Shown: positions 1 through 64,000 of the stretch, piece by piece | How positions within the stretch are numbered: the first letter of the stretch is position 1 | How the letters are laid out: each line of letters begins with the position of its first letter | Source: Acidobacteriota bacterium | GTDB lineage: Bacteria > Acidobacteriota > Thermoanaerobaculia > UBA5066 | NCBI GenBank assembly: GCA_029781975.1 | Contig: JAKOVQ010000053.1 | Location: 248,001-312,000, forward strand | Direction of reading: 5' to 3' | Length of the DNA: 64,000 nt | Made by a program: the position numbers and the translations under genes | The notes under the pieces: model-generated | Database searches by the model: none | Told to the model about the DNA's origin: nothing | Seen by the model: the letters and a program-made list of their open reading frames with translations, nothing else

Positions 1-843
1 CCCCAGGGTGCGGGCCAGCCGGAGGGCCCCGCTGACGTTGGCCCCCGAGGAGGCGGCGCCGAGGAGGCCCATCCGTCCCAGCCGGTCGACCATCGCGTAG
101 CTCTCGTGGTGCGGGATGGTGTAGACGCCGTCGACGACCGACCGGTCGAGGATCGCGGGCCACCAGCCGTTCCCGATCCCCTCGACCATGTGCTCGCCCT
201 TCCCGTCCCCGCCGCCGAGGATCGAGTCGGGGGGCTCCACGACGAAGCAGCGGCAGGCGGGGGACCTCTCCTTGAGGTAGCGGGCGATCCCGGCGAACGT
301 GCCTCCCGTCCCCGCCCCGGTGACGAAGCCGTCCACCCTCCCGCCGAGCTGCTCCCAGATCTCGGGCCCCGTCGTCTCGTAGTGGATCCCCGGGTTCGCG
401 GGGTTCTCGAACTGCCGCATCATCACGGCGCCCGGGATCTCGGCCTCCAGCTCCTTCGCGCGGGCCACGGCGCTCGCCATCCCGCCCGCCGGCGGGACGA
501 CGACGAGCTCGCCGCCGAGGCCGCGGACGAGGACCATCTTCTCCCTGGCGTATCCCTCGACCATGACGATGATCACGCGGTAGCCGCGCGACACCCCGAC
601 GAGGGCGAGGCCGACGCCGGTGTTCCCGGCGGTCGCCTCGATGACGGTGCCGCCCGGCTTCAGGCGGCCGTCGCGCTCGGCGGCGCGGATCAGGCCGAGC
701 GCGGTCCGGTCCTTCACGCTCATGCCGGGGTTGAGGTACTCGAGCTTTGCCCAGATGTCCGCGGCGCCCTCCTCGCGAAGCCCCCCGAGGCGTACCAGGG
801 GAGTCTTCCCGATCAGGTCGACGACGCTCTCGACGACGTTCAT
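1..843 (-). CDS. Cysteine synthase / cystathionine beta-synthase family (3' end outside window)
   Basis: This is a PLP-dependent beta-replacement enzyme of the O-acetylserine sulfhydrylase / cystathionine beta-synthase catalytic family. The reverse strand reads open from the ATG at 843 to base 1 (281 codons) and the gene continues off the left edge. Family marks are the N-terminal GKTPLVRL, the PLP lysine in SVKDRTAL, the phosphate-binding EATAGNTGVGLA and the glycine-rich GAGTGGTFAG. It stands divergent from a gamma-family trans-sulfuration gene starting at 1029, so the pair could route homocysteine and serine to cysteine (reverse trans-sulfuration). Whether it prefers O-acetylserine or serine plus homocysteine cannot be told from the visible part. 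A C-terminal CBS-domain extension, if present, would lie outside the window. Confidence 0.88.
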   Translation of the reverse strand, partial: MNVVESVVDLIGKTPLVRLGGLREEGAADIWAKLEYLNPGMSVKDRTALGLIRAAERDGRLKPGGTVIEATAGNTGVGLALVGVSRGYRVIIVMVEGYAREKMVLVRGLGGELVVVPPAGGMASAVARAKELEAEIPGAVMMRQFENPANPGIHYETTGPEIWEQLGGRVDGFVTGAGTGGTFAGIARYLKERSPACRCFVVEPPDSILGGGDGKGEHMVEGIGNGWWPAILDRSVVDGVYTIPHHESYAMVDRLGRMGLLGAASSGANVSGALRLARTLG

Positions 844-1028
844 GCGTCTCTCCCACGACCTTGTACGTCCCGGCGAGAGGCGAGTCAAGGCGATCTCCCG
901 TCGCTTTGGTAGACTCCCCGTTCGGCCCGCGGCGCGTGCGCCCCCCTCCCCCGGGGGCCCCGCGGGCGAGGACTCGCCACGCGAGAGAACGGTCCCGGGA
1001 CGGAAGGGAACGGGAGAGAGAAGGCCCG

Positions 1029-2216
1029 ATGAAGGACGTCCGGAAGAAGCGCCTCGCCACCCAGATCATCCACGCCGGGCAGCACCCCGACCCCGCGACG
1101 GGAGCCGTCTCGACCCCCATCTACCAGACGTCGACCTTCGCGTTCCGGAGCGCCGACGAGGGGGCCGCCCGGTTCGCCGGCAGGGACAAGGGCTACAAGT
1201 ACACCCGGCTCGGGAACCCCACCGTCGCGGCTCTCGAGGAATGCGTCGCCACGCTGGAGGGGGGGTGCGGGGCCATCGGCGCCGCGACCGGGATGGCCGC
1301 GGTCAACGCCGTCTACCTCGCCTTCCTGAAGGCGGGCGACCACGTCGTCGGGACCGACGCGCTCTACGGCCCGTCCCGCCTGATCCTCGAGAACGAGTAC
1401 TCCCGGTTCGGCGTCGCCGCCACCTTCGTCGACACCTCCGACGTCGCGAACGTCGCCGCCGCGATCCGACCCGAGACGAAGCTCGTCTACCTCGAGTCCC
1501 CCGCCAACCCGACGCTGAAGCTGACCGACATCGCCGCCTGCGCCGAGGTCGCCCACCGCGCCGGCGCCCTCGTCGTCGTCGACAACACCTTCGCCTCCCC
1601 GGTCCTCCAGCGGCCGCTCGACCTCGGCGCGGACGTCGTCCTCCACAGCATGACGAAGTTCCTGAACGGCCACACCGACGTCGTCGCCGGAATCGTGGTG
1701 GCCGGCCGCGAGGAGCACCTCGCGCGCCTCCGGCAGGTCCACCTCGCGACGGGCGGGACGATGGACCCGCACCAGGCGTGGCTCGTCCTGCGCGGCATCA
1801 AGACGCTCGGCCTCCGGATGGAGCGGGCCCAGGCGAACGCCCTCGCCGTCGCGCGCTTCCTCGAGGGGCACCCGAAGGTGTCGTGGGTCCGCTATCCGGG
1901 GCTCGCGAGCCACCCCCAGCACGACCTCGCGCAGCGCCAGATGAAGGGGGGCGGGGCGATCGTCTCCTTCGGCGTCGCGGGCGGGCTCGCGGCGGGCAAG
2001 ACCGTGATCGAGACGGTGGAGATCGCCACCCTCGCCGTGAGCCTCGGCGGCGTCGAGACGCTGATCGAGCACCCGGCCTCGATGACGCACGCCGGGATGT
2101 CGCGTCCGGAGCGCGAGGCGGCGGGGATCAGCGACGACCTCGTCCGGATCGCGGTCGGCTGCGAGGACGTCGAGGACCTGATCGACGACCTCGGCCGGGC
2201 CCTGGCCGCGGTCTGA
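1029..2216 (+). CDS. Cystathionine gamma-synthase/lyase or methionine gamma-lyase family
   Basis: This is a 395-residue Cys/Met metabolism PLP enzyme (fold type I). The start is the ATG at 1029, preceded by a GGGAGAG ribosome site; the longer open frame upstream lacks family similarity. Visible marks are the N-terminal ATQIIHAGQ, the YTRLGNPT loop, FASGM-like GAATGMAAV, the VVDNTFASPVLQRPL segment, the PLP lysine in LHSMTKFLNGH and the C-terminal SLGGVETLIEHPASMTH. The H-P-A-S-M-T-H block is common to gamma-lyases and gamma-synthases, so direction (synthesis, cystathionine cleavage or methionine cleavage) is not resolved. The divergent cysteine synthase/CBS gene makes a cystathionine gamma-lyase role attractive. 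A paralog lies at 45300. Confidence 0.9.
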   Translation: MKDVRKKRLATQIIHAGQHPDPATGAVSTPIYQTSTFAFRSADEGAARFAGRDKGYKYTRLGNPTVAALEECVATLEGGCGAIGAATGMAAVNAVYLAFLKAGDHVVGTDALYGPSRLILENEYSRFGVAATFVDTSDVANVAAAIRPETKLVYLESPANPTLKLTDIAACAEVAHRAGALVVVDNTFASPVLQRPLDLGADVVLHSMTKFLNGHTDVVAGIVVAGREEHLARLRQVHLATGGTMDPHQAWLVLRGIKTLGLRMERAQANALAVARFLEGHPKVSWVRYPGLASHPQHDLAQRQMKGGGAIVSFGVAGGLAAGKTVIETVEIATLAVSLGGVETLIEHPASMTHAGMSRPEREAAGISDDLVRIAVGCEDVEDLIDDLGRALAAV

Positions 2217-2244
2217 GCGAGGTCGGCCCCTTCAGGCTCCTCCC

Positions 2245-3033
2245 CTAGAAGTCGGGAAGGTCCCGCAGGAACTCGACGACCACCTCGGTCACGAGCCGCT
2301 CTGCCTCGCGGTGGGGGACGTGGCCGACGCGCGGGAGGAGGAGCGAGCGGGCCCGCCCCGAGACGTTCCGGACGATTCCCTCGACCTGCTGCGTCGTCCC
2401 GTACTCGTCGGCCGTCCCCTGGATCGCGAGCGCCGGGCAGCGGACCGGCGAGAGCTCGCCCCGGACGTCCCACGCCTCGTAGCCGTCGTCCAGCCACGTG
2501 TCGGCCCAGGCGTGGTACAGCGCGTCGGTCTTCCCGGCGTGGTAGCGCTCGAGGCCGGCGCGGAGGGGACCGGCTTCCCACTGCCTGGCGGCCGCGCGGA
2601 TCCCCTCGCGGGTCACCTCCTCGACGAGGACGTGCGCCGCCTCGGTGACGACCGCCACCGGGCGCTCCGGGAAGAGGGCCGCGAAGAGGAGGGCGATGGT
2701 CCCGCCGTCGCTGTGGCCGAGGAGGACGGGGCGCTCGATCCCGACGCTGTCGAGGACCTCCCGGAGCGTCTCGGCCTCCTCGTGGAGGTACCGCGGCGTC
2801 CGGCGGGCGGGGAGGGGGTCCGACGCCCCCGAGCCGAACCTCTCGTAGGCGAAGCCGCGGCAGCCGGCCGCCGCGCACAGCCGGGCCGGAAACCCCTTCC
2901 ACTGGGCGATGCTCCCGAGGGCGTCGTGAAGGAAGACGAGGACCGTGCGGTCCGCGGCGGTCCCTTCGGGGAGGAGCTCCTCGGCGGCCAAACGGCCCCG
3001 GCTCGTCTCGACGGTGAACGATCGGCTCGGCAT
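2245..3033 (-). CDS. Alpha/beta-fold hydrolase
   Basis: This 262-residue protein has the layout of a soluble alpha/beta hydrolase. The oxyanion segment FLHDALGS is near residue 34, the nucleophile elbow is GHSDGG (Ser near residue 108), an acid follows in QGTADEYG, and the histidine is in RVGHVPHREA near the C-terminus. No signal peptide is evident. The substrate is not predictable; close relatives are annotated as esterases, hydrolases or haloperoxidase-like. It is convergent with the gamma-synthase gene (28 bases apart) and divergent from the AlaX gene (38 bases apart), so it is probably a single-gene transcript. Confidence 0.85.
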   Translation of the reverse strand: MPSRSFTVETSRGRLAAEELLPEGTAADRTVLVFLHDALGSIAQWKGFPARLCAAAGCRGFAYERFGSGASDPLPARRTPRYLHEEAETLREVLDSVGIERPVLLGHSDGGTIALLFAALFPERPVAVVTEAAHVLVEEVTREGIRAAARQWEAGPLRAGLERYHAGKTDALYHAWADTWLDDGYEAWDVRGELSPVRCPALAIQGTADEYGTTQQVEGIVRNVSGRARSLLLPRVGHVPHREAERLVTEVVVEFLRDLPDF

Positions 3034-3071
3034 CGGTTCATCCTACCGCGCCGAGGGGCTACTCTTCGCCC

Positions 3072-4262
3072 ATGAAGCAGCCCGCGGCCTACGAGCGCGA
3101 ACCCTACCGGCGGGAGCTCCCCGCGACCGTCGTCGAGACGGGGGTCGAGGGAGACCGGCCGTTCGCCCTCCTCGACGACACCATCCTCTACCCCGAAGGG
3201 GGCGGCCAGCCGTCCGACCGCGGTTCCCTCGGCAAGGTGGCCGTCGTCGACGTGCAGCGGAAGGACGGGGAGGTCCGGCACTACCTCGCCGCGCCGGTAG
3301 CCCCCGGCCCCGTCCTCGTCCGGCTCGACTGGGAGCGCCGGTTCGACCACATGCAGCAGCACACCGGCCAGCACCTCCTGACGGCCGTCGCGGCCGACCG
3401 CTTCGGCTGGGAGACGACGGCGTTCCATCTCGGCCCCTCGGTCTGCGACGTGGAGCTCGACATCCCCGCCATCGCCCCGTCCGACCTCGCGCGCCTCGAG
3501 GAGGACGTGGCCGGGGAGATCCGCGCCGCGCGAAAGGTGACGGTCAGGCGGGTGACGCCCGCCGAGATGGCGGCCCTCCCCGTCCGGTCGCGCGGTCTCC
3601 CCGAGGGGCACGCGGGCGACGTGCGGCTCGTGGAGATCGCCGGGGTCGACCTCAACACCTGCGGCGGCACCCACCTGGCGTCGACGGGGGAGCTCGAGGC
3701 GCTGAAGCTCCTCGGGACGGAGAAGCTCCGCGGCGGGACGCGGCTCTCGTTCGTCGCGGGGGGGCGCGTCCGTCGCCGCCTCGGCGCGCACGAGGCGCGG
3801 GCCGCGGCCCTCCGCGTCCTCCTGGGCGCCCCGGACGAGGGCCTCGCCGCCGCCGTCGAGGCGAAGCTGGGCCAGCTCTCGGCCGCCGAGAAGGCCCTGC
3901 GGGCCGCCGAGGAGGAGCTCGCCGGCGCCCTCGCCCGGGCTCTTTCGGCCGAGGCCGGCCCCGCGGTGGCCCTCCACCTCCCGGGCCGCGACATGGCGTT
4001 CCTGATGCGTGTCGGAAAGGTCTTCAGCGCCCTCCCGGCGTCCTCGGTCGCCCTCCTGACCGTCGACGGACCGGCCGGCGAGGCGTTCGTCCTCGCGGCG
4101 GGCGCGGCGTCGACGGCGCCCGTCCCCGAGCTGGGGCCCGTCGTCGCCGAAGCCCTCGAGGGGCGGGGCGGCGGGTCCGGGAAGCTCTTCCAGGGAAAGG
4201 GAGCCGTCTCCAGGCGGGACGAGGCGCTGCGTCTCCTGAACGAGCGGCTCGCGCGCGGGTAG
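3072..4262 (+). CDS. AlaX-type alanyl-tRNA editing protein with DHHA1 domain
   Basis: This 396-residue protein resembles the editing half of alanyl-tRNA synthetase, which hydrolyses Ser-tRNA(Ala) or Gly-tRNA(Ala). The N-terminal part carries DTILYPEGGGQPSD and then the two zinc-binding motifs, HMQQHTGQH (HxxxH, near residue 95) and NTCGGTHLAS (CxxxH, near residue 200). After a coiled stretch (about residues 265-300) a DHHA1-like region rich in small residues ends in GGGSGKLFQGKGA, as in the C-terminal domain of AlaRS. The length fits the long AlaX-L class. The aminoacylation domain is absent, so this is a free-standing trans-editing factor rather than a broken alaS. Confidence 0.88.
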   Translation: MKQPAAYEREPYRRELPATVVETGVEGDRPFALLDDTILYPEGGGQPSDRGSLGKVAVVDVQRKDGEVRHYLAAPVAPGPVLVRLDWERRFDHMQQHTGQHLLTAVAADRFGWETTAFHLGPSVCDVELDIPAIAPSDLARLEEDVAGEIRAARKVTVRRVTPAEMAALPVRSRGLPEGHAGDVRLVEIAGVDLNTCGGTHLASTGELEALKLLGTEKLRGGTRLSFVAGGRVRRRLGAHEARAAALRVLLGAPDEGLAAAVEAKLGQLSAAEKALRAAEEELAGALARALSAEAGPAVALHLPGRDMAFLMRVGKVFSALPASSVALLTVDGPAGEAFVLAAGAASTAPVPELGPVVAEALEGRGGGSGKLFQGKGAVSRRDEALRLLNERLARG

Positions 4263-5011
4263 CCAGCGAGTCGTCGCTCTCGACGCACCGTGGGGCTCGA
4301 CGCTCGCCGACGCCGGAACGTCGAGCCGTCGAGCCGTTCAGGCCCTCGCGGTCCATGGACCTCCGGCAGCGTCGCGCGGCCACTCCTTCTCGCGCCAGCT
4401 GCTGCGTACGGCCCGAGAAACCGTGCGAGCACCGGGGGGCGGGCGACGGACGCCCCCGCGCGGTCCGCTGCGCGCGGGCCACCCGCTTGCGCCCGGAGGC
4501 GCGCCATCCGCGGGGCGCGGCAAGACTCGCTTCGCTCAGACAGTTGCCGCGCTGGTCCCGCTCCCGGCGCGCCCCCGGGCGAGCGGGTCCCGGCCCGTGC
4601 TCGGACGGACGCGCGCAGGGGCGTCCGCCGCCCGCCCGTCGCGCCCCCCGGGCGCGACAGAGTTCAGCGCAGGGTGGCGTGGCTCCCTTGCCAGGCCGCA
4701 CGCACCGACGCTGAAGAACGCCATCGGGCGCCCGCCGGCACCGGAACGTGGGCCGCGCCGGCTGCGAGGGGAGGCCGGCCGACCGAGATCCGCTCGGCCT
4801 TCGAGGCGGCGGAGAGGTAGGATTCAGAAGATAGAGGCATGAAAATCAACTGCAGCAGCCAACCTCTCCGTTGTCAGGCTCTGACAGGGTGTTCCGACAC
4901 ATATGTTTCGGCGTCAAATCAATGTTCGAGTCTGCCGTATGGTGCTGCGGAGGGCGCCACGCCCGTATCCCGCAACTACCAGGTCTGCCTCGCGGAAGCA
5001 CAGGTGACGGC
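4263..5011. other. Long non-coding stretch with structured element and low-GC patch
   Basis: I see no convincing protein gene in these 749 bases. Open frames here are arginine-rich or shift along palindromes. The stretch contains copy A of the structured element (4419-4658, minus strand). About 4840-4960 has clearly lower GC than the rest of the window (roughly half in the line at 4861) and leads into the secreted-protein gene at 5012. A 60-codon Cys-rich frame (4839-5021) and a longer start at 4871 for the downstream frame exist but lack support. 4263-4418 and 4659-4838 show nothing further that I can name. Confidence 0.6.
4419..4658 (-). ncRNA. Structured RNA-like element, copy A (unrecognised family)
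   Basis: On the minus strand this folds as follows. A 5' hairpin (4638-4658) has arms gtcgcgccc/gggcgcgac. A long helix pairs 4611-4637 with 4437-4462 over about 26 base pairs. An internal loop of conserved sequence follows, with conserved helices GGGCC:GGCCC and CCCGCU:AGCGGG. A 16-bp variable helix then leads to a terminal hairpin (GCGCGGCAA:UUGCCGCGC) closed over the conserved loop at 4524-4543. The unpaired tail GCUCGCACGGUU (4419-4430) is identical in copy B. Against copy B (5741-5985), loops and tail are conserved while the helices differ on both sides and stay paired. G-U pairs occur in this orientation and would be A-C mismatches on the other strand, which fixes the strand. It lies beyond the AlaX gene, pointing toward it. 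Confidence 0.75.
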
Positions 5012-5713
5012 ATGCAGCTGACCAGCTCTGGAGCCCTGCAGCGGCGCTCAGGGCTTGCCCTGGCGCTCGGGCTGCTCTTCCTCCTCGTCTCGACGTCCAC
5101 GCTCTCCGCGACGGAGCCGGCGAAGCCCGCCGGGCGGACGCTGGCCTACGACCTGATGCTGTCCAACGGCGCCGAGGTGCAGGTCCGGGCCGTGGTCACG
5201 GCCTCCACCCAGGAGGTGGCGTTTCAGGGAATCGTTCGCCTCCTCCAGACGAACCAGACGTGCTCCTTCGACGAGAAGGAGGATTCCACGTGGAAACGAA
5301 TCGCTCTCGATGTTGCCTGCGGGAAGAGCCGGCTGGCCGTTCGCTACGAGATGCCCTCTGTTTCCGCCGATTCCGCTGGATCGGCCCAGGTCCCTCGGAT
5401 GGTCAAGCTCCTCGTCGGAGGTCGCCTTTACGCGTGGACGGTCGTCGGGGAGGTCCCGCAGGACACGAATGCCGCTGCCCGAGGGACCGGGGCGGTGAGG
5501 GCGCTCCCTCGAGAGTTCCAGAGCGCGCTGGGAGACGTCGCGAAAGCGCTCGTGAGCGAGGAGTTCTCCACCGAAGCCGCGGCCCTGCCGGCGGGGTTCC
5601 ATCTCCTGCGTGCCCTCCTGGACAGCGACGACCTGAAGGCGGAGGTGGTCCGGATTCGGCCCCTCACCGCGGACGAGGCCGACGGCCTCGCCCGGCTCGC
5701 GGCCGGTCGATAG
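5012..5713 (+). CDS. Hypothetical secreted protein
   Basis: This encodes 233 residues that I do not recognise. The start is placed at the ATG at 5012, which gives a typical Sec signal (residues about 12-34, GLALALGLLFLLVSTSTLSA). The frame is open back to 4871, but that extension is Cys/Arg-rich and would bury the signal. The mature part begins with a segment resembling a stand-alone beta domain (AYDLMLSNGAEVQVRAVV) and has two cysteines about 30 residues apart (QTCSFDE and DVACGK) that could form a disulfide. The C-terminal third looks helical. The gene sits in a lower-GC patch between two inverted copies of the structured element, with copy B starting 27 bases after its stop. This suggests an acquired or rearranged segment. 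Confidence 0.6.
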   Translation: MQLTSSGALQRRSGLALALGLLFLLVSTSTLSATEPAKPAGRTLAYDLMLSNGAEVQVRAVVTASTQEVAFQGIVRLLQTNQTCSFDEKEDSTWKRIALDVACGKSRLAVRYEMPSVSADSAGSAQVPRMVKLLVGGRLYAWTVVGEVPQDTNAAARGTGAVRALPREFQSALGDVAKALVSEEFSTEAAALPAGFHLLRALLDSDDLKAEVVRIRPLTADEADGLARLAAGR

Positions 5714-5740
5714 GAGACCCGCGGCTCTCGGAGGGTCGCT

Positions 5741-5985
5741 CTTCGCGCCCGGAGGGCGCGAAGGCGGGAGGCGAAGGCCCTCGCGCGAGTCCGTCCGAGC
5801 ACGGGCCGGGACCCGCTCGCCCGCCGGCGCGGCCCCGCAGGATCAGGCGGGCCTGCTGTCTGACGAGCGGAGCGAGGAGTTCAGGCCCGCCCCGGAGGGG
5901 TCGCGCCGCCGGGCGAAAGCGGGTGGCCCGCGCGCAGCGGACCGCGTGAGGGCCTTCGCCTCCCGCCCTCCACGCTCGCACGGTT
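5741..5985 (+). ncRNA. Structured RNA-like element, copy B (unrecognised family)
   Basis: The fold matches copy A on the plus strand. A 5' hairpin (5741-5763) has arms cttcgcgccc/gggcgcgaag. The main helix pairs 5764-5787 with 5943-5966 over 24 base pairs including one G-U. The conserved internal-loop and short-helix block follows, then a variable helix with 18 of 19 positions paired. The helix GGCGGGCCUG:CAGGCCCGCC closes the loop at 5856-5880, which shares CUGUCUGA and GCGRAGCGAG with copy A. The tail GCUCGCACGGUU is at 5974-5985. It starts 27 bases after the gene at 5012-5713 and converges on the gene ending at 6034, so a terminator-like role is possible. The rest of 5714-6033 holds nothing else I can name. 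Confidence 0.75.
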
Positions 5986-6033
5986 CGGAACGGGAGGGGA
6001 CGGCCCCCGACCCGACGCCGGACCCCGGGGCGG

Positions 6034-6474
6034 TCAGACGACCAGGTGCTCCCAGCCCTCGTGGCGCAGGCGCGTGACCCAGACCTTGTAGAAGCCGGAG
6101 AGGTGGGGGAGGGTCTCGAGGGGGACGGTGGCGCTCCCCTGGGTGACGACGATCTCTCCGCGGATGAGAGCCGACGCGAGGGGCGCCTTCCCCTGGAAGA
6201 AGCGGTTGGCCATCGCGGACTCGAGGGAGAGCGTGGCCGCGGGCTCCCAGGAGCACCCCTTCCCGTCCCAGGTCCAGGAGAGGTGGTCGCCCCGGCGGGC
6301 GGCGTCCTCGTCGGCGTCGCGCACGTCCAGCTGGAGGCCGAGGTCGGTGATGAGGAAACGCTGCGGCTTGCGGAGGGCGCGGAGGGGCGGGCCCGCCTTC
6401 GAATCGCGCGAGAGGGTGGCGAAGAGGAGGTCGAAGACCTTGCGGAACTCCTTCGGGCCGGTGAAGAGGGTCAT
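6034..6474 (-). CDS. SCP2-like lipid-binding domain protein
   Basis: This is a 146-residue protein whose C-terminal half (NRFFQGKAPLASALIRGEI near residues 90-108) resembles the sterol carrier protein 2 fold. Small proteins of this fold bind lipids or acyl chains, or act as accessory domains. The start ATG at 6474 overlaps the stop of the upstream YtxJ gene by four bases (ATGA), so the two are translationally coupled. No signal peptide or membrane segment is visible. The assignment rests on a weak sequence pattern and no function can be stated with confidence. Copy B of the structured element converges on its 3' end. Confidence 0.7.
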   Translation of the reverse strand: MTLFTGPKEFRKVFDLLFATLSRDSKAGPPLRALRKPQRFLITDLGLQLDVRDADEDAARRGDHLSWTWDGKGCSWEPAATLSLESAMANRFFQGKAPLASALIRGEIVVTQGSATVPLETLPHLSGFYKVWVTRLRHEGWEHLVV

Positions 6475-6830
6475 CGCGCCGGGGCCTCCGACGGGGCGAG
6501 CCTCTCGGCGAGCGCCTCGGCGGTGATGGCGAAGTGGGAGGCGCTCCAGACGGGCTTGCCGTCCTCGAGGAGGATCACCTGGGGGGATGTGTGGCGGATC
6601 CCCGTCCGCTCCGCGAGCTCGTTCGAGAGAGGCCGCTGCTCGATGACGTGGACGACGAACACCGGGGCCCCGGGGCGGGCGGCGAGGAACCGCTCCACCT
6701 CGCGGGCCGCCGCGTGGCTGCCGCCGCACGCCGTCGAATGCTTGAAGATCAGCGCCCGCGGGAGGCGGAACGCCTCCTCGAGCTCCTCCGCGCCCCGCAC
6801 CGGGTCCAGGACCCCTCGCTCCGGTTCCAT
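6471..6830 (-). CDS. ytxJ: YtxJ-type bacillithiol-system protein (monothiol bacilliredoxin)
   Basis: This 119-residue thioredoxin-fold protein carries FKHSTACGGSHAA near residue 29, matching the FKHSTxCxxS active site of YtxJ (BrxC). The second position is non-Cys, so it is monothiol. The cis-proline segment appears as RHTSPQVILLEDGKP and the tail ends with a typical helix. The family de-bacillithiolates proteins in bacteria that make bacillithiol. Its presence implies, but does not prove, that the host makes that thiol; the synthesis genes are not in the window. It is the first gene of a two-gene unit with the SCP2-like gene. Confidence 0.85.
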   Translation of the reverse strand: MEPERGVLDPVRGAEELEEAFRLPRALIFKHSTACGGSHAAAREVERFLAARPGAPVFVVHVIEQRPLSNELAERTGIRHTSPQVILLEDGKPVWSASHFAITAEALAERLAPSEAPAR

Positions 6831-6899
6831 CGGCCGTCCTCCGCGCGGCGGAGTTTCCGGGCGGCGGGGCCTCGCGTCAACGGGGGAGCCGGGCCGGGC

Positions 6900-8777
6900 T
6901 CAGGCCGCCGGCGCGCTCCCGGCGAGGGCCGCCTCGCGGTCCTTCAGCTGGAGGGTATAGAGACGGGCGTAGAGGCCCCCGCGGGCGAGGAGCTCGGAGT
7001 GGGTCCCCGCCTCGCGGACCTCCCCGTGGGCCAGGACGAGGATGAGGTCGGCGCGGACGATCGTGGAGAGGCGGTGGGCGATGACGAGCGACGTCCGGCC
7101 GGCGAGGAGCCGCCCGATCGCCTTCTCGATCCGCTCCTCCGTCTCCGGGTCGACGCTCGAGGTCGCCTCGTCGAGGATCAGGACCTTCGGGTCGCGCGCC
7201 AGGGCGCGGGCGAAGGAGACGAGCTGCTTCTCGCCGACGGAAAGGCCGCCGCCCCGCTCGGTCAGCTTCGCGTCGAGCCCCTCCGGGAGCCGGTCGAGGA
7301 CGGGCCCCAGCCCCACCTCGCGGCAGGCCGCCTCGATCCTCTCGCGCGGGAGCGCGGGGTCGAAGAAGGAGACGTTCTCGGCGATCGTCCCGGTGAAGAG
7401 GAAGGTCTCCTGCAGGACGATGCCGAACGCCTCGCGCAGGCGGACGGGGTCGACGTCGCGGACGTCGACCCCGTCGACGGTGACCCTCCCGGAGGTGACG
7501 TCGTAGAAGCGGAGGAGGAGGTTCACGACGGTCGACTTGCCGGCGCCGGTCGCGCCGACGAGGGCGACGGTCGAGCCGGGGGGGCACCGGAAGGAGACCC
7601 CCTTGAGGATCTCCTCGTCCGGCTTGTAGGAGAAGCGGACCTCCTCGAAGGCGACCTCTCCCCGGACCGGGGAGGGGAGGGCCAGGGGCCGCGCGGGCGC
7701 GGTGACGGCGGGCGCCGTGTCGAGGAGCTGGAAGATGCGCTCGGCCGCGGCGAAGGCGGCCTGGAGGATGTTGTACTTCTCCGAGAGGTCCATGAGCGGC
7801 CGGTAGAACCGCTTCGAGTACTGGATGAAGGTGACGACGGCCCCGATCGTCATCGCCCCGTGGAGGACCCGGAAGCCGCCGTACCAGAGGATCGCCGCCA
7901 CCCCGACGGCCGAGAGGAGGTCGAGCGCGGGGTAGAAGACGGCGTAGTAGAAGATCGACTCGATGTTGGCCTTCCGGTGGAGGTCGTTCACCTCGCGGAA
8001 CGGCTCCCGCGCCGCCGCCTCGCGCCGGAAGAGCTGGACGACGACGATCCCCGACAGGTGCTCCTGGAGGAAGGCGTTGACCCGGGCGATCCGCGTCCGC
8101 ACCTTCCGGAAGGTGTCTCGCGCCCCCTTCCGGAACCAGTTGGTGACGAAGACCATCGGGACGAGGACGGCCAGCGTCATCGCGGCGAGGCCCGCGTCGA
8201 GGGCGAAGAGGACGGCCACGATCCCGCCCAGGACGGCGAGGTCGCCCAGGAGCGCCACGAATCCCGAGGTGAAGAGCTCGTTCAGGGAGTCGACGTCGGT
8301 GGTCAGCCGCGTCATCAGGCGGCCCACCGGCGTCCGGTCGTAGACGGCGATGTCCGTCCGCTGGAGGTGGGAGAAGATCCGCGTCCTCAGGTCGTACATC
8401 ACCCCCTGCCCGACGCGCGACGTCCACTCGACCATCAGGATCATCAGGCCGAAGGTGACGAGGACCGAGGCGGCGTAGAGGAGCGCGATGGCGTCCAGGG
8501 CGCGGGGCCCGGACGTGGAGAAGCCGAGGTGGCCGAGGAGGCGGGCGACGAAGCGCGAGCCGGAGCCCGTCTCCTTCAGGCCGGGGGAGAGGACGAGGTC
8601 GATGGCGGCCCCCGTCAGGAGCGGCCCGGCCAGCTGCGAGACCGACTCGAGGAGGAGGACGGCGATCGCCCCGCCGACGTACCCGCGATAGGGGAGGGCG
8701 AGGCGGAAGAGGCGGCGCGCGAGCCCGGCGTCGTAGCCGCGGCCGAGCCTCTCGTCCTCCTGGTGGATCTCGGTCAC
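6900..8777 (-). CDS. ABC exporter half-transporter (canonical ATPase site subunit)
   Basis: This 625-residue protein is one half of a type IV ABC exporter, with a six-helix membrane domain (about residues 30-330) followed by an ATPase domain. Walker A is GATGAGKST, the signature is LSVGEKQL (G of LSGGQ replaced by V), Walker B ends LILDEATSSVD with the catalytic glutamate, and the switch histidine is in IAHRLST. The GTG start at 8777 overlaps the stop of the preceding half-transporter by four bases (GTGA). The pair almost certainly forms a heterodimer of the LmrCD/BmrCD kind, used for drugs, peptides or lipids; the substrate is not predictable. The open frame upstream of 8777 is read-through of the neighbour in another frame. 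Confidence 0.88.
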   Translation of the reverse strand: MTEIHQEDERLGRGYDAGLARRLFRLALPYRGYVGGAIAVLLLESVSQLAGPLLTGAAIDLVLSPGLKETGSGSRFVARLLGHLGFSTSGPRALDAIALLYAASVLVTFGLMILMVEWTSRVGQGVMYDLRTRIFSHLQRTDIAVYDRTPVGRLMTRLTTDVDSLNELFTSGFVALLGDLAVLGGIVAVLFALDAGLAAMTLAVLVPMVFVTNWFRKGARDTFRKVRTRIARVNAFLQEHLSGIVVVQLFRREAAAREPFREVNDLHRKANIESIFYYAVFYPALDLLSAVGVAAILWYGGFRVLHGAMTIGAVVTFIQYSKRFYRPLMDLSEKYNILQAAFAAAERIFQLLDTAPAVTAPARPLALPSPVRGEVAFEEVRFSYKPDEEILKGVSFRCPPGSTVALVGATGAGKSTVVNLLLRFYDVTSGRVTVDGVDVRDVDPVRLREAFGIVLQETFLFTGTIAENVSFFDPALPRERIEAACREVGLGPVLDRLPEGLDAKLTERGGGLSVGEKQLVSFARALARDPKVLILDEATSSVDPETEERIEKAIGRLLAGRTSLVIAHRLSTIVRADLILVLAHGEVREAGTHSELLARGGLYARLYTLQLKDREAALAGSAPAA

Positions 8778-10513
8778 GCCGCCTCGACCTCCTCCTCCAG
8801 CCGCTGCCGCTCCGCGAGCGCCGCGTAGAGCCCCCCGCGGGCGAGGAGCTCCTGGTGCGTCCCGACCTCGGCGACCCTGCCCGCGTCGAGGACGACGATC
8901 CGGTCCGCGTGCTGGATGGTGGAGAGCCGGTGGGAGACGAGGACGACGGTCCTCTCTCGCGCCGCCTCCCTCAGGCCGCGCAGGATCCGGGCCTCCGTCT
9001 CGGTGTCGACCGAGGAGAAGGCGTCGTCGAGGACGAGGAACGGCGCGGGGGTCAGGAGGGCGCGCGCGAGCGCGGTCCGCTGCTTCTGGCCCCCCGAGAG
9101 GGTGATCCCGCGCTCGCCGACGATCGTGTCGAGGCCCGACGGGAACGACGCGAGGTCGGGACCGAGGCCCGCCGCCCGAGCCGCGGCCTCGATCTCCTCC
9201 CGCGAGGCCCCGGGCGCCCCGAGCGCGACGTTCGCGGCGAGGGTGTCGGAGAAGAGGAAGGTCTCCTGCGGGACGGGGACGAGGGTCCGGCGAAGGAGGG
9301 GGAGCGGGAGCTCGCGCACGTCCCTCCCGCCGACGAGGACCGTCCCGGCCGGGGGCTCGTCGAGCCTCAGGAGGAGGGAGAGGAGGGTCGACTTCCCCGC
9401 CCCGGTCCGGCCGACGACGGCGACGGTCTCGCCTTCCTCGACGCGGAAGGAGACGTCGTGGAGGACGGGCGGGGCCCCGTCGTACCCGAACGTCAGGCCG
9501 CGGACCTCCAGGGCGCCCGTGGGGACCGTCCCCCCGGCGGCCGCGGCGTCCTCCTCGGGGAGCGGCTCGGCCTTCCAGAGCTCGACCATCCGCTTCCAGG
9601 AGGCGGTCCCGCGCTGCCAGAGGTTCACGACCCAGCCGAGCGCGATGGCGGGCCAGACGAGCTCGAGCATGTAGAGGTTGAACTCCACGTAGCGCGCCAC
9701 CGTGAGCTTCCCGTCGAGGATCTGCCGGCCCCCCACCCAGAGGACGAGGGCGAACCCGCAGCCGATGAGGGCCTGGAGGAAGGGGAAGAAGAGGGCGTTG
9801 AGGCGGGCGAGCCGCAGGTTCTGCCGCCTGAAGTCCCGGTTCTGGCGGTCGAAGCGCTCCTCCTCGCTCGCCTCGCGCGCGAAGGCGCGGACGAGCCGGA
9901 CCCCGTTGAAGCACTCCTGGGCGCTCGCCGAGATCTCGCTGAAGAGCTCCTGGATCGCCGTGAAGCGGCGATGGGTGATCCTCCCCATCACCTGCGTCGC
10001 CACCGCCACGAGGGGGAGGACGGCGAGCGCGACGAGGGTGAGGAGGGGGGAGACGAGGACCATCAGGACGAGCGCGACCGTCCCGACGACGACGGTGTTG
10101 GCCGCCTGCATGATCCCGGGGCCGATCATCATCCGGACGGCCGAGAGGTCGTTCACGGCGCGGCTCATGACGTCGCCCACACGGTTCCTCCGGTACCACC
10201 GGGGCGGGAGGCGGAGGAGATGGGCGAAGAGGTCCTCGCGCATCTCGAACTCGACGTCGCGCGAGGCGCCGATGAGGATTCGCCGGACCCAGAAGTAGCA
10301 GACGGCGTCGGCGGCGGCCAGGGCGAGGATGACGGCCGCGGAGCGGGCGAGCTTTCCCTGGGTGACCCCGGCCGCCAGGTCGTCGAGGACGGCGCGGACG
10401 ACCCGGGGGATCGCCAGGAAGAGGAAGGTCGAGAGGAGCATCGCGCCCAGGCCGAGGGCGTAGGTCCCCGGGCGGCGGGTGAAGTACGAGAGGAAGCGCG
10501 AGCGGCCGGTCAC
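8774..10513 (-). CDS. ABC exporter half-transporter (degenerate-site subunit)
   Basis: This 579-residue partner of the exporter has a membrane domain at about residues 15-310 and an ATPase domain at about 335-570. Walker A is GRTGAGKST, the signature LSGGQKQR is perfect, and the switch histidine is in VSHRLST. Walker B reads FLVLDDAFSSVD, with aspartate in place of the catalytic glutamate. That substitution is the hallmark of the degenerate nucleotide site in heterodimeric exporters. Its perfect signature completes the site whose catalytic glutamate comes from the downstream partner. The two genes overlap by four bases. The divergent neighbour is the Crp/Fnr gene at 10583. Confidence 0.88.
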   Translation of the reverse strand: MTGRSRFLSYFTRRPGTYALGLGAMLLSTFLFLAIPRVVRAVLDDLAAGVTQGKLARSAAVILALAAADAVCYFWVRRILIGASRDVEFEMREDLFAHLLRLPPRWYRRNRVGDVMSRAVNDLSAVRMMIGPGIMQAANTVVVGTVALVLMVLVSPLLTLVALAVLPLVAVATQVMGRITHRRFTAIQELFSEISASAQECFNGVRLVRAFAREASEEERFDRQNRDFRRQNLRLARLNALFFPFLQALIGCGFALVLWVGGRQILDGKLTVARYVEFNLYMLELVWPAIALGWVVNLWQRGTASWKRMVELWKAEPLPEEDAAAAGGTVPTGALEVRGLTFGYDGAPPVLHDVSFRVEEGETVAVVGRTGAGKSTLLSLLLRLDEPPAGTVLVGGRDVRELPLPLLRRTLVPVPQETFLFSDTLAANVALGAPGASREEIEAAARAAGLGPDLASFPSGLDTIVGERGITLSGGQKQRTALARALLTPAPFLVLDDAFSSVDTETEARILRGLREAARERTVVLVSHRLSTIQHADRIVVLDAGRVAEVGTHQELLARGGLYAALAERQRLEEEVEAA

Positions 10514-10582
10514 GAGCCGGGGATGTTACCCGCTGGAGGCGCGCGAGCCGGAGGCGCCGCGCCCGAGATAGGATGGGCCGAA

Positions 10583-11263
10583 ATGGAGGCCGCTCTCGCC
10601 CACCTCGGGCGCATCCCCCTGCTGGCGTGCCTGAACCCGACGGAGCGCCGGTCGCTCGCCCCGTCCTGCCGGATCCAGGTGGTCGAAAAAGGGGCGGTCG
10701 TCTTCCACGAGGGGGACCGCGCGCTCGACTTCTCCTTCGTGGCCGTGGGGTTCGTGAAGGTCCTCAAGTCGACGCCGACACGGAGCGTGATCGTGAGGAT
10801 CATCCGGGCCGGAGGGCCGATCGGGATCGTCGCCCCGTGGGAGGCGCGGCCCTATCCCGGCACCGCCGTCGCCCTCGTGCCGTCGACCATCCTCCACGTC
10901 CCCGAGCGCGAGTTCTTCCAGCTCTCGGACCGCCATCCCGAGATGGTCCGGCAGATCCTCCGGGTCATGATGGACCGGCAGGTCCTCCTCGGGCAGCGGC
11001 TCTGCGAGCTGACGGGCCCGGTCGAGGGGCGGATCGCCACGGTCCTCCTCGACCTCGTCGACGCCGCGGGCCCGGCCCGGCCGGAGCCCGCGCTCCTGGA
11101 GGTCCCCCTCTCCCGGCAGGACCTGGCCGACCTGGCAGGGACCACGGTCGAGACGGCCATCCGCGTGATGAGCCGCTGGGGGAAGGACGGGCTGGTGAAG
11201 ACCCGGGACGACGGGTTCGAGATCCCCGACGTGGCGGCCCTCCGGGCCCTCGCCGAGAGCTGA
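10583..11263 (+). CDS. Crp/Fnr-family transcriptional regulator
   Basis: This 226-residue regulator has an N-terminal cyclic-nucleotide-binding-type barrel (about residues 10-120), a dimer helix (HPEMVRQILRVMMDRQVLL) and a winged helix-turn-helix (LSRQDLADLAGTTVETAIRV, about residues 170-190). The recognition helix carries E and R at the spacing used by FNR for DNA contacts, but the intervening FNR serine is replaced. No N-terminal cysteine cluster is present, so it is not an FNR-type iron-sulfur sensor; a haem- or NO-sensing DNR-like role is possible. It lies close to the nos operon, and ATGAC-N4-GTCAT boxes occur at 23838 and 26757, so it is the best local candidate to bind them. The ATG at 10583 is preceded by AGGATGG. 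Confidence 0.87.
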   Translation: MEAALAHLGRIPLLACLNPTERRSLAPSCRIQVVEKGAVVFHEGDRALDFSFVAVGFVKVLKSTPTRSVIVRIIRAGGPIGIVAPWEARPYPGTAVALVPSTILHVPEREFFQLSDRHPEMVRQILRVMMDRQVLLGQRLCELTGPVEGRIATVLLDLVDAAGPARPEPALLEVPLSRQDLADLAGTTVETAIRVMSRWGKDGLVKTRDDGFEIPDVAALRALAES

Positions 11264-11302
11264 GGGCCGCCGCCCGGCAAAGGCCGGAGAGGCGCCCGCC
11301 CC

Positions 11303-12289
11303 TCAGCTGTCCAGCGCCTTCATCGCCAGCGCGGGGTAGCGCTCCCCGGCCGTGACCCCCTTCGGCGCGACCTCGTCGATCCGCCGGCGGTCGTCGGCGG
11401 TGAGGACGACGGAGAGGGCGCCGACGTTCTCCTCGAGGCGGCTGCGCTTCTTCGTGCCCGGGATCGGGACCACGTCCTGCCCCTGCGCGTGGAGCCACGC
11501 GAGGGCGAGCTGCGCGGGCGTGCAGAGCTTCTCGCGGGCGATCTCCTCGATCTTCGAGACGAGGTCGAGGTTCCTCTGGAAGTTCTCTCCCTGGAACCGG
11601 GGCGAGCTGCGCCGGTAGTCCCCCTCGGGGAGGTCCTCGAACCGGCGGAACCGCCCCGTGAGGAAGCCGCGCCCGAGCGGGCTGTAGGGGACGAAGCCGA
11701 TGCCGAGCTCGCGGCAGGTCGGCAGGACGTCGTCCTCGGGGTCGCGGGTCCAGAGCGAGTACTCGGTCTGGAGCGCCGAGATCGGGTGGACGGCGTGGGC
11801 GCGGCGGATCGTCCTCGGCGACGCCTCCGACAGCCCGAGGTAGCGCACCTTCCCCGCCCGGACGAGCTCGCTCATCGCGCCGACCGTCTCCTCGATCGGG
11901 ACCGTCTTGTCGACGCGGTGCTGGTAATAGAGGTCGATGACGTCGACGCCGAGCCGCTTCAGCGACCCCTCGCAGCAGGCGCGGACGTACTCGGGCTTGC
12001 CGTTGACGCCCAGGAACGCCCCGTCCGGGCCGCGCATGTTCCCGAACTTCGTCGCCAGGACCACCTCGTCGCGCCGGTCCCGGATGGCGCGACCCACGAG
12101 CTCCTCGTTCGTGAACGGGCCGTACATGTCCGCGGTGTCGAGGAAGACGACCCCGAGGTCGAGGGCCCGGTGGATCGTGGCGATCGACTCCGCCTCGTCC
12201 CGGCCGGCGTAGAACTCCGACATCCCCATGCAGCCGAGCCCCTGGGCGGAGACCGACAGACCCTGCGTTCCGAGGCGACGAATGTCCAT
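11303..12289 (-). CDS. Aldo/keto reductase
   Basis: This is a 328-residue NADPH-dependent aldo/keto reductase of the YhdN/Tas-like (AKR13-like) group. Visible marks are the N-terminal [20 protein letters not shown], catalytic FLDTADMYG (Asp and Tyr), ATKFG (Lys), the QHRVD histidine segment, and the coenzyme phosphate site [12 protein letters not shown]. The start ATG at 12289 follows a good GGGAGG ribosome site; the longer frame upstream is spurious. It is transcribed in the same direction as the nos operon that ends at 12417, about 130 bases upstream, and could be read from it, but has no evident link to N2O respiration. Confidence 0.88.
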
Positions 12290-12416
12290 GGCTGCCTCCC
12301 GGCGGGGCGCGTCCGTCGCGCGCCTCCGCGGGGAAACGCTAGCACGCCCGCGCTCGCCCGCGGCCGGATCCCGGGACCGGGGGGTCCGGGGGGATCGAGA
12401 AACCCCCGGGAACACT

Positions 12417-13250
12417 TCAGATGTCAGCGCGCGAGAGCCGCCGTGTCGCGAGCGCCAGCGGCACGACGGTCCACAGGAGGAGCGAGCCGCCGAGGAGGAG
12501 GCCGGCGCCGACCGTTCCCTTCGTGAAGCGGAGGAAGGCGAGGGAGGCGGACCCGAAGGCCGTCGTCCCCTGCAGCGCCAGGAGGGCCCCGGTGCGAAGC
12601 GCCCCGACGGGGTTGACCAGGACGCTGACGATGAGGACCCGCGAGGCCGTCCCCGAGCGCAGGAGCGAGGCGAGCCCGAGGGCGGCCACGTCGAAGAGGA
12701 CGACCGCAATGAACCAGACGACGAGCGCCAGGGCGAGGGCCCGCGCGCGCCGCCTGCCGACCGCGCCGGCGGAGAGGAGCGCGGCGATGCCGAGGAACAC
12801 GGCAGTGAGGACCGAGGAGCCGGCGAAGAGGACGAGGAAGCCGGCGAGGCCCTCGCCGCCCGCGTTGGAGAAGACGACGACGCCCGCGGCCCCGAACCCG
12901 ATCGCCTGCGCCGCCGTGAGGGCCGCCCAGAGCCCCGCCACCTGCCCCAGGAGGATGACGGGGCGGCCCAGAGGCTGCGAGAAGAGGAGCTCCGCCGCGC
13001 CCCGCTCCGGAGCGAGGGAGAGGACGCCGATGAGGAGCGCCGAGAGCGGGACGAGGAGGAGGACGAGCTGGACGAGCGAGGCCGACGTCCGCGCGAAGTC
13101 CTGGATGCCGTGCCCGCCGGAGAGGGCGTAGCCCGACGCCGAGACCGCGAGGGAGAGCCCCGCGAAGACGAAGGCGAAGATCTGCGTCCACCGCGAGCGG
13201 ACCGCGAGGAGGAGCTCCTGCCGGGCGCAGAGGAGGAACGCGCCCTTCAT
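12417..13250 (-). CDS. nosY: NosY-type ABC permease of the nos cluster
   Basis: This 277-residue membrane protein has about six hydrophobic segments and the features of ABC-2-type permeases: an N-terminal cytoplasmic start ([20 protein letters not shown]), [19 protein letters not shown] and a C-terminal helix pair. With NosF and NosD it forms the NosDFY complex needed to mature or supply the copper-sulfur centre of NosZ. The ATG at 13250 overlaps the NosL stop by four bases. It is the last gene of the ten-gene nos operon. Alone the sequence would only say ABC-2 permease; the order NosD-NosF-NosL-NosY makes the assignment firm. Confidence 0.9.
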
Positions 13251-13696
13251 TCGCCCCCCCGGGGCGGTCCGGACGGGCCGAAGACCTCCTCGGCGCCGAC
13301 GGGCGAGGCGTCGCGCGCCTCCGGGTCCTCGCCGCGCGAGGCGGCGTCGCGGTGGGCGATCAGCCCGGACCCCATCGGCGTCTGGACCGACCCGCTCCGG
13401 CAGAAGACGGCCGTCGCGGCCGGGACGAACTCCCTCGTCCTGTGGTCGGAGACCCAGGCGGTCCAGGGGGCCTTCTCGCGCGGCTCCTTCAGCCAGCTGC
13501 CCAGGCAGCCGAGGTCGTCGAAGAACTTCGGCTCGGCCCCGGGGGCGGTCAGCTGCGCGGCGAAGCGCCGGTCGGAGACCGTCATCCGGCACCAGGCGCA
13601 GCTCTCGTTCCGGGTGTCGAGCGGGGCGGGGCCGGAGGGGCCGGGCGAGCAGGCGGAGAGGCAGAGGACGGCGAGGAGAGCGTGGGCGGCTTTCAT
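13247..13696 (-). CDS. nosL: NosL copper chaperone lipoprotein
   Basis: This 149-residue protein has a lipoprotein signal with lipobox LSAC at about residues 13-16, so it is probably anchored on the periplasmic side. The mature start contains NESCAWCRMTVSD, the CxxCxM motif that binds Cu(I) in NosL. Other family marks are AQL, FFDDLGCLGSWL and VFCRSGSVQTPMGSGLIA. NosL delivers copper to apo-NosZ. It overlaps nosF upstream and nosY downstream, each by four bases. Confidence 0.93.
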   Translation of the reverse strand: MKAAHALLAVLCLSACSPGPSGPAPLDTRNESCAWCRMTVSDRRFAAQLTAPGAEPKFFDDLGCLGSWLKEPREKAPWTAWVSDHRTREFVPAATAVFCRSGSVQTPMGSGLIAHRDAASRGEDPEARDASPVGAEEVFGPSGPPRGGE

Positions 13697-14586
13697 TGCC
13701 TGGCGTTCACCATCTCGGCGTAGAGGGCGTCGAGGCGCCCTTCGTCGGCGGAAAGGCTCCGGACCTCGGCGCCCGAGGCGCGGACGGCGTCGAGGAGAGC
13801 CGGGCGGAGCGAGGCGGGGCCCGGGAGGAGGAGCTCGTCTCCCCGGATCGAAGCGCCGGGCGAGAGCGGGCGGAGCGCGGCGAGGAGACCCTCCGGAAGC
13901 CGGTCGAGGCGGAGGCGGAGGACACCGCGCTGGGCGAGCCGCTCGGAGAGCTCGGCCGCGGTCAGGACCCCCGCGAGGGCGCCCCCGACGAGGACCGCGA
14001 ACCGGGTGGCGAGGCGCTCGACGTCTCCCAGGTGGTGCGAGGTGAAGAGGACGGTCTTCCCCTCGCCCCGGCGCCGCTCGGTGAGGGCGTAGAAGGCCGA
14101 GAGCCCCTCGGGGTCGAGCGCGGCGGTCGGCTCGTCGAGGAGGAGGACCGGGGCGTCGGGGAGGGCGGCGACGGCGAGTCCCAGCCGCTGGACCATCCCG
14201 CCGGAGTACGTGGAGACGGCGCGCCGCGAGGCGCCGTTGAGGGACGCGAACCGCAGGACCTCGTCCGAGCGCCCGCGGGCACCTCCCCGGAGCCGCCGGT
14301 AGAACTCGACCACCTCGCGGCCGGTGAGCGCGTCGGGGAAGGCGACCTTCTGCGGGAGGAACGAGATCGTCCGGCGGGCCGCGGGCTCCATCGCGCTCCT
14401 GCCGTCGACGGTGACGCGGCCCGAGGTGGGGTGGATGAGGCCGGCCGCGGCCTTGAGGCAGGTGGTCTTCCCGGAGCCGTTCGGGCCGAGGAGGGCGACC
14501 ACCTCGCCGGCCTCGACCTCGAGCGTCAGGCCGCGGACGGCGACGTGCCCGTCGTAGCTCTTTCCGAAGGCCTCGAAGCGGATCAT
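13693..14586 (-). CDS. nosF: NosF-type ABC transporter ATPase
   Basis: This 297-residue cytoplasmic ATPase has Walker A GPNGSGKTT near residue 35, Q-loop FLPQKVAFP, signature YSGGMVQRLG, Walker B VLLLDEPTAALDPEG and switch histidine TSHHLGD. The C-terminal ~80 residues form the variable accessory region of CcmA/NosF-type subunits. It energises the NosDFY complex that acts on NosZ copper-site assembly. It starts 12 bases after nosD ends and overlaps nosL by four bases. Confidence 0.92.
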   Translation of the reverse strand: MIRFEAFGKSYDGHVAVRGLTLEVEAGEVVALLGPNGSGKTTCLKAAAGLIHPTSGRVTVDGRSAMEPAARRTISFLPQKVAFPDALTGREVVEFYRRLRGGARGRSDEVLRFASLNGASRRAVSTYSGGMVQRLGLAVAALPDAPVLLLDEPTAALDPEGLSAFYALTERRRGEGKTVLFTSHHLGDVERLATRFAVLVGGALAGVLTAAELSERLAQRGVLRLRLDRLPEGLLAALRPLSPGASIRGDELLLPGPASLRPALLDAVRASGAEVRSLSADEGRLDALYAEMVNARQ

Positions 14587-14598
14587 CGGTCTCCTTCC

Positions 14599-15987
14599 TC
14601 AGCTCGCCGGGAGGCGCCGACCCAGCGCGAGGAGAGCGGTCCCGGCCACGAGGATCCCGGCCGAGCCCGCGACGGCCGGGCCGTGGGCCGCGGACCGCCG
14701 GGGGGCCCGGCGCGGGACGTCGGGGAGCGCGGGAGCCCGGGCGAGGGGCGCATGGTCGACCGCCGTGATCTCCTGGAGGACGGGGAACGTCTCCTCGGCC
14801 GCGCCGATCGCCGACGCCGCGAAGCTCTGCGAGAAGAGGTCCGCGGCAAGGAGGTTCCCGCGGAAGTGGTCGAAGACGCTCGAGAGGCGGTAGGGGCGGT
14901 CGCTCCGCCCGTCCCCGTCGAGGTCGGGCTCGGGGTTGTCGGACCAGTAGTTCCCGTCGAACGACGTGTCGGTCGTCCGCCCCACGAGCGTGAGGGGCGT
15001 CAGGTTGGCGACGAACGAGTTCCCCTCGAACCGGTTCCTTCCGCAGCCGGCGTAGACGACGAGCGCCACGTCCGAGGCGGCGACGACGTTCCCGCGGAAG
15101 ACGTTGTCGTAGGAGTCCTCGATGAAGAGGCCGCGGGCGTTGTCGGCCAGGAGGTTCGCCTCGGCCACGACGCGGTCGCAGGTCTTGAAGAGGAGCCCCA
15201 CCGAGGCGAAGCCGCGGTTCCTGAGGAACTGGTTCCTCCGGAAGCGGATCCTCTTCGAGTACATCAGCGCCCCCCCCGCCGCGCCGTTCTCGAAGACGTT
15301 GTCCTCGAAGACGTTGTCGTCCGAGAACATGTAGTGGATGCCGTAGCGCAGGTCGCGGGCGACGTTCCCGCGGATCTCTCCGTGGCTCGACGACTGGATG
15401 TAGAAGCCGTCCCTCACGTCGACGACGGTGTTCCGGCGGAACGCGAAGCCGTCGGTGTTCCAGACGTGCAGCCCCGACCCCTTCTCTCCCGGGTCCTTCC
15501 CGGGGATCCCCGTGATCTCGCAGTCCTCGACGACGGTCCCGGGGGCCTCGCGCAGGTAGACCCCGAAGAGGCAGCGGACGATCCGGCAGCCCCGGACGGC
15601 CGCGGCGGGGGCCGAGACGTGGACGCCCGAGGAGTCGCGCCCGAGGTCCCCTCCGCCCCGGCCGTCGATGTCGAATCCCTCCACCGTGACGTGAGGCCCG
15701 CGGACCCGCACCACGCTACCGCTCCCCGCCCCGACGAGGAGCGGGCGGCCGCGGCCGACGAGACGGATCGGCTTGTCGAGGAAGAGGTCCCCGACGTAGC
15801 GGCCCGGTCCCACCTCCACCGTGGCCCCCGGCGCCGCCCGGTCGACGAGCGCCTGCAGCGGCGAGGATTCGCCCGCGGCGGGACGGCCCTCGAGCTGCCC
15901 GGGCTGGACCGGGGCCATGTCGGTCCCTCCGAACGCGGGCGCCGCCGCCAGGAGGGACGCAGCGACGAGGAGCCGGAGGCGCGTCAC
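14599..15987 (-). CDS. nosD: NosD periplasmic copper-assembly protein (beta-helix)
   Basis: This protein has 462 residues if it starts at the GTG at 15987, which gives a clean Sec signal (LRLLVAASLLAAAPAFGG) and leaves one base after the upstream stop. The body is a right-handed parallel beta-helix of NosD/CASH type, with recurrent N-x-F-x-x-N turns such as GNVARDLRYGIHYMFSDDNV and EDNVFENGAAGGALMYSKRI. The HYMFSDDN and MYSKRI blocks are characteristic of NosD. The C-terminal end has a hydrophobic segment (SAGILVAGTALLALG) that may anchor it. It docks with NosFY and takes part in sulfide or copper delivery for the CuZ centre. The longer open frame upstream overlaps the previous gene and is not used. 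Confidence 0.93.
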   Translation of the reverse strand: MTRLRLLVAASLLAAAPAFGGTDMAPVQPGQLEGRPAAGESSPLQALVDRAAPGATVEVGPGRYVGDLFLDKPIRLVGRGRPLLVGAGSGSVVRVRGPHVTVEGFDIDGRGGGDLGRDSSGVHVSAPAAAVRGCRIVRCLFGVYLREAPGTVVEDCEITGIPGKDPGEKGSGLHVWNTDGFAFRRNTVVDVRDGFYIQSSSHGEIRGNVARDLRYGIHYMFSDDNVFEDNVFENGAAGGALMYSKRIRFRRNQFLRNRGFASVGLLFKTCDRVVAEANLLADNARGLFIEDSYDNVFRGNVVAASDVALVVYAGCGRNRFEGNSFVANLTPLTLVGRTTDTSFDGNYWSDNPEPDLDGDGRSDRPYRLSSVFDHFRGNLLAADLFSQSFAASAIGAAEETFPVLQEITAVDHAPLARAPALPDVPRRAPRRSAAHGPAVAGSAGILVAGTALLALGRRLPAS

Positions 15988-15988
15988 G

Positions 15989-16621
15989 TCAGGCGGCCCG
16001 GGCGGAGCGGACCTGCCTCCAGGCGACGAACGCGGAGGCCGCCAGGAGGACGGCGGCGAGGCCGAGGGCGTACGACCCGGCCTGGGGATACGAGTAGACC
16101 TCGAAGTTCGCGAGCTTCTTGTATCCGAACAGGGGCGGCATGAAGGGATCAACCCGCACCGACGCCGTCGGCGACAGGTTGTGGCCGTAGCTGTACATCT
16201 TGTAGCCGAACGACCAGAGCGAGAAGAGGCCGAAGTAGACGTAGAGGACGAGGACGTCGACGACGTGCGCCATCTTTCCGAGGACCGCGGCGCGGAGGAA
16301 GAGGAGGCCCATGATGCCGACGACGAACGGGATCCACTTGAACTCGGTGAAGTCGTCCGCCCGGAGGTCGTGCATCCCGATGTAGTGGTTGAGGACGTTG
16401 ATCTCCTTGACGTCCTGCCCCTTGTTCCCCCCGTCGAGCTTGTAGCTGTAGATGTCCATCCGGAGCCCGTCGGGGTACTGCGGGGCGAACATCGTCAGGT
16501 TCCAGAGGGGGAAGAGGTAGGCGCCGAGGAGGCAGAGGGTGGCGAGGACGAGGAGGCCCCGGGGCGCCATGTCGAGCGGCTCGTCCAGGAGCCGGTTGCT
16601 CTTTTCCAGGATCGCGCGCAT
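15989..16621 (-). CDS. NosB-like integral membrane protein of clade II nos cluster
   Basis: This 210-residue protein has about four membrane helices (near residues 22-45, 100-112, 125-150 and 180-200) and conserved-looking aromatic stretches such as YLFPLWNLTMFAPQYPDGL and NHYIGMHDL. Clade II nos clusters typically carry a membrane protein of unknown role, often called NosB, between nosZ and nosD. Position, size and topology match that gene. Its function is not established. The start ATG at 16621 lies 117 bases after the nosZ stop, with a hairpin in between, and nosD follows after one base. Confidence 0.75.
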   Translation of the reverse strand: MRAILEKSNRLLDEPLDMAPRGLLVLATLCLLGAYLFPLWNLTMFAPQYPDGLRMDIYSYKLDGGNKGQDVKEINVLNHYIGMHDLRADDFTEFKWIPFVVGIMGLLFLRAAVLGKMAHVVDVLVLYVYFGLFSLWSFGYKMYSYGHNLSPTASVRVDPFMPPLFGYKKLANFEVYSYPQAGSYALGLAAVLLAASAFVAWRQVRSARAA

Positions 16622-16697
16622 CTGATGACCCTCGGTCGGGGAGCCCGGGGCCCCGTCCGCCGCGCTCCCCGGGGCGGCGGGCGGAAGGGGAAGAGGG

Positions 16698-16725
16698 GCC
16701 GGGCGACGGACCCCCGCCGCCCGGC
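16698..16725 (-). promoter_or_regulatory. Intercistronic hairpin after nosZ
   Basis: An 8-bp perfect inverted repeat (gccgggcg at 16698-16705, cgcccggc at 16718-16725) lies 13 bases beyond the nosZ stop and before the NosB-like gene. No T-run follows. It could be a partial terminator or an RNA-stabilising 3' hairpin that lets nosZ mRNA exceed that of the downstream assembly genes. This is inference from position and pairing only. Confidence 0.4.
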
Positions 16726-16738
16726 GCGAGGAGAGACG

Positions 16739-18607
16739 TCAGGCCCTGGGCTTGACGATCAGGTACCCCTGCATCTCCTGGTGCAGGGCCGAGCAGAAGT
16801 TGGTGCAGTAGTAGGGGTAGACCCCGGGCTTGTCGGCCTTGAAGGTGACGACCTTGGTCTCGCCCGGGTCGCAGACGATGTTGATGTTGTAGTCGAGGAG
16901 GCCCCAGCCGTGGAGCTCGTCGGTCGTCTGCTCGATGTTCGTGATGGCGACCTTGACCGTGTCTCCCTGCTGGACCTCGATCGCCTGCGGCGTGATCGTC
17001 GAGCGGACGAGGACGACCTTGGCGAGGACCTCGTTCCCGTTCCGGGTGACGCCCGCGTCCTTCACGTCCCAGATCGCGAGGGGGTTCTTGTTGTCCTCCT
17101 TGGCGTAGACCTCGATGGGGTGGAGCTTGTCCGCCTTGATCATCTGGGCGTAATGGGGCTCGGGCTCGGTGAACGCGTCGAAGAGGAGCTTCATCTTCTC
17201 CTCGGAGATGTCGATCAGCTGCGACGACTCCGGTTGCGACGGGCCGACGGAGAGGTGCCGGCCGTGCGAGAGCTTGTTGAGGCTGATGAGGTACTTCCCG
17301 TCGGGGCTCACGGTGTCGCCCTCGGCCGCGCAGAGGTGGCCGACCGAGTACGAGACCGGGATCTTGTCGACGACCTCCCAGGTCCCGAGCTTCCACTTGG
17401 CGATCGCCGAGTCGACGAACAGCGACGTGTACGCCCAGCCGTCCGGGCCGAACTGCGTGTGGAGCGGCCCGAGTCCCACCGGGACCTCGGCGTCCTTGAT
17501 CGACTCGTACTTCAGGACGGGGATCCCTTCCTCGTCCCCCGCGAAGTCCTTGTTCCGGATGGCGGTCTGGATCTTCTCGAAGTTGAAGGCGGTCGTGACC
17601 CCCTGGAGCTTGCCGGACCCGATGACGTACTTGCCGTCGGGCGAGACGTCGACGCCGTGGGGCGACTTCCCGCACGGCATGAGCCAGATGATCCCGGGGA
17701 CCTTCTTCGGGTCGAGGACCTTGATCCCGCCGATCGTGTCGGCCTTCCCCTCGGCGACCGCCTTCTCCGCGGCCTTCCAGTCGACGGCGGCGATGTAGTC
17801 GCGGTCGCGCTGCGAGGCGGTCACCTCGAGCTTGCCGGTGGCGCGCTCCGAGTTGTAGCAGGTCCAGAACATCCACCCGTCGGAGGCGAGCTTCCCGGAG
17901 TCGCCGAGGTCCCAGTCGAACGGAGGCGTCAGGATCTGCCAGGCCGGAGACATCTCGCCGGACTTCGGGTCGATCCTGATCGCGCAGAGGACCCCCCGGT
18001 AGGCCTCTGCGTACTTGTCGATCGGCGCGTAGCTCCCCTTCGGGATCGGGATCGAGAAGCGGGACGCCATGAGGGCGTACTCGGTGTTCGGCGTGACGAA
18101 CGAGGAGCCGTGGTTCCCGGAGACGTTCGGGATCGGGCCGAGGATCTGCTTCGTCTTGAAGTCGCGGAGGTCGATCCGCGCGATCCGCCCGTTCATGTCG
18201 TTGATGAAGAGCCACCGGCCGTCGTAGTCGCCGGCCGTCTCGGAGAGGGCGGGGTGGTGCGCGTCCCCCCACGTCAGGTTCCCGAGCATCGCCTTCGACT
18301 CGTCGTCGAAGCCGTAGCCGGTGGCGGGGTAGGGCGTGTAGACGGGGATCGTGGAGAGGTGCCGCATCGACGGGACGCCGTAGACGTAGACCTGCCCGGA
18401 GTGCCCGCCCGACGAGAAGAGGTAGTACTCGTCGAGGTCTCCGGGGGCCACGTAGGTCTTCTGGGCGGCGACGGCGATGTCGGACGCGGCCGCGGGGGCC
18501 TTCCTCCCCTTCGGCGCGGACGGGGCGCAGCGCCCCGCGAGGACGCCGGCGACGACGACCGCCGCCAGGACGCCCCAGGTCAGGATCCCTCTGTTCTTCT
18601 GGCTCAT
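16739..18607 (-). CDS. nosZ: Nitrous oxide reductase NosZ, clade II type
   Basis: This 622-residue periplasmic enzyme reduces N2O to N2. The C-terminal cupredoxin domain has the CuA motif C601-x3-C605-x3-H609-x2-M612 (CTNFCSALHQEM). The propeller domain shows the CuZ histidine segments WGDAHHPALSE, VSGNHGSSFVTP, KSPHGVDVSPD, GPLHTQFG, YSVGHLCAAEGD, KLSHGRHL and EPHYAQMIKAD. The N-terminus is a short hydrophobic Sec-type signal without a twin arginine, and no nosR is seen nearby; both fit the clade II (atypical) lineage. The ATG at 18607 follows a GAGGAGA ribosome site; the longer frame upstream is the multihaem gene's shadow. It is the fifth gene of the operon. Confidence 0.96.
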   Translation of the reverse strand: MSQKNRGILTWGVLAAVVVAGVLAGRCAPSAPKGRKAPAAASDIAVAAQKTYVAPGDLDEYYLFSSGGHSGQVYVYGVPSMRHLSTIPVYTPYPATGYGFDDESKAMLGNLTWGDAHHPALSETAGDYDGRWLFINDMNGRIARIDLRDFKTKQILGPIPNVSGNHGSSFVTPNTEYALMASRFSIPIPKGSYAPIDKYAEAYRGVLCAIRIDPKSGEMSPAWQILTPPFDWDLGDSGKLASDGWMFWTCYNSERATGKLEVTASQRDRDYIAAVDWKAAEKAVAEGKADTIGGIKVLDPKKVPGIIWLMPCGKSPHGVDVSPDGKYVIGSGKLQGVTTAFNFEKIQTAIRNKDFAGDEEGIPVLKYESIKDAEVPVGLGPLHTQFGPDGWAYTSLFVDSAIAKWKLGTWEVVDKIPVSYSVGHLCAAEGDTVSPDGKYLISLNKLSHGRHLSVGPSQPESSQLIDISEEKMKLLFDAFTEPEPHYAQMIKADKLHPIEVYAKEDNKNPLAIWDVKDAGVTRNGNEVLAKVVLVRSTITPQAIEVQQGDTVKVAITNIEQTTDELHGWGLLDYNINIVCDPGETKVVTFKADKPGVYPYYCTNFCSALHQEMQGYLIVKPRA

Positions 18608-18666
18608 CGGGTCTCCTCCTCGTTCCCGTTGGGAGGCCGCCGGGCGGTCCCGGCGGCTCGAATGGA

Positions 18667-19911
18667 TCAGGGCCTGGGGGGCGCGCCGGGCACCGCGGTG
18701 CCGGGAGCGCCGGCGGCCTGCCGCTGGTGCTCGGCGAACGCCTCCCGGAGCTTCTGGATGGCGACGTCCTTCTCCGCGTCGGTCAGGACGATCTGGCGGG
18801 AGAGGACGACCGACATCGTCCCGGTCGGGTTCTTCAGGAAGTCGTCGACGGTCTTCCCGAACCGCTTCTGGGTGTCCTCGACCGCGGTCGAGAGGTCGGG
18901 CCCGATCTGGGCCGCGCTCTTGACGCCGAGCGAGGAGATGGAGTGGCAGACGAAGCAGCCGGTCTTGACGAACCAGGCGCCGGGGCCCGTCTTCATCCGC
19001 TGCTCCTCGGCGACCTCCTCGGGAGTCTGGGGGTCGGTCCGGGCCACGCCCGGGCGGTAGTCCACAGCGGTCGGCGCGCGCCTCCAGGAGAGGACGAGGG
19101 TGGCGAGCGCCTGCGCGTCCTGCGTGCCGAAGCTGAAGTTGGGCATGACGGTGTCGGGGACGAGGGACCTCGGGTCCTTCAGGTGCGCGACGTGCCAGGC
19201 GAAAGCCGTCCGCTGCCCCGAGAGGCGGCTCATGTCGTATTGCTCCGGCGCCTTGTCGCCGACCCAGGTCAGGTCGGGGCCGATCGTCCCGCCCCTCCCG
19301 TTGATCACGTGGCAGGCGCGGCACCCCTTGGCGTTGACGAGGGCCTTCCCCCGGTTGATCAGGTCGGCGCCCTTCGTCTCCCGGTCGTAGCGGTGGCAGA
19401 CGTTGCAGTTCATCTGCATCAGCGCGGCCTTGTCGTCCGTCGCCAGCGAATAGGCCTCGCCGAGGGCCTTGCCCAGGACGGGGTCCTCCCAGTGCTCGAC
19501 GGGCCCGTGGGCCGGGTCGGCGTCGACCGCCCATCCCTGCCCGCCGTGGCACGCGGTGCAGCCGAACTTCTCGATCGGGTGCGCCTTCAGCGGCGCCGCC
19601 GGGTGGGTCCGATAGGGCTCGTCGGCGGTCTCGAACCCCTTCCAGGCGACCCCCTGGTGGCACGTGATGCACCGGTCCGCGCGGCCGAGCTGCGGGACCC
19701 AGATCTGGACCGTCCCGGACGGAATCTGCGCCGCCTTCTCGGCGCCCAGCTTCTCCGCGACCATCTGGCGGAAGGTGGCCTGGTAGTAGCGCCAGTCCTT
19801 GCGGTGGTCCGTCACCGCGAAGACGACCGTGGAGACGACCAGGAGGGCGCCGATGACGGCGAGGACCGGCCGGTCCCTGCGCGGGTAGGGGGAGTCGGTG
19901 CGCTGCTCCAT
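18667..19911 (-). CDS. Five-haem c-type cytochrome of the nos operon
   Basis: This 414-residue protein has one N-terminal membrane helix (PVLAVIGALLVVSTVVFAV) and five CxxCH haem sites: CITCH, CTACH, CNVCH, CRACH and CFVCH. Methionine-containing segments (VPDTVMPNFSF, GTMSVV) may supply distal ligands for the later cytochrome-c-like domains. It follows cytochrome b after two bases and precedes nosZ. It is the likely electron carrier from the Rieske/cytochrome b module to the CuA site of NosZ, taking the place of cytochrome c1. That role is inference from gene order. The haem motifs are direct observation. Confidence 0.88.
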   Translation of the reverse strand: MEQRTDSPYPRRDRPVLAVIGALLVVSTVVFAVTDHRKDWRYYQATFRQMVAEKLGAEKAAQIPSGTVQIWVPQLGRADRCITCHQGVAWKGFETADEPYRTHPAAPLKAHPIEKFGCTACHGGQGWAVDADPAHGPVEHWEDPVLGKALGEAYSLATDDKAALMQMNCNVCHRYDRETKGADLINRGKALVNAKGCRACHVINGRGGTIGPDLTWVGDKAPEQYDMSRLSGQRTAFAWHVAHLKDPRSLVPDTVMPNFSFGTQDAQALATLVLSWRRAPTAVDYRPGVARTDPQTPEEVAEEQRMKTGPGAWFVKTGCFVCHSISSLGVKSAAQIGPDLSTAVEDTQKRFGKTVDDFLKNPTGTMSVVLSRQIVLTDAEKDVAIQKLREAFAEHQRQAAGAPGTAVPGAPPRP

Positions 19912-19913
19912 CT

Positions 19914-21269
19914 TCAGATCCTCGTGGGGAGCTCGGGCCACGGCTGCCACGGCCAGTAGAAGTGCCAGTAGGGGCCGCGCATGAAGGTGCCGACGACGGT
20001 GAAGGCGAGGACGACGAGGACGACCGCCAGGAAGACGAGGTTCTGCCGGCGGCGGTCCCTCGCGAACCAGACGCCCGCGGCCTCGCGCGAGCTCCTGTCG
20101 AGCCAGGGCCAGGCGGTCAGGAGGGCGAGGAGGGCCCCGGGGAGGAGGACGCCGCCCAGGAAGGCGCCGTTGATCGTGAACGAGCCGATCCGGATCGTGG
20201 TGTCGGTGACGATCTCCTGCAGCCAGAGGAAGTACCAGGGGGCCTTCGCGGGGTTCGGGGTGACGAGGGCGTTGGCCGGCTCCTCGAGCGGCGACGGGAC
20301 GAAGCAGGCGAGGATGCTGACGACGGCGAAGGTCCCCAGCGTGACGATGGCCGCCCGCCGGACGAGGTCGTTCACGGCGTTCACGGTCAGGTCCCGGGCC
20401 TGGAGCGAGGTCGCCTTGATGGCCGGCGCCGTCCCCCGCGCGACGCCGAGGAGGCTGTAGGTCTTCGTCCGGCCGGCGGGCGTCTCGACCTTCCCGGTCT
20501 CGAGGACCCAGCGGTCCGCCTTCGCGAGCCCGCCGTCCTTGCGGACGCGCCACATGTGGTACGCGAAGAGGGCCCCGACGGCGCCCGGCAGGAAGATGAC
20601 GTGCAGGACGTAGAAGCGGATCAGCGTGGCCTGGTCGATCGTCCGGCCGCCGATCAGGAGCTCCCGCATCTCGGGCCCGACGAACGGGACCGAGCTGGCG
20701 ATGTTGGTCCCGACCGTCACCGCCCAGTAGGCGAGCTGGTCCCACGGGAGGAGGTACCCGGTGAACGAGAGGAAGAGGGTCAGGACGATGAGGCCGACGC
20801 CGATGACCCAGTTCCACTCGCGCCTCTGGCCGCGCCCGGTGCCGTTCTTGTAGGCGCCGGTCAGGAAGACGCGGACGAGGTGGAGGAAGACAACGGCCAC
20901 CATCAGGTGCGCCGCGATCCGGTGGACCGCCCGGATCCAGGAGCCGAAGGTGACGACGTACTCGATGTCCTTCACCGACCCGTACGCGCGCTCCACCGAG
21001 GGGACGTAGAGGAGGAGGAGCGGCAGCCCCGAGAGGACGAGGAGGAAGAAGAGGGCCGCGGAGGCGGTGCCGAGCCAGAAGGAGTAGGTCCAGTCGAGGG
21101 AGGGCTTGTAGGTCTTGGCGGGGAACCAGTGGAGGAGGAAGTTCGAGACGACGGCGTCTCCCGCCTCGCGGTCCGAGCGGGGGCGGAAGCTCCAGAGGGG
21201 TCTGGGGTGGACGCCCGGGGCGCTGGGGCTCCCCCCGGGGACGGGGCGGGTCTCGGGCTCTGCGCTCAC
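19914..21269 (-). CDS. Cytochrome b of a bc-type quinol oxidoreductase
   Basis: This 451-residue membrane protein is the diheme cytochrome b of a bc1/b6f-like complex. The paired haem histidines are in RAVHRIAAHLMVAVVFLHL (helix B) and the YVLHVIFLPGAVGALFAYHM segment (helix D). The quinol-site loop after helix E is altered to NPAKAPWYFLWLQE, close to the PEWY motif. A cytoplasmic-side insert around residues 250-290 precedes the C-terminal helices, so b6 and subunit IV parts are fused. It follows the Rieske gene by 16 bases. Together with the five-haem cytochrome it would pass quinol electrons to NosZ, replacing the NosR route of clade I systems. Confidence 0.9.
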   Translation of the reverse strand: MSAEPETRPVPGGSPSAPGVHPRPLWSFRPRSDREAGDAVVSNFLLHWFPAKTYKPSLDWTYSFWLGTASAALFFLLVLSGLPLLLLYVPSVERAYGSVKDIEYVVTFGSWIRAVHRIAAHLMVAVVFLHLVRVFLTGAYKNGTGRGQRREWNWVIGVGLIVLTLFLSFTGYLLPWDQLAYWAVTVGTNIASSVPFVGPEMRELLIGGRTIDQATLIRFYVLHVIFLPGAVGALFAYHMWRVRKDGGLAKADRWVLETGKVETPAGRTKTYSLLGVARGTAPAIKATSLQARDLTVNAVNDLVRRAAIVTLGTFAVVSILACFVPSPLEEPANALVTPNPAKAPWYFLWLQEIVTDTTIRIGSFTINGAFLGGVLLPGALLALLTAWPWLDRSSREAAGVWFARDRRRQNLVFLAVVLVVLAFTVVGTFMRGPYWHFYWPWQPWPELPTRI

Positions 21270-21285
21270 GCCTTCGCTCCCGTCC

Positions 21286-21837
21286 TCACGCCAGCGTCAG
21301 GCGGAAGTCGTGGCCGACCTCGTGGGCGAGGTCGACGACGAGCTGGCCGTCGTCGGCGGCGAGGGAGAGCTCGTACCAGGCCAGCGGCTTGGGGGCGGGC
21401 CCCGACTCGTTCGCCCCATCGCCCTTGTACTTCGACCCGTGGCAGGGGCAGAGGAAGCGGTGCGTGATCCGGAGGGGCTTGCCCGCGACCTCCTTCTCCT
21501 CGGTCCGCGACAGCGCCTCCGCGCGGACGGTGCACCCGAGGTGGGTGCAGACGGCCGAGATCGCGTGGAACGTCCTGCCGTCGCGGAAGACGAAGAGCCG
21601 CTGGTCCGGCAGGAACTTCAAGCCGTCGGGGAAGTCGCCCGGGAGGCCGAGCTTCACCGTCGTCGGCGCGTCGTACGAGACGTTCGGCACCAGCGACCGG
21701 AGGGAGGCGCCGGCCTGGCCCACCAGGGCCACGACGCCGGCGCCGATGCCGACCTTCATCAGGAAGTCGCGGCGGTTGTCCGTCTCTGCGGGCTCCGGCG
21801 CGGGGGGCGCGCCGGCGGGGGCCGGGTTCGTCGTCAT
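21286..21837 (-). CDS. Rieske iron-sulfur protein
   Basis: This 183-residue protein has an N-terminal anchor (NRRDFLMKVGIGAGVVALVG, with paired arginines suggesting Tat export) and a C-terminal Rieske domain. The cluster ligands are CTHLGC (about residue 96) and CPCHGSKYKGDG (about residue 132). The start ATG at 21837 overlaps the stop of the flavoprotein by four bases. It belongs to the quinol:cytochrome oxidoreductase encoded by the next two genes. The much longer open frame extending to 23811 is antisense-like read-through in another frame of the flavoprotein and is not coding. Confidence 0.93.
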   Translation of the reverse strand: MTTNPAPAGAPPAPEPAETDNRRDFLMKVGIGAGVVALVGQAGASLRSLVPNVSYDAPTTVKLGLPGDFPDGLKFLPDQRLFVFRDGRTFHAISAVCTHLGCTVRAEALSRTEEKEVAGKPLRITHRFLCPCHGSKYKGDGANESGPAPKPLAWYELSLAADDGQLVVDLAHEVGHDFRLTLA

Positions 21838-23789
21838 CGGGACACCTCGCTCGGAGCGCGGCTGACGAGCCGTTCCGTGATCGTGAAGCGCTCCATGGTC
21901 ATGGCGTCGGTCGGGCAGCGGACGGCGCAGAGCCCGCACCGGATGCACCGCTCGTCGTCCTTCACCATCGCGGAGAGGGGGAGTCCGCCCGCCTCGGCCC
22001 GCTCGACGAGGAGCCGGCGCTCCTCCTCGGGGAGGTCGACCTCCTCGAAGGGGACGATCGCCAGGCAGTACTCGGGACAGACGTCGACGCACCGGCTGCA
22101 GAGGACGCACCTCTCGGGGTCGTAGATGGTCTGGACGTGGCAGACGAGGCAGCGGGCGGCCTGGAGGCGGGCCTGGGCCTCGTCGTAGCCGTTCTCGACC
22201 TCGGCGATCCCGGTCCGCCTCCCGACGTCGATCGTCGGCGGGGCGGTCCGGTCCTCGAGCTCGAAGCCCGCGATCATCCGGTAGTGGGAGGTCGGGAGCT
22301 TCTCGATCTCGAGGACGGTCTCGAGGACGACGCCCGGCGCGCCGCCCGCGACGCGGAGAAGGTGCTCGTGGATCGACCGGGCGGCCTTCTTGCCGTTCGC
22401 GACCGCCTCGATCAGGTTCCGCGGCCCGAAGGCGACGTCGCCGCCGGCGTAGATGCCCGGCGCCGACGTCGCGAGGGTGGCGGGATCGACGCGGATCGTC
22501 CCTCCGCCGGTCAGGGCGACCCCGTCCTCCGGCCTGAGAAACGAGAGGTCGGGCTTCTGCCCGATCGCCAGGACGCAGCCGTCGGCCTCGAGGGTGAGGG
22601 TCTCGGCGTCGTCGTAGGCGGGGGAGAAGCGGCCGTTCTCGTCGAAGACGGAGAGGACCCGCCGGAGCTCGATCCCCGAGAGGCGCGAGGAGCCGACGAA
22701 CCGCTTGGGCCCCCACCGCGTCAGGAACGAGATCCCCTCCCGGCGCGCCTCCTCGAACTCCTCGTGCCCCTGGGTCGTCCGGAGGACCGGCATCTCGTCG
22801 AAGCTCTCGAGGGAGACGACGGTCACCTCGGCCGCGCCTCCGCGGAGGGCCGCCCGGGCCGAGTCGAACGCTTCCTTCACCCGGGCGTCGGCGGCGCCGG
22901 CCTCGCGCTGGAGGACGTCGAGCTCCTCCTCCTTGAAGACGCGCAGCGCCGTCCGCGCCGCGTCGAACGCGACGAAGCCGCCGCCGATGACGACGACCCG
23001 CCGGCCGAGGTCCATCCGGTAGCCCCGGTTGACGTTGAGGAGGAAGTCGACGGCCTTGACGACGCCGTCGAGCTCGACTCCGGGGACGGCCAGGTCCCGT
23101 CCCTGCGACACCCCCACCGACAGGAAGACGGCGTCGAACCCGCTCCTCCGGAGGTCGGCGAGGCCGAAGGACGGGGTGAGGGGAGTCCCGAGCCTCAGCG
23201 TGACGCCGAGCGCCAGGATCTTCTCGACCTCGGCCCGGATGAGGGTCCGGGGCAGGCGGTACTCGGGGATGCCGAAGCGCATCATCCCGCCCGGCTCGCC
23301 CGCCCCCTCGAAGACGGTGACCTCGTGCCCCAGGAGGGCGAGGTCGTGCGCGGCCGAAAGGCCCGCCGGCCCTGCTCCGACGACCGCCACGCGCCTGCCG
23401 CGGGGAGCCGGTGATTCCGGGACGACGGGGAGGTGCCCCGCGTACCGGTTCCCCTCCGAGACGAGCTCGGAGACGAGGCGGTCCTGCGTCTGCGGCCGGA
23501 TCGACTCGGCCCCGTACCGCTCGGTGACGAACCGCTTCAAGGCCCGGATGGAGACCGGCGCGTCGATGGAGCCCCGGCGGCAGGCGTCCTCGCACGGCGC
23601 CGCGCAGACCCGCCCGCAGACGGAGGCGAACGGGTTGGGAGCGCGGGCGACGAGGAAGGCCTCCTCGTCGCGCCGCTCGGCGATCAGCTGGACGTAGCGC
23701 CCGGCGTCGGTCGAGACCGGACAGCCCGCCTGGCACTTGACCTGGGCCTTCCAGTCGGGCAGCTCGGGGATCCTCGCGGCGATCGGCAT
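21834..23789 (-). CDS. GltD-like FAD/NAD(P) oxidoreductase with C-terminal ferredoxin domain
   Basis: This is a 651-residue soluble flavoprotein. Residues about 19-75 carry the cysteines of the GltD-type iron-sulfur domain (KCQAGCP, SVCGRVCAAPCEDACRRG). FAD binding is at VAVVGAGPAGLSAA (about 134) and NAD(P) binding at VVVIGGGFVAFDAA (about 265), with the closing IYAGGDVAFG block. The last ~110 residues hold CLVCH and two ferredoxin-type [4Fe-4S] sites (CVLCSRCVDVCPEYC and CIRCGLCAVRCPTDA). It is the first gene of the nos operon and is translationally coupled to the Rieske gene. It may feed NAD(P)H or ferredoxin electrons to the pathway or serve maturation. No direct partner can be proved from sequence. 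No membrane segment is seen. Confidence 0.85.
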   Translation of the reverse strand: MPIAARIPELPDWKAQVKCQAGCPVSTDAGRYVQLIAERRDEEAFLVARAPNPFASVCGRVCAAPCEDACRRGSIDAPVSIRALKRFVTERYGAESIRPQTQDRLVSELVSEGNRYAGHLPVVPESPAPRGRRVAVVGAGPAGLSAAHDLALLGHEVTVFEGAGEPGGMMRFGIPEYRLPRTLIRAEVEKILALGVTLRLGTPLTPSFGLADLRRSGFDAVFLSVGVSQGRDLAVPGVELDGVVKAVDFLLNVNRGYRMDLGRRVVVIGGGFVAFDAARTALRVFKEEELDVLQREAGAADARVKEAFDSARAALRGGAAEVTVVSLESFDEMPVLRTTQGHEEFEEARREGISFLTRWGPKRFVGSSRLSGIELRRVLSVFDENGRFSPAYDDAETLTLEADGCVLAIGQKPDLSFLRPEDGVALTGGGTIRVDPATLATSAPGIYAGGDVAFGPRNLIEAVANGKKAARSIHEHLLRVAGGAPGVVLETVLEIEKLPTSHYRMIAGFELEDRTAPPTIDVGRRTGIAEVENGYDEAQARLQAARCLVCHVQTIYDPERCVLCSRCVDVCPEYCLAIVPFEEVDLPEEERRLLVERAEAGGLPLSAMVKDDERCIRCGLCAVRCPTDAMTMERFTITERLVSRAPSEVSR

Positions 23790-23837
23790 CTCGCGGCTCC
23801 GTTGCCCGCAAGATGGACCGCCGGTGCCGGGGTGCCC

Positions 23838-23851
23838 ATGACCGGCGTCAT
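23838..23851. promoter_or_regulatory. Crp/Fnr-like operator upstream of the nos operon
   Basis: The sequence ATGAC-CGGC-GTCAT is a perfect 5+5 inverted repeat with a 4-base centre, the geometry of FNR/DNR boxes (TTGAT-N4-ATCAA). Its centre is about 55 bases upstream of the flavoprotein start at 23789. The identical 14-mer, in reverse complement, occurs at 26757. Assignment to the Crp/Fnr protein encoded at 10583 is inference. Confidence 0.6.
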
Positions 23852-23867
23852 GCCGCCCCCCGGTTCG

Positions 23868-26171
23868 TCAATACCGGTACGAGAGGTTGGCGAAGAGGGT
23901 CCGGCCCGGCTCGGGGACCTTCACCCCCGAGCGGAACGGGTCGCGCTGGGACGAGAGGTGCTCCGCGTAGAGCCGGTCGAAGAGGTTCTCGACTCCCGCC
24001 ACGAGCCTCACGGCGCCGAGGGTGACTCCCGCCTTCAGGTTCGCCACGCCCCAGCCGGGGGTGGGCGCCTCGGAGAGGTCCGCGTCGACGTGGTCCTGCG
24101 CCGCCGCGAAGACCCCCTCCACCTCGAGGAAGAAGCGCCCGTCGTCCCAGCGCGCGCTGGCGCGCCCCGAGAGGGGCGGGATCTCGGCGACGTCGGTCGC
24201 CAGGATCCCGATCCCGGGCCGGGCGTCCTGGGTGGCGCGGACGTAGGAGAGGGAGCCCGCGAGGAAGACGCGGTCGGTCGCGGCGACCGAGGCGCTCGCC
24301 TCGACGCCGCGCATCACGGCGTCGACGTTCGCGTAGGTGCGGGCCCGGGGGTTCATCACGCCCGGCACGGCGTTGACCTTCTGCTGGGCGTAGATCACGA
24401 CGAGGCCGTCGACGCTGCTGGCGAAGGCGTTCGCGGAGAGGACGACGCCGGAGCGCCGCCACGACGCCCCGAGGTCGACGCCGGTGTTCCGAGTCGGGTC
24501 GAGGGAGGGGTTCCCCACCCAGTCGCTCCCCGTCCGGCGGAGGGCGAGGTAGCGCTCCTCCCCCTCGGGGATCCGCGCGGTGCTCCCGGAGCCGAGCGTC
24601 AGCTCCAGCCCCTGGGACGCGTTCCAGCGCAGGCGCAGGTGGCCGGCGGGGAGCGTGTCGGTCCTCCGCGTCTCGCGGGTCCCGTGATAGGCCCACCAGA
24701 GATCGGTCGGCGCCTTGCTCGCGTCGGCGGAGGCGACAGCCCGGTCGACGCGCGCGCCGGCGTCGAGGAGGAACGCGCCCCCGAGCGGGAACGTGCGGCT
24801 GGCGTAGACGCCGACGACGTCGGCGGTCGCGGCGGGGAGCGACGCCTGCGGGGCGTACTTCATCCCGGCCATCGAGGTCGTCGTGTCCCAGTACCTGCGG
24901 TAGGCCTCGACGCCGGCGGTCGTCGTCGCCACGACCGCCTCGAGGCGGCCCTCGAGCGCCCGCGAGAAGGCGTCGGTCCCCATCGACCAGCCGCGGGGGG
25001 TGCCGGTCCCGGAGGTCCGGAACTGGTCCGTCATCCAGTGGTCCACCTGGGCGTAGGAGGCCTGGAGCCTGACGGACGAGACGGCGCCGCCGGCGGGTCT
25101 CAGCTCGTAGCTCAGCCCGAACCGGTCGGTGTCGTCGGTGATCGCGTCCATCTGGAGCGTGGGGTAGAAGACCTGGTCGGCTGCCTGACGGGCGTACGTC
25201 AGCTCGACCGCGTGCCCCTCCGCGGGAGCGAAGCCGACCTTCCCCCAGCCGGTGAAGGCGCGGTAGGCCTCGGCCTCGCGGGCGTCCGCGGCGTAGTTCG
25301 TCAGGTCGGTGAAGCGGCGGCCGTCGCCCCCCTCGTAGGCGAGGGAGCGCCGGTAGGCGGCCCCGGCCAGGACCGACAGGGTGGGCGAAGCCCACGAGGC
25401 GGTGAGCGACGGGTTGACCGCTCCCCACGAGCCGCCCGCGACGTTGGCCGTCGCGTGCCAGCCGCTCTCCGGCTTCTTCGTGACGACGTTCACGACGCCT
25501 CCGAGGCTCCCCTGGCTCCGGACGTCGAACGGCCCCTTGGCGACCTCGACGCGGTCGACCTCGGCGAAGTCGACGTGGAACGAGGGGGGGTCCATGTGGT
25601 TCGGGCAGGCCCCGTAGACGCGGTCGCCGTCGACGAGGACGTTGAGGTCGCGGCTCGAGAGGCCCCGGACGACGACGTCGTTCCCGATCCCTCCCTTCCG
25701 GAGCTTCTCCACCCCGGGGAGCTGCGCGAGGGCCTCGCCGACGTCGCGGGCCGCGCTCTCGCGGATCCGCGCGCTCTCCAGGCTGTCGCGCGGGGCGGGA
25801 CCGACGACGGTCACGGCCTCTCGCAGCCGGGCGAGCGGGAGGGGGACGTCGAGGACGCGGGTCTCGCCCGCGCCGAGCGTCAGGGAGGGGACGGTCCGGG
25901 TCTCGAACCCGGGGAGCTCGACGCGCACCGCGTACGTCCCGGGGGCGATCGCCCCGGAGCGGTAGACGCCGCGGTCTCCGGAGGCGACGACGACCGGCGG
26001 TCCCTTCTCGGGGAGGAGCGTGATCCGCGCGCCGGGGAGGCCGGTCCCGTCCTCGGCCAGGACGGCGCCCTGGATCGCGGCGGAGGGCGACTGCGCCGCG
26101 CCGCCGCTTGCGCCGAGGACCGCGGCGAGGAGCAGGGTGGAGAGGAGGACGAGGGGTCTTCTCGGATTCAT
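23868..26171 (-). CDS. TonB-dependent outer-membrane receptor, OprC/NosA-like (copper)
   Basis: This 767-residue receptor has a signal peptide (about residues 1-26), a carboxypeptidase-regulatory-like beta domain (about 30-110), a plug domain with NDVVVRGLSSRDLNVLVDGD (about 163-183), and a 22-strand barrel ending in LFANLSYRY with the terminal aromatic Tyr. In the plug, C189-P-N-H-M193 matches the CxxxM copper site of OprC, and H378-W-M380 in the barrel could supply the HxM half of that site. NosA/OprC proteins bring copper into the periplasm and are linked to N2O reductase. Position next to the nos operon agrees. Substrate is inferred, not shown. A 9-bp hairpin precedes the start. Confidence 0.85.
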   Translation of the reverse strand: MNPRRPLVLLSTLLLAAVLGASGGAAQSPSAAIQGAVLAEDGTGLPGARITLLPEKGPPVVVASGDRGVYRSGAIAPGTYAVRVELPGFETRTVPSLTLGAGETRVLDVPLPLARLREAVTVVGPAPRDSLESARIRESAARDVGEALAQLPGVEKLRKGGIGNDVVVRGLSSRDLNVLVDGDRVYGACPNHMDPPSFHVDFAEVDRVEVAKGPFDVRSQGSLGGVVNVVTKKPESGWHATANVAGGSWGAVNPSLTASWASPTLSVLAGAAYRRSLAYEGGDGRRFTDLTNYAADAREAEAYRAFTGWGKVGFAPAEGHAVELTYARQAADQVFYPTLQMDAITDDTDRFGLSYELRPAGGAVSSVRLQASYAQVDHWMTDQFRTSGTGTPRGWSMGTDAFSRALEGRLEAVVATTTAGVEAYRRYWDTTTSMAGMKYAPQASLPAATADVVGVYASRTFPLGGAFLLDAGARVDRAVASADASKAPTDLWWAYHGTRETRRTDTLPAGHLRLRWNASQGLELTLGSGSTARIPEGEERYLALRRTGSDWVGNPSLDPTRNTGVDLGASWRRSGVVLSANAFASSVDGLVVIYAQQKVNAVPGVMNPRARTYANVDAVMRGVEASASVAATDRVFLAGSLSYVRATQDARPGIGILATDVAEIPPLSGRASARWDDGRFFLEVEGVFAAAQDHVDADLSEAPTPGWGVANLKAGVTLGAVRLVAGVENLFDRLYAEHLSSQRDPFRSGVKVPEPGRTLFANLSYRY

Positions 26172-26194
26172 GGCGTCTCCCGTTCTCTCGGGCG

Positions 26195-26216
26195 GGCGCG
26201 CGGCGGACCGCGCGCC
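26195..26216 (-). promoter_or_regulatory. Hairpin in the leader of the TonB receptor gene
   Basis: A perfect 9-bp inverted repeat (ggcgcgcgg at 26195-26203, ccgcgcgcc at 26208-26216) with a 4-base loop lies 24 bases upstream of the receptor ATG and after the Cys-rich gene. It may act as an attenuator, a processing site or a partial terminator between the two genes. I see no cobalamin-riboswitch consensus around it. Confidence 0.35.
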
Positions 26217-26310
26217 GGGCGGACGGAGGGGTGCCTTTCTCGGGCGCCCCGCGCGCTCCGGGTCCTATCGTCGAGAGGTCGACGGGCCCCGGGGCCCTGG
26301 GGAAGCGCCG

Positions 26311-26718
26311 TCAGGCCGCGCAGGAGGGGGCGGGAGCGGGGCGGGGTGGGGGCGTGAGGGGAGAGCCGCGCCTGCCCCGCGGCCGGAGGGGAGCGGCGGG
26401 GGCGGTGCGAGAGGTCCCCGGTCGGGCGAGCGGCTCGGGGCCGGGGAGGAGCCCTTCGTCGAAGGAGAGGGACGGCGGCGCGCCGGGCGCGGCGGGCGCC
26501 TCGTCCCGGCACCCGCTCCACGCCCCCTCCGGAGGGACCGCCTCCGGCCCGGCCCGGTGGCAGAGGCCGGCCTCGCAGCAGGCCATCCGGACCGGACACG
26601 TGCAGTGCGGATGCCGGGGCCGTGACGTCGGGCGGGCCGCGGCCGCGAGCGGCGCCAGCAGGGTCGCCGTGACGACGGCGAGGAGGAGGGCTCCCGAGAG
26701 GGCGCGCGTGGCTCGCAT
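26311..26718 (-). CDS. Small Cys-rich exported protein upstream of the copper receptor
   Basis: This encodes 135 residues of unknown family. It starts with a Sec signal (about residues 5-27, LSGALLLAVVTATLLAPLAA) and then a Cys-rich block, HCTCPVRMACCEAGLCHRAG (about residues 38-57), with five cysteines, a methionine and histidines. The remainder is Pro/Arg/Ala-rich and probably disordered, with a penultimate cysteine region at the end (SCAA). Such a block could bind Cu(I). It precedes the TonB receptor on the same strand with a 139-base gap and stands divergent from the permease-SPFH operon. A copper-related role is inferred from context and residue content only. Confidence 0.6.
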   Translation of the reverse strand: MRATRALSGALLLAVVTATLLAPLAAAARPTSRPRHPHCTCPVRMACCEAGLCHRAGPEAVPPEGAWSGCRDEAPAAPGAPPSLSFDEGLLPGPEPLARPGTSRTAPAAPLRPRGRRGSPLTPPPRPAPAPSCAA

Positions 26719-26756
26719 CCGTGCGGAGGTTATGGGCCCCGAGGGCCCGCCGGAGT

Positions 26757-26770
26757 ATGACGCCGGTCAT
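26757..26770. promoter_or_regulatory. Crp/Fnr-like operator in the divergent copper/permease region
   Basis: ATGAC-GCCG-GTCAT is the reverse complement of the box at 23838-23851, identical over all 14 bases. Its centre is 45 bases from the start of the Cys-rich gene and 66 bases from the permease-SPFH start, so it could serve either or both divergent units. A larger repeat (cgccggt/accggcg) overlaps its right half. Confidence 0.55.
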
Positions 26771-26829
26771 CTCGACCGGCGACGGGGCGGACCGGGCCGC
26801 CCTTGGCGGTGAGGGGGCGAGCGGCCACA

Positions 26830-29079
26830 ATGGGGGTCCCCGTGAGTTTCCTCCTCGCCGTCGTCCAGGAGACCTACCGCGTCGTGGTCGACAGCGCCCT
26901 CTTCCTCCTCGTCGGCTTCGTCCTGGCGGGCGTCCTCCACGAGCTGGTCGACGTCGCACGCGTCGCCCACGCGCTCGGGGCCCGGAACCTCCGGTCGATC
27001 CTCGTCGCCACGCTCGTCGGAGCCCCGCTCCCCCTCTGCTCGTGCGGCGTCCTCCCCGCGGCGGTGGCGCTCCGGAGGAAGGGGGCCAGCCGGGAGGCGA
27101 CGGTGGCGTTCCTGATCTCCACTCCGGAGACGGGGGCCGACTCCGTCCTCCTCACCTACGGGCTCTTCGGCCCGCTCCTCGCCGTCGTCCGGCCGCTCGC
27201 GGCGATCGTGACCAGCGTCGTCGCGGGGCTGCTGTCGCTTCTCTCCCCGCCCTCGCCGCCGGATCTCCCCGTCCTCGGGGACGCCCCGGCCGGCGCCGGC
27301 CGGGGAGAAGGGGAGGGCGCCGGAGGCGGGCTCCGCGGGCGCGTCGAGCGGATCGGCCGGTACGCCTTCGTCACGATGATGGACGAGCTCGCCTTCTGGC
27401 TGGCCTCGGCCTTCCTCCTCACCGGGATCCTCGCAGCCCTCCTCCCGGCCGGGTTCTTCCTCCGCTTCCTCCCGAGCCCGATCGTCGGGATGGTCCTGAT
27501 GGCGCTGATCGGGATCCCGACCTACGTCTGCGCCAGCGCCTCGACGCCCCTCGCGGCCGCGCTCGTCGCCAAGGGGCTCTCGCCGGGGGCCGCCCTCGTC
27601 TTCATGCTGACGGGCCCGGCGACGAACGCGTCGACCATCGCCGTCGTCGCGCGCCTGTTCGGCCGGCGCTTCCTCCTCGTCTACCTCGGGGCCATCTTCG
27701 GCGTCGCGATCGCCGCCGGCCTGGCGCTGGACGCGGTCCTGGGGGCGGGGATCGTCCCCCGGCCCGCGGTGGCGTCCGCGGAGGCGACCGGCCTCTTCGC
27801 GCTCGTCAAGCTCGCCTCCGCCTTCGTCCTCCTCGTCGCCCTCTTCCTGAGCCTCAAGCGGCGCGGGGTGAGGGAGGGGATCGAGGAGCTCCGCGGGCAC
27901 GGGCGCGCCCTCGCCGAGCTCGTCGCCTCGATCCCGTTCGGCCGCGTCCCGCGCCGAGCCCTGGCGTGGACCGCCGCGGCCGCCGCGGTCCTCCTCGCCG
28001 GCTGGTCGTCGATCCTCGTCGTCCGGCCGGGCGAGGCCGGCGTCGTCCGGACCTTCGGCCGCGTCACGGCGTCCCGCCTCCCCCCCGGCCTCCACCTCGT
28101 CCCCCCGTATCCGATCGGGCGCGCCGAGGTCGTCGCGGTCGACCGCGTCCGCGCGGTCTCGGTGGGGTTCCGGCTCCGCCCCGACGAGGCGGCCTCGAAG
28201 GGTGCGGCGCTCGCGTCGGGGACCTTCGTCCCGGGGCGGTCGATGCGGCTCGCCGAGGAGGCGCAGCTCGTCACCGGGGACGAGAACGTCATCGAGGTGG
28301 CCGGCATCGTGACCTACCGGGTCGCCGACCCGGCGCGCTTCCTCTTCGGCGTCGACCGCGTCGAGGCCGCCCTGCGCGACCTCGCGCGCTCGTTCCTGGT
28401 GGAGGAGGCGGGCACGATGCCGATCGACGCCATCTACTCGGCCGAGCGCGGGACGGCGGAGCGGGCCGTCCTCGCCCGGCTGGCGGCGTGCCCCTCGCTC
28501 CCGGAGATGGGGGTCCGCGTGGAGGACGTGAGGCTCCTGTACGTCCACGCCCCCGACGAGGTCCATACGGCGTTCCGCGACGTCGCCTCGGCGTCCGAGG
28601 ACGGGAAGACGCTCCGGAACAAGGCGCTCGTGGCGGCGGAGGGAGAGCTGGGGGCGGCGCGCAGCGACGCCGCGCGGACGGTCGCCGAGGCCGAGTCGGC
28701 CCGGATGGAATCGGTCGACACGGCGCGCGGGGACGCGGCCGCGTTCGTCCCCCTGGCGCGCGAGGTGCGCGCCGCCCCGGCCGTCTCGCGCTTCCGCCTG
28801 CGGGTCGAGACGCTCGAGAGGAGCCTCGCGGGGGTCCCGAAGGTGATCCGCCCCGCCGGCCGGAAGGCGGGGTCGCTCGAGCTCTGGATCGTCCCCCCGG
28901 CCACCGGGCCGGGAGGCGCTCCGGCCGCGGGCGCGTCCGCCGCAGGGCCGGGCGCCCCTCCGCTCTCAGGGATCTCGGGGCTCTCCGGCCTCTCGCGCCT
29001 CCTCGACCCGATCCCAGCGCCGGTCGAGGAGCCGGTCCCCGAGCCCGCACCCACGCCCCAGGAGCCGAACGACAGATGA
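26830..29079 (+). CDS. SO_0444/ArsP-type permease fused to an SPFH (HflK-like) domain
   Basis: This 749-residue fusion has two parts. Residues 1 to about 350 form a permease with the motif PLPLCSCGVLPAA and then LISTPETGADS, marks of the SO_0444 family (DUF318/ArsP superfamily), members of which export metals such as copper, zinc or arsenicals. After a helix near residue 380, residues about 392-690 form an SPFH/Band 7 domain (VRPGEAGVVRTFGRV, PPGLHLVPPYPIG, AQLVTGDENVIEVAGIVTYR) of HflK type with a helical tail, then a Pro/Ala-rich end. A single open frame covers both without a break. The ATG at 26830 is chosen over an upstream TTG. Its stop overlaps the next SPFH gene (ATGA). It is the founder of a three-SPFH operon; the fusion is unusual in my knowledge. 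Confidence 0.85.
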   Translation: MGVPVSFLLAVVQETYRVVVDSALFLLVGFVLAGVLHELVDVARVAHALGARNLRSILVATLVGAPLPLCSCGVLPAAVALRRKGASREATVAFLISTPETGADSVLLTYGLFGPLLAVVRPLAAIVTSVVAGLLSLLSPPSPPDLPVLGDAPAGAGRGEGEGAGGGLRGRVERIGRYAFVTMMDELAFWLASAFLLTGILAALLPAGFFLRFLPSPIVGMVLMALIGIPTYVCASASTPLAAALVAKGLSPGAALVFMLTGPATNASTIAVVARLFGRRFLLVYLGAIFGVAIAAGLALDAVLGAGIVPRPAVASAEATGLFALVKLASAFVLLVALFLSLKRRGVREGIEELRGHGRALAELVASIPFGRVPRRALAWTAAAAAVLLAGWSSILVVRPGEAGVVRTFGRVTASRLPPGLHLVPPYPIGRAEVVAVDRVRAVSVGFRLRPDEAASKGAALASGTFVPGRSMRLAEEAQLVTGDENVIEVAGIVTYRVADPARFLFGVDRVEAALRDLARSFLVEEAGTMPIDAIYSAERGTAERAVLARLAACPSLPEMGVRVEDVRLLYVHAPDEVHTAFRDVASASEDGKTLRNKALVAAEGELGAARSDAARTVAEAESARMESVDTARGDAAAFVPLAREVRAAPAVSRFRLRVETLERSLAGVPKVIRPAGRKAGSLELWIVPPATGPGGAPAAGASAAGPGAPPLSGISGLSGLSRLLDPIPAPVEEPVPEPAPTPQEPNDR

Positions 29080-30014
29080 CCGACGAGTCTTCCGCCCGTC
29101 CCCCCTCCCGCCGCCGGCGGCTCGCCCTCGCGGCCGCGGCCGCCGCCGCCGTGCTCGTCCTCTCGCAGGTCCCGTACGTCGTCGACGCGACCGAGCTCGC
29201 CGTCCGGACGCGCTTCGGCCGGCCGGTCGAGGTGGTGAAGGAGCCGGGCCTCCTGCTCAAGGTCCCGTTCGTCGACTCGGTCACGCGGCTCGACGGACGC
29301 CTCCTCTTCCTCGACCCGCCGGCGGCCGAGTTCCTCACGAGCGACAAGAAGAACATCGTCGTCGCCCCGTTCGTCCTCTGGCGGATCGCGGAGCCGCTCG
29401 AGTTCCTCCAGAGCCTCGGGACGCGCGAGAGCGCCGAGGCGCGCCTGGCGGACCTCGTCGCCTCCGAGACCGGGACGGCGCTCGGCGGCGTCCCCTTCGC
29501 GCGGCTGATCTCGGCGGCCCCGGGCGAGGCGCAGCTCGAGGAGGTGGTCGGGAAGGTGGCGGCTGCCGTCCGCGAGCGCGCGCGGCGCGACTACGGCGTG
29601 GAGGTGGTCGACGTGAGGCTGAAGCGCCTCGCCTTCCCCGACCAGAACCTCGTCAGCGTCTTCGGCCGGATGCGCTCCGAGCGCGAGCAGATCGCCCGCA
29701 GGTTCCGGTCGGAAGGGGAGGAGGCCGCCGCGAAGATCCGCGCCGAGGCGGACAAGGAGCGGAGCCGTCTCCTCGCCGAGGCGTACCGGACGGCCGCCGA
29801 GACCCGCGGCGAGGGGGAGGCCGAGGCGGCCCGCGTCTACGCGAAGGCGACGAGCCTCGACCCCGACCTCTACCGGTTCCTCCGGACGCTGCAGGCGTAC
29901 GACAGGATCCTCGACGACAGGACGACGCTGGTCCTCCCGGCCGACTCGGACCTCCTGCGCCTCCTGACCGAAGGGCCCGCGCCGGCGGCGGGGAAGGGGA
30001 GAGGGGAGAGGTGA
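29076..30014 (+). CDS. HflC-like SPFH/Band 7 membrane protein
   Basis: This 312-residue protein has one N-terminal helix (RLALAAAAAAAVLVLSQVPY) and then an SPFH domain with HflC-type features: TELAVRTRFGRPV, EPGLLLKVPFVDSV, DKKNIVVAPFVLWRI and RARRDYGVEVVDVRLKRL. The coiled-coil segment RMRSEREQIARRFRSEGEEA (about residues 205-225) is typical of HflC. HflK and HflC form a large membrane cage around FtsH in Escherichia coli; no ftsH is present here. It is coupled by four-base overlaps to the permease-SPFH fusion before it and the HflK-like gene after it, so the three probably assemble together. Confidence 0.87.
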   Translation: MTDESSARPPSRRRRLALAAAAAAAVLVLSQVPYVVDATELAVRTRFGRPVEVVKEPGLLLKVPFVDSVTRLDGRLLFLDPPAAEFLTSDKKNIVVAPFVLWRIAEPLEFLQSLGTRESAEARLADLVASETGTALGGVPFARLISAAPGEAQLEEVVGKVAAAVRERARRDYGVEVVDVRLKRLAFPDQNLVSVFGRMRSEREQIARRFRSEGEEAAAKIRAEADKERSRLLAEAYRTAAETRGEGEAEAARVYAKATSLDPDLYRFLRTLQAYDRILDDRTTLVLPADSDLLRLLTEGPAPAAGKGRGER

Positions 30015-30952
30015 CGCCGCGCGGGGCGCTCCGCTGGGCCGGGTGGGCCGCACTGGCCGCGGGGACCCTCTGGGTGCTCCTCGGGATCGTCGTCGTCCGC
30101 CCGTCGCAGCAGGGGGTCGTCCTGAGGCTCGGCGTGCCCCGTCCCGCCCCGCTGGGGCCGGGGATCCACTGGGTCCCGCGCGGCATCGACCGGTTCGTCC
30201 GGGTCGAGGTGACGCGTACCTACACGATGCCGGTCGGCTTCCGGATGGTCGACTCCGTCCGCGGCGCCGCGCCTTCGCCGGAGGAGAGCTCGTTCCTGAC
30301 GGGCGACACGAACATCCTCACGGTGGAGATGGCGCTCCAGTACCGGATCGCCCGCCCCGTCCCTTACGTCGTCCGGGGCCGCGAGGCGCCCGAGGTCCTC
30401 CGGCGCGCGGCCGAGTCGGTGGTCACCGCCGTCCTCGGCACCCTGCCGGTCGACGAGGCGCTGACGTCGGGGCGGCTCCCGTTCGCCGAGGCGGTGCGGA
30501 GGCGGACCCAGGAGCTCCTCGACCGGTGGGACGTCGGCCTCCACGTCGACTCGGTGGCCCTCCGGACGATCGAGCCGCCGAGCCCGGTCCGGGCGGCGTT
30601 CCAGGACGTGCAGAACGCGCGGAGCGACCGCGAGCGCTTCGTCAACGAGGCCCAGTCCTACGCCAACGAGACCCTCCCGCGCGCGCGGGGCGAGGCGCTC
30701 GCGCGGGTCACCGCCGCGGAAGGGGAGAAGGCCCGGCGGATCGAGGCGGCTCGCGGCGACGCCGCCCGCTTCGAGGCGGTGCGGCGCCAGGCCGCCCTCG
30801 CGCCCGCCTCGCTGCGCGAGCGGCTCTACCTCGAGGCGCTGGAGAAGGCGCTTCCGAGGATGACGGTCTACGTCGTCGACCCGACGACGAGCCTGAGGCT
30901 CGTCCGCCCGGCATTGCCCGCCCCGGCGGCCCCGGCCTCGGGCGGACGATGA
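30011..30952 (+). CDS. HflK-like SPFH/Band 7 membrane protein
   Basis: This 313-residue protein begins at the GTG at 30011, overlapping the previous stop (GTGA). It has one membrane helix (about residues 10-28, AGWAALAAGTLWVLLGIVVV) and an HflK-type SPFH domain: RPSQQGVVLRLGVP, GPGIHWVPRGID, SSFLTGDTNILTVEMALQYR, and EPPSPVRAAFQDVQNARSDR. The last is the HflK-like segment preceding a long helix rich in Ala/Glu/Arg. The C-terminal tail is Pro/Ala-rich. This is the third SPFH module of the operon. A Ser/Thr kinase starts 47 bases downstream on the same strand and may be co-transcribed. Confidence 0.87.
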   Translation: MTPRGALRWAGWAALAAGTLWVLLGIVVVRPSQQGVVLRLGVPRPAPLGPGIHWVPRGIDRFVRVEVTRTYTMPVGFRMVDSVRGAAPSPEESSFLTGDTNILTVEMALQYRIARPVPYVVRGREAPEVLRRAAESVVTAVLGTLPVDEALTSGRLPFAEAVRRRTQELLDRWDVGLHVDSVALRTIEPPSPVRAAFQDVQNARSDRERFVNEAQSYANETLPRARGEALARVTAAEGEKARRIEAARGDAARFEAVRRQAALAPASLRERLYLEALEKALPRMTVYVVDPTTSLRLVRPALPAPAAPASGGR

Positions 30953-30999
30953 GATGATCCCGCGGCGGAAATCGGGGGAGGAGCCGGAGACGTGACGCG

Positions 31000-32784
31000 A
31001 TGGGCCTGACGGCGGGGACGACGCTCGGGCGCTACGAGCTGCGGACGAAGCTCGGGGCGGGCGGGATGGCCGAGGTGTGGGAGGCGTTCGACCAGAGCCT
31101 CCACAGGACCGTGGCGGTCAAGGTCGTCCTCGAGAACATGTCGGCGGACGAGGAGTTCCGCCAGCGCTTCCAGCGCGAGGCGCGCGTCGTCGCCGGGCTC
31201 CGCCACCGGAGCATCCTCGCCGTCTTCGACTTCGGGGAGGACCAGGGCCGGCCCTACCTCGTCATGCCGCTCATGACCGCGGGGCACCTCAGGGACCGGA
31301 TGCAAGGGGTGGTCTCCCCCGAGATGGCCGTCGTCTGGCTCCGGGAGATCGCCGAGGGCCTCGACCACGCGAACGCGCGGGGGATCGTCCACCGAGACGT
31401 GAAGCCCTCGAACGTCCTCGTCGACGCCGACGGCCACCTCACCCTCGCGGACTTCGGCCTCGCGCGGGACCTGAAGACCGGCTCCGGGGCGCTGACGGCC
31501 CCGGGCCTCGTCATGGGGACGGCGAACTACATCGCCCCGGAGCAGGCCCTGGGGCAGGACCTCGACGGCCGGTGCGACCAGTACGCCCTCGGCGTCATCG
31601 CCTTCGAGATGCTGACGGGGAAGCTGCCGTTCTCCGCGCCGACCTCGCTCCTGATGCTGAACAAGCACATCTCGGAGGCCCCTCCGAAGGCGACGAAGGT
31701 CAACCCGCAGCTCCCGCCCGCGGTCGACGACGTGATGCGCAAGGTCCTCGCGAAGACCGCGCCCGAGCGGTACCCGTCCTGCGTGGCGTTCGTCGACGCG
31801 CTCGAGAAGGCCATCCTCCCGATGACGGAGGCGATGGCCGTCGCCGGCCTTCCGCTCCGGGGGTCGGGCGAGGTCCCCCGGCCGCGGGCGAGCGCGTCGG
31901 ACGCGCCCGCCCGGGATCGCCGGCCGTCCGGCCCGGTCCGCCCGCCGGCGGCTCGTCCCGCTTCGGGGTCGGCTCCGTCGAGCTCGCCGGCCGGGGGCCG
32001 CGCCGGCGCGATCGTGGCGGCGCTCCTCGCCGGGCTCGTCCTGGCGACGGGCGGGTACTTCCTCTTCGGCCGCCTCCGCGACAAGGGGCTGCTCGGCCCC
32101 GTCGCCTCGCTCCTGGAGCCGCCGGCTCAGCCGACCCCCGCCGCCGGGGCGGAGGAGCCCGCCCGGCCCGCTGGCGGAGGCGCACCGGCGACCGCCGAGC
32201 AGCCGGTCCCCTCGACGGCGAGCGGGAACACCGCGGCCGCCACGACCGCCGCGGCCGCCGCGGCGCCGACCCCCGAGGAGCTCCCCGTCTCGGTCGTCGA
32301 GCAGGCGACCCCCGTCCCTGCCGCGGCATCGACGCCGGGAGCGGTCCCCTCTCCGATTCCGACTCCCGCCCCGGGGCTCTCTCCCGTCGCCCCGCCCGCT
32401 GGCGCCCTCGACCCGTCGAACCTCGACCGGTTCCAGGTCGCGCTCGTCAGGACCTATCCGGCCGGGAGCACGACGGCGGTCCTCGTCGGGCTGAAGGCGA
32501 TCCTCTCCTTCCGCGAGCCCGTCGACCTGCCGTCCGAGCCGGGGAGCGTCGTCTCGGCCGTCCTCCACGGCGCCTCCGGGGAGAAGGTCCTCCTCCGGCC
32601 GGGGACGCCGACGCCGGTCCAGCCGGCGCCGGCGCGCACCCGGACGGTGGAGCTCCTCGTCCCGCTCTCGGACGCCCTCGCCTCGCTGGCCGACCCGGCC
32701 TACGACACCATCCGGCTGAAGCTCGCCGTCGCGGGCCGGACCTTCGAGACCGAGGCGGTCATCCCCCCGCAGGCGCGGAAGTAG
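31000..32784 (+). CDS. Membrane-anchored PknB-type Ser/Thr protein kinase
   Basis: This 594-residue protein has an N-terminal kinase domain (about residues 10-275): P-loop LGAGGMAEVWEA, VAVK lysine, catalytic IVHRDVKPSNVLV, DFG in LADFGLARDL and the activation segment GTANYIAPEQAL. A linker rich in Pro/Ser/Arg leads to one membrane helix (AIVAALLAGLVLATGGYFLF, about 332-351). An Ala/Pro/Thr-rich stretch follows, then a C-terminal periplasmic domain (about 470-590) with no PASTA repeats. All catalytic residues are present. The external domain probably senses a signal or binds a partner. The upstream SPFH operon may share its transcript. A PP2C phosphatase that could oppose it is at 52595. Confidence 0.92.
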   Translation: MGLTAGTTLGRYELRTKLGAGGMAEVWEAFDQSLHRTVAVKVVLENMSADEEFRQRFQREARVVAGLRHRSILAVFDFGEDQGRPYLVMPLMTAGHLRDRMQGVVSPEMAVVWLREIAEGLDHANARGIVHRDVKPSNVLVDADGHLTLADFGLARDLKTGSGALTAPGLVMGTANYIAPEQALGQDLDGRCDQYALGVIAFEMLTGKLPFSAPTSLLMLNKHISEAPPKATKVNPQLPPAVDDVMRKVLAKTAPERYPSCVAFVDALEKAILPMTEAMAVAGLPLRGSGEVPRPRASASDAPARDRRPSGPVRPPAARPASGSAPSSSPAGGRAGAIVAALLAGLVLATGGYFLFGRLRDKGLLGPVASLLEPPAQPTPAAGAEEPARPAGGGAPATAEQPVPSTASGNTAAATTAAAAAAPTPEELPVSVVEQATPVPAAASTPGAVPSPIPTPAPGLSPVAPPAGALDPSNLDRFQVALVRTYPAGSTTAVLVGLKAILSFREPVDLPSEPGSVVSAVLHGASGEKVLLRPGTPTPVQPAPARTRTVELLVPLSDALASLADPAYDTIRLKLAVAGRTFETEAVIPPQARK

Positions 32785-32808
32785 GCGTCGGGGCTCACTC
32801 CTCGGGGC

Positions 32809-33807
32809 TCATTCCTTCGGAGGGGGGGCGGGGAGCTGGCCGGAGAGGGCCGTCATCCCGCTGAGGCCGCCCAGGCCCATCGTCTCGACCGCGCTCGACG
32901 GGACGATGACCATCGAGCCCTTCTCCTTGATCGCCTCGTACAGCATGTTCATCGCGCGGAGGTGAAGGGCGAGGGGCCTCCCCTCGTAGGCCTGCCCGGC
33001 CTTCACGAACCGCTCGGAGATCTCGGTCTCGGCCGTGCCGAGGATGATCCGGGCCTGCCGCTCGCGCTCCGCCTGGGCCTGGCGGCTCATGGCGTCCTCG
33101 AGCTCGGCGGGGATCTTCACGTCGCGGATCTCGACGGAGTTGACGGTGATCCCCCAGGGGTTCGTCTTCTCGTCGAGGATCTTCTGCAGCTCGCGCCCCA
33201 GCTGGTCGCGCTCGGTGATCATCTCGGCGAGCTGGTGCTTGCCGATCGACTCGCGCAGCGCCGTCTGCGCGGAGAAGAGGATGGCGTCGATGTAGTCGGA
33301 GACCTCGAGGACCGACTTCCGCGCGTCCCATACCGTCCAGAAGACGATGGCGTCGACGTTGACCGGCACGGTGTCCCGCGTGAGCGCCGACTCGGCCGTG
33401 ACGTCGGAGACCCTCACGCGCTGGTCGACGAGGTGGGAGACGACGTCGACGACCGGGACGACGGCGAAGAGGCCGGGGCCCTTCAGCCCCCGGAACTTCC
33501 CGAAGCGGAGGACGACGGCGCGCTCCCACTGCCGGGCGACCTTGAGCGAGAAGAGGAGGTAGAGGCCGACGAGGAGGGCGCCGAGGAACGGGAACGGGGA
33601 GGCCGTCACCCCCGAGGCGATCCCGCCGAGCGCGAGGCAGACGAAGAACGCGAGGAGGCCGATCTCCGAGACGACGCGGCGCGCGTCGGCGGCGGCGTCG
33701 CGCTTGCGTTGCTTGCGCTCGGCGGACTTCTCGAGCGGGCTCTTCGGCTCGGGCTCGGCCTCGAGGGCCTTGGCGGCGGCCTTCCTGATGGCTGCGATGG
33801 GGATCAC
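32809..33807 (-). CDS. Slipin/stomatin-like SPFH membrane protein
   Basis: This 332-residue protein has a charged N-terminus, two hydrophobic segments (about residues 47-68 and 72-88) and a stomatin-type SPFH domain: ERAVVLRFGKFRGLKGPGLF, VDQRVRVSDVTAESALTRDT, and NPWGITVNSVEIRDVKIPAE. The SRQAQAERERQARIILGTAE helix is strongly conserved in slipins. The GTG start at 33807 overlaps the stop of the upstream GntR regulator (GTGA), so it is the second gene of an autoregulated operon. This is the fourth SPFH protein within 7 kb. It belongs to a different branch from the HflK/C-like three. Confidence 0.9.
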   Translation of the reverse strand: MIPIAAIRKAAAKALEAEPEPKSPLEKSAERKQRKRDAAADARRVVSEIGLLAFFVCLALGGIASGVTASPFPFLGALLVGLYLLFSLKVARQWERAVVLRFGKFRGLKGPGLFAVVPVVDVVSHLVDQRVRVSDVTAESALTRDTVPVNVDAIVFWTVWDARKSVLEVSDYIDAILFSAQTALRESIGKHQLAEMITERDQLGRELQKILDEKTNPWGITVNSVEIRDVKIPAELEDAMSRQAQAERERQARIILGTAETEISERFVKAGQAYEGRPLALHLRAMNMLYEAIKEKGSMVIVPSSAVETMGLGGLSGMTALSGQLPAPPPKE

Positions 33808-34205
33808 GGCACCCTCCTTCGACTGCCGCCCGCCCGGGCCGAGAGGGCGTCGGCGACCTCGGCGCTCGAGAAGCCGTGAGAGCCGGCCCGCGCCAGGAAC
33901 TCGTCGATCAGCTGCTCCAGGGCCTTCCGCCGCTCGGCGGCGCTCTCGGAGCCGGACCGGGCCGCGACGAACGTCCCGGTCCCCTGCTGCGTCTCCACGA
34001 TCCCCCGGATCTCCATCTCACGGTACGCCTTCGCCACCGTGTTGAGGTTCACCTCGAGGTCCACGGCGAGCTGCCGGACGGTCGGCAGCTGGGTCCCGGG
34101 GTGGAGGCGCCCGTCGGCCACCGCCAGGAGGACCTGGTCGATGATCTGCCGGTAGAAGGGGACCCCGGAGCCGGTGTCGAGGCGGAACGGGACGGTGGTC
34201 GTCAT
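33804..34205 (-). CDS. GntR-family (YtrA-type) transcriptional regulator
   Basis: This 133-residue regulator has an N-terminal GntR winged helix (VPFYRQIIDQVLLAVADGRL, LPTVRQLAVDLEVNLNTVAK, GIVETQQGTGTFVA) and only a short helical C-terminal tail (about residues 88-130). That is the architecture of the YtrA subfamily, which often controls membrane or transport genes in the same operon. The ATG at 34205 lies 15 bases from a perfect 13-bp inverted repeat (34221-34250) that is the obvious operator. It is translationally coupled to the slipin gene, so it probably represses itself and the slipin until an unknown ligand or cue releases it. Confidence 0.92.
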   Translation of the reverse strand: MTTTVPFRLDTGSGVPFYRQIIDQVLLAVADGRLHPGTQLPTVRQLAVDLEVNLNTVAKAYREMEIRGIVETQQGTGTFVAARSGSESAAERRKALEQLIDEFLARAGSHGFSSAEVADALSARAGGSRRRVP

Positions 34206-34220
34206 GGCGTCCCCCGGGTC

Positions 34221-34250
34221 TCTATTGTCATAGTTGACTATGACAATAGA
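34221..34250. promoter_or_regulatory. Perfect palindromic operator of the GntR-slipin operon
   Basis: The arms tctattgtcatag (34221-34233) and ctatgacaataga (34238-34250) are exact inverted repeats around ttga. The site is strikingly AT-rich for this genome and sits 16-45 bases upstream of the GntR start codon, so it probably overlaps the promoter. Self-binding by the YtrA-type regulator is inferred from this placement. Confidence 0.85.
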
Positions 34251-34369
34251 AATATGGGGCGGCGCCGGGCCCCTGTCAAGGGGTCCGGCCGTCTCCGCGA
34301 GCGCCGCCCGCCGCCGCCCGCCAGACCCGTCAGCGCTCCTCGGCGCTCCTCAGCGCCCGTCAGCGCGCG

Positions 34370-35389
34370 TCAGCGATAGAGCTCGCGGATCGTCGGGATC
34401 AGGTAGTCCTGGAACGCCCGGTCGAGGTCGAACCGGGGGGAGAAGCCCCAGTCGGCCCGCGCGGCCGAGTCGTCGACGTCCGCGGGCCACGAGTCGACGA
34501 TCCCCTGTCGCTTCACGTCGACCTTCGTCGTGATCTCGGCGCCCGGGAAGGCGGCCTCGACGATCTGGCGGACCTCCTCGGCCGAGGGGTTGAACGCCCC
34601 GATGTTGTAGACCGTCCGCGTCAGCCTCTCCCGGGGCGCGGCCGCGAGCGCCAGGAGGGCCTCGACCGCGTCCGGCATCGCCATGAACGGGATCCGCGTG
34701 TCGGGTCTGACGAAGCAGGCGTACGGCTTGTGCTGCGCGGCGGCGTGGATCATCTCGGGCGCGTAGTCCGACGTGCCGCCCGACGGGACCGTGACCGCCG
34801 AGATGAGGCCGGGGAAGCGGATGCAGCGGAAGTCGACCTTCCCGGAGAGGGTCTCGGCCGCGAGCTGCTTGTAGTGGCGCGAGTAGTAGCGCCCCAGGTG
34901 CTCGCAGTAGAGCTTGTTGCACCCGTACATCGTCGTCGGCTCGTTGAAGTCGTCCTCCTTCACCTTGCCCGCGCGCGCCTTGGCGCCGAGGTCGGGGAGG
35001 CCGTAGGCGGCGATGGACGACGGGTAGAGGAACGTGACCGGGCGGCCGTGGGACTCCCCCTGCTTCTGGGCGAACTCGAGGAGCTGCATCGTCCCCTCGA
35101 CGTTCACCTGGTGGGCGGTCGTCGGGGTGAACTCGCTCCGGGTGGAGAGGAGCGCCGCGAGGTGGTAGACGTGGTCGACCTCGTACTCCGAGAGGATCCG
35201 CTCGAGGAGGTTGGTGTCGAGGATCGAGCCCGCGAACTGCCTCTGGACCAGGCGGGCGAGCTCGCCTTCGAGCGGCTTGAGGTCGAGGGTGACGACCGGG
35301 TGGTTCCCGGCGTCGGCGAGGCGGCGGATCAGTCCGTGGCCGATCTCGCCGCTGGCGCCGGTGATCAGGACGACGGGCTTGCGCAGCAC
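34370..35389 (-). CDS. SDR-family NAD-dependent dehydrogenase/epimerase, L-threonine 3-dehydrogenase-like
   Basis: This 339-residue extended short-chain dehydrogenase has the nucleotide motif TGASGEIGHGL near residue 9, YHLAALLST (about 77), serine in PSSIAAYGLPD (about 126) and catalytic YGCNK (about 156). The block PGLISAVTVPSGGTSDYAPE (about 190-210) resembles the substrate loop of SDR-type L-threonine dehydrogenases. A sugar-nucleotide epimerase cannot be excluded. The start ATG is at 35389. It is divergent from the propeller-kinase gene and stands alone on its strand; the GntR gene downstream has its own promoter. Confidence 0.8.
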   Translation of the reverse strand: MLRKPVVLITGASGEIGHGLIRRLADAGNHPVVTLDLKPLEGELARLVQRQFAGSILDTNLLERILSEYEVDHVYHLAALLSTRSEFTPTTAHQVNVEGTMQLLEFAQKQGESHGRPVTFLYPSSIAAYGLPDLGAKARAGKVKEDDFNEPTTMYGCNKLYCEHLGRYYSRHYKQLAAETLSGKVDFRCIRFPGLISAVTVPSGGTSDYAPEMIHAAAQHKPYACFVRPDTRIPFMAMPDAVEALLALAAAPRERLTRTVYNIGAFNPSAEEVRQIVEAAFPGAEITTKVDVKRQGIVDSWPADVDDSAARADWGFSPRFDLDRAFQDYLIPTIRELYR

Positions 35390-35520
35390 GATGCCTCCTC
35401 GGCGGCCCTGGGGCCGGAGGGAGACGCTAGCACGCCGTCCCCGGCGGAGCGGCGCTAAGATGACCGATCGACCTGCGACTGCCCGCCCTCGCCGTCGCCG
35501 CCCTCCTCGCCGCGCCCGCC

Positions 35521-38500
35521 GTGGCGCAGCGCCCGGCGCTGCGCGTCTACTCGATCCCGGACGGCCTGAAGTACGCGCAGGCCTTCGCGGTCGTCCAGAC
35601 CTCCTCCGGGTTCGTCTGGGTCGGGACCTCCTACGGCGTGAGCCGGTACGACGGCCGCGAGTTCGCGAACCTGACCCGTTCCGACGGCCTGCCCCACGAC
35701 TCGGTCACCGCCATCGGCGACGGCCGCGACGGGACGGTCTGGCTGGTGACCCAGGAGGGGCTCGCCCGGGTCGCCGCCGAGGCGGGGCCGGACGGGGAGC
35801 CGCGCGTCCTGCCGCTCCCTCGGGCCCTCGTCCCTCTCGCCCGCGGGATCCGGCTCGTCCTGCCGACGCCCGGCGGCCTCTGGCTCCTCTCTCGCGACGG
35901 GCTTCGCCGGCTCCGGGGGGACCGTCTCGAGCCGGTCCCGCTCCCGCCCGGCTTCGCGCCCGAACGGGTCGTCTCGCTCGGCCCCGGCGCGGACGACTCG
36001 GTCTGGCTGGCCGGCGGCGGCGCCCTGGCGCGCGCGGGGGGCGCGGCCGCCGGGATCGTCCGGGTCGACCCCGTCCTCGGAGAGCCCGTCTGCGCGGTCG
36101 AGTCGGGCGGCGAGATCGTGGTCGTGGCGAAGGAGGGGACCGGGCGCCTCTCCGGCGGCTCGGTCCTCCCGGACCCGTCCTGGGGTCTCCCTCCCGGTCT
36201 CGACCCCGAGTCGGCCGTGGCCGCGGGTGACGCGATCGTCGTGACGACGGCCGCGAGCGGCCTGGCGGTGCTCCGGCGCGGCGCGCCGCCGATCCGCCTC
36301 GGGAGCCGGGAGGGGCTCCCCTCCGACGCGGTGAACGGCGCCTGCGTCGACTCGGACGGCCTCATCTGGGCCGCCACCGAGGCGGGGCTCGTCAAGGTCT
36401 TCGACCTCTCCGTCCGCTCGTTCCCGGCGCATCCCCCCGAGATCGGGCCGGCCGTCTACGCCGTCGCGCCCGTCGGCTCGGACGACGCCTGGCTCGGCCA
36501 CTCGGAGGGGCTGTCGCGGCTGCGAGGCGGGCGCGCCGAGCGGGTGGAGGGGGTCACGACCTCCGTCTGGTCGGTCCTCCCCCTCCCCGGGGGCGACGTC
36601 CTCGCCGCCACGAGGCACGGCCTGGTCCACGTCTCCGGCGGCTCGGTCCGCCGGATGCCGGGTCTCCCGCGGGCCGGCGTCGGGCGCGTCTTCGGCCTGC
36701 TCCGGGCCCCCGACGGCCGGATCTGGGCGACCACGATCGACGGCGCCGTCCGCTTCCGGTGGGACGCGAGGGGAGGAGGGCCGGTCGACGTGGAGCTCTT
36801 CGACGAGTTCCGGGGCGAGCCGCTCGGCGAGACCCGCGGCCTCTCGGCAGACGCGGGGGGCGCCGTCTTCGTCGGCACCGATTCCGGGCGCGTCTTCCGG
36901 TACGCGAACGGGGCGCTCGAGCGGTTCGGAGCGGAGGCGGGGCTCGCGGGGCGGACCTGCCGCGTCGTCCTCGCCCGTCCCGAGGGGCTCTGGATCGGGA
37001 CCGATGCCGGCGTCCTCCTCCTCGCGGACGGCGTCGCCCGTCCGCTCGACGCCCTCAACCGGCAGCTCGACGACCGCTACGTCTCGGCGATGGCCCCGTC
37101 CGGGGACGGAGGCGTCTGGCTGGCGACCACGTACGGCGTCGCCCTGGTGAAGGGGACGGAGGTCGTCGACCGCCTCGGCTACGACTCCGGTCTCGCCGGC
37201 CCGAGCACGACGGCCGAGAACGGCGTGGCGACGGGGCCCGACGGACGGGTCTGGATCGGCATGGACGGAGGGGTGACCGTGGTCGACCCGCGCCACCGCC
37301 ACCGGGCGAGCCCGGCGCCGAGGATCGCGATCCGGTCGGCGCGGGACCGGGCGGGGAACCCCGTCCCGCCCGGGGCGAAGGTCCCCTGGCGCGCCGCCTC
37401 CATCACGTTCGCCTACCGGTCGCCGACCTTCTGGTCCGAGGAGCGGACCACCTTCTCGGAACGCCTCCTGGGGTACGAGTCGGCCTGGTCGGCGCCCCAC
37501 CGGGCGGCAGGACAGCGTTACACCAACCTTCCTCCGGGCGACTACCTCCTCGAGGTGCGTGCGGTCTCCGCGTCCGGCCGCGTCAGCGACGGTCCCGCGT
37601 CCCTCGCCTTCTCGGTGGCGGCCCCCTGGTGGCGGACGACGGCGGCGCGGACCGGCGCGGCCCTCCTCCTCGTCCTCGCGGTCTGGGGCGCCGTGAGGGT
37701 GCGGACGGCCGCGTTGCAGGCGCGGACGCGCGAGCTCGAGGCCGGGATCGCCGCGCGGACGCGCGAGCTCTCGGAGGCGAACGCCCGCCTGGTCGAGGCG
37801 CGGGACCGGGTCGAGGAGCTGGTCGCGAACGCGGGCCGGGCGCAGGAAGACCTCGAGGCGTGGGCCGAGGGGGCGGCGCACCAGGTCGCGGAGGCCCTCG
37901 GGAGCCCGCCCCTCGGCGTCTTTCGAGTCGACGCGGGGCGGCCGGTCAGGCTCGCCGGGCCGCCGGTCCCGCTCGCGAGCGACGTCGTCGCCGCCGCGGA
38001 CCAGGGCTCGTCGCCCGTCGAGGCGTCGCCGGGAGGAGGCCTGGCGATCGCCGCCCGTGGGGCGGCGGGCGAGCTCGTCGGCGTCGTGGCCGTCCCGGCC
38101 GGGGGGCCGCCGGTCGGGGCGGAGGGACGGAGGCTCCTCCTCGCCTTCGCCCGCCAGCTCGGGGGGGCGCTGGAGACGCGGGCGCTGAGGGGGCGCCTCC
38201 AGGCGGCGCGGAGCGCCCGGGCCGGCGCGAGGCGCGAGCTCCTCGGACGGGGGGTGACCCTCGCCGGCGTCTGCCCGTCCTGCCGGCGCTGCTTCGACGC
38301 CGCGGAGGGGAGCTGCCCCGACGACGGGCTGGCGCTGGAGTCTCCGGGCCTCGTCCCCCTGCGGGTCCGCGAGCGCTACCGGCTCGAGCGGATCCTCGGG
38401 GAAGGAGGGATGGGGACGGTCTACCTCGCCGTCGACGAACGGCTCGGCCGCGAGGTGGCCCTCAAGGTGATCCAGCCCGAGCGGTTCGAGGAGCCGGGCA

Positions 38501-39237
38501 TGCGCGTCCGCTTCGAGCGCGAGGCGAACGCGGTGGCGAGGATCCAGCACCCGGGAGTCGTCGATCTGCACGACAGCGGGGAGCTTCCCGACGGCGCCGT
38601 CTACCTCGTCATGGAGAGGCTCGTCGGGCGGGACCTCGCCACGGTCCTCGCGGCCGACGGCCGCGGGACCCCCGCGCAGGTGGCGTCGCTCGTCTCCCAG
38701 GCCGCCTCGGCCCTCGCGGCGGCGCACGCGAGCGGGGTCGTCCACCGCGACGTCAAGCCCGCGAACCTCTTCCTCGTCCCTTCCGGCGCCGGGTTCCGGG
38801 TGAAGGTGCTCGACTTCGGCCTCGCCAAGCCGCTCGGCCCCGACGACGCCCTGACCCGGACCGGGATGCTCGTCGGGACGCCCGCGTACATGGCGCCCGA
38901 GCAGGTCAACGGACAGCGGGTCACGCCCGCGACGGACCTCTACTCCCTCGCGGCGGTCGGCTGGGAGGCGCTCACCGGCCGTCGCCTGATCGAGGCGGCC
39001 GGCCTCGGCGACATCTTCACGGCGATCTCCTCGGGCGTTCCCCCGGCGCCCTCCGCCCTTCGCGAGGGGCTTCCGAAGGAGGTCGACGCCGCGTTCCTCG
39101 CGGGCCTCGCGCGGGACCCGGCGACGAGGCCCGCGGACGTCACCGCCTGGGCCGCCGGGCTCGCGGCCTCCCTGGAGGCGGTGCCGGCCGCCGAGCCGGG
39201 CTGGTCGAGCCTGACCGGGGAGCCGCTCCCGGGCTGA
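35521..39237 (+). CDS. Beta-propeller sensor fused to a Ser/Thr protein kinase
   Basis: This protein has 1238 residues from the GTG at 35521. Residues to about 600 hold repeated Reg_prop-type blades ([50 protein letters not shown]), then a Y_Y_Y domain (about 610-695, ending in [20 protein letters not shown]), one membrane helix (about 706-727) and a coiled coil. A GAF-like region (about 790-900), a Cys4 ribbon (CPSCRRC then CPDDG, about 917-935) and a kinase domain (about 950-1215) follow. The kinase has [37 protein letters not shown] and [10 protein letters not shown], so it looks active. The signal peptide lies mostly upstream of this GTG, where only non-standard starts exist in frame; an ATG at 35460 is out of frame by one base. 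Confidence 0.88.
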
Positions 39238-39326
39238 CCTCCCGCCCCGAGGGGCCCCGGTCGCCTCGGTCCGGAGGCGCTCGTGGCGTAAAGTGGGGTC
39301 TCCTCTCCGACGGCTGGAGGTGACGC

Positions 39327-40307
39327 ATGAGACCGACGATCCGGAACCGCTTCCCGACGCTTCTCCTCGCGGGAGCGATCGGCCTCGCCGGGCTGGCCGA
39401 GGCGCAGCCCGAGCGTGGCGTCACGCTCTACGCCGGGGTCCACGCGACCGGACCGAGCCAGACCTTCTCCTACGACATCGCGGACCTGGGCGCGACCCCG
39501 TTCGGGGCGAATCGCGCCCGGTCGGTCGACGTCGACCCCGGCTGCACGGCGGTCCTCTTCGAGTACCGGGGATACCGGGGCCGGAGCATCGAGCTCCACG
39601 AGCGGGACAACGACCTCGGGAACACCCGCCTCGGGAGGGACACGGCCTCCTCGCTCCGCGTCGACTGCGGGGGCGAAGGCTGGGGCCCGGGACAGGGGCG
39701 CCGCCCGCGGGAACGGCGCGGCGTGACCCTCTTCAGGGACCGGGACCTCTCCGGCCCGTCCCAGACGTTCGATCGCGACGTCCCCGACCTCTCGCGGACC
39801 CCGTTCGGATCGGGGCGGGCCAGCTCGGTCGACGTCGCCCCGGGCTGCGTGGCCATCCTCTTCGCCGACCCCTTCTTCCGGGGGCGCTCGACGACGTTCC
39901 GCGAGGCCGACCGAAACCTGCGGAACACGCCGGTCGGCGAGGACACGACCGCGTCCCTCCGGGTGGACTGCGGCGGACGGGGCGGCGGGCGCCCCGACGG
40001 CGACTGGGACCGCGGCGAGCAGCCGTGGGGCGGAGGGAACGGAGGAAGGGGAGCGGTCCTCTACCGCGATCGCGACGGGAGGGGCCCCGCCTTCTTCGTG
40101 GACCGCGACATCCCGGACCTGGCCCGGACGCCGTTCGGGTCGGGCCAGGCCAGCTCGATCGACGTCACCCCCGGGTGCCTGGCCACCCTCTTCGCCGACC
40201 CCAACTACCGGGGGCGCTCGACCACGTTCCGGGAGCGCGACAACAACCTCGGCAACACTCCGGTCGGCGAGGACACCGCGGCGTCGATCCGGATCTCCTG
40301 CCGGTAG
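39327..40307 (+). CDS. Secreted protein with three beta/gamma-crystallin-like domains
   Basis: This 326-residue protein has a Sec signal (about residues 10-26, ending AEAQP). It then has three ~85-residue repeats, each opening with VTLYAGVHATGPSQTF, VTLFRDRDLSGPSQTF or AVLYRDRDGRGPAFFV and closing with a turn such as GEDTTASLRVDCG. Within a repeat, the halves FEYRGYRGRS and FADPNYRGRSTTF show the Greek-key tyrosine/glycine pattern of microbial beta/gamma-crystallins. The DTxxS turns partly match the calcium-binding motif of that family. Gly/Arg/Pro-rich linkers separate the repeats. One cysteine pair per repeat (PGC and DCG) could form disulfides. A good GGAGG site precedes the ATG. Function is unknown; calcium-dependent stability is possible. 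Confidence 0.8.
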   Translation: MRPTIRNRFPTLLLAGAIGLAGLAEAQPERGVTLYAGVHATGPSQTFSYDIADLGATPFGANRARSVDVDPGCTAVLFEYRGYRGRSIELHERDNDLGNTRLGRDTASSLRVDCGGEGWGPGQGRRPRERRGVTLFRDRDLSGPSQTFDRDVPDLSRTPFGSGRASSVDVAPGCVAILFADPFFRGRSTTFREADRNLRNTPVGEDTTASLRVDCGGRGGGRPDGDWDRGEQPWGGGNGGRGAVLYRDRDGRGPAFFVDRDIPDLARTPFGSGQASSIDVTPGCLATLFADPNYRGRSTTFRERDNNLGNTPVGEDTAASIRISCR

Positions 40308-40342
40308 GGGGACCGGCCGGCCCGAGCCCCGGGAGGAGAGAC

Positions 40343-40369
40343 GGCGCGCCGCCGGACCGGCGGCGCGCC
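40343..40369. terminator. Two-way terminator hairpin between convergent genes
   Basis: Perfect 13-bp arms (ggcgcgccgccgg and ccggcggcgcgcc) around one base lie between the crystallin-like gene and the aminotransferase gene, and the hairpin touches the latter's stop codon. No T-run follows on either strand, so termination by the stem alone is inferred. Confidence 0.65.
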
Positions 40370-41916
40370 TATCCCCGCGCCCCGGCCCGGGCGGCGCCCT
40401 TCCGGACCCACTCGCCGGTCCGGTCGACCAGCTCGTAGTCGTCCGCGTAGCTCCGGCCTCGCGACAGGAGGTGGTCCACCGCCTCCAGGAGGACCTGGAA
40501 CTCGTCCTCCGAGACGGTCGGGCCGAGGCTGATCCGGACCCATCCCGGCTTCTCGCCGATGTGCCCCTCGTCGAGCCGGTGCCGGATCTCCCTCGAGTGG
40601 TCCTCGTCGATGTGGAGGAGGAGGTGCCCGTACGGTCCCGCGCACATGCACCCGGCGCGGACCTGGATGCCGAAGAGGTCGTTCAGGAGCGTCGCGGCCA
40701 GGTTGTGGTGGAGGTCGCGGAAGATGACCGACAGGACGCCGAGCCTTCGCGTCTCGAGGTTGCCGAGGACGTAGAGTCCGTCCCGCCCCGCGAACGTCCC
40801 GAGGAAGCGGCGCAGGTAGTCCTGCTCGATCCTCTCGATCCGCTCGGTGCCGAGAGCGGCCTTCAGGTCGAACGCCAGGCCCGCCTGGATCGACTGGACG
40901 ATCGGCGGCGTCCCGCCCGTCTCGCGGAACTCGATCGCCGAGAGGTACCGGTGGTCCCAGGGCGACGTGTAGAGGACGGTCCCGCCGCCCGGCTCCGCCG
41001 GGACCCGGTTCGTGAAGAGGCGCCGGTTCGCCACGAGGAGGCCGGGTGTCCGCGGCCCGCCGAGGAACTTGTGGACGGAGAAGAAGGTCGCGTCGAGGGC
41101 CGCGCCGGGGTCGCCCTCGGGGTGCATGTCGACGTCGACGTAGGGGCCGGCGGCCGCGAAGTCGAAGAAGGCCCAGGCGCCGTGCGCGTGGAGGACGCGG
41201 GCGAGGGCGTGGACGTCGTTGAGGATCCCGGTGACGTTCGAGGCCGCGCTGAAGGTCCCGATCTTCCAGGGCCGGCTCGCGTAGCGGCCGAGCTTGGCGG
41301 CGAGGTCGTCGACGCTGATCCTGCCGTGCTCGTCGAAGTCGACGTAGACGGAGTCGCCGATGGTCTCCCGCCAGGCGATGTCGTTGGAGTGGTGCTCCAT
41401 CATCGAGCGGAAGATGACGGGCCGCGCCTCCTCGGGGAGATGGCGCTGGAGCCGGTGCCGCTCCTCGAGCTGGTCGGGGATCCTCAGGCCCAGGACGTAG
41501 ATGAGCCGGTTGATCGCCCCCGTCGAGCCCGACCCGACCGGGATCAGGACGTCGTCCGCCCCCGCGCCGACGTACCCGGCGATCCGCTCGAACGCGCGCT
41601 CGTAGTAGGCGGTCATGAGCCGGCCCGTCGCGTTGCTCTCCGTGTGGGTGTTCGCCATGTAGGGGAGCACCCGCTCGGCGAGCTCGTCCTCGACGTCGCG
41701 GTGGAAGCGGCCGGAGGCGATGAAGTCGAAGTACCGGAGCGGCCGGGTCCCGAACGGCGTCTCGATCGTCGCGTCCGAGCCGACCACGCCGCCGCGGATC
41801 CGGTCCAGGAGCGCGGCTTCTGCGGAGGCGTCGGCCGTGACCACCGGGCCCCGCGGCTCGGAGGCGGCGACGTCGACGAGGCGGTCCCGGCGCGCGGCCT
41901 GGGTGAGGTTCTGCAT
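40369..41916 (-). CDS. Class V aminotransferase (cysteine desulfurase-like PLP enzyme)
   Basis: This 515-residue protein is distinctly longer than typical SufS/IscS (about 400). PLP-fold marks are YFDFIASGRFHRDVEDEL, NTHTESNATG, HHSND, a GTFSAASNVTGILND block and the Schiff-base lysine in FFSVHKFLGGPRTPG (about residue 281). A C-terminal cysteine-containing loop, RAGCMCAGPYG, aligns with the flexible Cys loop of desulfurases, but the family includes other lyases and aminotransferases. Insertions near residues 160-200 account for the extra length. The ATG at 41916 follows GGGGGA; an upstream start would add 15 residues. It is convergent with the crystallin-like gene. Substrate is unknown. Confidence 0.85.
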   Translation of the reverse strand: MQNLTQAARRDRLVDVAASEPRGPVVTADASAEAALLDRIRGGVVGSDATIETPFGTRPLRYFDFIASGRFHRDVEDELAERVLPYMANTHTESNATGRLMTAYYERAFERIAGYVGAGADDVLIPVGSGSTGAINRLIYVLGLRIPDQLEERHRLQRHLPEEARPVIFRSMMEHHSNDIAWRETIGDSVYVDFDEHGRISVDDLAAKLGRYASRPWKIGTFSAASNVTGILNDVHALARVLHAHGAWAFFDFAAAGPYVDVDMHPEGDPGAALDATFFSVHKFLGGPRTPGLLVANRRLFTNRVPAEPGGGTVLYTSPWDHRYLSAIEFRETGGTPPIVQSIQAGLAFDLKAALGTERIERIEQDYLRRFLGTFAGRDGLYVLGNLETRRLGVLSVIFRDLHHNLAATLLNDLFGIQVRAGCMCAGPYGHLLLHIDEDHSREIRHRLDEGHIGEKPGWVRISLGPTVSEDEFQVLLEAVDHLLSRGRSYADDYELVDRTGEWVRKGAARAGARG

Positions 41917-42044
41917 GCGGATCCCCCGTGGGCCGGCGCGTCCGGCCGGGCGGCCAGCCATTCTACGGGGCCGTTCGCGCCGGCCTCGCGGGATGGATAT
42001 TATGGAGATGGGGTCTCAAATCAATCGAGGCGAAAGGAGCTCCC

Positions 42045-42299
42045 ATGAAGCGTTACCTCCCCCTCCACGTCCGTCCCGTCCGGGTCCTCGGCCTCGCGGC
42101 GCTGCTGGCGGCCGGCATCTGGGTCGGCCGCGCGACCGCCAACCAGCCGCACATGCAGTCGGCCCTCGACCACCTCCAGGCGGCCAAGTCCGAGCTCGAG
42201 GTCTCCACGCGCAACAAGGGCGGGCACCGGGTCAACGCGATCCGGCTCGTCAACGAGGCGATCGGCGAGGTCCACAAGGGCATCGCCGCCGGGCGGTGA
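42045..42299 (+). CDS. Small exported protein, first of a tandem paralog pair
   Basis: This encodes 84 residues with a strong AAAGGAG ribosome site. The N-terminus is a Sec-type signal or anchor (VRVLGLAALLAAGIWVGRA). The rest is a single amphipathic helical motif with NQPHMQSALDHLQAAKSELE followed by KGGHRVNAIRLVNEAIGEVH. The next gene encodes the same motif with about half of the residues identical and overlaps it by four bases (GTGA). I know the PHM...KGGHR pattern from uncharacterised periplasmic proteins of many bacteria. No function is established. The paired His residues could bind metal, but that is speculation. Confidence 0.8.
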   Translation: MKRYLPLHVRPVRVLGLAALLAAGIWVGRATANQPHMQSALDHLQAAKSELEVSTRNKGGHRVNAIRLVNEAIGEVHKGIAAGR

Positions 42300-42550
42300 G
42301 GACGCCGCCGCGGGCGGGCCGGACGATCGCCTGGACGGCGGCCGGCGCGCTCGCCTTCGCGGTCGGCTGCGCCTCGACGGCGGGGGGGCAGCCGCACATG
42401 CAGCGGGCGATCGACGAGCTGCGGGCCGCACGGGCCGAGCTCGAGTCGGCCGCCCACGACAAGGGAGGTCACCGCGTCCGGGCCCTCCGCCTGGTGGACG
42501 AGGCGATCGGGGAGGTGAACCGGGGCATCGCCGCCGGCGCTTCCCGCTGA
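42296..42550 (+). CDS. Small lipoprotein, second of a tandem paralog pair
   Basis: This also encodes 84 residues. The GTG at 42296 overlaps the previous stop. The signal ends in a lipobox-like AVGC (about residues 21-24), so this copy is probably lipid-anchored while its twin is not. The core GQPHMQRAIDELRAARAELE and KGGHRVRALRLVDEAIGEVN matches the upstream gene position by position, which shows a tandem duplication followed by a change of anchoring. The two products may form a heteromer in the periplasm. Function is unknown. Confidence 0.75.
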   Translation: MRTPPRAGRTIAWTAAGALAFAVGCASTAGGQPHMQRAIDELRAARAELESAAHDKGGHRVRALRLVDEAIGEVNRGIAAGASR

Positions 42551-42637
42551 CGCCGACCCCCGGGGACGGGGTGGCCGGGGCGCCGCGGTCCCGGCCCCCC
42601 CGGGCCGTCCCGCCGGCGGCCGCCGGCCGCGGGGGAC

Positions 42638-43903
42638 GTGCCACACTCCGGCGTGACCTTCTCTCCATCCGAGACCTTTCGGGCCTTTCGCTACCGCGAG
42701 TTCCGCATCCTCTGGCTCGGCGCCTTCACGTCGAGCGTCGGGACCTGGATGCAGAAGGTGGCCCAGAGCTGGCTCGTCCTGACGCTGACCGGCTCCGCCT
42801 TCTGGCTGGGGCTCGACGCGTTCCTCTCCGACGCCCCGTTCATCCTCTTCTCGCTCTTCGGCGGCGTCCTGGCCGACCGCGTCGAGCGCCGCAGGATCCT
42901 CCTCGTCTCGCAGCTCGTCCAGATGACGATCGCCTTCTCGCTGACGGCGCTCGTCGCCACGCACTCGGTCACGGTCGGGATCATCCTCGCCCTCTCGTTC
43001 GGGACGGGTCTCGCCCAGTCCTTCGGCGGCCCCGCCTACCAGGCGCTGGTGCCGACCCTCGTGGAGAGGAAGGACGTCCCGAACGCGGTCGCCCTCAACT
43101 CGATCCAGTTCAACCTGGCCCGGGTCGTGGGGCCCGTCCTCGCGGGGCTGGCCTTCGCCGGCCTCGGAGCGGCGGGCTGCTTCGGCCTCAACGGCCTCTC
43201 CTTCGTGGCGGTCATCTTCGCCCTCCTCGCCCTCAGGCCCCGCCCTCCGGTCGTGGCCGACGGCGCCGAGCCGATCCTCGAGAGCCTGAAGACGGGCGTG
43301 GCCGAGGTGCAGGGACGGCCCCCCCTCCGCGGCCTCGTGGGCCTCGCGTTCGTCGGCAGCTTCTGCTCGATGCCGCTCGTGACGTTCCTCCCGGTCTTCG
43401 CCAGGGACGTCTTCCACGGGAACGCCGAGGACCTCTCCCACCTCCTCGCCGCCTTCGGCGTCGGCGCGGTCCTCGGGGCGATCGGAATGGCGGGAGTGAC
43501 GGCGCAGGTCCGGCGGAAGGGGCTCCTGGCGGCGGTCATGCTCGGCACCTTCGGTCTCCTGATGGCGGCCTTCGCCCTCTCCAGGGTCAAGCTCCTCTCG
43601 TGGGCGCTCCTCTTCCTCGCCGGCGCGACGCTCATGGTGGTCTTCGCCAGCTTCATGACCCTCGTCCAGACGCAGGTCCACGACTCGCTCCGGGGGAGGG
43701 TCGTCAGCCTCTACTCGCTCGCGTTCCGCGGCGCGATGCCGCTCGGGAACCTCGCCGCCGGGGCGGCGTCGAAGCTGTTTCCCCCGACGACGGTCCTCGT
43801 GGCCGACGGGCTGGTCCTGGTCCTGGCCGCGGCCCTCGTCCTGGCCCGAAGGAGCAAGGACGGCCTCGTGAGCCTCGTCGACGACGCGGGGCAGGCCGGC
43901 TGA
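42638..43903 (+). CDS. MFS transporter (EntS-like, MFS_3 group)
   Basis: This 421-residue protein has about twelve membrane segments. The opening FRAFRYREFRILWLGAFTSS, WMQKVAQSWLVLTLTGS, GVLADRVERRRILL (the loop 2-3 motif) and the mid-region VALNSIQFNLARVVGPVLAG are typical of EntS-type exporters. The GTG at 42638 is taken as start; another GTG 15 bases on is possible, and the ribosome site is weak for both. Substrate is unknown; relatives export siderophores or drugs. It ends at a very strong palindromic hairpin (43908-43941) facing the thiol peroxidase gene. Confidence 0.87.
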   Translation: MPHSGVTFSPSETFRAFRYREFRILWLGAFTSSVGTWMQKVAQSWLVLTLTGSAFWLGLDAFLSDAPFILFSLFGGVLADRVERRRILLVSQLVQMTIAFSLTALVATHSVTVGIILALSFGTGLAQSFGGPAYQALVPTLVERKDVPNAVALNSIQFNLARVVGPVLAGLAFAGLGAAGCFGLNGLSFVAVIFALLALRPRPPVVADGAEPILESLKTGVAEVQGRPPLRGLVGLAFVGSFCSMPLVTFLPVFARDVFHGNAEDLSHLLAAFGVGAVLGAIGMAGVTAQVRRKGLLAAVMLGTFGLLMAAFALSRVKLLSWALLFLAGATLMVVFASFMTLVQTQVHDSLRGRVVSLYSLAFRGAMPLGNLAAGAASKLFPPTTVLVADGLVLVLAAALVLARRSKDGLVSLVDDAGQAG

Positions 43904-43907
43904 GAAG

Positions 43908-43941
43908 GCGACGGGCGGGCGCCGCGGCGCCCGCCCGTCGC
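43908..43941. terminator. Perfect 34-base palindrome, two-way terminator
   Basis: The arms gcgacgggcgggcgccg and cggcgcccgcccgtcgc are exact complements with no spacer. It sits between the convergent MFS and tpx genes. There is no T-run, and the ends of both genes lie within 25 bases, so it fits a stem-only bidirectional terminator. Confidence 0.7.
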
Positions 43942-43963
43942 CCGTCCGGCTCGCGGCGGAGCG

Positions 43964-44467
43964 TCAGCCCCGGGCTGCGGCGAGCGCCGCGTCGTAATCG
44001 GGCTCGGTCCCGGTCTGGACGACGTACTGGGCGTGCCTCACCCTGCCGTCCTTGCCGACGACGAAGACGGCGCGCTGCAGGAGGCGGACGTCCTTGATGA
44101 GGGTCCCCCAGGCGGCGCCGAAGCTCGCGTCGCGGTGGTCGGAGAGGGTGTGGACCTTGTCGACCCCCGCGGCCCCGCACCAGCGCTTCTGCGCGAAGGG
44201 GAGGTCCATCGAGACCGTCAGGACGACGACGTCCGGGATCGACGCCGCGAGCTCGTTGAAGCGGCGCGTCTGCCGGTCGCAGACCCCCGTGTCGAGGGAC
44301 GGGACGACGGAGACGATCCGGGTGGTGCCGGCCCACTCTCCGAGAGTCTTGACCGACAAGTCGTTCGCCACGAGGCGGAAGTCGGGCGCGGCGTCTCCCG
44401 GCTTCAGCTCGGGGCCGACGACGGTCAGCATCTTGCCTCCAAAATTCACGGCTTCGGGTCGTTCCAT
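43964..44467 (-). CDS. tpx: Thiol peroxidase (Tpx-type peroxiredoxin)
   Basis: This 167-residue atypical two-Cys peroxiredoxin reduces hydroperoxides using thioredoxin. The peroxidatic cysteine is in VPSLDTGVCDRQTRRF (about residue 62) and the resolving cysteine in RWCGAAGV (about residue 95); the spacing is normal for Tpx. The start NFGGKMLTVVGPELKPGDAA is also family-typical. A GAGGAGG site precedes the ATG. It is cytoplasmic. The downstream gene on the same strand is in the other direction across a palindrome, so it is probably monocistronic or shares a transcript with the gene upstream at 45260. Confidence 0.95.
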   Translation of the reverse strand: MERPEAVNFGGKMLTVVGPELKPGDAAPDFRLVANDLSVKTLGEWAGTTRIVSVVPSLDTGVCDRQTRRFNELAASIPDVVVLTVSMDLPFAQKRWCGAAGVDKVHTLSDHRDASFGAAWGTLIKDVRLLQRAVFVVGKDGRVRHAQYVVQTGTEPDYDAALAAARG

Positions 44468-44522
44468 CTGAACCTCCTCTGGTTGGTCGGGCTCCGGCGC
44501 GAGGCCGGCGGGGCGGCGCCGC

Positions 44523-45260
44523 TCAGGGGAGCGAGCGCCAGTCGGCGGTCTCCATGTCGAAGGTGACGCGGCGCCGGCCGACGGTCATGTTCAGGAAGAT
44601 CCGCTTCGGGATCCGGAGCCCGACGGCGGCGGGGGACGGCTCCGGGAGCGGCTCGAACTGGATCCTGAGGAACGCGATGTCCTTCACGGCCGGCTGGACG
44701 GTCGTCTTGACCTCGACCTCGGTCGCGGCGAGGGTGCCGACGTCGAGGTAGAGGGTCACCTCGTCCAGCGGGCGTCCGAGCCCCCGGCCCACGAGCCGGA
44801 AGCGGCCGGGACGGTCGGGGTCCGGGAGCTTCATCTCGGCCGACCGGGCCCAGGCGCCGAGCCTCTCGGGCGTCAGCGACGCGTAGAGCTGGAGGAGGTC
44901 CATCCCGAGGGCGGAGAGCCGGTCCTCCTCCTCGGGCGTGGGCGGCCGCTCGAGCCGGGAGCGCGGGTCGTTCTCGGGGAAGCGGACGACGGCCGGCTTC
45001 CTCTCGAAACGGATCGTCTTCCTCGCGAGGAGGGAGCCGTTCGGGGCGAGGCTCGCGTCCTCGAGCTTCTCGATCCGGAGGTCGCCGTCGATCATGACCT
45101 GGGTCCGGAGCCTCCAGAAGTAGTTCGAGAGCCGGTCCCGCCCCTGCCGGAGGGCGGCCTCCACGTCGGGCTTGCCCGGCAGCTCGAGGGTCGCCTCGAC
45201 CGGCGAGGCGGCGAGGAGGACGGCGCCGAGGGCGGCTGCGGCGAGGGGGGCGAAACGCAC
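44523..45260 (-). CDS. Hypothetical secreted protein
   Basis: This 245-residue protein begins at the GTG at 45260, which gives a Sec signal (FAPLAAAALGAVLLAASPVEA). The mature part has an LSNYFWRLRTQVMIDGDLRI segment, two antiparallel beta-like repeats (RKTIRFERKPAVVRFPEN and PKRIFLNMTVGRRRVTFD) and a helical middle. This pattern is loosely like LolA/LppX lipid-carrier folds, but I cannot assign a family. There are no membrane segments beyond the signal and no cysteines in the mature part. It is 56 bases upstream of tpx on the same strand and divergent from the gamma-synthase gene at 45300. Confidence 0.7.
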   Translation of the reverse strand: MRFAPLAAAALGAVLLAASPVEATLELPGKPDVEAALRQGRDRLSNYFWRLRTQVMIDGDLRIEKLEDASLAPNGSLLARKTIRFERKPAVVRFPENDPRSRLERPPTPEEEDRLSALGMDLLQLYASLTPERLGAWARSAEMKLPDPDRPGRFRLVGRGLGRPLDEVTLYLDVGTLAATEVEVKTTVQPAVKDIAFLRIQFEPLPEPSPAAVGLRIPKRIFLNMTVGRRRVTFDMETADWRSLP

Positions 45261-45299
45261 GGCGAGATTCTTTCACAGAGGTTCCGGTAGGCTGGCGCC

Positions 45300-46421
45300 A
45301 TGAGGATCGAGACGCTCGCCGTCCACGCCGGCTTCGCCCCCGACCCGACGACCGGGGCCGTCGCCCCGCCCCTCCACCTCTCGACGACGTTCGCCCGGGA
45401 CCGCGACGGCGTGCCGCTCGGCGGGCACGTCTACGTCCGGGAGTCGAACCCGACGCAGGACGCCCTCGAGGCCGCCCTCGCCCCGCTCGAGGGGGGCGCC
45501 GCCGCCCTCGCCTTCGCCTCGGGGATGGCGGCGGGCGCCGCGCTCCTCCAGGCCCTGCCGAAGGGGAGCCACGTCGTCCTCCCCGACGACGTCTACTACG
45601 GCTACCGGGTGGCCGGCGTCGACTTCTTCCGCGAGTGGGGGATCGAGACGTCGTCCGCCGCGATGGAGAAGGTCGACTCCCTGCGGGGGGCGATCCGGCG
45701 GGAGACGCGCCTCGTCTGGATCGAGACCCCCTCGAACCCCCTGATGAAGGTGGTCGACGTCGCCGCCGCCGTCTCGGCGGCGCACGAGGCCGGCGCCCTC
45801 GCCGTCGTCGACAACACCTTCGCCACGCCCGTCCTCCAGCGCCCGCTCGAGCTCGGGGCGGACGTGGCCCTCCACTCGACCACGAAGTACTTCGGGGGGC
45901 ACAGCGACGTCCAGGGGGGCGCGCTCGTCTTCCGGTCGCGCGACCCGTTCTTCGAGAGGGTCCTCCACGCGCGCCACGTCCTCGGCGCGGTCTCCTCGCC
46001 GTTCAACAGCTGGCTCGTCCTCCGCGGCGTCCGCTCGCTGGCGGTCCGCGTGGCCGCGCAGAGCGCCACGGCGCTGAAGGTGGCCGAGGCCCTGGCGGCG
46101 CACCCCGCCGTGGCGCGCGTCAACTACCCGGGGCTCCCCGGCCACCCGGGCCACGAGGCGGCCCGCCGCCAGATGAAGGCGTTCGGCGGGATGCTCTCGT
46201 TCCACGCGGCCGGGGGACGGGACGCGGCCCTCCGGGCGGTCGGGAGGGCCGAGCTCTTCGTGAGGGCCACGTCGCTGGGCGGGGTCGAGAGCCTCATCGA
46301 GCACCGGGCCACGAGCGAAGGGCCGGCCTCGACGACCCCGCAGGACCTCGTCCGCCTCTCGATCGGGCTGGAGCACGCCGACGACCTGATCGCCGACCTG
46401 CAGAACGCGCTCTCCGGCTGA
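45300..46421 (+). CDS. Cystathionine gamma-synthase/lyase-family PLP enzyme (second copy)
   Basis: This 373-residue protein is a paralog of the enzyme at 1029. Marks are ETLAVHAGFAPDPTTGAVA, YVRESNPTQDALEAALA, AFASGMAAGAALL, VVDNTFATPVLQRPL, the PLP lysine in HSTTKYFGGHSDVQGG, and SLGGVESLIEHR. The tail following is RATSEGPASTTPQDLVRLSI, a shorter variant of the family's closing block. Two copies of this fold suggest one for synthesis and one for degradation of cystathionine or methionine, but which is which is not decidable here. The start ATG at 45300 has no strong ribosome site. It ends 22 bases before the convergent glgC stop. Confidence 0.88.
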   Translation: MRIETLAVHAGFAPDPTTGAVAPPLHLSTTFARDRDGVPLGGHVYVRESNPTQDALEAALAPLEGGAAALAFASGMAAGAALLQALPKGSHVVLPDDVYYGYRVAGVDFFREWGIETSSAAMEKVDSLRGAIRRETRLVWIETPSNPLMKVVDVAAAVSAAHEAGALAVVDNTFATPVLQRPLELGADVALHSTTKYFGGHSDVQGGALVFRSRDPFFERVLHARHVLGAVSSPFNSWLVLRGVRSLAVRVAAQSATALKVAEALAAHPAVARVNYPGLPGHPGHEAARRQMKAFGGMLSFHAAGGRDAALRAVGRAELFVRATSLGGVESLIEHRATSEGPASTTPQDLVRLSIGLEHADDLIADLQNALSG

Positions 46422-46443
46422 GGCCGGCTCCGACGGCTCCCGG

Positions 46444-47745
46444 CTACACGACGCAGTCCTTGGGGACGACGACGATGTAGGCGCCGCCGTCCCCGACGGG
46501 GACCGTCTTCAGCCCGCGGCTCTCGTCCTCGGCACGGTCGTATCCGACGGAGGTGCCCGCCGTGAGCCGGACGTTCTTGTCGATGATCGCGTTGCGGACC
46601 CGGCAGTGGCGGCCGATGTCCGTCTCGGTGATGTAGCCCCCGTGCAGGGAGCCCCCGAAGAGGACGGAGGACTCCACCTCGGCGTAGCTGTGGACGTAGA
46701 CGCCGGAGCCGAGGACCGAGTTGCGGACGGTGGCGCCGCTGACGATCACCCCGTCGGCGACGATCGAGTTCATCGCGACGCCGGACCGTCCCGGGAGGTC
46801 GTGGACGAACTTCGCGGGCGGGAAGTGGCCGGGGTTGGAGAAGACGGCGAACCGCTCGCCGTAGACGTTGAACTTCGGCGAGGGCCGGACGAGGTCGAGG
46901 TTGGCGAGCCAGTACTGCTCGAGCGTCCCGACGTCGCGCCAGTAGTCGCAGTCGCTGGCGGCCGCGACCAGCTCCTTCCGGCGGACCCCCTCCTGGGCGG
47001 AGTACTCCCACTCCTCGAACCTGTTGCGCCGGGTGAAGTCGTACGCGTAGACCGGCACGCCCTGGCGGACGAGCTCGGGGATGACGTCCTTGCCGAAGTC
47101 CAGGTGGTCGCCGGCCAGCGACTTCAGGAGGCAGTCGGACTCGAAGAGGTAGATCCCCATGGAGGCGAGGCAGTGCGTGCCGCCGGGAAGGGTCTTCGGC
47201 TCCCGGGGCTTCTCCTCGAACCCGACGATCCGCTCCTCCCCGTCCACCTCCATCACCCCGAAGCTCCCCGCCGCCTCCTCCACGCCCACGCGGACGCACG
47301 CGACCGTGAGGCTGGCCTTCTTCTCGTCGTGGAAGCCTCGGAGCAGGCCGTAGTCCATCTTGTAGACGTGGTCTCCCGAGAGGACGAGCACCCGGCGAGG
47401 GCGGTTCTCCTCCACGAAGTTCACGTTCTGGCGGATGGCGTCGGCCGTGCCCCGGTACCAGCTCCCCCCCGTCTGCTGCTGGGCGGGCACCTCGTCGATG
47501 AACTGGTCGAGCCTGCGGCTGAGCATGTTCCAGCCCGCCTTCAGGTGGTTGGAGAGCGAGTGCGACTTGTACTGGGTGAGGACGTAGATCCGGCGCAACC
47601 CGGAATTGATGCAGTTGGAGAGCGTGAAGTCGATGATCCGGAAGATCCCGCCGAAGGGGACCGCCGGCTTGGCGCGGACGTCGGTGAGAGGCCGGAGCCG
47701 CTCCCCCTGGCCGCCTGCCATCACGAACGCGAGGGTCTCCTCCAT
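46444..47745 (-). CDS. glgC: Glucose-1-phosphate adenylyltransferase (ADP-glucose pyrophosphorylase)
   Basis: This 433-residue enzyme makes ADP-glucose for glycogen. N-terminal nucleotidyltransferase marks are VMAGGQGERLRPLT, RAKPAVPFGG, FRIIDFTLSNCINSG and GTADAIRQN. The catalytic/glucose-1-phosphate region holds SGDHVYKMDY and GFEEKP. The C-terminal third is a left-handed beta-helix with hexapeptide-like turns (NSIVADGVIVSGATVRNSVL). The length is standard. The ATG at 47745 follows GAGGGAGGG. No other glycogen gene lies in the window. A sensor kinase gene with no sensor follows upstream at 47822-48547. Confidence 0.94.
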   Translation of the reverse strand: MEETLAFVMAGGQGERLRPLTDVRAKPAVPFGGIFRIIDFTLSNCINSGLRRIYVLTQYKSHSLSNHLKAGWNMLSRRLDQFIDEVPAQQQTGGSWYRGTADAIRQNVNFVEENRPRRVLVLSGDHVYKMDYGLLRGFHDEKKASLTVACVRVGVEEAAGSFGVMEVDGEERIVGFEEKPREPKTLPGGTHCLASMGIYLFESDCLLKSLAGDHLDFGKDVIPELVRQGVPVYAYDFTRRNRFEEWEYSAQEGVRRKELVAAASDCDYWRDVGTLEQYWLANLDLVRPSPKFNVYGERFAVFSNPGHFPPAKFVHDLPGRSGVAMNSIVADGVIVSGATVRNSVLGSGVYVHSYAEVESSVLFGGSLHGGYITETDIGRHCRVRNAIIDKNVRLTAGTSVGYDRAEDESRGLKTVPVGDGGAYIVVVPKDCVV

Positions 47746-47821
47746 GGTCCCTCCCTCTCGCACCGTCCTCCCGGGCTTCGGGGCGCCCCCACAGCGTAGC
47801 GCACCGCGGGCGCGGGACGCC

Positions 47822-48547
47822 TCAGGTGCCCGGAGCCCGCGGCAGCTCGAGGAAGAACGTCGCCCCCTCGCCGGGAACGCTCTCGCACCAGACGCGCCCC
47901 TGCATCTCGTCCACGAGGCGCTTGACGATCGTCAGGCCCAGGCCGGTCGAGTGCTCGCCTCCCGTCGGGCGCGGCCCCAGCTTCGGGAAGGGGGAGAAGA
48001 GGCGGGCCTGCTCCTCCGGGGTGAGGCCCGGTCCCCGGTCCGTCACCGAGCAGCGGGCGGCCGACGGCAGGAGCGTCAGCCGGACGGAGACACCGCTGCC
48101 GGGCCGCGAGAACTTCAGGGCGTTCGAGAGGTAGTGGTCGACCACCCGCCGGACCCGCGGCGGGTCGCCGAGGGCGAGGAGGGGACCGGGCGGGTCGGCG
48201 GCGACCTCGATGACCTGGCCCTTGCGGCCGGCGACGCCGTGATGGGCCTCCGCGCTCGCCCGGACGACCTCGACGAGGTCGAGGACGCCCCCGTCCGGGG
48301 GGGCGTTGCCCCGCTCGAGGGCGGTCATCTCTCCCAGCTCGGCCAGGAGCTGCTCCATCCGCCGGCACGACCCGAGGAGCTTGAGGACCGCCTCCTTCCG
48401 CGTCGACGCGTCGAGGTCGGAGTCCTCCGCCAGGAGCTCCGCCCAGCCGATGACGACCGAGAGGGGGTTCCTCAGGTCGTGGACCGCGCCCGCGAGGAGG
48501 TCGAGCGCGCGGCGCGCCGTCGCCAGTCCCGCCGTTCCATCGTTCAC
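47822..48547 (-). CDS. Histidine kinase core (HisKA-HATPase) without a sensor domain
   Basis: This 241-residue soluble protein consists of little more than a kinase core. H-box histidine is in GAVHDLRNPLSVVIGWAELL (about residue 23), N-box in YLSNALKFSRPG (about 145), G1 in VTDRGPGLTPEE and G2 in STGLGLTIVKRL. The H-box sits only ~20 residues after the start, so there is no room for a PAS, GAF or membrane domain. The GTG at 48547 is the start. No response regulator lies beside it. It could be driven by a partner protein, as in cytoplasmic hybrid systems. Divergent from the APC permease gene by 72 bases. Confidence 0.88.
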   Translation of the reverse strand: MNDGTAGLATARRALDLLAGAVHDLRNPLSVVIGWAELLAEDSDLDASTRKEAVLKLLGSCRRMEQLLAELGEMTALERGNAPPDGGVLDLVEVVRASAEAHHGVAGRKGQVIEVAADPPGPLLALGDPPRVRRVVDHYLSNALKFSRPGSGVSVRLTLLPSAARCSVTDRGPGLTPEEQARLFSPFPKLGPRPTGGEHSTGLGLTIVKRLVDEMQGRVWCESVPGEGATFFLELPRAPGT

Positions 48548-48619
48548 GTGAGGCCATTATCGGGCCACCTGCCCGGACGGTGTAACGTCCGCGGGTCGCC
48601 ATCCGAGACAGGAGGTCCC

Positions 48620-49990
48620 GTGACGCCCGCGAGCCCCGAGCCTCCCGCCCCCGCGGCCCCTCTCGAAGCCGCCCGAGCCCCGCGGCGGCTGATCGGGCCC
48701 TTCGACGCGACGATGCTCGTCGCGGGCTCGATGATCGGGTCGGGGATCTTCATCGTCTCGGCCGAGTCCGCCCGCCAGGTGGGGAGCCCGGCGCTCCTCC
48801 TCGGCGTCTGGGCCCTCGCGGGAGCTCTCACGGTCGTCGCCTCGCTCGCCTGCGCGGAGCTCGCCGTCCTCTTCCCGCAGGCCGGAGGCCCGTACGTCTT
48901 CCTCGGGCGCGCTTACGGCCCCCTCGCCGGCTTCCTCTACGCCTGGGGGCTCGTGACGGTGGTCCAGACGGGGACGATCGCCGCGGTCGCCGTGGCCTTC
49001 GCCCGCTTCCTCGGCGTCCTCCTCCCGGGTCTCGACGGGCCGAGGGAGAAGGTCGTCGCGATCGCGCTGATCGCCCTCCTGTCGGCCGCGAACGCCCGGG
49101 GTCTGAGAACGGGGACCCGGATCCAGAACGTCCTGACCCTCGTGAAGGTCGCCGCGCTCGCCGGCCTGACGTTCGCCGGACTCCTCCTCGTCCCGGCCGT
49201 CGCGCCCGTCGCGGCCCGGCCCGGCCTCCTGCCGCCGGACGGCTTCCTCCTCGCCCTCGCGGTCGCGGTCGCGATGTCGGGCCCGCTCTTCTCGCAGTCC
49301 GCCTGGACGAACGTCACCTTCCCGGGCGCCGAGGTGCGCGACCCGGCCCGGACGTTCCCTCTCGCCCTCGCGGTCGGATGCCTCCTCGTGGCGACCCTCT
49401 ACGTCCTGGCGAACGTGTCGTACCTGAGGGTCCTCGGGCTCGGGGGGATCGCGACCGCCGCCTCGGACCGCGTCGGCACGGCCGCGGCCGCGGCGCTCTT
49501 CCCCGGCTGGGGGGAGCGCGCGATGGCGGCCGCGATCCTCGTCTCGACGGGAGGGTGCGTGAACGGTCTCGTCCTCTCGGGAGCGCGGGTCGTCTGGGCC
49601 CTCTCCCGCGACGGGCTCTTCTTCCGCCCGTTCGCCGCGCTCAACGGGCGCGAGGTGCCGGGGCGGGCGCTCGGCCTGCAGGCCGTCCTGGCGGCCCTCC
49701 TCGTCCTGTCGGGGACCTACTCCGAGCTCCTCCGGTACGTCGTGGCCGCGGAGCTCGTCCTCTCGGTCCTCCTCGTGATGGCCGTCCCGGTCCTCAGGCG
49801 GCGCGAGCCGGACCTCCCGCGCCCGTACCGGACCTGGGGCTATCCCGTCACGCCGTTCCTCTACGCGATCCCCGCGACCGTCCTCTGCGGGCTGCTGACG
49901 ATGGCGCGGCCCGAGAACGCCTGGCCGGGCCTCCTCCTCTTCGCCGCCGGGGTCCCGGTCTACCTCCTCTGGAAGGACCGCCCGGCGTGA
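48620..49990 (+). CDS. APC-family amino-acid permease
   Basis: This 456-residue integral membrane protein has about twelve helices. The first helix block LVAGSMIGSGIFIVSAESAR and AELAVLFPQAGGPYVFLGRAYGPLAGFLYAW are typical of the LAT/APC group. The GTG at 48620 follows CAGGAGG. Its stop overlaps the GTG of the next gene, pxpB, by four bases, so it is translationally coupled to the 5-oxoprolinase genes. That suggests import of 5-oxoproline, glutamate or an amino acid whose breakdown involves oxoproline. Substrate is inferred from the operon only. Confidence 0.88.
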   Translation: MTPASPEPPAPAAPLEAARAPRRLIGPFDATMLVAGSMIGSGIFIVSAESARQVGSPALLLGVWALAGALTVVASLACAELAVLFPQAGGPYVFLGRAYGPLAGFLYAWGLVTVVQTGTIAAVAVAFARFLGVLLPGLDGPREKVVAIALIALLSAANARGLRTGTRIQNVLTLVKVAALAGLTFAGLLLVPAVAPVAARPGLLPPDGFLLALAVAVAMSGPLFSQSAWTNVTFPGAEVRDPARTFPLALAVGCLLVATLYVLANVSYLRVLGLGGIATAASDRVGTAAAAALFPGWGERAMAAAILVSTGGCVNGLVLSGARVVWALSRDGLFFRPFAALNGREVPGRALGLQAVLAALLVLSGTYSELLRYVVAAELVLSVLLVMAVPVLRRREPDLPRPYRTWGYPVTPFLYAIPATVLCGLLTMARPENAWPGLLLFAAGVPVYLLWKDRPA

Positions 49991-50610
49991 AGGAGGCGGG
50001 GGAGCGCGCGTGGCTCCTGTCGTGGGACGACGACGACGAGGAGGCCGCGAACCGGCGAGCGGTCGCCGCGTGGCGCCGGCTCGCGGCGGCGCCTCCTCCG
50101 GGCCTCGTCGACGCCGTCCCCGCCGCCCGGTCGCTCCTCGTGCGGGGCGGCGAGCGGCTCGACCCCGGGCTCCTCGAGAGGCTCGAGGTCGAGCTCGGGG
50201 CGGGGTTACCTCCGCCTGCCGCTCCGGGGCGGTGCCACGAGATCGCGATCGTCCCCGGCGGAGTGGATCTCCCGGAGGTGCTCGAGCGGACGGGGCTCGA
50301 GGCCGCCGCCTTCTGGGAGGCGTTCCTCGGATGCCGCTTCCGCGTCGGCTTCGTCGGCTTCGCGCCCGGCTTCCCCTACCTCTACGGGCTCCCGGGGGAG
50401 CTGCGCCTGCCCCGGCGCTCCACCCCGCGCGAGGCGGTCCCCGCCGGGAGCGTGGCCCTCGCCGGACCTTACGCCGGCGTCTACCCCTCCGTCCTTCCGG
50501 GCGGGTGGAACCTCGTCGCCACGACGGCGGTCCGCCTCTTCGACCCCGGAGCGGACCCGCCCGCCCTCCTCGCGCCCGGAGACGAGGTCCTCTTCACGCT
50601 CGGCTCGTGA
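49987..50610 (+). CDS. pxpB: 5-oxoprolinase subunit PxpB (KipI-like)
   Basis: This 207-residue protein matches the KipI/allophanate-hydrolase subunit 1 domain: LEVELGAGLPPP..., ECHEI-like RCHEIAIVPGGVD, and VGFAPGFPYLYGLP, with RSTPREAVPAGSVALAGPYA and YPSVLPGGWNLV. In the PxpABC complex it joins PxpC to phosphorylate 5-oxoproline with ATP before ring opening to glutamate. The N-terminal ~50 residues are more variable and start with a run of acidic residues (SWDDDDEEAA). It overlaps the permease gene before and pxpC after, each by four bases. Confidence 0.92.
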   Translation: MKEAGERAWLLSWDDDDEEAANRRAVAAWRRLAAAPPPGLVDAVPAARSLLVRGGERLDPGLLERLEVELGAGLPPPAAPGRCHEIAIVPGGVDLPEVLERTGLEAAAFWEAFLGCRFRVGFVGFAPGFPYLYGLPGELRLPRRSTPREAVPAGSVALAGPYAGVYPSVLPGGWNLVATTAVRLFDPGADPPALLAPGDEVLFTLGS

Positions 50611-51542
50611 CGCGACTCGCCGTCCTCCGCCCCGGCCTCCTCACCACGGTCCAGGACCTGGGGCGCGAGGGCCTCGGCGCCCTCGGCGTCCCCCGGGGAG
50701 GCGCGATCGACCGCGAGGCGCTGGCGTTCGCGAACGTCCTCGTCGGGAACCCGCCCGGCGCGGCGGGGCTCGAGATCTGGTACCAGGGGCCCGTCCTGCG
50801 CGCCGAGGAGGACGACGTCATCCTCGCCGTCGCCGGCGCGCCCTTCGGACCGGCTCCCGGACGGCCGATCCGGCTCGCGGCCGGGGACGAGATCGACCTC
50901 TCTCCTGCGCAGGGGGCGGGCCGAGCCGTCGTCGCCGTGGGGGGCGGCCTTCAGGTCCCGGCCGTCCTGGGGAGCCTGTCGACCTCCGTCGCAGCCGGGT
51001 TCGGCGGAGTCGACGGACGCCGGCTCGTCCGCGGGGACGTCCTGAAGGTGGGGAGCGCCAGGACGCCGCGGGGCACCGTTCCGCTGCCCCCCGATCTCCT
51101 CGGCCACGACGGGGCCGAGGTGGTGGTCCGGCTCGCGCCGGGGGCACACGCGGAGGAGTTCGAGGACCGGCAGCGGCGGGCCCTGGTCGAGGCGGCCTGG
51201 GAGGTCCTGCCGGCCTCGAACCGGGCCGGCTTCCGTCTCCGCGGCCCGTCGCTCGCGCGCGAGGTCCACCGGGAGCTCCCCTCGCAGGGGGCGCTCACCG
51301 GCGCGGTCCAGGTCACGCGCGACGGGGCCCCGATCGTCCTGCTCCACGAGGGGCCGCCGACCGGGGGGTACCCTCAGATCGGCTCCGTCGCGGAGGCGGA
51401 CCTCGGCCTGATGGTCCGGGTCCGGACGGGGCAGAGGATCCGGTTCCGGGGCGTCTCGTGGCGCGAGGCGCGAGCGGCGCTGGCCGAGAGCGAGGAGAGG
51501 CTCACGCGATGGACGGAGACGGTCCGCGGACGATCGACCTGA
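50607..51542 (+). CDS. pxpC: 5-oxoprolinase subunit PxpC (KipA-like)
   Basis: This 311-residue protein matches the biotin-dependent carboxyltransferase-like KipA/PxpC family: RPGLLTTVQDLGREGLGALG at the N-terminus, GGAIDREALAFANVLVGNPP, VAVGGGLQVPAVLGSLSTSV and the closing PTGGYPQIGSVAEADL. It works with PxpB in the ATP-dependent ring-opening of 5-oxoproline. It begins at the GTG at 50607 overlapping pxpB and extends 34 bases past the start of pxpA. The longer open frame back to 50010 is pxpB in another frame. Confidence 0.92.
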   Translation: MTRLAVLRPGLLTTVQDLGREGLGALGVPRGGAIDREALAFANVLVGNPPGAAGLEIWYQGPVLRAEEDDVILAVAGAPFGPAPGRPIRLAAGDEIDLSPAQGAGRAVVAVGGGLQVPAVLGSLSTSVAAGFGGVDGRRLVRGDVLKVGSARTPRGTVPLPPDLLGHDGAEVVVRLAPGAHAEEFEDRQRRALVEAAWEVLPASNRAGFRLRGPSLAREVHRELPSQGALTGAVQVTRDGAPIVLLHEGPPTGGYPQIGSVAEADLGLMVRVRTGQRIRFRGVSWREARAALAESEERLTRWTETVRGRST

Positions 51543-52300
51543 ACTTCGACGGGGGAGAGGGCTGGGACGACGCGGCGATCGCGCCGTTCGCCACGACGAT
51601 CAACGTCGCCTGCGGCGGGCACGCCGGGGACGCGGGGAGCATGCGCGCCGCCCTGGAGCTGGCGTTCGAGCACCGGCTCGCCGTGGCGGCGCACCCGTCG
51701 TTCCCCGACCGGGCGGGCTTCGGCCGGACGCGCCTGACGATCGACCCGGAGAGCCTGTACGCCTCGCTCCGCGGGCAGATCGAAGCCCTCCTCCGGGCGG
51801 CGGCGGCCGTCGGCGTCCCGGTCACGCTGGTGAAGCCCCACGGGGCGCTGTACCACGCGGCCGCCGCGGAGCCGGAGGTGGCCGAGGCCGTGATCCGCGC
51901 CCTCAGGGCCGCCGACCCGCTCCTCGTCCTCGTCGGGCCCCCGACCGGCGGTCTCCTCGCGCAGGGGGCCGGCGCGGGCGTGACGACGGTGGCGGAGGGC
52001 TTCGTCGACCGCCGGTACAGGCGGGACGGCACGCTCGTCCCGCGCGGGGAGGCCGGGGCCCTCCACGACAGTCCCGAGGCCGCGGCGCGCCAGGCCGTCT
52101 CGCTGGCGCGGGACGGCCTGGTCGAGGTCCCCGGCGGCGGGGCCGTCGAGGTCCGGGTCCGGACCCTCTGCCTTCACGGGGACACGCCGGGCGCCGCGAC
52201 GATCGCTTCGCGGGTCCGCGCGGCCCTCGAGGGGGCCGGCGTCCGCGTGCGCGCGGTGGGGCGTCCGGCGGGGCGAGGGGAGCGGGAAGGCCCCCGATAA
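51509..52300 (+). CDS. pxpA: 5-oxoprolinase subunit PxpA (LamB/YcsF family)
   Basis: This 263-residue protein has the LamB/YcsF layout: TIDLNFDGGEGW near the start (DLNxDxGE), TTINVACGGHAGD, VAAHPSFPDRAGFGR, VTLVKPHGALYH, AEGFVDRRYRRDGTLVPR and LCLHGDTPGA. The acidic and histidine residues form the putative hydrolytic site of the complex. The ATG at 51509 follows GAGGAGAGG, which lies inside pxpC; an upstream frame adds 17 residues without similarity. This closes the permease-pxpB-pxpC-pxpA operon. The ending DGDTPGA/AVGRPAGRGEREGPR tail is variable. Confidence 0.92.
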   Translation: MDGDGPRTIDLNFDGGEGWDDAAIAPFATTINVACGGHAGDAGSMRAALELAFEHRLAVAAHPSFPDRAGFGRTRLTIDPESLYASLRGQIEALLRAAAAVGVPVTLVKPHGALYHAAAAEPEVAEAVIRALRAADPLLVLVGPPTGGLLAQGAGAGVTTVAEGFVDRRYRRDGTLVPRGEAGALHDSPEAAARQAVSLARDGLVEVPGGGAVEVRVRTLCLHGDTPGAATIASRVRAALEGAGVRVRAVGRPAGRGEREGPR

Positions 52301-52337
52301 TCCGCCCGCCCGGCGCGCTTTGGTGGAGAATCGGGCG

Positions 52338-52598
52338 ATGCCTCTCACCGCAGCCGCCACGAATCTCCTCCTGGCGCTGAGGTCCCGCTCTCCGGCCGTG
52401 CGGCCGGGGCACGACCCCGACTGCGCGGGGTTCGACCCGTTCCTCCACCCGCGCGACTGGACCCACCTCTGCCGGTGGTGCACCCGGTGGTGGTTCCGGG
52501 CCCAGAAGCTGGTGAGGCTCGTCCAGCAGCGGAGCGCACGGCACCTCGTCCCGCCCTCGGGGACCGGGGGCTCCTCCCGCCAGGGTCCCGCCGGCTAG
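52338..52598 (+). CDS. Small hypothetical protein with Cys/His pairs
   Basis: This is a plausible 86-residue gene with a GGTGGAG ribosome site. Its central part reads HDPDCAGFDPFLHPRDWTHL followed by CRWC, giving an HxxxC...HxCxxC set that could bind one zinc. Trp-rich residues follow (RWCTRWWFRAQKL). The C-terminus is probably unstructured. It overlaps the convergent PP2C gene by four bases. It lies downstream of pxpA on the same strand, 37 bases from that stop, so it may be the last cistron. The residue pattern is better than chance but no family is known to me. Confidence 0.45.
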   Translation: MPLTAAATNLLLALRSRSPAVRPGHDPDCAGFDPFLHPRDWTHLCRWCTRWWFRAQKLVRLVQQRSARHLVPPSGTGGSSRQGPAG

Positions 52599-53455
52599 CT
52601 CCGCCAGTCCCGGAGGACGTCGAGCGTCGCGACCGGGGGCTCGTCCGCCCGGGCGGGGGGAAGGTCCTTCCCCTCGACGTGCGCGACGACGGCGGTCACG
52701 TTGTCGTCGGCGCCCCGCGAGATCGCCTGCTCGATCAGCCGGTCGCACGCGGCGGCCGGGTCGCCGTCCGAAAGGAGCCGGGCGAGCTCGCCGTGCTCGA
52801 AGGTGTTCGACAGCCCGTCGCAGCAGAGCAGGAGCCGGTCCCCCTGCCGGAGCTGGAGCCTCCCGAGGGCGACCAGGACCTCCTTCGAGCGGCCGAGGGC
52901 CTGGAGGATGACGTTCTTCCGCGACGAGGTCCGGGCCTGCTCCGGCGTGAGGGTGCCGGAGTCGACCAGGGCCTGGACGAGGCTCTGGTCCCTCGTGACC
53001 TGCTGGAGGATGCCGCTCCTCAGGGCGTAGGCGCGCGAGTCTCCGACCTGGGCGAGGAGGGCCATCCCGTCGTGGACGACGACCGCGGTCAGGGTCGCCC
53101 CCATCCCGCGGCGGGAGCCGACGCGGGCCGCGCGGACGACCTCGGCGTTCGCGCCCCTCACCGCCTCGAGGAGCCTCCGCTCCGGAGGCACGGCGTCGGG
53201 CGCGGCCAGGAGCGCCGCCGCGAGCCTCTCGACCGACAGCGCGCTCGCGACCTCTCCCGCCTGGCTCCCTCCCATCCCGTCGGACAGCGCCAGGAGGACG
53301 CCCCGCGAGCCCGGGCGGCAGACACGGGAGCCCGCGACCCCTTCCAGCACCGCCCCCGAGTCGAGCTCCACCACCCGAAACGCGTCCTCGTTGTTCTTGC
53401 GGACCGGACCGGTGTCGGTCCGCGCCGCCACCGTTACGAGGATTTCGGCCACCAC
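52595..53455 (-). CDS. PP2C-family Ser/Thr protein phosphatase
   Basis: This 286-residue phosphatase has the metal-binding motifs in order: VRKNNEDAF, LALSDGMGGSQAGE, ATLTAVVV, QVGDSRAYALRSG, QVTRDQSLV, LLCCDGLSN and GADDNVTAVVAH. It is the bacterial PstP/PphA type without a membrane helix, so it is cytoplasmic. It could dephosphorylate targets of the kinases at 31000 and 35521. The start is a GTG at 53455 (a second GTG follows directly). It is divergent from the signalling gene at 53593 with a promoter-like element between. Confidence 0.94.
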   Translation of the reverse strand: MVAEILVTVAARTDTGPVRKNNEDAFRVVELDSGAVLEGVAGSRVCRPGSRGVLLALSDGMGGSQAGEVASALSVERLAAALLAAPDAVPPERRLLEAVRGANAEVVRAARVGSRRGMGATLTAVVVHDGMALLAQVGDSRAYALRSGILQQVTRDQSLVQALVDSGTLTPEQARTSSRKNVILQALGRSKEVLVALGRLQLRQGDRLLLCCDGLSNTFEHGELARLLSDGDPAAACDRLIEQAISRGADDNVTAVVAHVEGKDLPPARADEPPVATLDVLRDWRS

Positions 53456-53530
53456 GTCCTCCAGGCCCCGAGCCTAACCGACGGCCCGCTCCGTGGCCAG
53501 ACGGGCGGCCCTCCCCGGGTTCCGGGCCGG

Positions 53531-53585
53531 AAGAAAAAAAATCGCTCCCCCCTGTCCTAATTTCGCCTCCTCGAGCCCACTTAAA
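53531..53585 (+). promoter_or_regulatory. Promoter-like element P1 with ECF-type architecture
   Basis: An A-run (53532-53541) is followed by CCTGTC (53551-53556), 21 bases and CACTTAA (53578-53584). The same arrangement with the same 21-base spacing occurs as P2 at 57782. Position 8 bases before the ATG at 53593 makes it a candidate promoter of the REC-PAS-GGDEF-EAL gene. Recognition by the ECF sigma factor at 55836 is inference. Confidence 0.5.
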
Positions 53586-53592
53586 GGGTGAG

Positions 53593-55779
53593 ATGACGAG
53601 CTCTGCGGGAAGGGAGCCGTGGGTCGGGGTGCGCCAGGAGGCGCGAACGGACGACGGCCTCGCGAGGAGCGCTCGGTCCGGCGGCCCGCGCGCGCCGGTC
53701 AAAGTCCTTCTGGTGGAGGACGATCCGGTGGATGCCGAGCTGGTCCTCCTCGAGCTCCGCAGGGGCGGCCTCGAAGTCGACTGGCGGGTCGTCGACGAGA
53801 GGGAAAGCCTCGAGTCGGCCCTCGGGTCGTTCGTGCCGGACGTCGTCCTCTCCGACTACACGATGCCCCTCCTGGACGGCTGGACCGCCATGCAGGTCGC
53901 CCGGAGCCGGCTCCCTTCGATCCCCTTCCTCTTCGTCTCGGGTTCGATCGGCGAGGAACGGGCCACGGAGGCTCTCCGGGCCGGGGCGACGGACTGCATC
54001 CCGAAGCATGCCCTCGGGCGCCTCTCGCCCGCCGTCCTCAGGGCCCTCTCCGAGGCCGAGCAGTCCCGCCGGCGCCGCGAGGCCGAGGCGGCCCTTCGAG
54101 AGCGCGACGAGAGGTACGCGCTGGCGGCCGCGGGCTCGAGCGGCGGCATCTGGGACTGGGACCTCCTCGCCGGCCGGATCTACCTGGCGCCCCGGTGGAA
54201 CGAGCTCCTCGGGAGCACCGGCGGCGCGACGGTCGCAACCTTCGACGACTGGCTGGCGCTGGTCCACCCCGACGACCGCGAGACGTTCGTCCGCCTGGTG
54301 GAGCTCCACCGCCGCGGGGACACGCCGGTCCTGGAGGTGGAGCTGCGCCTCAGGCACCGGAGCGGCTCCTTCGTCTGGGTCCTCTGTCGCGGGCTCGCGA
54401 GCCGGGGCGCGAACGGCGAGGCGAAGCGGATGGCGGGCTCCATCACCGACGTCTCCGACCTCCGCCGGGCCCTCGAGCAGCTCCTCAAGAACGCCCGGAC
54501 GGACTCCCTGACCGGGCTGCCGAACCGCCAGCGCTTCCTGGACCGCGTGACGCACGCCCTCGACCTGACCCACCGCCTCCCCGAGTTCCGGGCGGCCGTC
54601 CTCCTCGTGGACCTCGACCGCTTCACCCTCCTCAACGAGGCCCTCGGCCTTTCCGCGGGCGACCGGGTCCTGGCCACCACGGCGCAGCGGCTCGCGGGCG
54701 CCGTCTCTTCCCACGACCTCGTCGCGCGGCTCGGCGAGGACTCGTTCGGCGTCCTCCTGGAGCAGGTGAACGAGCCGTCCGAGGCCCGCGCCCGCGCCAG
54801 CGGGCTCCTCGCGGCCCTCGCCGAGCCGTTCTTTGTCGCGGCCCGGACCGTCGTCGCGGGGGCCTCCATCGGGATCGTCGAGGACGTCCGGCCGTACGGG
54901 GAGGCCGAGGACGTCCTTCGCGACGCCGAGACGGCCGTCGCGCGGGCCAAGAGGCTCGGCCGCGGCCGGTGGTCGGTCTTCGACCCGCGCGTGAGGGGCG
55001 AGCTCTCCAGCCGGTACGTCCTGCGCACCGACCTCAAGCGGGCGATCGAGCGGCACGAGCTCGCCCTCGAGTTCCAGCCGATCGCGTCGCTCGTGGACGG
55101 GACGCTGGTCGGGTGCGAGGCGCTGGTGCGGTGGCAGCATCCCGAGCAGGGGCCCGTCTCGCCGGCCGTCTTCGTGCCGCTGGCCGAGGAGGAAGGGCTC
55201 GTCTCCCGGCTCGGCGAGCTCGTCCTGGAGGATGCCTGCCGGATCGCGCACGGCTGGTCCGGATCGGGGATCGGGCCGATCACCCTTTCGGTCAACGTGT
55301 CGGCCGTCCAGTTCCGGAGCTCGGACGTCGCCCGCGCCGTCTCGGCCGCGCTCGAGGCGAGCGGCCTGCGCCCGGACTGCCTTCAGATCGAGCTGACCGA
55401 GGGGGCCGTCATGGAGGACCCCGAGGCGGCGGCCAGGAGCCTCCGGGCGCTGCGCGACCTCGGGGTCGGGATCTCCCTGGACGACTTCGGCACCGGCTAC
55501 TCGTCGCTCGCCCAGCTCAAGCGCTTCCCGATCACCTCCCTGAAGATCGACCGCTCGTTCATCTCGGACCTTCCGGGCAACGCCGAGTCCGCCGCGATCG
55601 CCCGGGCGGTCCTGTCGATGGCCGAGAGCCTCCAGCTGGGCGTCGTCGCCGAGGGGATCGAGTCCGACGAGCAGAGGAGCGCCCTGGTCGGCTGGGGCTG
55701 CCGCTACGGGCAGGGATTCCTGATCGGGAGGCCGATGCCCCCGGAGGACTTCCTCGCCCGGGCGCGAAGGTGGGCGTGA
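53593..55779 (+). CDS. REC-PAS-GGDEF-EAL signalling protein (cyclic-di-GMP)
   Basis: This 728-residue protein has four domains. The receiver (about 36-150) has VEDDPVDAE, phosphoacceptor SDYTMPLLDG and FVSGSIGEE. A PAS domain (about 165-290) follows, with WDLLAGRIYLAPRWNELLGS and VHPDDRETF. The GGDEF domain (about 300-465) has NARTDSLTGLPNRQRFLD, but its signature is degenerate: ARLGEDSFGVLL (GEDSF instead of GGDEF). The EAL domain (about 475-725) keeps CEALVRW, SVNVSA, ELTEG, LDDFGTGYSS, LKIDRSF and AEGIE. So it is probably a cyclic-di-GMP phosphodiesterase with an inactive, possibly GTP-binding, cyclase-like domain. Its stop overlaps a possible sigma-factor start. Confidence 0.93.
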   Translation: MTSSAGREPWVGVRQEARTDDGLARSARSGGPRAPVKVLLVEDDPVDAELVLLELRRGGLEVDWRVVDERESLESALGSFVPDVVLSDYTMPLLDGWTAMQVARSRLPSIPFLFVSGSIGEERATEALRAGATDCIPKHALGRLSPAVLRALSEAEQSRRRREAEAALRERDERYALAAAGSSGGIWDWDLLAGRIYLAPRWNELLGSTGGATVATFDDWLALVHPDDRETFVRLVELHRRGDTPVLEVELRLRHRSGSFVWVLCRGLASRGANGEAKRMAGSITDVSDLRRALEQLLKNARTDSLTGLPNRQRFLDRVTHALDLTHRLPEFRAAVLLVDLDRFTLLNEALGLSAGDRVLATTAQRLAGAVSSHDLVARLGEDSFGVLLEQVNEPSEARARASGLLAALAEPFFVAARTVVAGASIGIVEDVRPYGEAEDVLRDAETAVARAKRLGRGRWSVFDPRVRGELSSRYVLRTDLKRAIERHELALEFQPIASLVDGTLVGCEALVRWQHPEQGPVSPAVFVPLAEEEGLVSRLGELVLEDACRIAHGWSGSGIGPITLSVNVSAVQFRSSDVARAVSAALEASGLRPDCLQIELTEGAVMEDPEAAARSLRALRDLGVGISLDDFGTGYSSLAQLKRFPITSLKIDRSFISDLPGNAESAAIARAVLSMAESLQLGVVAEGIESDEQRSALVGWGCRYGQGFLIGRPMPPEDFLARARRWA

Positions 55780-55835
55780 GTGGCCCGCACGCTACGATCG
55801 AGGCCCGGACCGATCGGCGAGGGCGAGGTGCGAGC

Positions 55836-56345
55836 GTGAGCGTGGACCCGGAGCAGCCGCGGCGGGGGCCGGACCTGGCCGAGGCGCTGGCCCGGGACGC
55901 CGAGCTCAGAGACCGGCTGGTCGCCTACGCGGCGACGAAGTTCGGCATCGCGGCGGGCGAGGCGGAGGACCTCTTCCAGGAGACCCTCCTCGAGATCATG
56001 CGGATTGACGGGCACGTCCACCGCCCCGACGGGTTCGCCTTCCGCGTCTTCCACACCCGCTGCTGCAATCACGTCGAGGGGCTGGTCGAGGCGCGGCAGA
56101 TGGCGCGCCTCCGTCCCGACACGCGTCCCCGCGGACCGTCGGCGGGCGAGGCGGACGGCCTCGTCCTGCTGCGGCAGGGGTTCGAGCGGATCTCGGCGTC
56201 CTGCCGCCGGATCCTCTACGCGTACTACATCGAGGGAAGAAGCCTGAAGGAGACGGCAGACCAGCTAACCGTCTCCTCGTCGAGCGTCTGGACGCTGGTG
56301 AACCGCTGCATTAGGAGACTCCGCGCATGTCTGCAACGTACGTGA
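55836..56345 (+). CDS. ECF-type RNA polymerase sigma factor
   Basis: This 169-residue protein has a region 2-like N-terminal half (RDRLVAYAATKFGIAAGEAE, DLFQETLLEIMR) and a region 4 helix-turn-helix at its end (CRRILYAYYIEGRSLKETAD, SVWTLVNRCIRRLRACL). The start GTG at 55836 follows GAGGTG. An in-frame GTG at 55776 overlapping the previous stop would add 20 residues and is also possible. It overlaps the start of the zinc-finger/TPR gene by 19 bases, so the two are coupled, which is the usual sigma/anti-sigma arrangement. Confidence 0.87.
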   Translation: MSVDPEQPRRGPDLAEALARDAELRDRLVAYAATKFGIAAGEAEDLFQETLLEIMRIDGHVHRPDGFAFRVFHTRCCNHVEGLVEARQMARLRPDTRPRGPSAGEADGLVLLRQGFERISASCRRILYAYYIEGRSLKETADQLTVSSSSVWTLVNRCIRRLRACLQRT

Positions 56346-57766
56346 CCGCCGGACACCTCGACGATTTCGCCCTGCTTCGATTCGTCGCCGCGGACCTTTC
56401 GGAGTTCGAGAACGGCGCCGCGAGGCGTCACCTCCGGACCTGCGACTCCTGCAGGAGCGCCCTCCAGGAGATCGAGGTCCTCGACGCCGGCCTGCGGCAG
56501 GTGACCGACCAGCTCAGGAAGGAGCACGCCTCCCGGGAGATGGCCTTCCCGGGCGGCGACCCCTTTCGCCGGCGGCCCCGGCCGCGTCCCGCCGGGGCCT
56601 CCCCGGCGGCGGGGAGGGACCCCTCCCTCATCGATGCCTGCCGCGACGCCGCGCAGGAAGCGGCGCCCCGCCGGGACGCCCTCCTGGCCGCGGCGCTGGA
56701 GTCGGACCACGCCCTCCGGGATTCGCTCCACGCGCTCCGTCTCACCGAGCTGACCGACCGGTACGCGCTCGGCTACGGGCTCGACGCGGCGCTGGGCCGG
56801 ATGGTCGAGGCCCCGGCCCGATGGCTGGCGCTCGGGGACGCCGCGACGGCGCGGGTCCGGCGCGAGCGGAGGCTGGACGCCGACCCGCGCGTCGAGCGGG
56901 CGGTCCCGCTCGCCCACCTCAGGGGAGCCGCACGGCTCCTCTCCGGGGCCGCCTGCAACTGGACCGGCGACCTCGAGCGGGGCGGCCGCGAGCTGGCCGC
57001 GGCATGGCGGGCGTTCGCGGCCGGCGACCTCTCCGCCATGAGGCTGGCCGACGTCGAGGTGGTGGAGAGCCAGCGCCGGACCTTCCTGGAGAGGGCCGCC
57101 GAGGGCCTCGTCCTGGCCGAGCGGGCCGAGGAGACCTTCGACGCCCTCGACCTGACCGAGAAGATGGCCCGGGCGCGCGGCGCCCAGGCCCTCGCCCTCT
57201 CCTACCTGGGGCGGGAGGAGGAGGCTCTCGAACGGTTTCGCGGCACCCTCGGCGTCCTCGCCGACCTCGGGATCTGGAACATGTACGTGACCGCGCTCAA
57301 CGGCGTCGGCAGCTGCCTCCTGAGGCTCGGGCGCCCCAGGGAGGCCCGGCGGGAGTACGCCCGCGCCCTCCGCCTCGTCTCCCGGACCGAGCGGCCCGCC
57401 GTCCACGCGTTCATCCGCTCGAACCTCGCGAGGACCCTGCTCCAGATGGGCCTCCCCCGGGAGGCCGCCCGGGCCTTTCACGACGCCGCGGCCCTCTTCG
57501 AGCGGCAGGGGGCGCTCGCCGACGCCCTGACCGCCACCCTCTTCGAGGTCGAGTGCCTCGGGCGGATGGGGGCGCGGGAGGCGGCCTTCGGCCTGTTCGA
57601 GCGGTTCGAGGCGACCGTCCTGGAGCACGAGGCGCTCGACTCGACCCTCCTCGGCTCCCTCCGGAACCTGGTCGCCGGCGAGGGGCTGGACGACGACCTC
57701 TTCGCCTCGGCCCGGCGAAAGGCGGAGGAGGGGCTCCGGGCGAGGCTACGGACGGCGAGAATCTGA
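56327..57766 (+). CDS. Anti-sigma-like zinc-finger protein with TPR region
   Basis: This 479-residue soluble protein begins with a ZAS-type motif (ARRHLRTCDSCRSALQ, about residues 32-47; HxxxCxxC), found in anti-sigma factors. The middle and C-terminal part are helical repeats of TPR type (for instance ARGAQALALSYLGREEEALE and GSCLLRLGRPREARREYARA, about residues 260-350). There is no membrane segment, so the signal would be cytoplasmic. It is translationally coupled to the ECF sigma factor, which it probably restrains. The end is followed by the P2 promoter-like sequence. Confidence 0.8.
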   Translation: MSATYVTAGHLDDFALLRFVAADLSEFENGAARRHLRTCDSCRSALQEIEVLDAGLRQVTDQLRKEHASREMAFPGGDPFRRRPRPRPAGASPAAGRDPSLIDACRDAAQEAAPRRDALLAAALESDHALRDSLHALRLTELTDRYALGYGLDAALGRMVEAPARWLALGDAATARVRRERRLDADPRVERAVPLAHLRGAARLLSGAACNWTGDLERGGRELAAAWRAFAAGDLSAMRLADVEVVESQRRTFLERAAEGLVLAERAEETFDALDLTEKMARARGAQALALSYLGREEEALERFRGTLGVLADLGIWNMYVTALNGVGSCLLRLGRPREARREYARALRLVSRTERPAVHAFIRSNLARTLLQMGLPREAARAFHDAAALFERQGALADALTATLFEVECLGRMGAREAAFGLFERFEATVLEHEALDSTLLGSLRNLVAGEGLDDDLFASARRKAEEGLRARLRTARI

Positions 57767-57781
57767 AAAAAGTTGCCGACC

Positions 57782-57815
57782 CCTGTCTGAAAAATCGTCC
57801 GTTCCGGCCACTTTA
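57782..57815 (+). promoter_or_regulatory. Promoter-like element P2, twin of P1
   Basis: CCTGTC (57782-57787), 21 bases, then CACTTTA (57809-57815), preceded by a GAAAAAA stretch (57766-57772). Bases match P1 at the two boxes and at the 21-base spacing. It lies between the TPR gene and the small exported protein at 57890. It may be an autoregulated target of the local sigma factor. Confidence 0.5.
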
Positions 57816-57889
57816 GGTCGGAAGACGGCTCAGAGCGCTCGGCGTCGCCTTCCGATGCCCTCCCCGGGGGGGAGGGGACGGAGGACGAA

Positions 57890-58183
57890 ATGAAGAAGAC
57901 CCTCGTGACGGCTGCCCTTGCGGCGGCTCTCCTGACGCCCGCCTCGATCGAGGCGGCATCCCCGGCCCGGCGTGGCGCCCCCCGGCCCGCCGTCCAGAGC
58001 GAGCAGCGGCCCTCCGAGGCCCCCTCGCCGCTCATCGACTTGTCGCGCTGGCTGACGGAGCGGCTGCGGGCGCTGGCCGATCCCTTCAATCCCCCGCCCG
58101 ACCCCGAGCCGCTGCCGGCGCCGAACGCCGATCCGGGCCCCGGGGTGGTCTGCCCCGACCGGGTCCATTGCCCCATCGGCTGA
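57890..58183 (+). CDS. Small exported Pro-rich protein
   Basis: This encodes 97 residues starting with a Sec signal (KTLVTAALAAALLTPASIEA). The mature part is basic then Pro-rich, with PDPEPLPAPNADPGP and a terminal VCPDRVHCPIG in which two cysteines could bind a metal or form a disulfide. The ATG follows GGAGG. It lies downstream of P2 and may be the output gene of the ECF unit. No family is recognised. Confidence 0.65.
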   Translation: MKKTLVTAALAAALLTPASIEAASPARRGAPRPAVQSEQRPSEAPSPLIDLSRWLTERLRALADPFNPPPDPEPLPAPNADPGPGVVCPDRVHCPIG

Positions 58184-58208
58184 GCCGGCGCGTTCCGCGG
58201 GGGGACGG

Positions 58209-58248
58209 CGGCAGGGCGATTCCGGCGAGAGCCGCCGCCCCGCTGCCG
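58209..58248. terminator. Probable terminator hairpin between convergent genes
   Basis: cggcag (58209-58214) pairs with ctgccg (58243-58248), and inner ggcg with cgcc after a three-base bulge. It lies between the small exported protein and the convergent antiporter gene. The pairing is imperfect and no T-run is present. Confidence 0.4.
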
Positions 58249-58250
58249 AA

Positions 58251-59849
58251 TCAGCCTCGCGGAGTTGAAGGGACTTCCTGCGCCCCCTCCTCCCCGTCCT
58301 CCCCCTCCTCGAGCCTGACGAGCCGAGCGTCCACCTCCGCGAGGAGCTCCTCGTAGGCGTCGCGGCCGACGGCCCCGCGCTGGAGGCCGTCGATCAGGGC
58401 CTCCTTCTCGACCTGGAAGAGGTGGCGGCGGACGGCCCTCAGCTCCGCCGACCGGATCTCCGCCCGCCGCCCGAACAGCTCCTCGAGGGCTCCCTCGGCC
58501 GCCGCTGCCCGCTCCTCGTAGTCGTGGCGCACCTCGGCGAGGAGGGGGGCGTGCGATCCCTCCTGCCGGGCCATCCGGTCGAGCTCGTCGAGGGCGTTGC
58601 GCGCCGCCAGCAGGCGCCCGCGCTGCGCCTCGTAGGCCGCCCGGCCGTGGCCGCTCTCCGCCAGGCCGAGGCTACGCAGCAGGGGCCCGACGCTGAGCCC
58701 CTGGAGGAGCAGGGTCAGGAGGACGACGCCGAACGTGACCGTGACGAGGAGGTCCCGATTCGGCAGCTCGCGGGGGAGCCCGAGGACGAGGACCATCGAG
58801 AGGGCGCCCCGGAGCCCCGACCAGGTGAGGACGGCGGACCAGGGCCAGGGGACCCGCTCGCGCGTCCGGCGGAGGACCGCGGTCACCGCCAGGACGACCA
58901 GGGCGCGTCCTCCGAGGACCGCCACGAACGCGGCCAGGATCGGCTTCCACGCCGCCAGGACGGCTCCGATCCGGATCTCGAAGCCGATCAGGAGGAAGAC
59001 GATCGAGTTCAGGGCGAAGGCGACGTACTCCCAGAAGGTCTCCGCGGCGATCCGGGTCGTCGGGCTCATCCCCGTCCGCGCGCCGTAGTTCCCGCAGATC
59101 ATCCCTGCCGCGACGGTGGCGATGACCCCGGAGCCGTGGAGCGTCTCGCCGAGGACGAACGAGCCGTAGGCCGCGATCGTCGTCAGCGTGATCTCGATCA
59201 TCGGGTCGTCGATCGCCTGCGTCAGCTTCGACATCAGGAGGCCGACCAGAACCCCCGCGGCGACGCCGGCGCCGACGATCTTCAGGAACGAGAGCGCGAA
59301 GCCGGCGGCGCTGGCGCTCCCGCCCGTCGCCACGCCGAGGATGAGGGTGAAGACGACCAGCGCCGTTCCGTCGTTGAGGAGGCTCTCTCCTTCGAGGAGG
59401 ACCCGCAGCCTTCGGGGCGCTCCGAGCGTCTTCATCAGCCCGACGACGGCGATCGGGTCCGTGGCCGCCATCAGCGCCCCGAAGACGAGCGCCTCGTTCA
59501 CGCTGATGCCGTTCAGGATGTCGATCGTCTCGCGGAAGCCGACCAGGATCCCGGCCGTCAGGAGGAGGCCGGCCGCGACCCCCGGGACCGCGAGGAGGCT
59601 GATCGAGAGGCGGTTCCGCCAGAACTCGCGTGCGTCGAGGTGGTACGCGGCCTCGAAGAGAAGGCCCGGGAGGATGAACGCGTAGAGGAGCTCCTGCGTC
59701 AGGTGCGGGGGCGTCAGGACGTGGAAGAAGCCGAGCGCCAGGCCGGCGGCGACGAGGGCCACCGTGTAGGGGATCTCGAGCCGCCGTGCCACGAGGGCCA
59801 CGCCGGTGGCGAGGGCGAAGAGGGCGATGAAGACGATCTCGACGTTCAT
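58251..59849 (-). CDS. CPA1-family Na+(K+)/H+ antiporter
   Basis: This 532-residue antiporter has about twelve helices. Core motifs are AFILPGLLFEAAYHLDAREF, MAATDPIAVVGLMKTLGAPR (the ND/DP ion site of CPA1), LLEGESLLNDGTALVVFTLIL and LTWSGLRGALSMVLVLGLP. A cytoplasmic tail of about 120 residues (from 410 on) is charged and coiled-coil-like. The ATG at 59849 is unambiguous. Ion specificity cannot be told. It is convergent with the small exported protein gene and separated by about 130 bases from the glycerate kinase gene. Confidence 0.9.
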   Translation of the reverse strand: MNVEIVFIALFALATGVALVARRLEIPYTVALVAAGLALGFFHVLTPPHLTQELLYAFILPGLLFEAAYHLDAREFWRNRLSISLLAVPGVAAGLLLTAGILVGFRETIDILNGISVNEALVFGALMAATDPIAVVGLMKTLGAPRRLRVLLEGESLLNDGTALVVFTLILGVATGGSASAAGFALSFLKIVGAGVAAGVLVGLLMSKLTQAIDDPMIEITLTTIAAYGSFVLGETLHGSGVIATVAAGMICGNYGARTGMSPTTRIAAETFWEYVAFALNSIVFLLIGFEIRIGAVLAAWKPILAAFVAVLGGRALVVLAVTAVLRRTRERVPWPWSAVLTWSGLRGALSMVLVLGLPRELPNRDLLVTVTFGVVLLTLLLQGLSVGPLLRSLGLAESGHGRAAYEAQRGRLLAARNALDELDRMARQEGSHAPLLAEVRHDYEERAAAAEGALEELFGRRAEIRSAELRAVRRHLFQVEKEALIDGLQRGAVGRDAYEELLAEVDARLVRLEEGEDGEEGAQEVPSTPRG

Positions 59850-59982
59850 CGGCGCGATTCGGCCGCGTCAGGATAAGCGACCGGCGGGCGTGCAGGCCGG
59901 CTCGTCGAGACCCGGCCGCGACGGCCGAGGACCTCCGGGGGATCGACGTCCCTGCGGCCGGGCTCGCGGCCCTCGGTGAGGC

Positions 59983-61344
59983 TCAGCCGACGTTTCCGGC
60001 CAGGACGACGAGGAGGTCGTTCACGTTCGTCCCGGTCGGACCGGTCCTGAGGAGGGCGCCCCCGGCCTCGAGCGCGGTGTAGGAATCGCTCTCGGCGAGG
60101 GCCCGGGACGGATCGACCCCTCCCGCCCGGATCGCGGCGGCGGTCGCCCCGTCGACGATGCCGCCGGCGGCGTCGGTCGGGCCGTCCGACCCGTCGGTGG
60201 CGAGGGCCATGAGGGTGACGTCCGGAACGCCCTCGAGCGCCAGCGCCGCCGCCAGCGCCTGCTCCTGGTTCCGTCCGCCCCTTCCGGCGCCCCGGACGGT
60301 GACCGTCGTCTCGCCTCCCCAGACGAGGCAGGCGGGGGGCGCGACGGGATGCCCCTCCGAAAGGACGCCGCGAGCCATCGCCACGGCGACCCGCACGACC
60401 TCGCGCGCCTCCCCCTCGACGAAGGTCGACAGGAGGAGGGGCCGGTACCCGAGGGACCGCGCCTCCCGGACCGCGGCCTCGGCGGCGAGGCGGCACGAGC
60501 CGACCACGACGTTGAGGACCCGCGCGAAGACCGGGTCGCCCGGCTTCGGGCTCTCTTCGACCTCGCCGGCCAGCCCGGACTCGAGGTGATGTCGGACGGC
60601 GGCCGGAACGAGGGCGAGGAGCCCCCGGCCCTCGAGGACGCTCCAGGCGTCGGCGTACGTCGTCGGATCCGGAGCGGTCGGCCCCGAGGCGATGACGTCC
60701 AGCCGGTCCCCGACGACGTCCGAGAGGAGGAGGGCGGCGACGCGCGCCGGCGCGGCCAGGCGGGCGAGGCGCCCGCCCTTGAGGCGCGAGAGGTGCTTGC
60801 GGACCGCGTTCATCTCGCCGATGGGGGCGCCGGAGCGGAGGAGGAGGCTGGTCGTCTCCGAGAGGTCCGAGAGCGCGAGGCCCGGGGCGGGGTCGGGAAG
60901 GAGCGCCGAGGCGCCGCCGGAGAGGAGCGCGAGGACGACGTCGTCGGCCGAGGGGGCGGAGAGGAGCTCCTCCACGGCACGGACGGCCGCCTCGCCCTCC
61001 GCGTCCGGGACGGGATGCCCCGCCTCGAGGAGCCTCGTCCGCTTCGGGAGCGTCGACTCCCCGGCCTGGCCGCGGCGCGTGACCACGACCCCGCACCCCA
61101 GCCGCTCCCCGAGGATGGCCGCGGCGGCCTCGGCCATGGGTACGGCGGCCTTTCCCGCGGCGACGAGGCGGACCGGCCGGCTGGCCGCGATGTGCCAGCT
61201 CGTCCCGACGAGGGTGACGCTGCTCCCGTCGCACCCGAGGAACCTCCGGACCGCGGCCGCCGGCTCGACGGCCGCCAGGGCCGCCCGGCGGATCCGTGCG
61301 AGGTGCTCGCGATGAGAGGCGCGGCCGCCGGGGATCGAGGGCAT
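59983..61344 (-). CDS. Glycerate 2-kinase (GckA/MOFRL family)
   Basis: This 453-residue protein has the two-domain GckA layout: an N-terminal VRLVAAGKAAVPMAEAAAA, GHPVPDAEGEAAVRAVEELL, LLSGGASALLPDPAPG and MNAVRKHLSRLKGGRLARLA, and a MOFRL C-terminal domain with GGETTVTVRGAGRGGRNQEQ and LMALATDGSDGPTDAAGGIV. It phosphorylates D-glycerate at C2, as in serine and glyoxylate metabolism. Length and motifs are normal. No other gene of that pathway lies nearby. Confidence 0.92.
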   Translation of the reverse strand: MPSIPGGRASHREHLARIRRAALAAVEPAAAVRRFLGCDGSSVTLVGTSWHIAASRPVRLVAAGKAAVPMAEAAAAILGERLGCGVVVTRRGQAGESTLPKRTRLLEAGHPVPDAEGEAAVRAVEELLSAPSADDVVLALLSGGASALLPDPAPGLALSDLSETTSLLLRSGAPIGEMNAVRKHLSRLKGGRLARLAAPARVAALLLSDVVGDRLDVIASGPTAPDPTTYADAWSVLEGRGLLALVPAAVRHHLESGLAGEVEESPKPGDPVFARVLNVVVGSCRLAAEAAVREARSLGYRPLLLSTFVEGEAREVVRVAVAMARGVLSEGHPVAPPACLVWGGETTVTVRGAGRGGRNQEQALAAALALEGVPDVTLMALATDGSDGPTDAAGGIVDGATAAAIRAGGVDPSRALAESDSYTALEAGGALLRTGPTGTNVNDLLVVLAGNVG

Positions 61345-61599
61345 CGGTCAGCTCCCGCCGGCAGGATACGGCGGCTTCGCGGGCCGCTCAACGAGCGACG
61401 GCGGCGGCCCCGGAGCGGCTCGCCGGGACGATCCGCGGGGAGAAGCCCGGAAGGCGCGCCGCTTGGCTGGGCCTCGACGGTCGGCTATCGTCCCCCGGGG
61501 ACCGGCCGCGACGCCCGTTGACGAGCGCGCCGGCGTCGGACCCCCGCCGGGCCGCCGCCACGCGGAGCCGGCCAGCCGGAAGAGGGGAGAAAAGAGCGG

Positions 61600-62409
61600 A
61601 TGACGGGAAGGACGAGACGAGGAGCGGCTCTCGCGGCAGCCCTCGCCGTCGCCGTTCCGTGCGCGGCGATCCCGGGCCGGGTGCGAGGCGAGGTGCCGGG
61701 CGGCGTCGTCCGGGTCGCCGCTGCGGCCGACCTGAAGTTCGCCCTCGAGCCGATCCTCGAGGCCTTCCGCAGGGCGCGGCCCGAGTCCAGGGTCGACGTC
61801 TCCTTCGGCTCCTCGGGGAGCTTCTACAGCCAGATCGAGAACGGAGCCCCGTTCGACCTCTTCCTCTCCGCCGACGCGGGGTACCCGCGACGGCTCGTCG
61901 AGGCGGGGCTGTCCCGGGACGGCAGGGTCTTCCTCTACGGCCGCGGCCGGATCGTCGTCTGGGTCCCGGCGGCGTCTCGCCTCGACCCGGCGCGCCTGAA
62001 GGAGCGGACCCTCCTCGACCCGTCGGTGCGGCACGTCGCCATCGCGAACCCGCGGCACGCTCCCTACGGGCGCGCCGCCCTGGCGGCGCTGAAGGCCTGG
62101 GACGTCGCTGCCGTCGTGGAGCCGAAGCTCGTCCTCGGGGAGAGCGTGTCCCAGGCGGCGCAGTTCGCCGAGTCCGGCGCGGCCGACGCCGGGGTGATCG
62201 CCCTCTCGCTCGCCGTCGCGCCGCCGATGCGGCCGAAGGGGCGCTGGTGGCTCGTCCCCGCCGGGGCGCACGCGCCGATCGAGCAGGCCGGGGTCCTGCT
62301 GAAGGGACCGGGCGACGCCGCCGGCGCCGCCTCCCTCCGGGACCTCCTCCTCGGGCCGTCGGGCCGCGCCGTGCTCGCCGCCTTCGGCTTCGAGCGGCCC
62401 CCGGGCTGA
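61600..62409 (+). CDS. modA: ModA-type molybdate-binding protein
   Basis: This 269-residue periplasmic binding protein has a Sec signal (AALAAALAVAVPCAAI, about residues 8-24) and ModA marks: VRVAAAADLKFALEPILEAF, SFGSSGSFYSQIENGAPFDL, FLSADAGYPRRL, AIANPRHAPYG and ALKAWDV. Anion-binding Ser residues appear conserved. No modB or modC follows, so the permease is elsewhere or this copy serves another oxyanion. About 255 bases without a gene precede it, with no recognisable operator. The next gene (terC-like) starts 14 bases downstream. Confidence 0.87.
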   Translation: MTGRTRRGAALAAALAVAVPCAAIPGRVRGEVPGGVVRVAAAADLKFALEPILEAFRRARPESRVDVSFGSSGSFYSQIENGAPFDLFLSADAGYPRRLVEAGLSRDGRVFLYGRGRIVVWVPAASRLDPARLKERTLLDPSVRHVAIANPRHAPYGRAALAALKAWDVAAVVEPKLVLGESVSQAAQFAESGAADAGVIALSLAVAPPMRPKGRWWLVPAGAHAPIEQAGVLLKGPGDAAGAASLRDLLLGPSGRAVLAAFGFERPPG

Positions 62410-62423
62410 GGGCGGGAGGGACG

Positions 62424-63521
62424 GTGCTCCTCCTCTACGCCGGCTTCGTCGCCCTCGTCCTCGCGCTCCTGGCGCTCGACCTCGGCGTCTTCCACCGGAA
62501 GGCGCACGTCGTGAGCGTGAAGGAGGCGCTCGGCTGGTCGGCGTTCTGGATCGCGCTGGGGCTCCTCTTCACCCTCTTCATCTGGGCCGGGTACGAGCAC
62601 CACTGGCTGGGGCTCGGGCTCGGCCGCGACCCGATGGCGACGAACCCCCGGACCGTCGAGGGCCTCGGGGTCGTCTACAACGACGGGACGTCGGCGGCGG
62701 TGAAGTACGTGACGGGCTACCTCGTCGAGAAGTCGCTCGCCGTCGACAACATCTTCGTCATCAGCCTGATCTTCACCTTCTTCCGGGTCCCGTCCCTCTA
62801 CCAGCACCGGGTCCTCTACTGGGGGATCCTCGGCGCCCTCCTGATGAGGGGGGCGATGATCGCCGCCGGGACGACGCTGATCCGGGAGTTCGGGTGGGTC
62901 CTCTACGTCTTCGGGGCCTTCCTCGTCGTGATGGGGCTGAAGATGCTCCTCTCCGACGAGGCCCCGGCGGACCCGGGACAGAACGCCGTCGTCCGCCTGA
63001 CGCGCCGGCTCCTGCCGGTGACGGAGCACTTCCACGGGGGACGCTTCTTCGTCCGGGCGGGGAGCGCGGGGGCGGCCGAGGCGGAGGTGCCCGGGGGTCC
63101 GAGGGAGGCGGACGGAGCCGTCTCGCGGGCCGCGCGCGGCACGCTGATGGCGACGCCGCTCTTCCTCGTCCTCGTCGTCGTGGAGGTCAGCGACCTGATC
63201 TTCGCGGTCGACTCCATCCCCGCCGTCTTCGCGGTGACCGCCGACCCCTTCCTCGTCTTCACGAGCAACGTCTTCGCGATCCTCGGGCTGAGGAGCCTCT
63301 ACTTCGCGCTGGAGAGGATGATCGACCGGTTCCAGTACCTCGAGGTGGCGGTGGCGATCGTCCTCGTGGTCGTCGGGGTGAAGATGCTCCTCCACACCTG
63401 GCTCAGGACGATCCTGGGAGAGGCCTTCAACCTCACGCTCCTGGGCGCCGTCGTCCTCATCCTCCTCGCGGGGGTCGTCGCCTCGGTCCTCAGGCCGCGG
63501 ACGGAGCCTCCCGCGGCCTGA
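62424..63521 (+). CDS. TerC/Alx-family membrane protein
   Basis: This 365-residue integral membrane protein has about nine helices and the TerC marks ALLALDLGVFHRKAHVVSVK, ALGWSAFWIALGLLF, YLVEKSLAVDNIFVISLIF, GILGALLMRGAMI and VEVSDLIFAVDSIPAVFAV. The acidic residues in LAVDN and FAVDSIP are the conserved metal-binding ones. The GTG at 62424 follows GGGAGGG. Relatives export manganese or are linked to tellurite resistance. An internal hydrophilic loop (about residues 200-235) separates the two halves. Confidence 0.9.
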   Translation: MLLLYAGFVALVLALLALDLGVFHRKAHVVSVKEALGWSAFWIALGLLFTLFIWAGYEHHWLGLGLGRDPMATNPRTVEGLGVVYNDGTSAAVKYVTGYLVEKSLAVDNIFVISLIFTFFRVPSLYQHRVLYWGILGALLMRGAMIAAGTTLIREFGWVLYVFGAFLVVMGLKMLLSDEAPADPGQNAVVRLTRRLLPVTEHFHGGRFFVRAGSAGAAEAEVPGGPREADGAVSRAARGTLMATPLFLVLVVVEVSDLIFAVDSIPAVFAVTADPFLVFTSNVFAILGLRSLYFALERMIDRFQYLEVAVAIVLVVVGVKMLLHTWLRTILGEAFNLTLLGAVVLILLAGVVASVLRPRTEPPAA

Positions 63522-63522
63522 G

Positions 63523-63548
63523 GGAGCGCGGCTGGAGGGCCGCGCTCC
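63523..63548. terminator. Terminator hairpin between convergent genes
   Basis: Perfect 10-bp arms (ggagcgcggc at 63523-63532, gccgcgctcc at 63539-63548) around six bases start two bases after the terC-like stop, between it and the convergent gene ending at 63594. Confidence 0.6.
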
Positions 63549-63593
63549 GCCTGGCCCCTCCCGCGGCCGCCGCCGAGCCGGGGCGGCTCGGGC

Positions 63594-64000
63594 CTACCGG
63601 ACGGCGAACTCGACGACCTTCGGCGCGACGAGCCGCTCGAAGTCGTCGTAGGCGAGCTTCATCAGCTCCGTGTGCGACCCCGCGTTGAACGAGATCTCCT
63701 TGTCGTCCGCGAGGCGGGCCGCCACGAAGACGTCCATCCCCCAGAGGTTCCCGAAGGGAGGCATCGCGCCGGGCTCGCAGTCGGGGAAGAGCCCCTTGAA
63801 CTCCTCCTCGGTCGCCAGGACGACCTCTCGGGCGCCCGTCACCCCCTTCAGGAGGTCGAAGCTGACGCGGTGGGACGCCGGAAGGACGGCCATCGCCATC
63901 TTCCCGTCGACCTTCACCATCACGGCCTTCGCCAGCTCCTTCCCCTTGATGTGGGCCGACGCGGCGATCTCCTGGGCGGTGTACGCGCGGGAGTGGATGA
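63594..64000 (-). CDS. YbaK/ProX-type aminoacyl-tRNA deacylase (5' end outside window)
   Basis: The minus-strand frame is open from 63594 to the right edge, and the gene begins beyond it. The visible C-terminal part shows YTAQEIAASAHIKGKELAKA (the family's opening motif), VKVDGKMAMAVLPASHRVS, a segment ATEEEFKGLFPDCEPGAMPP and FGNLWGMDVFVAARLADDKE. These match YbaK-domain proteins that clear misacylated Cys- or Ala-tRNA(Pro). An internal GTG at 63923 would give only part of the domain, so the upstream start is preferred. It is the second trans-editing protein in the window, after the AlaX gene at 3072. Confidence 0.85.
   Translation of the reverse strand, partial: IHSRAYTAQEIAASAHIKGKELAKAVMVKVDGKMAMAVLPASHRVSFDLLKGVTGAREVVLATEEEFKGLFPDCEPGAMPPFGNLWGMDVFVAARLADDKEISFNAGSHTELMKLAYDDFERLVAPKVVEFAVR

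Follow-up and report, generated by a model that had tools for sequence, protein, structure and literature searches.

The 64,000-nt stretch of Acidobacteriota DNA analyzed here (the window) carries two inverted copies, A and B, of a hairpin element of about 240 nt, which probably form the two ends, left and right, of a small, non-autonomous mobile unit that works as folded single strands. This unit would be ~1.56 kb long in the window and, at three further loci, ~0.8 kb. Each end, once single-stranded, would fold into a short 5′ hairpin followed by a ~100-bp hairpin with internal loops and an apical cap closed by a GNA triloop; an enzyme supplied in trans would read the folded strand via its loops and cap, so that the stems would be free to change as long as pairing is kept. 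The likeliest enzyme would be a Y1/HUH single-strand transposase of the RAYT/TIRYT kind, which leaves no target duplication. The unit would spread mostly between genes and could carry an interior, in the window an orphan gene for a putative secreted protein. The initial annotation had described two inverted copies on opposite strands, and the family alignment, from which we set their ends, bears out both places and strands (Table 1); across the family, the element ends are TCGCGCCC and GCTCGCACGG.

Table 1. Coordinates of the hairpin elements, their conserved parts, and associated features; positions are those of the window unless a locus is named
Feature	Position	Strand	Remarks
Copy A, complete 240-nt hairpin element	4421..4658	minus	5′ end at 4658; tail GCTCGCACGG ends at 4421
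Copy B, complete hairpin element	5741..5983	plus	Begins with the 5′ hairpin and closes with the tail GCTCGCACGG
Proposed mobile unit, divergent pair A(−)/B(+)	4421..5983		Outer termini CCGTGCGAG...CTCGCACGG, 1.08-kb interior
Copy B, conserved internal-loop region, 5′ side	5789..5819	plus	GTCCGTCCGAGCACGGGCCGGGACCCGCTCG
Copy B, conserved internal-loop region, 3′ side	5918..5946	plus	AGCGGGTGGCCCGCGCGCAGCGGACCGCG; nearly identical in all own-genome copies
Copy B, apical cap	5857..5881	plus	TGTCTGACGAGCGGAGCGAGGAGTT; GNA triloop is GGA
Copy A, apical cap	4524..4542	minus	TGTCTGAGCGAAGCGAGTC; GNA triloop is GAA
Orphan 233-aa ORF, signal-peptide-like start	5012..5713	plus	Between copies A and B; possible cargo
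Cap TGTYTGAGCGNAGCGAGTT, examples in viral contigs	L214:4349-4367, L223:5488-5506, L235:1468-1486		

The element is a repeat family and not a two-copy oddity. With copies A and B as queries, the genome that contains the window (own genome; 5.37 Mb in 54 contigs) yielded 17 complete copies, as well as one with a different outer stem (contig C6, locus L022), an old divergent pair at C25:124.3k, and, at contig ends, partial copies. Using a model derived from 15 sequences, we identified copies in 14 of the 149 genomes of the class, in eight genera; the element is richest in genera g1, g2, and g5, all of the same family, and also in a single genome from family f12. Named relatives containing the element are Acidobacteriota, some of them labeled Thermoanaerobaculia. 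The scan of named genome contigs used a first family pattern that is one base too long and misses the window's own copies. This same over-long pattern returned no match in viral contigs, and on that basis a phage origin of the element lineage is weakly rejected. Named phage and plasmid records gave no match.

Copies are dispersed and mostly intergenic, with sharp ends set in unrelated flanks. Copy A is 97–98% identical to partners at C2:30.4k and C22:109.4k, and copy B is 98–99% identical to partners at C2:29.9k and C27:26.1k, while A and B share ~79% identity with each other. In g1, the presence of near-identical copies suggests that spread has been recent. Some copies have no partner, and a single element may also be able to move or survive alone. 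In genus g5, three species have the pair, or what is left of it, at one intergenic site; most of the left hairpin is gone from one of these, and a 45-bp hairpin repeat interrupts an arm in two, affecting a different element in each. The pair at this shared site is old and decaying, with no movement seen there. A second hairpin repeat of ~45 bp (GGGGGGC...GCCCCCC; L100:4640-4720, L210:1560-1625) is common in g5 and is inserted in arms of the large element. In the own genome, the same 49-base flank follows the element at G000:C14:268511-268559 and at G000:C2:30650-30698 (L013, L009), one of these lying at the very end of its contig; this common flank is probably an assembly join through the repeat.

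Each copy consists of a short 5′ hairpin, an imperfect hairpin of ~100 bp with several internal loops, and the 3′ tail. Relative to dinucleotide shuffles, the fold of copy B scores z = −9.5 as RNA and −8.1 as DNA, and that of copy A z = −8.7 as RNA; none of 200 shuffles folds as well as either copy. The alignment reproduces the exact loop and tail blocks that the initial annotation had seen in common between A and B, and the main helix, though different in the two copies, pairs in each, the A/B differences being compensated. The pair closing the 5′ hairpin is G-C in A and U-A in B, also as first described, and C-G in other copies. Among the unpaired regions, GTCCGTCCGAGCACGGGCCGGGACCCGCTCG is invariant in the complete own-genome copies except for one base in one copy, and its core is retained in other genera.

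In the 15-sequence alignment, 96.5% of pairing cells are paired, and 17 of the 52 pairs have changed on both sides (shuffled mean, 7.3). Double-change cells number 44 against 11.2 in shuffles, and the covariation score is 0.213 against 0.078; none of 500 shuffles reaches the observed value for any of five measures. Sliding the partner by 1–3 bases lowers pairing to 33–50% and destroys the covariation signal. The nine-pair stem beneath the cap pairs in 97.4% of cells across 52 sequences drawn from the class, each of its pairs having changed on both sides in 11 to 28 of the 52. As the alignment rows are related, these counts do not represent independent events. The further copies in related genomes and the strong covariation in a larger alignment, on which the initial annotation had made its structured element depend, are thus both present, and the proposed structure is not refuted. 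The structure is under selection.

One strand is preferred for folding. On the strands initially proposed for the two copies, the own-genome alignment has 62 G-U cells, spread over 19 columns, and 7 A-C cells, distributed over 7, in agreement with the G-U pairs first noted there, though this count used a structure predicted on that same strand, which could favor G-U. We therefore recounted with a strand-neutral palindrome alignment in which every mismatch was scored alike. The raw total was 104 G-U against 87 A-C, the high A-C figure arising because one internal-loop A-C is present in most copies. Once this invariant mismatch is removed, the own genome has 46 G-U against 7 A-C (22 against 5 distinct contexts; two-sided binomial, ~0.0015), and the relatives have 58 against 31 (40 against 21 distinct contexts), where the A-C count still contains a second conserved loop position. 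Cruciform DNA, or the correction of a simple palindrome, would yield equal numbers of G-U and A-C mismatches; the excess therefore asks for a single strand, and one strand, of the polarity given in Table 1, folds. Covariation beyond shuffles and strand preference are both expected of a structured RNA, and single-stranded DNA would produce both too; the two observations fit an RNA and a single-stranded DNA hairpin alike. Together they make this a clear case in which the single-strand folding of a bacterial repeat is visible through covariation and strand bias.

The arrangement of the copies is equally regular. Close pairs in family f1 (within 3 kb) are all minus-then-plus, with 5′ ends inward and tails outward (17 of 17; a few weak partners in this list are profile hits and not full model hits). 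Three inverted pairs in genome G105 are likewise divergent; this genome also contains some tandem copies, with spacing near 247 nt (L150:5946-6336, L152:5984-6300). The pairs on C2, C22, and C27 are copies of one composite of ~790 bp: the C2 and C22 sequences align across 790 bp, a stretch that begins at CCGTGCGAG and finishes with CTCGCACGG, beyond which they no longer match. Copies A and B are 97.9% and 98.8% identical to their C2 partners, and their order and termini are those of the C2 composite. The window pair has none of the composite's interior and encloses a different one, of 1.08 kb. The copied unit is thus exactly bounded, with a different interior at one site.

The simplest reading of the window pair and the composites is one kind of mobile unit whose interior varies; alternatively, two independent insertions may have occurred next to the orphan gene. 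Under the former reading, the interior of the window pair would move with its ends. The orphan ORF has no Pfam or NCBIfam match and no homolog among 20 related genomes. A pair in another genome brackets a SnoaL-like gene (L098:676-1053, G011:C226), a second possible cargo. The interiors and neighbors read contain ordinary genes, the SnoaL-like gene, and the orphan; no transposase was found among them and no autonomous version of the unit, and an element with an internal transposase gene is rejected on these grounds. A search for an empty counterpart of the window site found that gene order around an alanyl-tRNA-editing-like gene is not kept in other genera.

The main rival to a mobile unit is a functional RNA, which the initial annotation had preferred on the strength of conserved loops and covarying stems. 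The copies would in that case be transcribed by read-through or outward from the pair interior, giving a structured RNA (e.g., one that binds protein or stabilizes RNA) that has spread by duplication. Covarying stems, conserved unpaired loops, and the one-strand G-U excess all agree with this, as does the cap Y-G pair, which across 52 sequences is always either U-G or C-G; the strand-specific, covarying fold on which the proposal was built is real. The genomic context weakens the remainder of it and makes the mobile-repeat reading the stronger. Copies are dispersed and sharp-ended, the sequence preceding the 5′ end is not conserved among single copies, a sigma-70 scan (which leaves other promoter types aside) shows no promoter- or terminator-like site nearby, orientation relative to neighboring genes is not consistent, and in f1 the divergent pairs are copied as a block. 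We accordingly regard a functional RNA as unlikely. Known RNA families are rejected: Rfam release 15 gave no match at gathering score in the window or related loci, and a search at E up to 10 returned only chance matches, the best with E above 1. The family is thus as unrecognized as first thought, and no match to a known repeat family was found.

Two further explanations were weighed. The copies could be remnants of a conventional, MITE-like DNA transposon with long terminal inverted repeats and a lost DDE transposase, folding being a by-product; inverted ends, fixed termini, and a non-coding or exchangeable interior are what such remnants would have. We find this improbable, since the flanks of four composites contain no target duplication (AAGT/TCAG, CGAA/TGGT, GCCA/ACTC, GAAA/TTCG), in contrast to a classical MITE, and since strand-biased wobble and compensatory changes within the ends would be unexpected if only double-stranded ends mattered. 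Still further from the evidence, and in our view very improbable, are intergenic palindromes acting in transcription as insulators or terminators and kept by the host for a local function. Several single copies do lie between convergent genes, and the folds are very stable, but the stem is not followed by a T-run, other copies lie between divergent or co-directional genes, and stability alone does not account for conserved loops or a copied composite.

For the mobile unit, the likeliest mover is a Y1 (HUH) transposase acting in trans, because its 25-bp repeat lies beside or inside many copies of the element; the assignment is based on one genome, and we hold the enzyme's identity with less confidence than the mobile unit itself. 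The own genome has one Y1_Tnp gene (C37:21.8k; L097:4767-5776, G000:C37), flanked by the 25-bp repeat GGGGTCAGGTCTGTGATCCGTGATC and its inverse, and thus forming a TIRtron. Inverted repeats of the form GGGGWSAS flank TIRYT genes, which include a group characteristic of Acidobacteria (PMC3733652); the GGGGTCAGGTCTGTGATCCGTGATC repeats at C37 fit this pattern, whereas the 240-nt element does not. Within two mismatches, the repeat occurs at 30 places in the own genome. Thirteen of these lie inside a pair or no more than ~110 nt from an element; among the 13, 7 are situated 8–23 nt past the element's 3′ end in the same orientation, though the neighborhoods around elements make up well under 1% of the genome and the repeats are few. 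In this TIRYT-like arrangement, dispersed GGGGTCAG repeat copies of the own genome adjoin or sit inside hairpin elements; other genera show no such tie between the GGGGTCAG repeat and the element. No hairpin element surrounds the own Y1 gene, and none lies within ~1.5 kb of 30 Y1 genes in 20 genomes; the element as the Y1 gene's own repeat is rejected accordingly. The G-U excess and the repeat association offer circumstantial support for strand-specific transposition of the Y1 (IS200/IS605) type.

Among described systems, REPINs and BIMEs with their RAYTs are the closest in behavior. These are non-autonomous, intergenic doublets of inverted palindromes, whose single copies are seen as remnants; a Y1 transposase acting in trans is believed to move them in single-stranded form (PMC3116915, PMC2817692). 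The hairpin elements resemble them in being intergenic inverted doublets that are non-autonomous and accompanied by lone copies, and the inverted doublet appears here too as the replicative unit, given the uniformly divergent f1 pairs and a composite copied as a block. REPs themselves are palindromes of 20–40 bp, one end of which bears a GTAG or CGTC tag (PMC3733652). The present element is ~240 nt long, has conserved internal loops and no GTAG or CGTC tag, and flanks no Y1 gene read; it works like a REPIN but falls outside the REPs on size, tag, and Y1 adjacency. If a Y1 enzyme does move the unit in trans, REPIN-like biology would extend to structured, gene-carrying ends of 240 nt.

More distant comparisons are with sites and repeats of other kinds. 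In integron attC sites, a folded single strand is recognized by its shape, stem sequence is free, and the cargo consists of small genes. Such sites are shorter and directly oriented, whereas the hairpin elements form inverted pairs with long conserved loops. ERIC and the bcr1 repeat of B. cereus are larger intergenic imperfect palindromes, dispersed and plausibly transcribed. Likened by description to these two, which are named in PMC3116915 and PMC3733652, the hairpin family is set apart by its divergent pairing with a shared composite and by its cap motif.

This cap is a constant of the family. An apical end of the form GA-stem-GNA-stem-GAG is found in 60 of 65 copies, in which N may be any base (A 44, C 9, G 6, T 1) and the mini-stem may be GC/GC, GCC/GGC, GGCC/GGCC, GCGC/GCGC, CC/GG, or AC/GT. 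GNA loops on short GC stems form extraordinarily stable DNA mini-hairpins (PMC4686876), and this exceptional stability in DNA is one reason why we lean toward single-stranded DNA as the probable active form. The cap is also found well beyond the family. The 19-mer TGTYTGAGCGNAGCGAGTT has 87 matches in viral contigs (L214-L293), against 1 for the reversed control; many come from close relatives, and they represent 38 distinct flank pairs. Stems of at least 7 pairs are formed by 17 of these 38, compared with 2.7% for mismatched flanks. The remaining viral contexts include protein-coding sequence. The same cap tops unrelated stems in other bacteria and prophages. The viral cap loci have no Rfam match, and a search for the cap sequence within one literature library returned only unrelated papers (primers and the like).

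Where related loci can be compared, the cap and core are kept and the arms vary. Related prophages (L309-L363), which we take to be P2-like from their gene order, carry a capped hairpin unit between two late genes in about half of cases; in L321, L322, and L325, exactly the capped inner hairpin is missing and one short TTA repeat copy is left. Sites of these prophages without the element also lack its arms, and insertion into pre-existing hairpin loops is rejected on this account as a general source of copy-specific arms. In genome G460, from another Acidobacteriota class, five of seven copies (L301, L303, L305, L306, L307) have a common core, and each has outer arms of its own that are still complementary; arms of this kind would require an unusual insertion or arm-forming step. 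The capped hairpins may all be homologous, or the cap may be convergent. We tentatively suggest, with rather less than even confidence, that TGTYTGAGCGNAGCGAGTT, whose GNA triloop closes a short stem resting on G-A pairs, serves as the recognition head for a class of long single-strand hairpins, widespread but undescribed, in several bacterial phyla and in prophages. Conservation in this class would be confined to the cap and a few loops, with the stems free to vary; the window pair would then be a lineage that moves cargo genes between two heads. If the cap is such a common head, one 19-base pattern would find many unannotated hairpin repeats and prophage insertions, and the mover would become testable. 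In genus g3 (L104-L109), shorter hairpins of the form CGCGCGTG-cap-CACGCGCG carry the same cap and lack the long internal loops that the element conserves.

Follow-up and report, generated by a model that had tools for sequence, protein, structure and literature searches.

Three consecutive genes in the window (the whole stretch of 64,000 nucleotides that was analysed) probably encode one zinc/copper assembly, in which a dome of SPFH proteins would be tethered to, and probably enclose, an exchangeable metal transporter. The features considered here are:

26830..29079, + strand: gene 1, permease-SPFH fusion (frame reading, Pfam, NCBIfam, conserved fusion)
29076..30014, + strand: gene 2, HflC-like SPFH protein of trio lineage S2 (TIGR01932, tree, 7vhp_G match)
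30011..30952, + strand: gene 3, HflK-like SPFH protein of trio lineage S3 (TIGR01933, trees)
26753..26770, + strand: candidate operator GAGTATGACGCCGGTCAT within the divergent promoter, a palindrome of the form ATGAC-N4-GTCAT (genome pattern count, conservation)
26311..26718, - strand: small Cys/His-rich predicted secreted protein with motif CPVRMACCEAGLCH (divergent context)
23868..26171, - strand: TonB-dependent receptor (divergent context; nearest model TonB-copper, under cut-off)

The permease-SPFH fusion and the two genes that follow it

Gene 1 is a single open frame without internal stops that runs from an ATG at 26830 to a TGA at 29079 and encodes 749 aa. An SO_0444/ArsP-type permease occupies about residues 1-340, a predicted cytoplasmic linker and one TM segment lead to an HflK-like SPFH domain at about residues 373-690, and a Pro/Ala-rich tail follows. 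Pfam scores for ArsP_1 (residues 18-300, 125.6 bits, cut-off 32.3) and Band_7 (residues 397-592, 69.8 bits, cut-off 23.6) were both over cut-off and the motifs CSCG and STPETG were both found, in agreement with the earlier note, which had described a permease with these motifs joined in one frame to an HflK-like SPFH domain. The NCBIfam model NF033936 (SO_0444 Cu/Zn efflux transporter) was passed with 308.1 bits for a cut-off of 300, with four relatives reaching 341.5-385.5 bits; by this model the permease is assigned to the SO_0444 family, and Cu/Zn transport is predicted for it. With the curated hflK model TIGR01933, the fused gene remained under the cut-off (148.8 versus 159.4 bits), whereas gene 3 obtained 203.4 bits with the same model and gene 2 obtained 202.8 bits with the hflC model TIGR01932 (cut-off 134.4). 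Gene 2 also matches the E. coli HflC chain 7vhp_G (1.5e-45). Overlaps of 4 bases were read directly from the sequence, ATGA at 29076-29079 between genes 1 and 2 and GTGA at 30011-30014 between genes 2 and 3. The claimed succession of an HflC-like and an HflK-like gene after the fusion stands. A scan for promoters and terminators found none.

The monomer model of gene 1 was poor (mean pLDDT of 50, permease part below 50, shallow alignment), and interpretation was confined to its better part, the SPFH region. This region of the low-confidence model matches HflK 7vhq_E (E=1.9e-15), which is consistent with the presence of an SPFH fold.

Recurrence of the trio and its transporter slot

Besides the window, ten more genomes of Acidobacteriota and the alphaproteobacterium G419 have a trio headed by an ArsP fusion; fusion and trio, which the earlier note had proposed to search for, thus both recur, across two phyla. 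Full-length relatives of the fusion in G004, G009, G011 and G013 show about 60% identity with nearly the whole length covered, and those in G003, G005, G057, G071, G114 and G362 are more distant (33-39% identity). A frameshift error in sequencing had been named as a possible cause of the join. Since the full-length fusion is shared by many independent assemblies, a frameshift or assembly error is refuted, and we give it practically no weight. The other objection foreseen, that relatives might carry the permease and SPFH parts as separate genes, was checked as well. In 20 of the 25 three-SPFH loci mapped, a recognised metal transporter is fused to the first SPFH protein; the remaining five are Pseudomonas-like loci, in which about six TM segments of another kind are predicted at that place in the first SPFH protein, and the P1B ATPase is encoded by its own gene after the trio. 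In a quick permease tree, where row L181_sep is the window's own fused gene, the fused permeases sit in a subgroup of 14 rows that also holds five stand-alone permeases.

Other transporters were found in the same slot. A P1B heavy-metal ATPase is fused there in seven complete mapped loci of other Acidobacteriota (G024, G036, G370, G338, G229, G350 and G082), an eighth locus (G327), broken off by a contig end, being counted outside these seven. A CDF fusion with the trio is located on the Aquibium plasmid NZ_CP018172.1 (TIGR01297, 90.0 for a cut-off of 82.35), with genes for a P1B ATPase, PCu(A)C and SCO nearby. The CDF form was seen on this single plasmid only: with the Aquibium CDF fusion as query, a search of 398 genomes brought no second CDF fusion to light, and none was recognised among the matches listed (15 of 48 records) for 72,556 plasmids, where the one record covering at least 80% of the query was Aquibium itself. 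The transporter motifs are mostly intact (CSCG/CSCS and CASASTP; CPC and DKTGTLT; HxxxD twice). The search of Pseudomonadota with gene 2 alone and the search with the CDF fusion mostly returned canonical HflC/HflK and therefore give no reliable census. The plasmid HflK-HflC loci H1, H7, H8, H11, H19 and H21 were rejected as trios, since each is a normal pair of two genes and has no metal transporter.

In the phylogenetic analyses, a branch with a support of 99/98 set apart 15 fused SPFH domains that represent all three kinds of transporter. Once the nearest canonical HflKs had been added, support was 96/95 for the fused (S1) group versus the rest and 96/92 for canonical K. These careful S1 and S3 trees were built without near-copies, L074 or any of the long-branched Pseudomonas-like rows. 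In the careful S2 tree, built from 19 of the 25 S2 rows and 13 canonical HflC, the 19 HflC-like rows split from the canonical ones with 99/97. The Pseudomonas-like S2 proteins group with that of the window (99 SH-aLRT in the quick tree, 99/97 in the careful tree). In the quick SPFH tree (104 of 173 collected rows), L074_S1, the Pseudomonas-like S1 and S3 rows and L097_S3 fell outside the expected groups. The SPFH proteins of the trio do not group with canonical HflK or HflC, and in these trees they form lineages separate from the canonical pair. Because the fused SPFH domains group across the three transporter families, and their HflC-like partners likewise, one SPFH trio has been combined with unrelated metal transporters (SO_0444/ArsP permease, P1B ATPase and CDF). 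With unrelated transporter kinds in the same slot, the arrangement resembles a device for repeated use, a "transporter in a cage", and the two further transporters strengthen the earlier suggestion of a cage built around a transporter. In 9 of 25 trios, from two genera, the HflC-like subunit has a His-rich N-terminal stretch, which none of 71 canonical HflC shows; gene 2 of the window is without such a tail.

The divergent promoter

The trio had been described as facing a copper receptor operon and sharing its candidate operator. In the window's own genome, the operator pattern gave one exact site and 8 more with 3 mismatches, compared to 0 for a control pattern. The palindrome is conserved in the divergent promoter of G004, G009 and G011, where, as in the window, the idea of a shared operator stands. 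It fails for G013: there the palindrome stays with the operon of the small Cys-rich protein and the receptor, about 6 kb from the trio, and therefore it belongs primarily to that operon. A nickel/NikR-type operator, which the half-site resembles, was rejected because the spacing is wrong. The small Cys/His-rich protein gave no family match; genes similar to it are found in L035 and L038. TonB-copper is indeed the best model for the receptor, but the score of 205 bits is far under the cut-off of 472, so that the copper identity of the receptor is only a hint.

Proposed assembly, alternatives and known systems

We infer the dome, its topology and the enclosure of the transporter as follows. The permease part of gene 1 would carry metal across the inner membrane and end in the cytoplasm, from where one TM segment would take the chain to the periplasm; there, the HflK-like domain of gene 1 would form, together with the products of genes 2 and 3, a hetero-oligomeric dome like that of HflKC. 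Because its SPFH domain would join the other two in the periplasm, the transporter would be anchored at the membrane patch beneath the dome, probably in its interior, and metal would thus pass into or out of a periplasmic space that is closed off. The SPFH trio would be the constant part and the ArsP/SO_0444 permease, P1B ATPase or CDF the exchangeable one, most likely used for zinc or copper acquisition or management at low supply, with transport in either direction. For a wider proposal we see even chances: the ancestral SPFH trio (K1-C-K2) may be a periplasmic metal-transport chamber that isolates the transporter's periplasmic mouth, K1 carrying an exchangeable transition-metal transporter and the HflC-like subunit bearing, in some lineages, tails rich in His that bind metal. 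This proposal takes in the Pseudomonas-like genus, where K1 has a multi-TM domain and the HmtA-type ATPase has its own gene.

Zinc appears in several contexts of such loci. ZnuA/C/B-type genes follow the trio in G362 and ZnuC/B-type genes in G114. According to the reports on P. aeruginosa, PA2439-PA2434 comprises three SPFH genes and HmtA, is induced by zinc starvation and has a Zur-bound promoter (PMC4542158, PMC8531726, PMC11761036), and PMC4542158 calls HmtA an importer. The exporter annotation of all three transporter families fits badly with control by zinc starvation.

A tentative alternative, somewhat short of an even chance, is an efflux cage, whose dome would take exported Zn/Cu and keep it from the bulk periplasm or hand it on, for detoxification or for metallation of periplasmic or membrane enzymes. 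Each of the three transporter families is known for export (PMC3219624), and the neighbours of the Aquibium trio (P1B ATPase, PCu(A)C, SCO) would suit it; however, induction of PA2434-PA2439 by zinc depletion and Zur binding (PMC4542158, PMC8531726), the ZnuABC-type genes after the trio in two genomes and the description of HmtA as importing metal speak against it. That the SPFH parts do no more than bring the transporter into a membrane microdomain, with no closed chamber, is unlikely. SPFH proteins are widely described as microdomain scaffolds and the dome of the trio is itself deduced, but three HflK/C-type subunits are nearer to cage-forming HflKC than to single scaffold proteins.

It is improbable that the trio is simply the organism's FtsH modulator, equivalent to HflKC, with the permease as a passenger or as an FtsH substrate tethered for quality control. 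In the window's own genome no protein besides the trio exceeds the hflK cut-off (next scores of 75.7, 60.3 and 27.8 bits), genes 2 and 3 pass HflC and HflK models, and ftsH is located elsewhere (863.8 bits). Because this genome has no other protein over the cut-off, the trio may also serve FtsH. However, G004, G009 and G011, of the same family, also show an HflK match outside the trio (in G004, two adjacent SPFH frames), the trio proteins fall in lineages apart from canonical K and C, and a passenger does not explain three unrelated transporters in the same slot.

The function of SPFH domes has long been debated, and it has not helped that their contents are mostly not known. Here the cargo is covalently attached, three unrelated metal transporter families on the same SPFH lineage, and is therefore named by the genome; with a purifiable complex of fixed cargo, the question "do SPFH domes work as transport chambers?" becomes directly testable. 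A function is also suggested for the three SPFH genes that P. aeruginosa induces under zinc starvation, which, we infer, are probably those of the paFlo5-6-7 operon; deletion of that operon has so far given only mild phenotypes (PMC13086221). No description of an SPFH-metal-transporter fusion was found in the titles, abstracts and passages covered, which were mostly open-access, a scope too narrow to prove absence.

Among known systems, SO_0444 of Shewanella, which is predicted to be a membrane protein, shares an operon with SO_0443 and gives a mutant sensitive to Zn/Cu excess (PMC3219624), resembles the permease part by its family model and the common CSCG motif; it differs in that the gene 1 permease bears a C-terminal SPFH domain. 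The E. coli FtsH-HflK/HflC cage (7vhp, 7vhq, 7wi3) shares HflK- and HflC-like SPFH folds from tandem genes. In contrast to its canonical unfused hflK-hflC pair, the window has three SPFH genes of separate lineages, the first with an in-chain transporter, and the locus lacks ftsH. A precedent for an SPFH dome around a transport protein is human stomatin, which encloses AQP1 or UT-B (PMC12407830; PDB 9zd2); stomatin is of one subunit kind, on the cytoplasmic side, with unfused cargo. The closest described locus is PA2439-PA2434 (hmtA), for which no joint SPFH-HmtA complex is proposed in the portions of text searched. It likewise combines HflK-like, HflC-like and third SPFH genes with a P1B metal ATPase, and Pseudomonas-like loci (not PAO1 itself) have an S2 of the window's lineage. 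HmtA differs as a separate, unfused gene, and the first SPFH protein of Pseudomonas-like loci is of another make at its N terminus, where about six TMs are predicted.

The transporter-SPFH trio and its conservation

The earlier note had described a permease joined to an SPFH domain in one open frame, with two further SPFH genes following at four-base overlaps. Domain searches and coordinates bear out both points:

26830-29079, + strand, gene 1, permease-SPFH fusion, 749 aa (ArsP_1 125.6 bits, then Band_7 69.8 bits)
29076-30014, + strand, gene 2, HflC-like SPFH protein, 312 aa (passes the hflC model)
30011-30952, + strand, gene 3, HflK-like SPFH protein, 313 aa (passes the hflK model)

In profile searches, the permease part of gene 1 reached 308.1 bits with the SO_0444 Cu/Zn model (cut-off 300) and its SPFH part 148.8 bits with the hflK model, slightly below the cut-off of 159.4. 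A Ser/Thr protein kinase gene (31000-32784) located 47 bases downstream of the trio was not seen there in the related loci L035-L038. Beyond it, a gene for a fourth SPFH protein (32809-33807, - strand; 133.4 bits with Band_7, below the cut-offs of the hflK and hflC models) overlaps a GntR-type regulator gene (33804-34205, - strand), and a similar SPFH gene is found downstream of the trio in genome G013 (locus L038, 10653-11210).

The same fusion and gene trio were sought in other genomes, as had been proposed, and were found in Acidobacteriota and in an alphaproteobacterium. The genome of the window itself is acidobacteriotal, its closest named relatives being bins of Acidobacteriota, Thermoanaerobaculia and Holophagales. 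Among 60 relatives searched, the full-length fusion was present at 58-62% identity in four genomes of the same family and at 34-39% identity in more distant ones. At least seven genomes of a 396-genome Acidobacteriota sample (two best candidates per genome scored, E <= 1e-32; the count is a lower bound) carry the ArsP-SPFH fusion, namely the own genome, G003, G005, G057 and three additional carriers, G071, G114 and G362, and gene maps revealed all three SPFH frames in each of them. In G419 (Kordiimonadaceae, Alphaproteobacteria), the fusion recurs as a 714-aa protein containing a His-rich loop and is followed by the same two further SPFH genes as in the window.

Other transporters in gene 1 and ancestry of the SPFH parts

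In 18 further genomes of the Acidobacteriota sample, the SPFH match lay within an open frame of 930-1266 aa, and in all eight loci mapped from these a P1B heavy-metal ATPase was fused to the SPFH domain. Both further SPFH frames were present in seven of the eight loci; the remaining one (G327) ends at the contig end. Plasmid NZ_CP018172.1 of Aquibium oceanicum has a first gene in which a CDF transporter domain (PF01545, 89.0 bits; TIGR01297, 90.0 versus a cut-off of 82.35) is fused to an SPFH domain; HflC- and then HflK-type genes come after it.

The motifs CSCG, CASASTP, CPC, DKTGTLT, GDGIND and HxxxD mark activity in their transporter families, and the fused transporters have largely kept such catalytic or metal-site motifs. 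CSCG or CSCS occurs in 11/12 ArsP forms (pattern not found in L076), CASASTP or CASMSTP in 11/12 (absent from L074), CPC together with DKTGTLT in 7/7 P1B forms, GDGIND in 4/7, and HxxxD twice in the CDF form.

Immediately 5' of the P1B-SPFH fusion in locus L030 (3403-4158), and likewise in several genomes, a 251-aa predicted membrane protein is encoded, which had no Pfam or NCBIfam match and, we assume, slightly resembles Ni/Co permeases. A pseudomonadotal genome (G441:C225, locus L195) has a 653-aa open frame with an HflK-type match, possibly a further fusion. Crp/Fnr-type regulators and either a fatty acid desaturase or NhaA are encoded close to the hflK-hflC pairs of alphaproteobacterial plasmids (L127, L128, L132), in surroundings resembling a mobile stress island.

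When 104 SPFH domains were placed in a quick tree, the 20 HflC-like trio members (ArsP, P1B, CDF and Pseudomonas-like) all formed one group (SH-aLRT 99). Some long rows of that tree (L074_S1, Pseudomonas-like S1 and S3, and L097_S3) did not fall into the groups expected for them. A careful tree separated 19 HflC-like trio members from 13 canonical HflC with 99/97. For the HflK-like domains, 15 from fusions (9 ArsP, 5 P1B, 1 CDF) stood together on one side of a 99/98 branch, which became 96/95 once eight canonical HflKs close to the CDF form were added; canonical HflK was then a single group (96/92). The simplest reading would be a single old trio in which the transporter was exchanged later. 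We claim no number of fusion events, because the permease tree mixes the fused permeases with five stand-alone ones.

Metal context and possible relation to FtsH

All 59 genomes of the genus of G729, presumably Pseudomonas, had an HflC match, and 39 had a second, weaker one (about 1e-28 to 1e-37). The five of these 39 that were examined all have three SPFH frames followed by a P1B ATPase gene, a layout matching P. aeruginosa PA2439-PA2434. The first SPFH protein is ~650 aa long, and in the two examined (L171 5463-7472, L169 8987-10960) its SPFH domain is preceded by a region without a Pfam family that has about six predicted TM segments; the second starts His-rich in 4/5 by gene maps and 5/5 by frame scan. 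PA2439 (HflK), PA2438 (HflC), PA2437 (HflC family) and PA2435 (HmtA) are listed as upregulated in a znuA mutant (PMC4542158), the PA2439-PA2434 promoter is described as shifted by Zur with zinc (PMC8531726), and the proteins are reported to rise on zinc depletion, significantly for PA2438 and PA2439 (PMC11761036). However, hmtA mRNA is given as low throughout, without repression by zinc (PMC8531726). The paFlo5-6-7 operon, whose deletion is described as lowering biofilm slightly and as attenuating in the Galleria model (PMC13086221), is probably this same P. aeruginosa operon, judging from locus-tag order.

This Zur link argues for metal acquisition, as do the ZnuA/C/B-type (G362) and ZnuC/B-type (G114) genes directly after the trio and the TonB receptor adjoining it in the window, G004, G009 and G011. 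In contrast, the nature of the transporter families themselves, the zinc/copper sensitivity described for an SO_0444 mutant (PMC3219624) and the copper-handling neighbours of the Aquibium trio point to efflux. We hold the proposed assembly, an SPFH dome tethered to and probably enclosing a zinc/copper transporter, more firmly than the direction of transport. With regard to an HflKC-like role in modulating FtsH, the own genome encodes FtsH on another contig (863.8 bits) and has no hflK-like protein over the cut-off except gene 3, the fused gene scoring next, so that a dual role of the trio, FtsH-related as well, is possible. G004, G009 and G011 have an additional HflK match elsewhere.

The candidate operator GAGTATGACGCCGGTCAT (26753-26770) has one exact occurrence in the own genome and eight more sites at three mismatches; the reversed control pattern gave none. 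One of the eight, with two mismatches to the searched pattern, is listed here with the divergent gene:

23836-23853, second palindrome copy, flanked by the TonB-receptor gene on one side and by a glutamate-synthase-like flavoprotein/Fe-S gene (21834-23789) on the other
26311-26718, - strand, small Cys/His-rich predicted secreted protein

An operator shared with the divergent copper receptor operon, as the earlier note had it, is true locally in the window. It is no constant of the system, since the motif GAGTATGACGCNGNTCAT, present in L035, L036, L037 and L038, adjoins a small Cys-rich gene (68-475) in L038, while the trio begins at 6485. The Cys/His-rich protein had no Pfam or NCBIfam match, relatives have similar genes next to the TonB receptor, and it may be a metal carrier.

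Predicted topology and comparison with known SPFH assemblies

As read from the sequences, a single hydrophobic segment directly precedes the SPFH domain after each transporter, and the same is true of HflK. P1B and CDF proteins have inside C-termini, which together with such a segment would place the SPFH part in the periplasm in every fusion form. The AlphaFold model of gene 1 was weak (mean pLDDT 50.2; SPFH blocks mostly 60-86); the best match of its SPFH part was HflK of the HflKC cage (7vhq_E, E 1.9e-15), and the sequence likewise matched this HflK best. The stomatin-aquaporin-1 structure 9zd2 was also among the matches of the model, and stomatin domes around AQP1 and UT-B are described in a preprint (PMC12407830).
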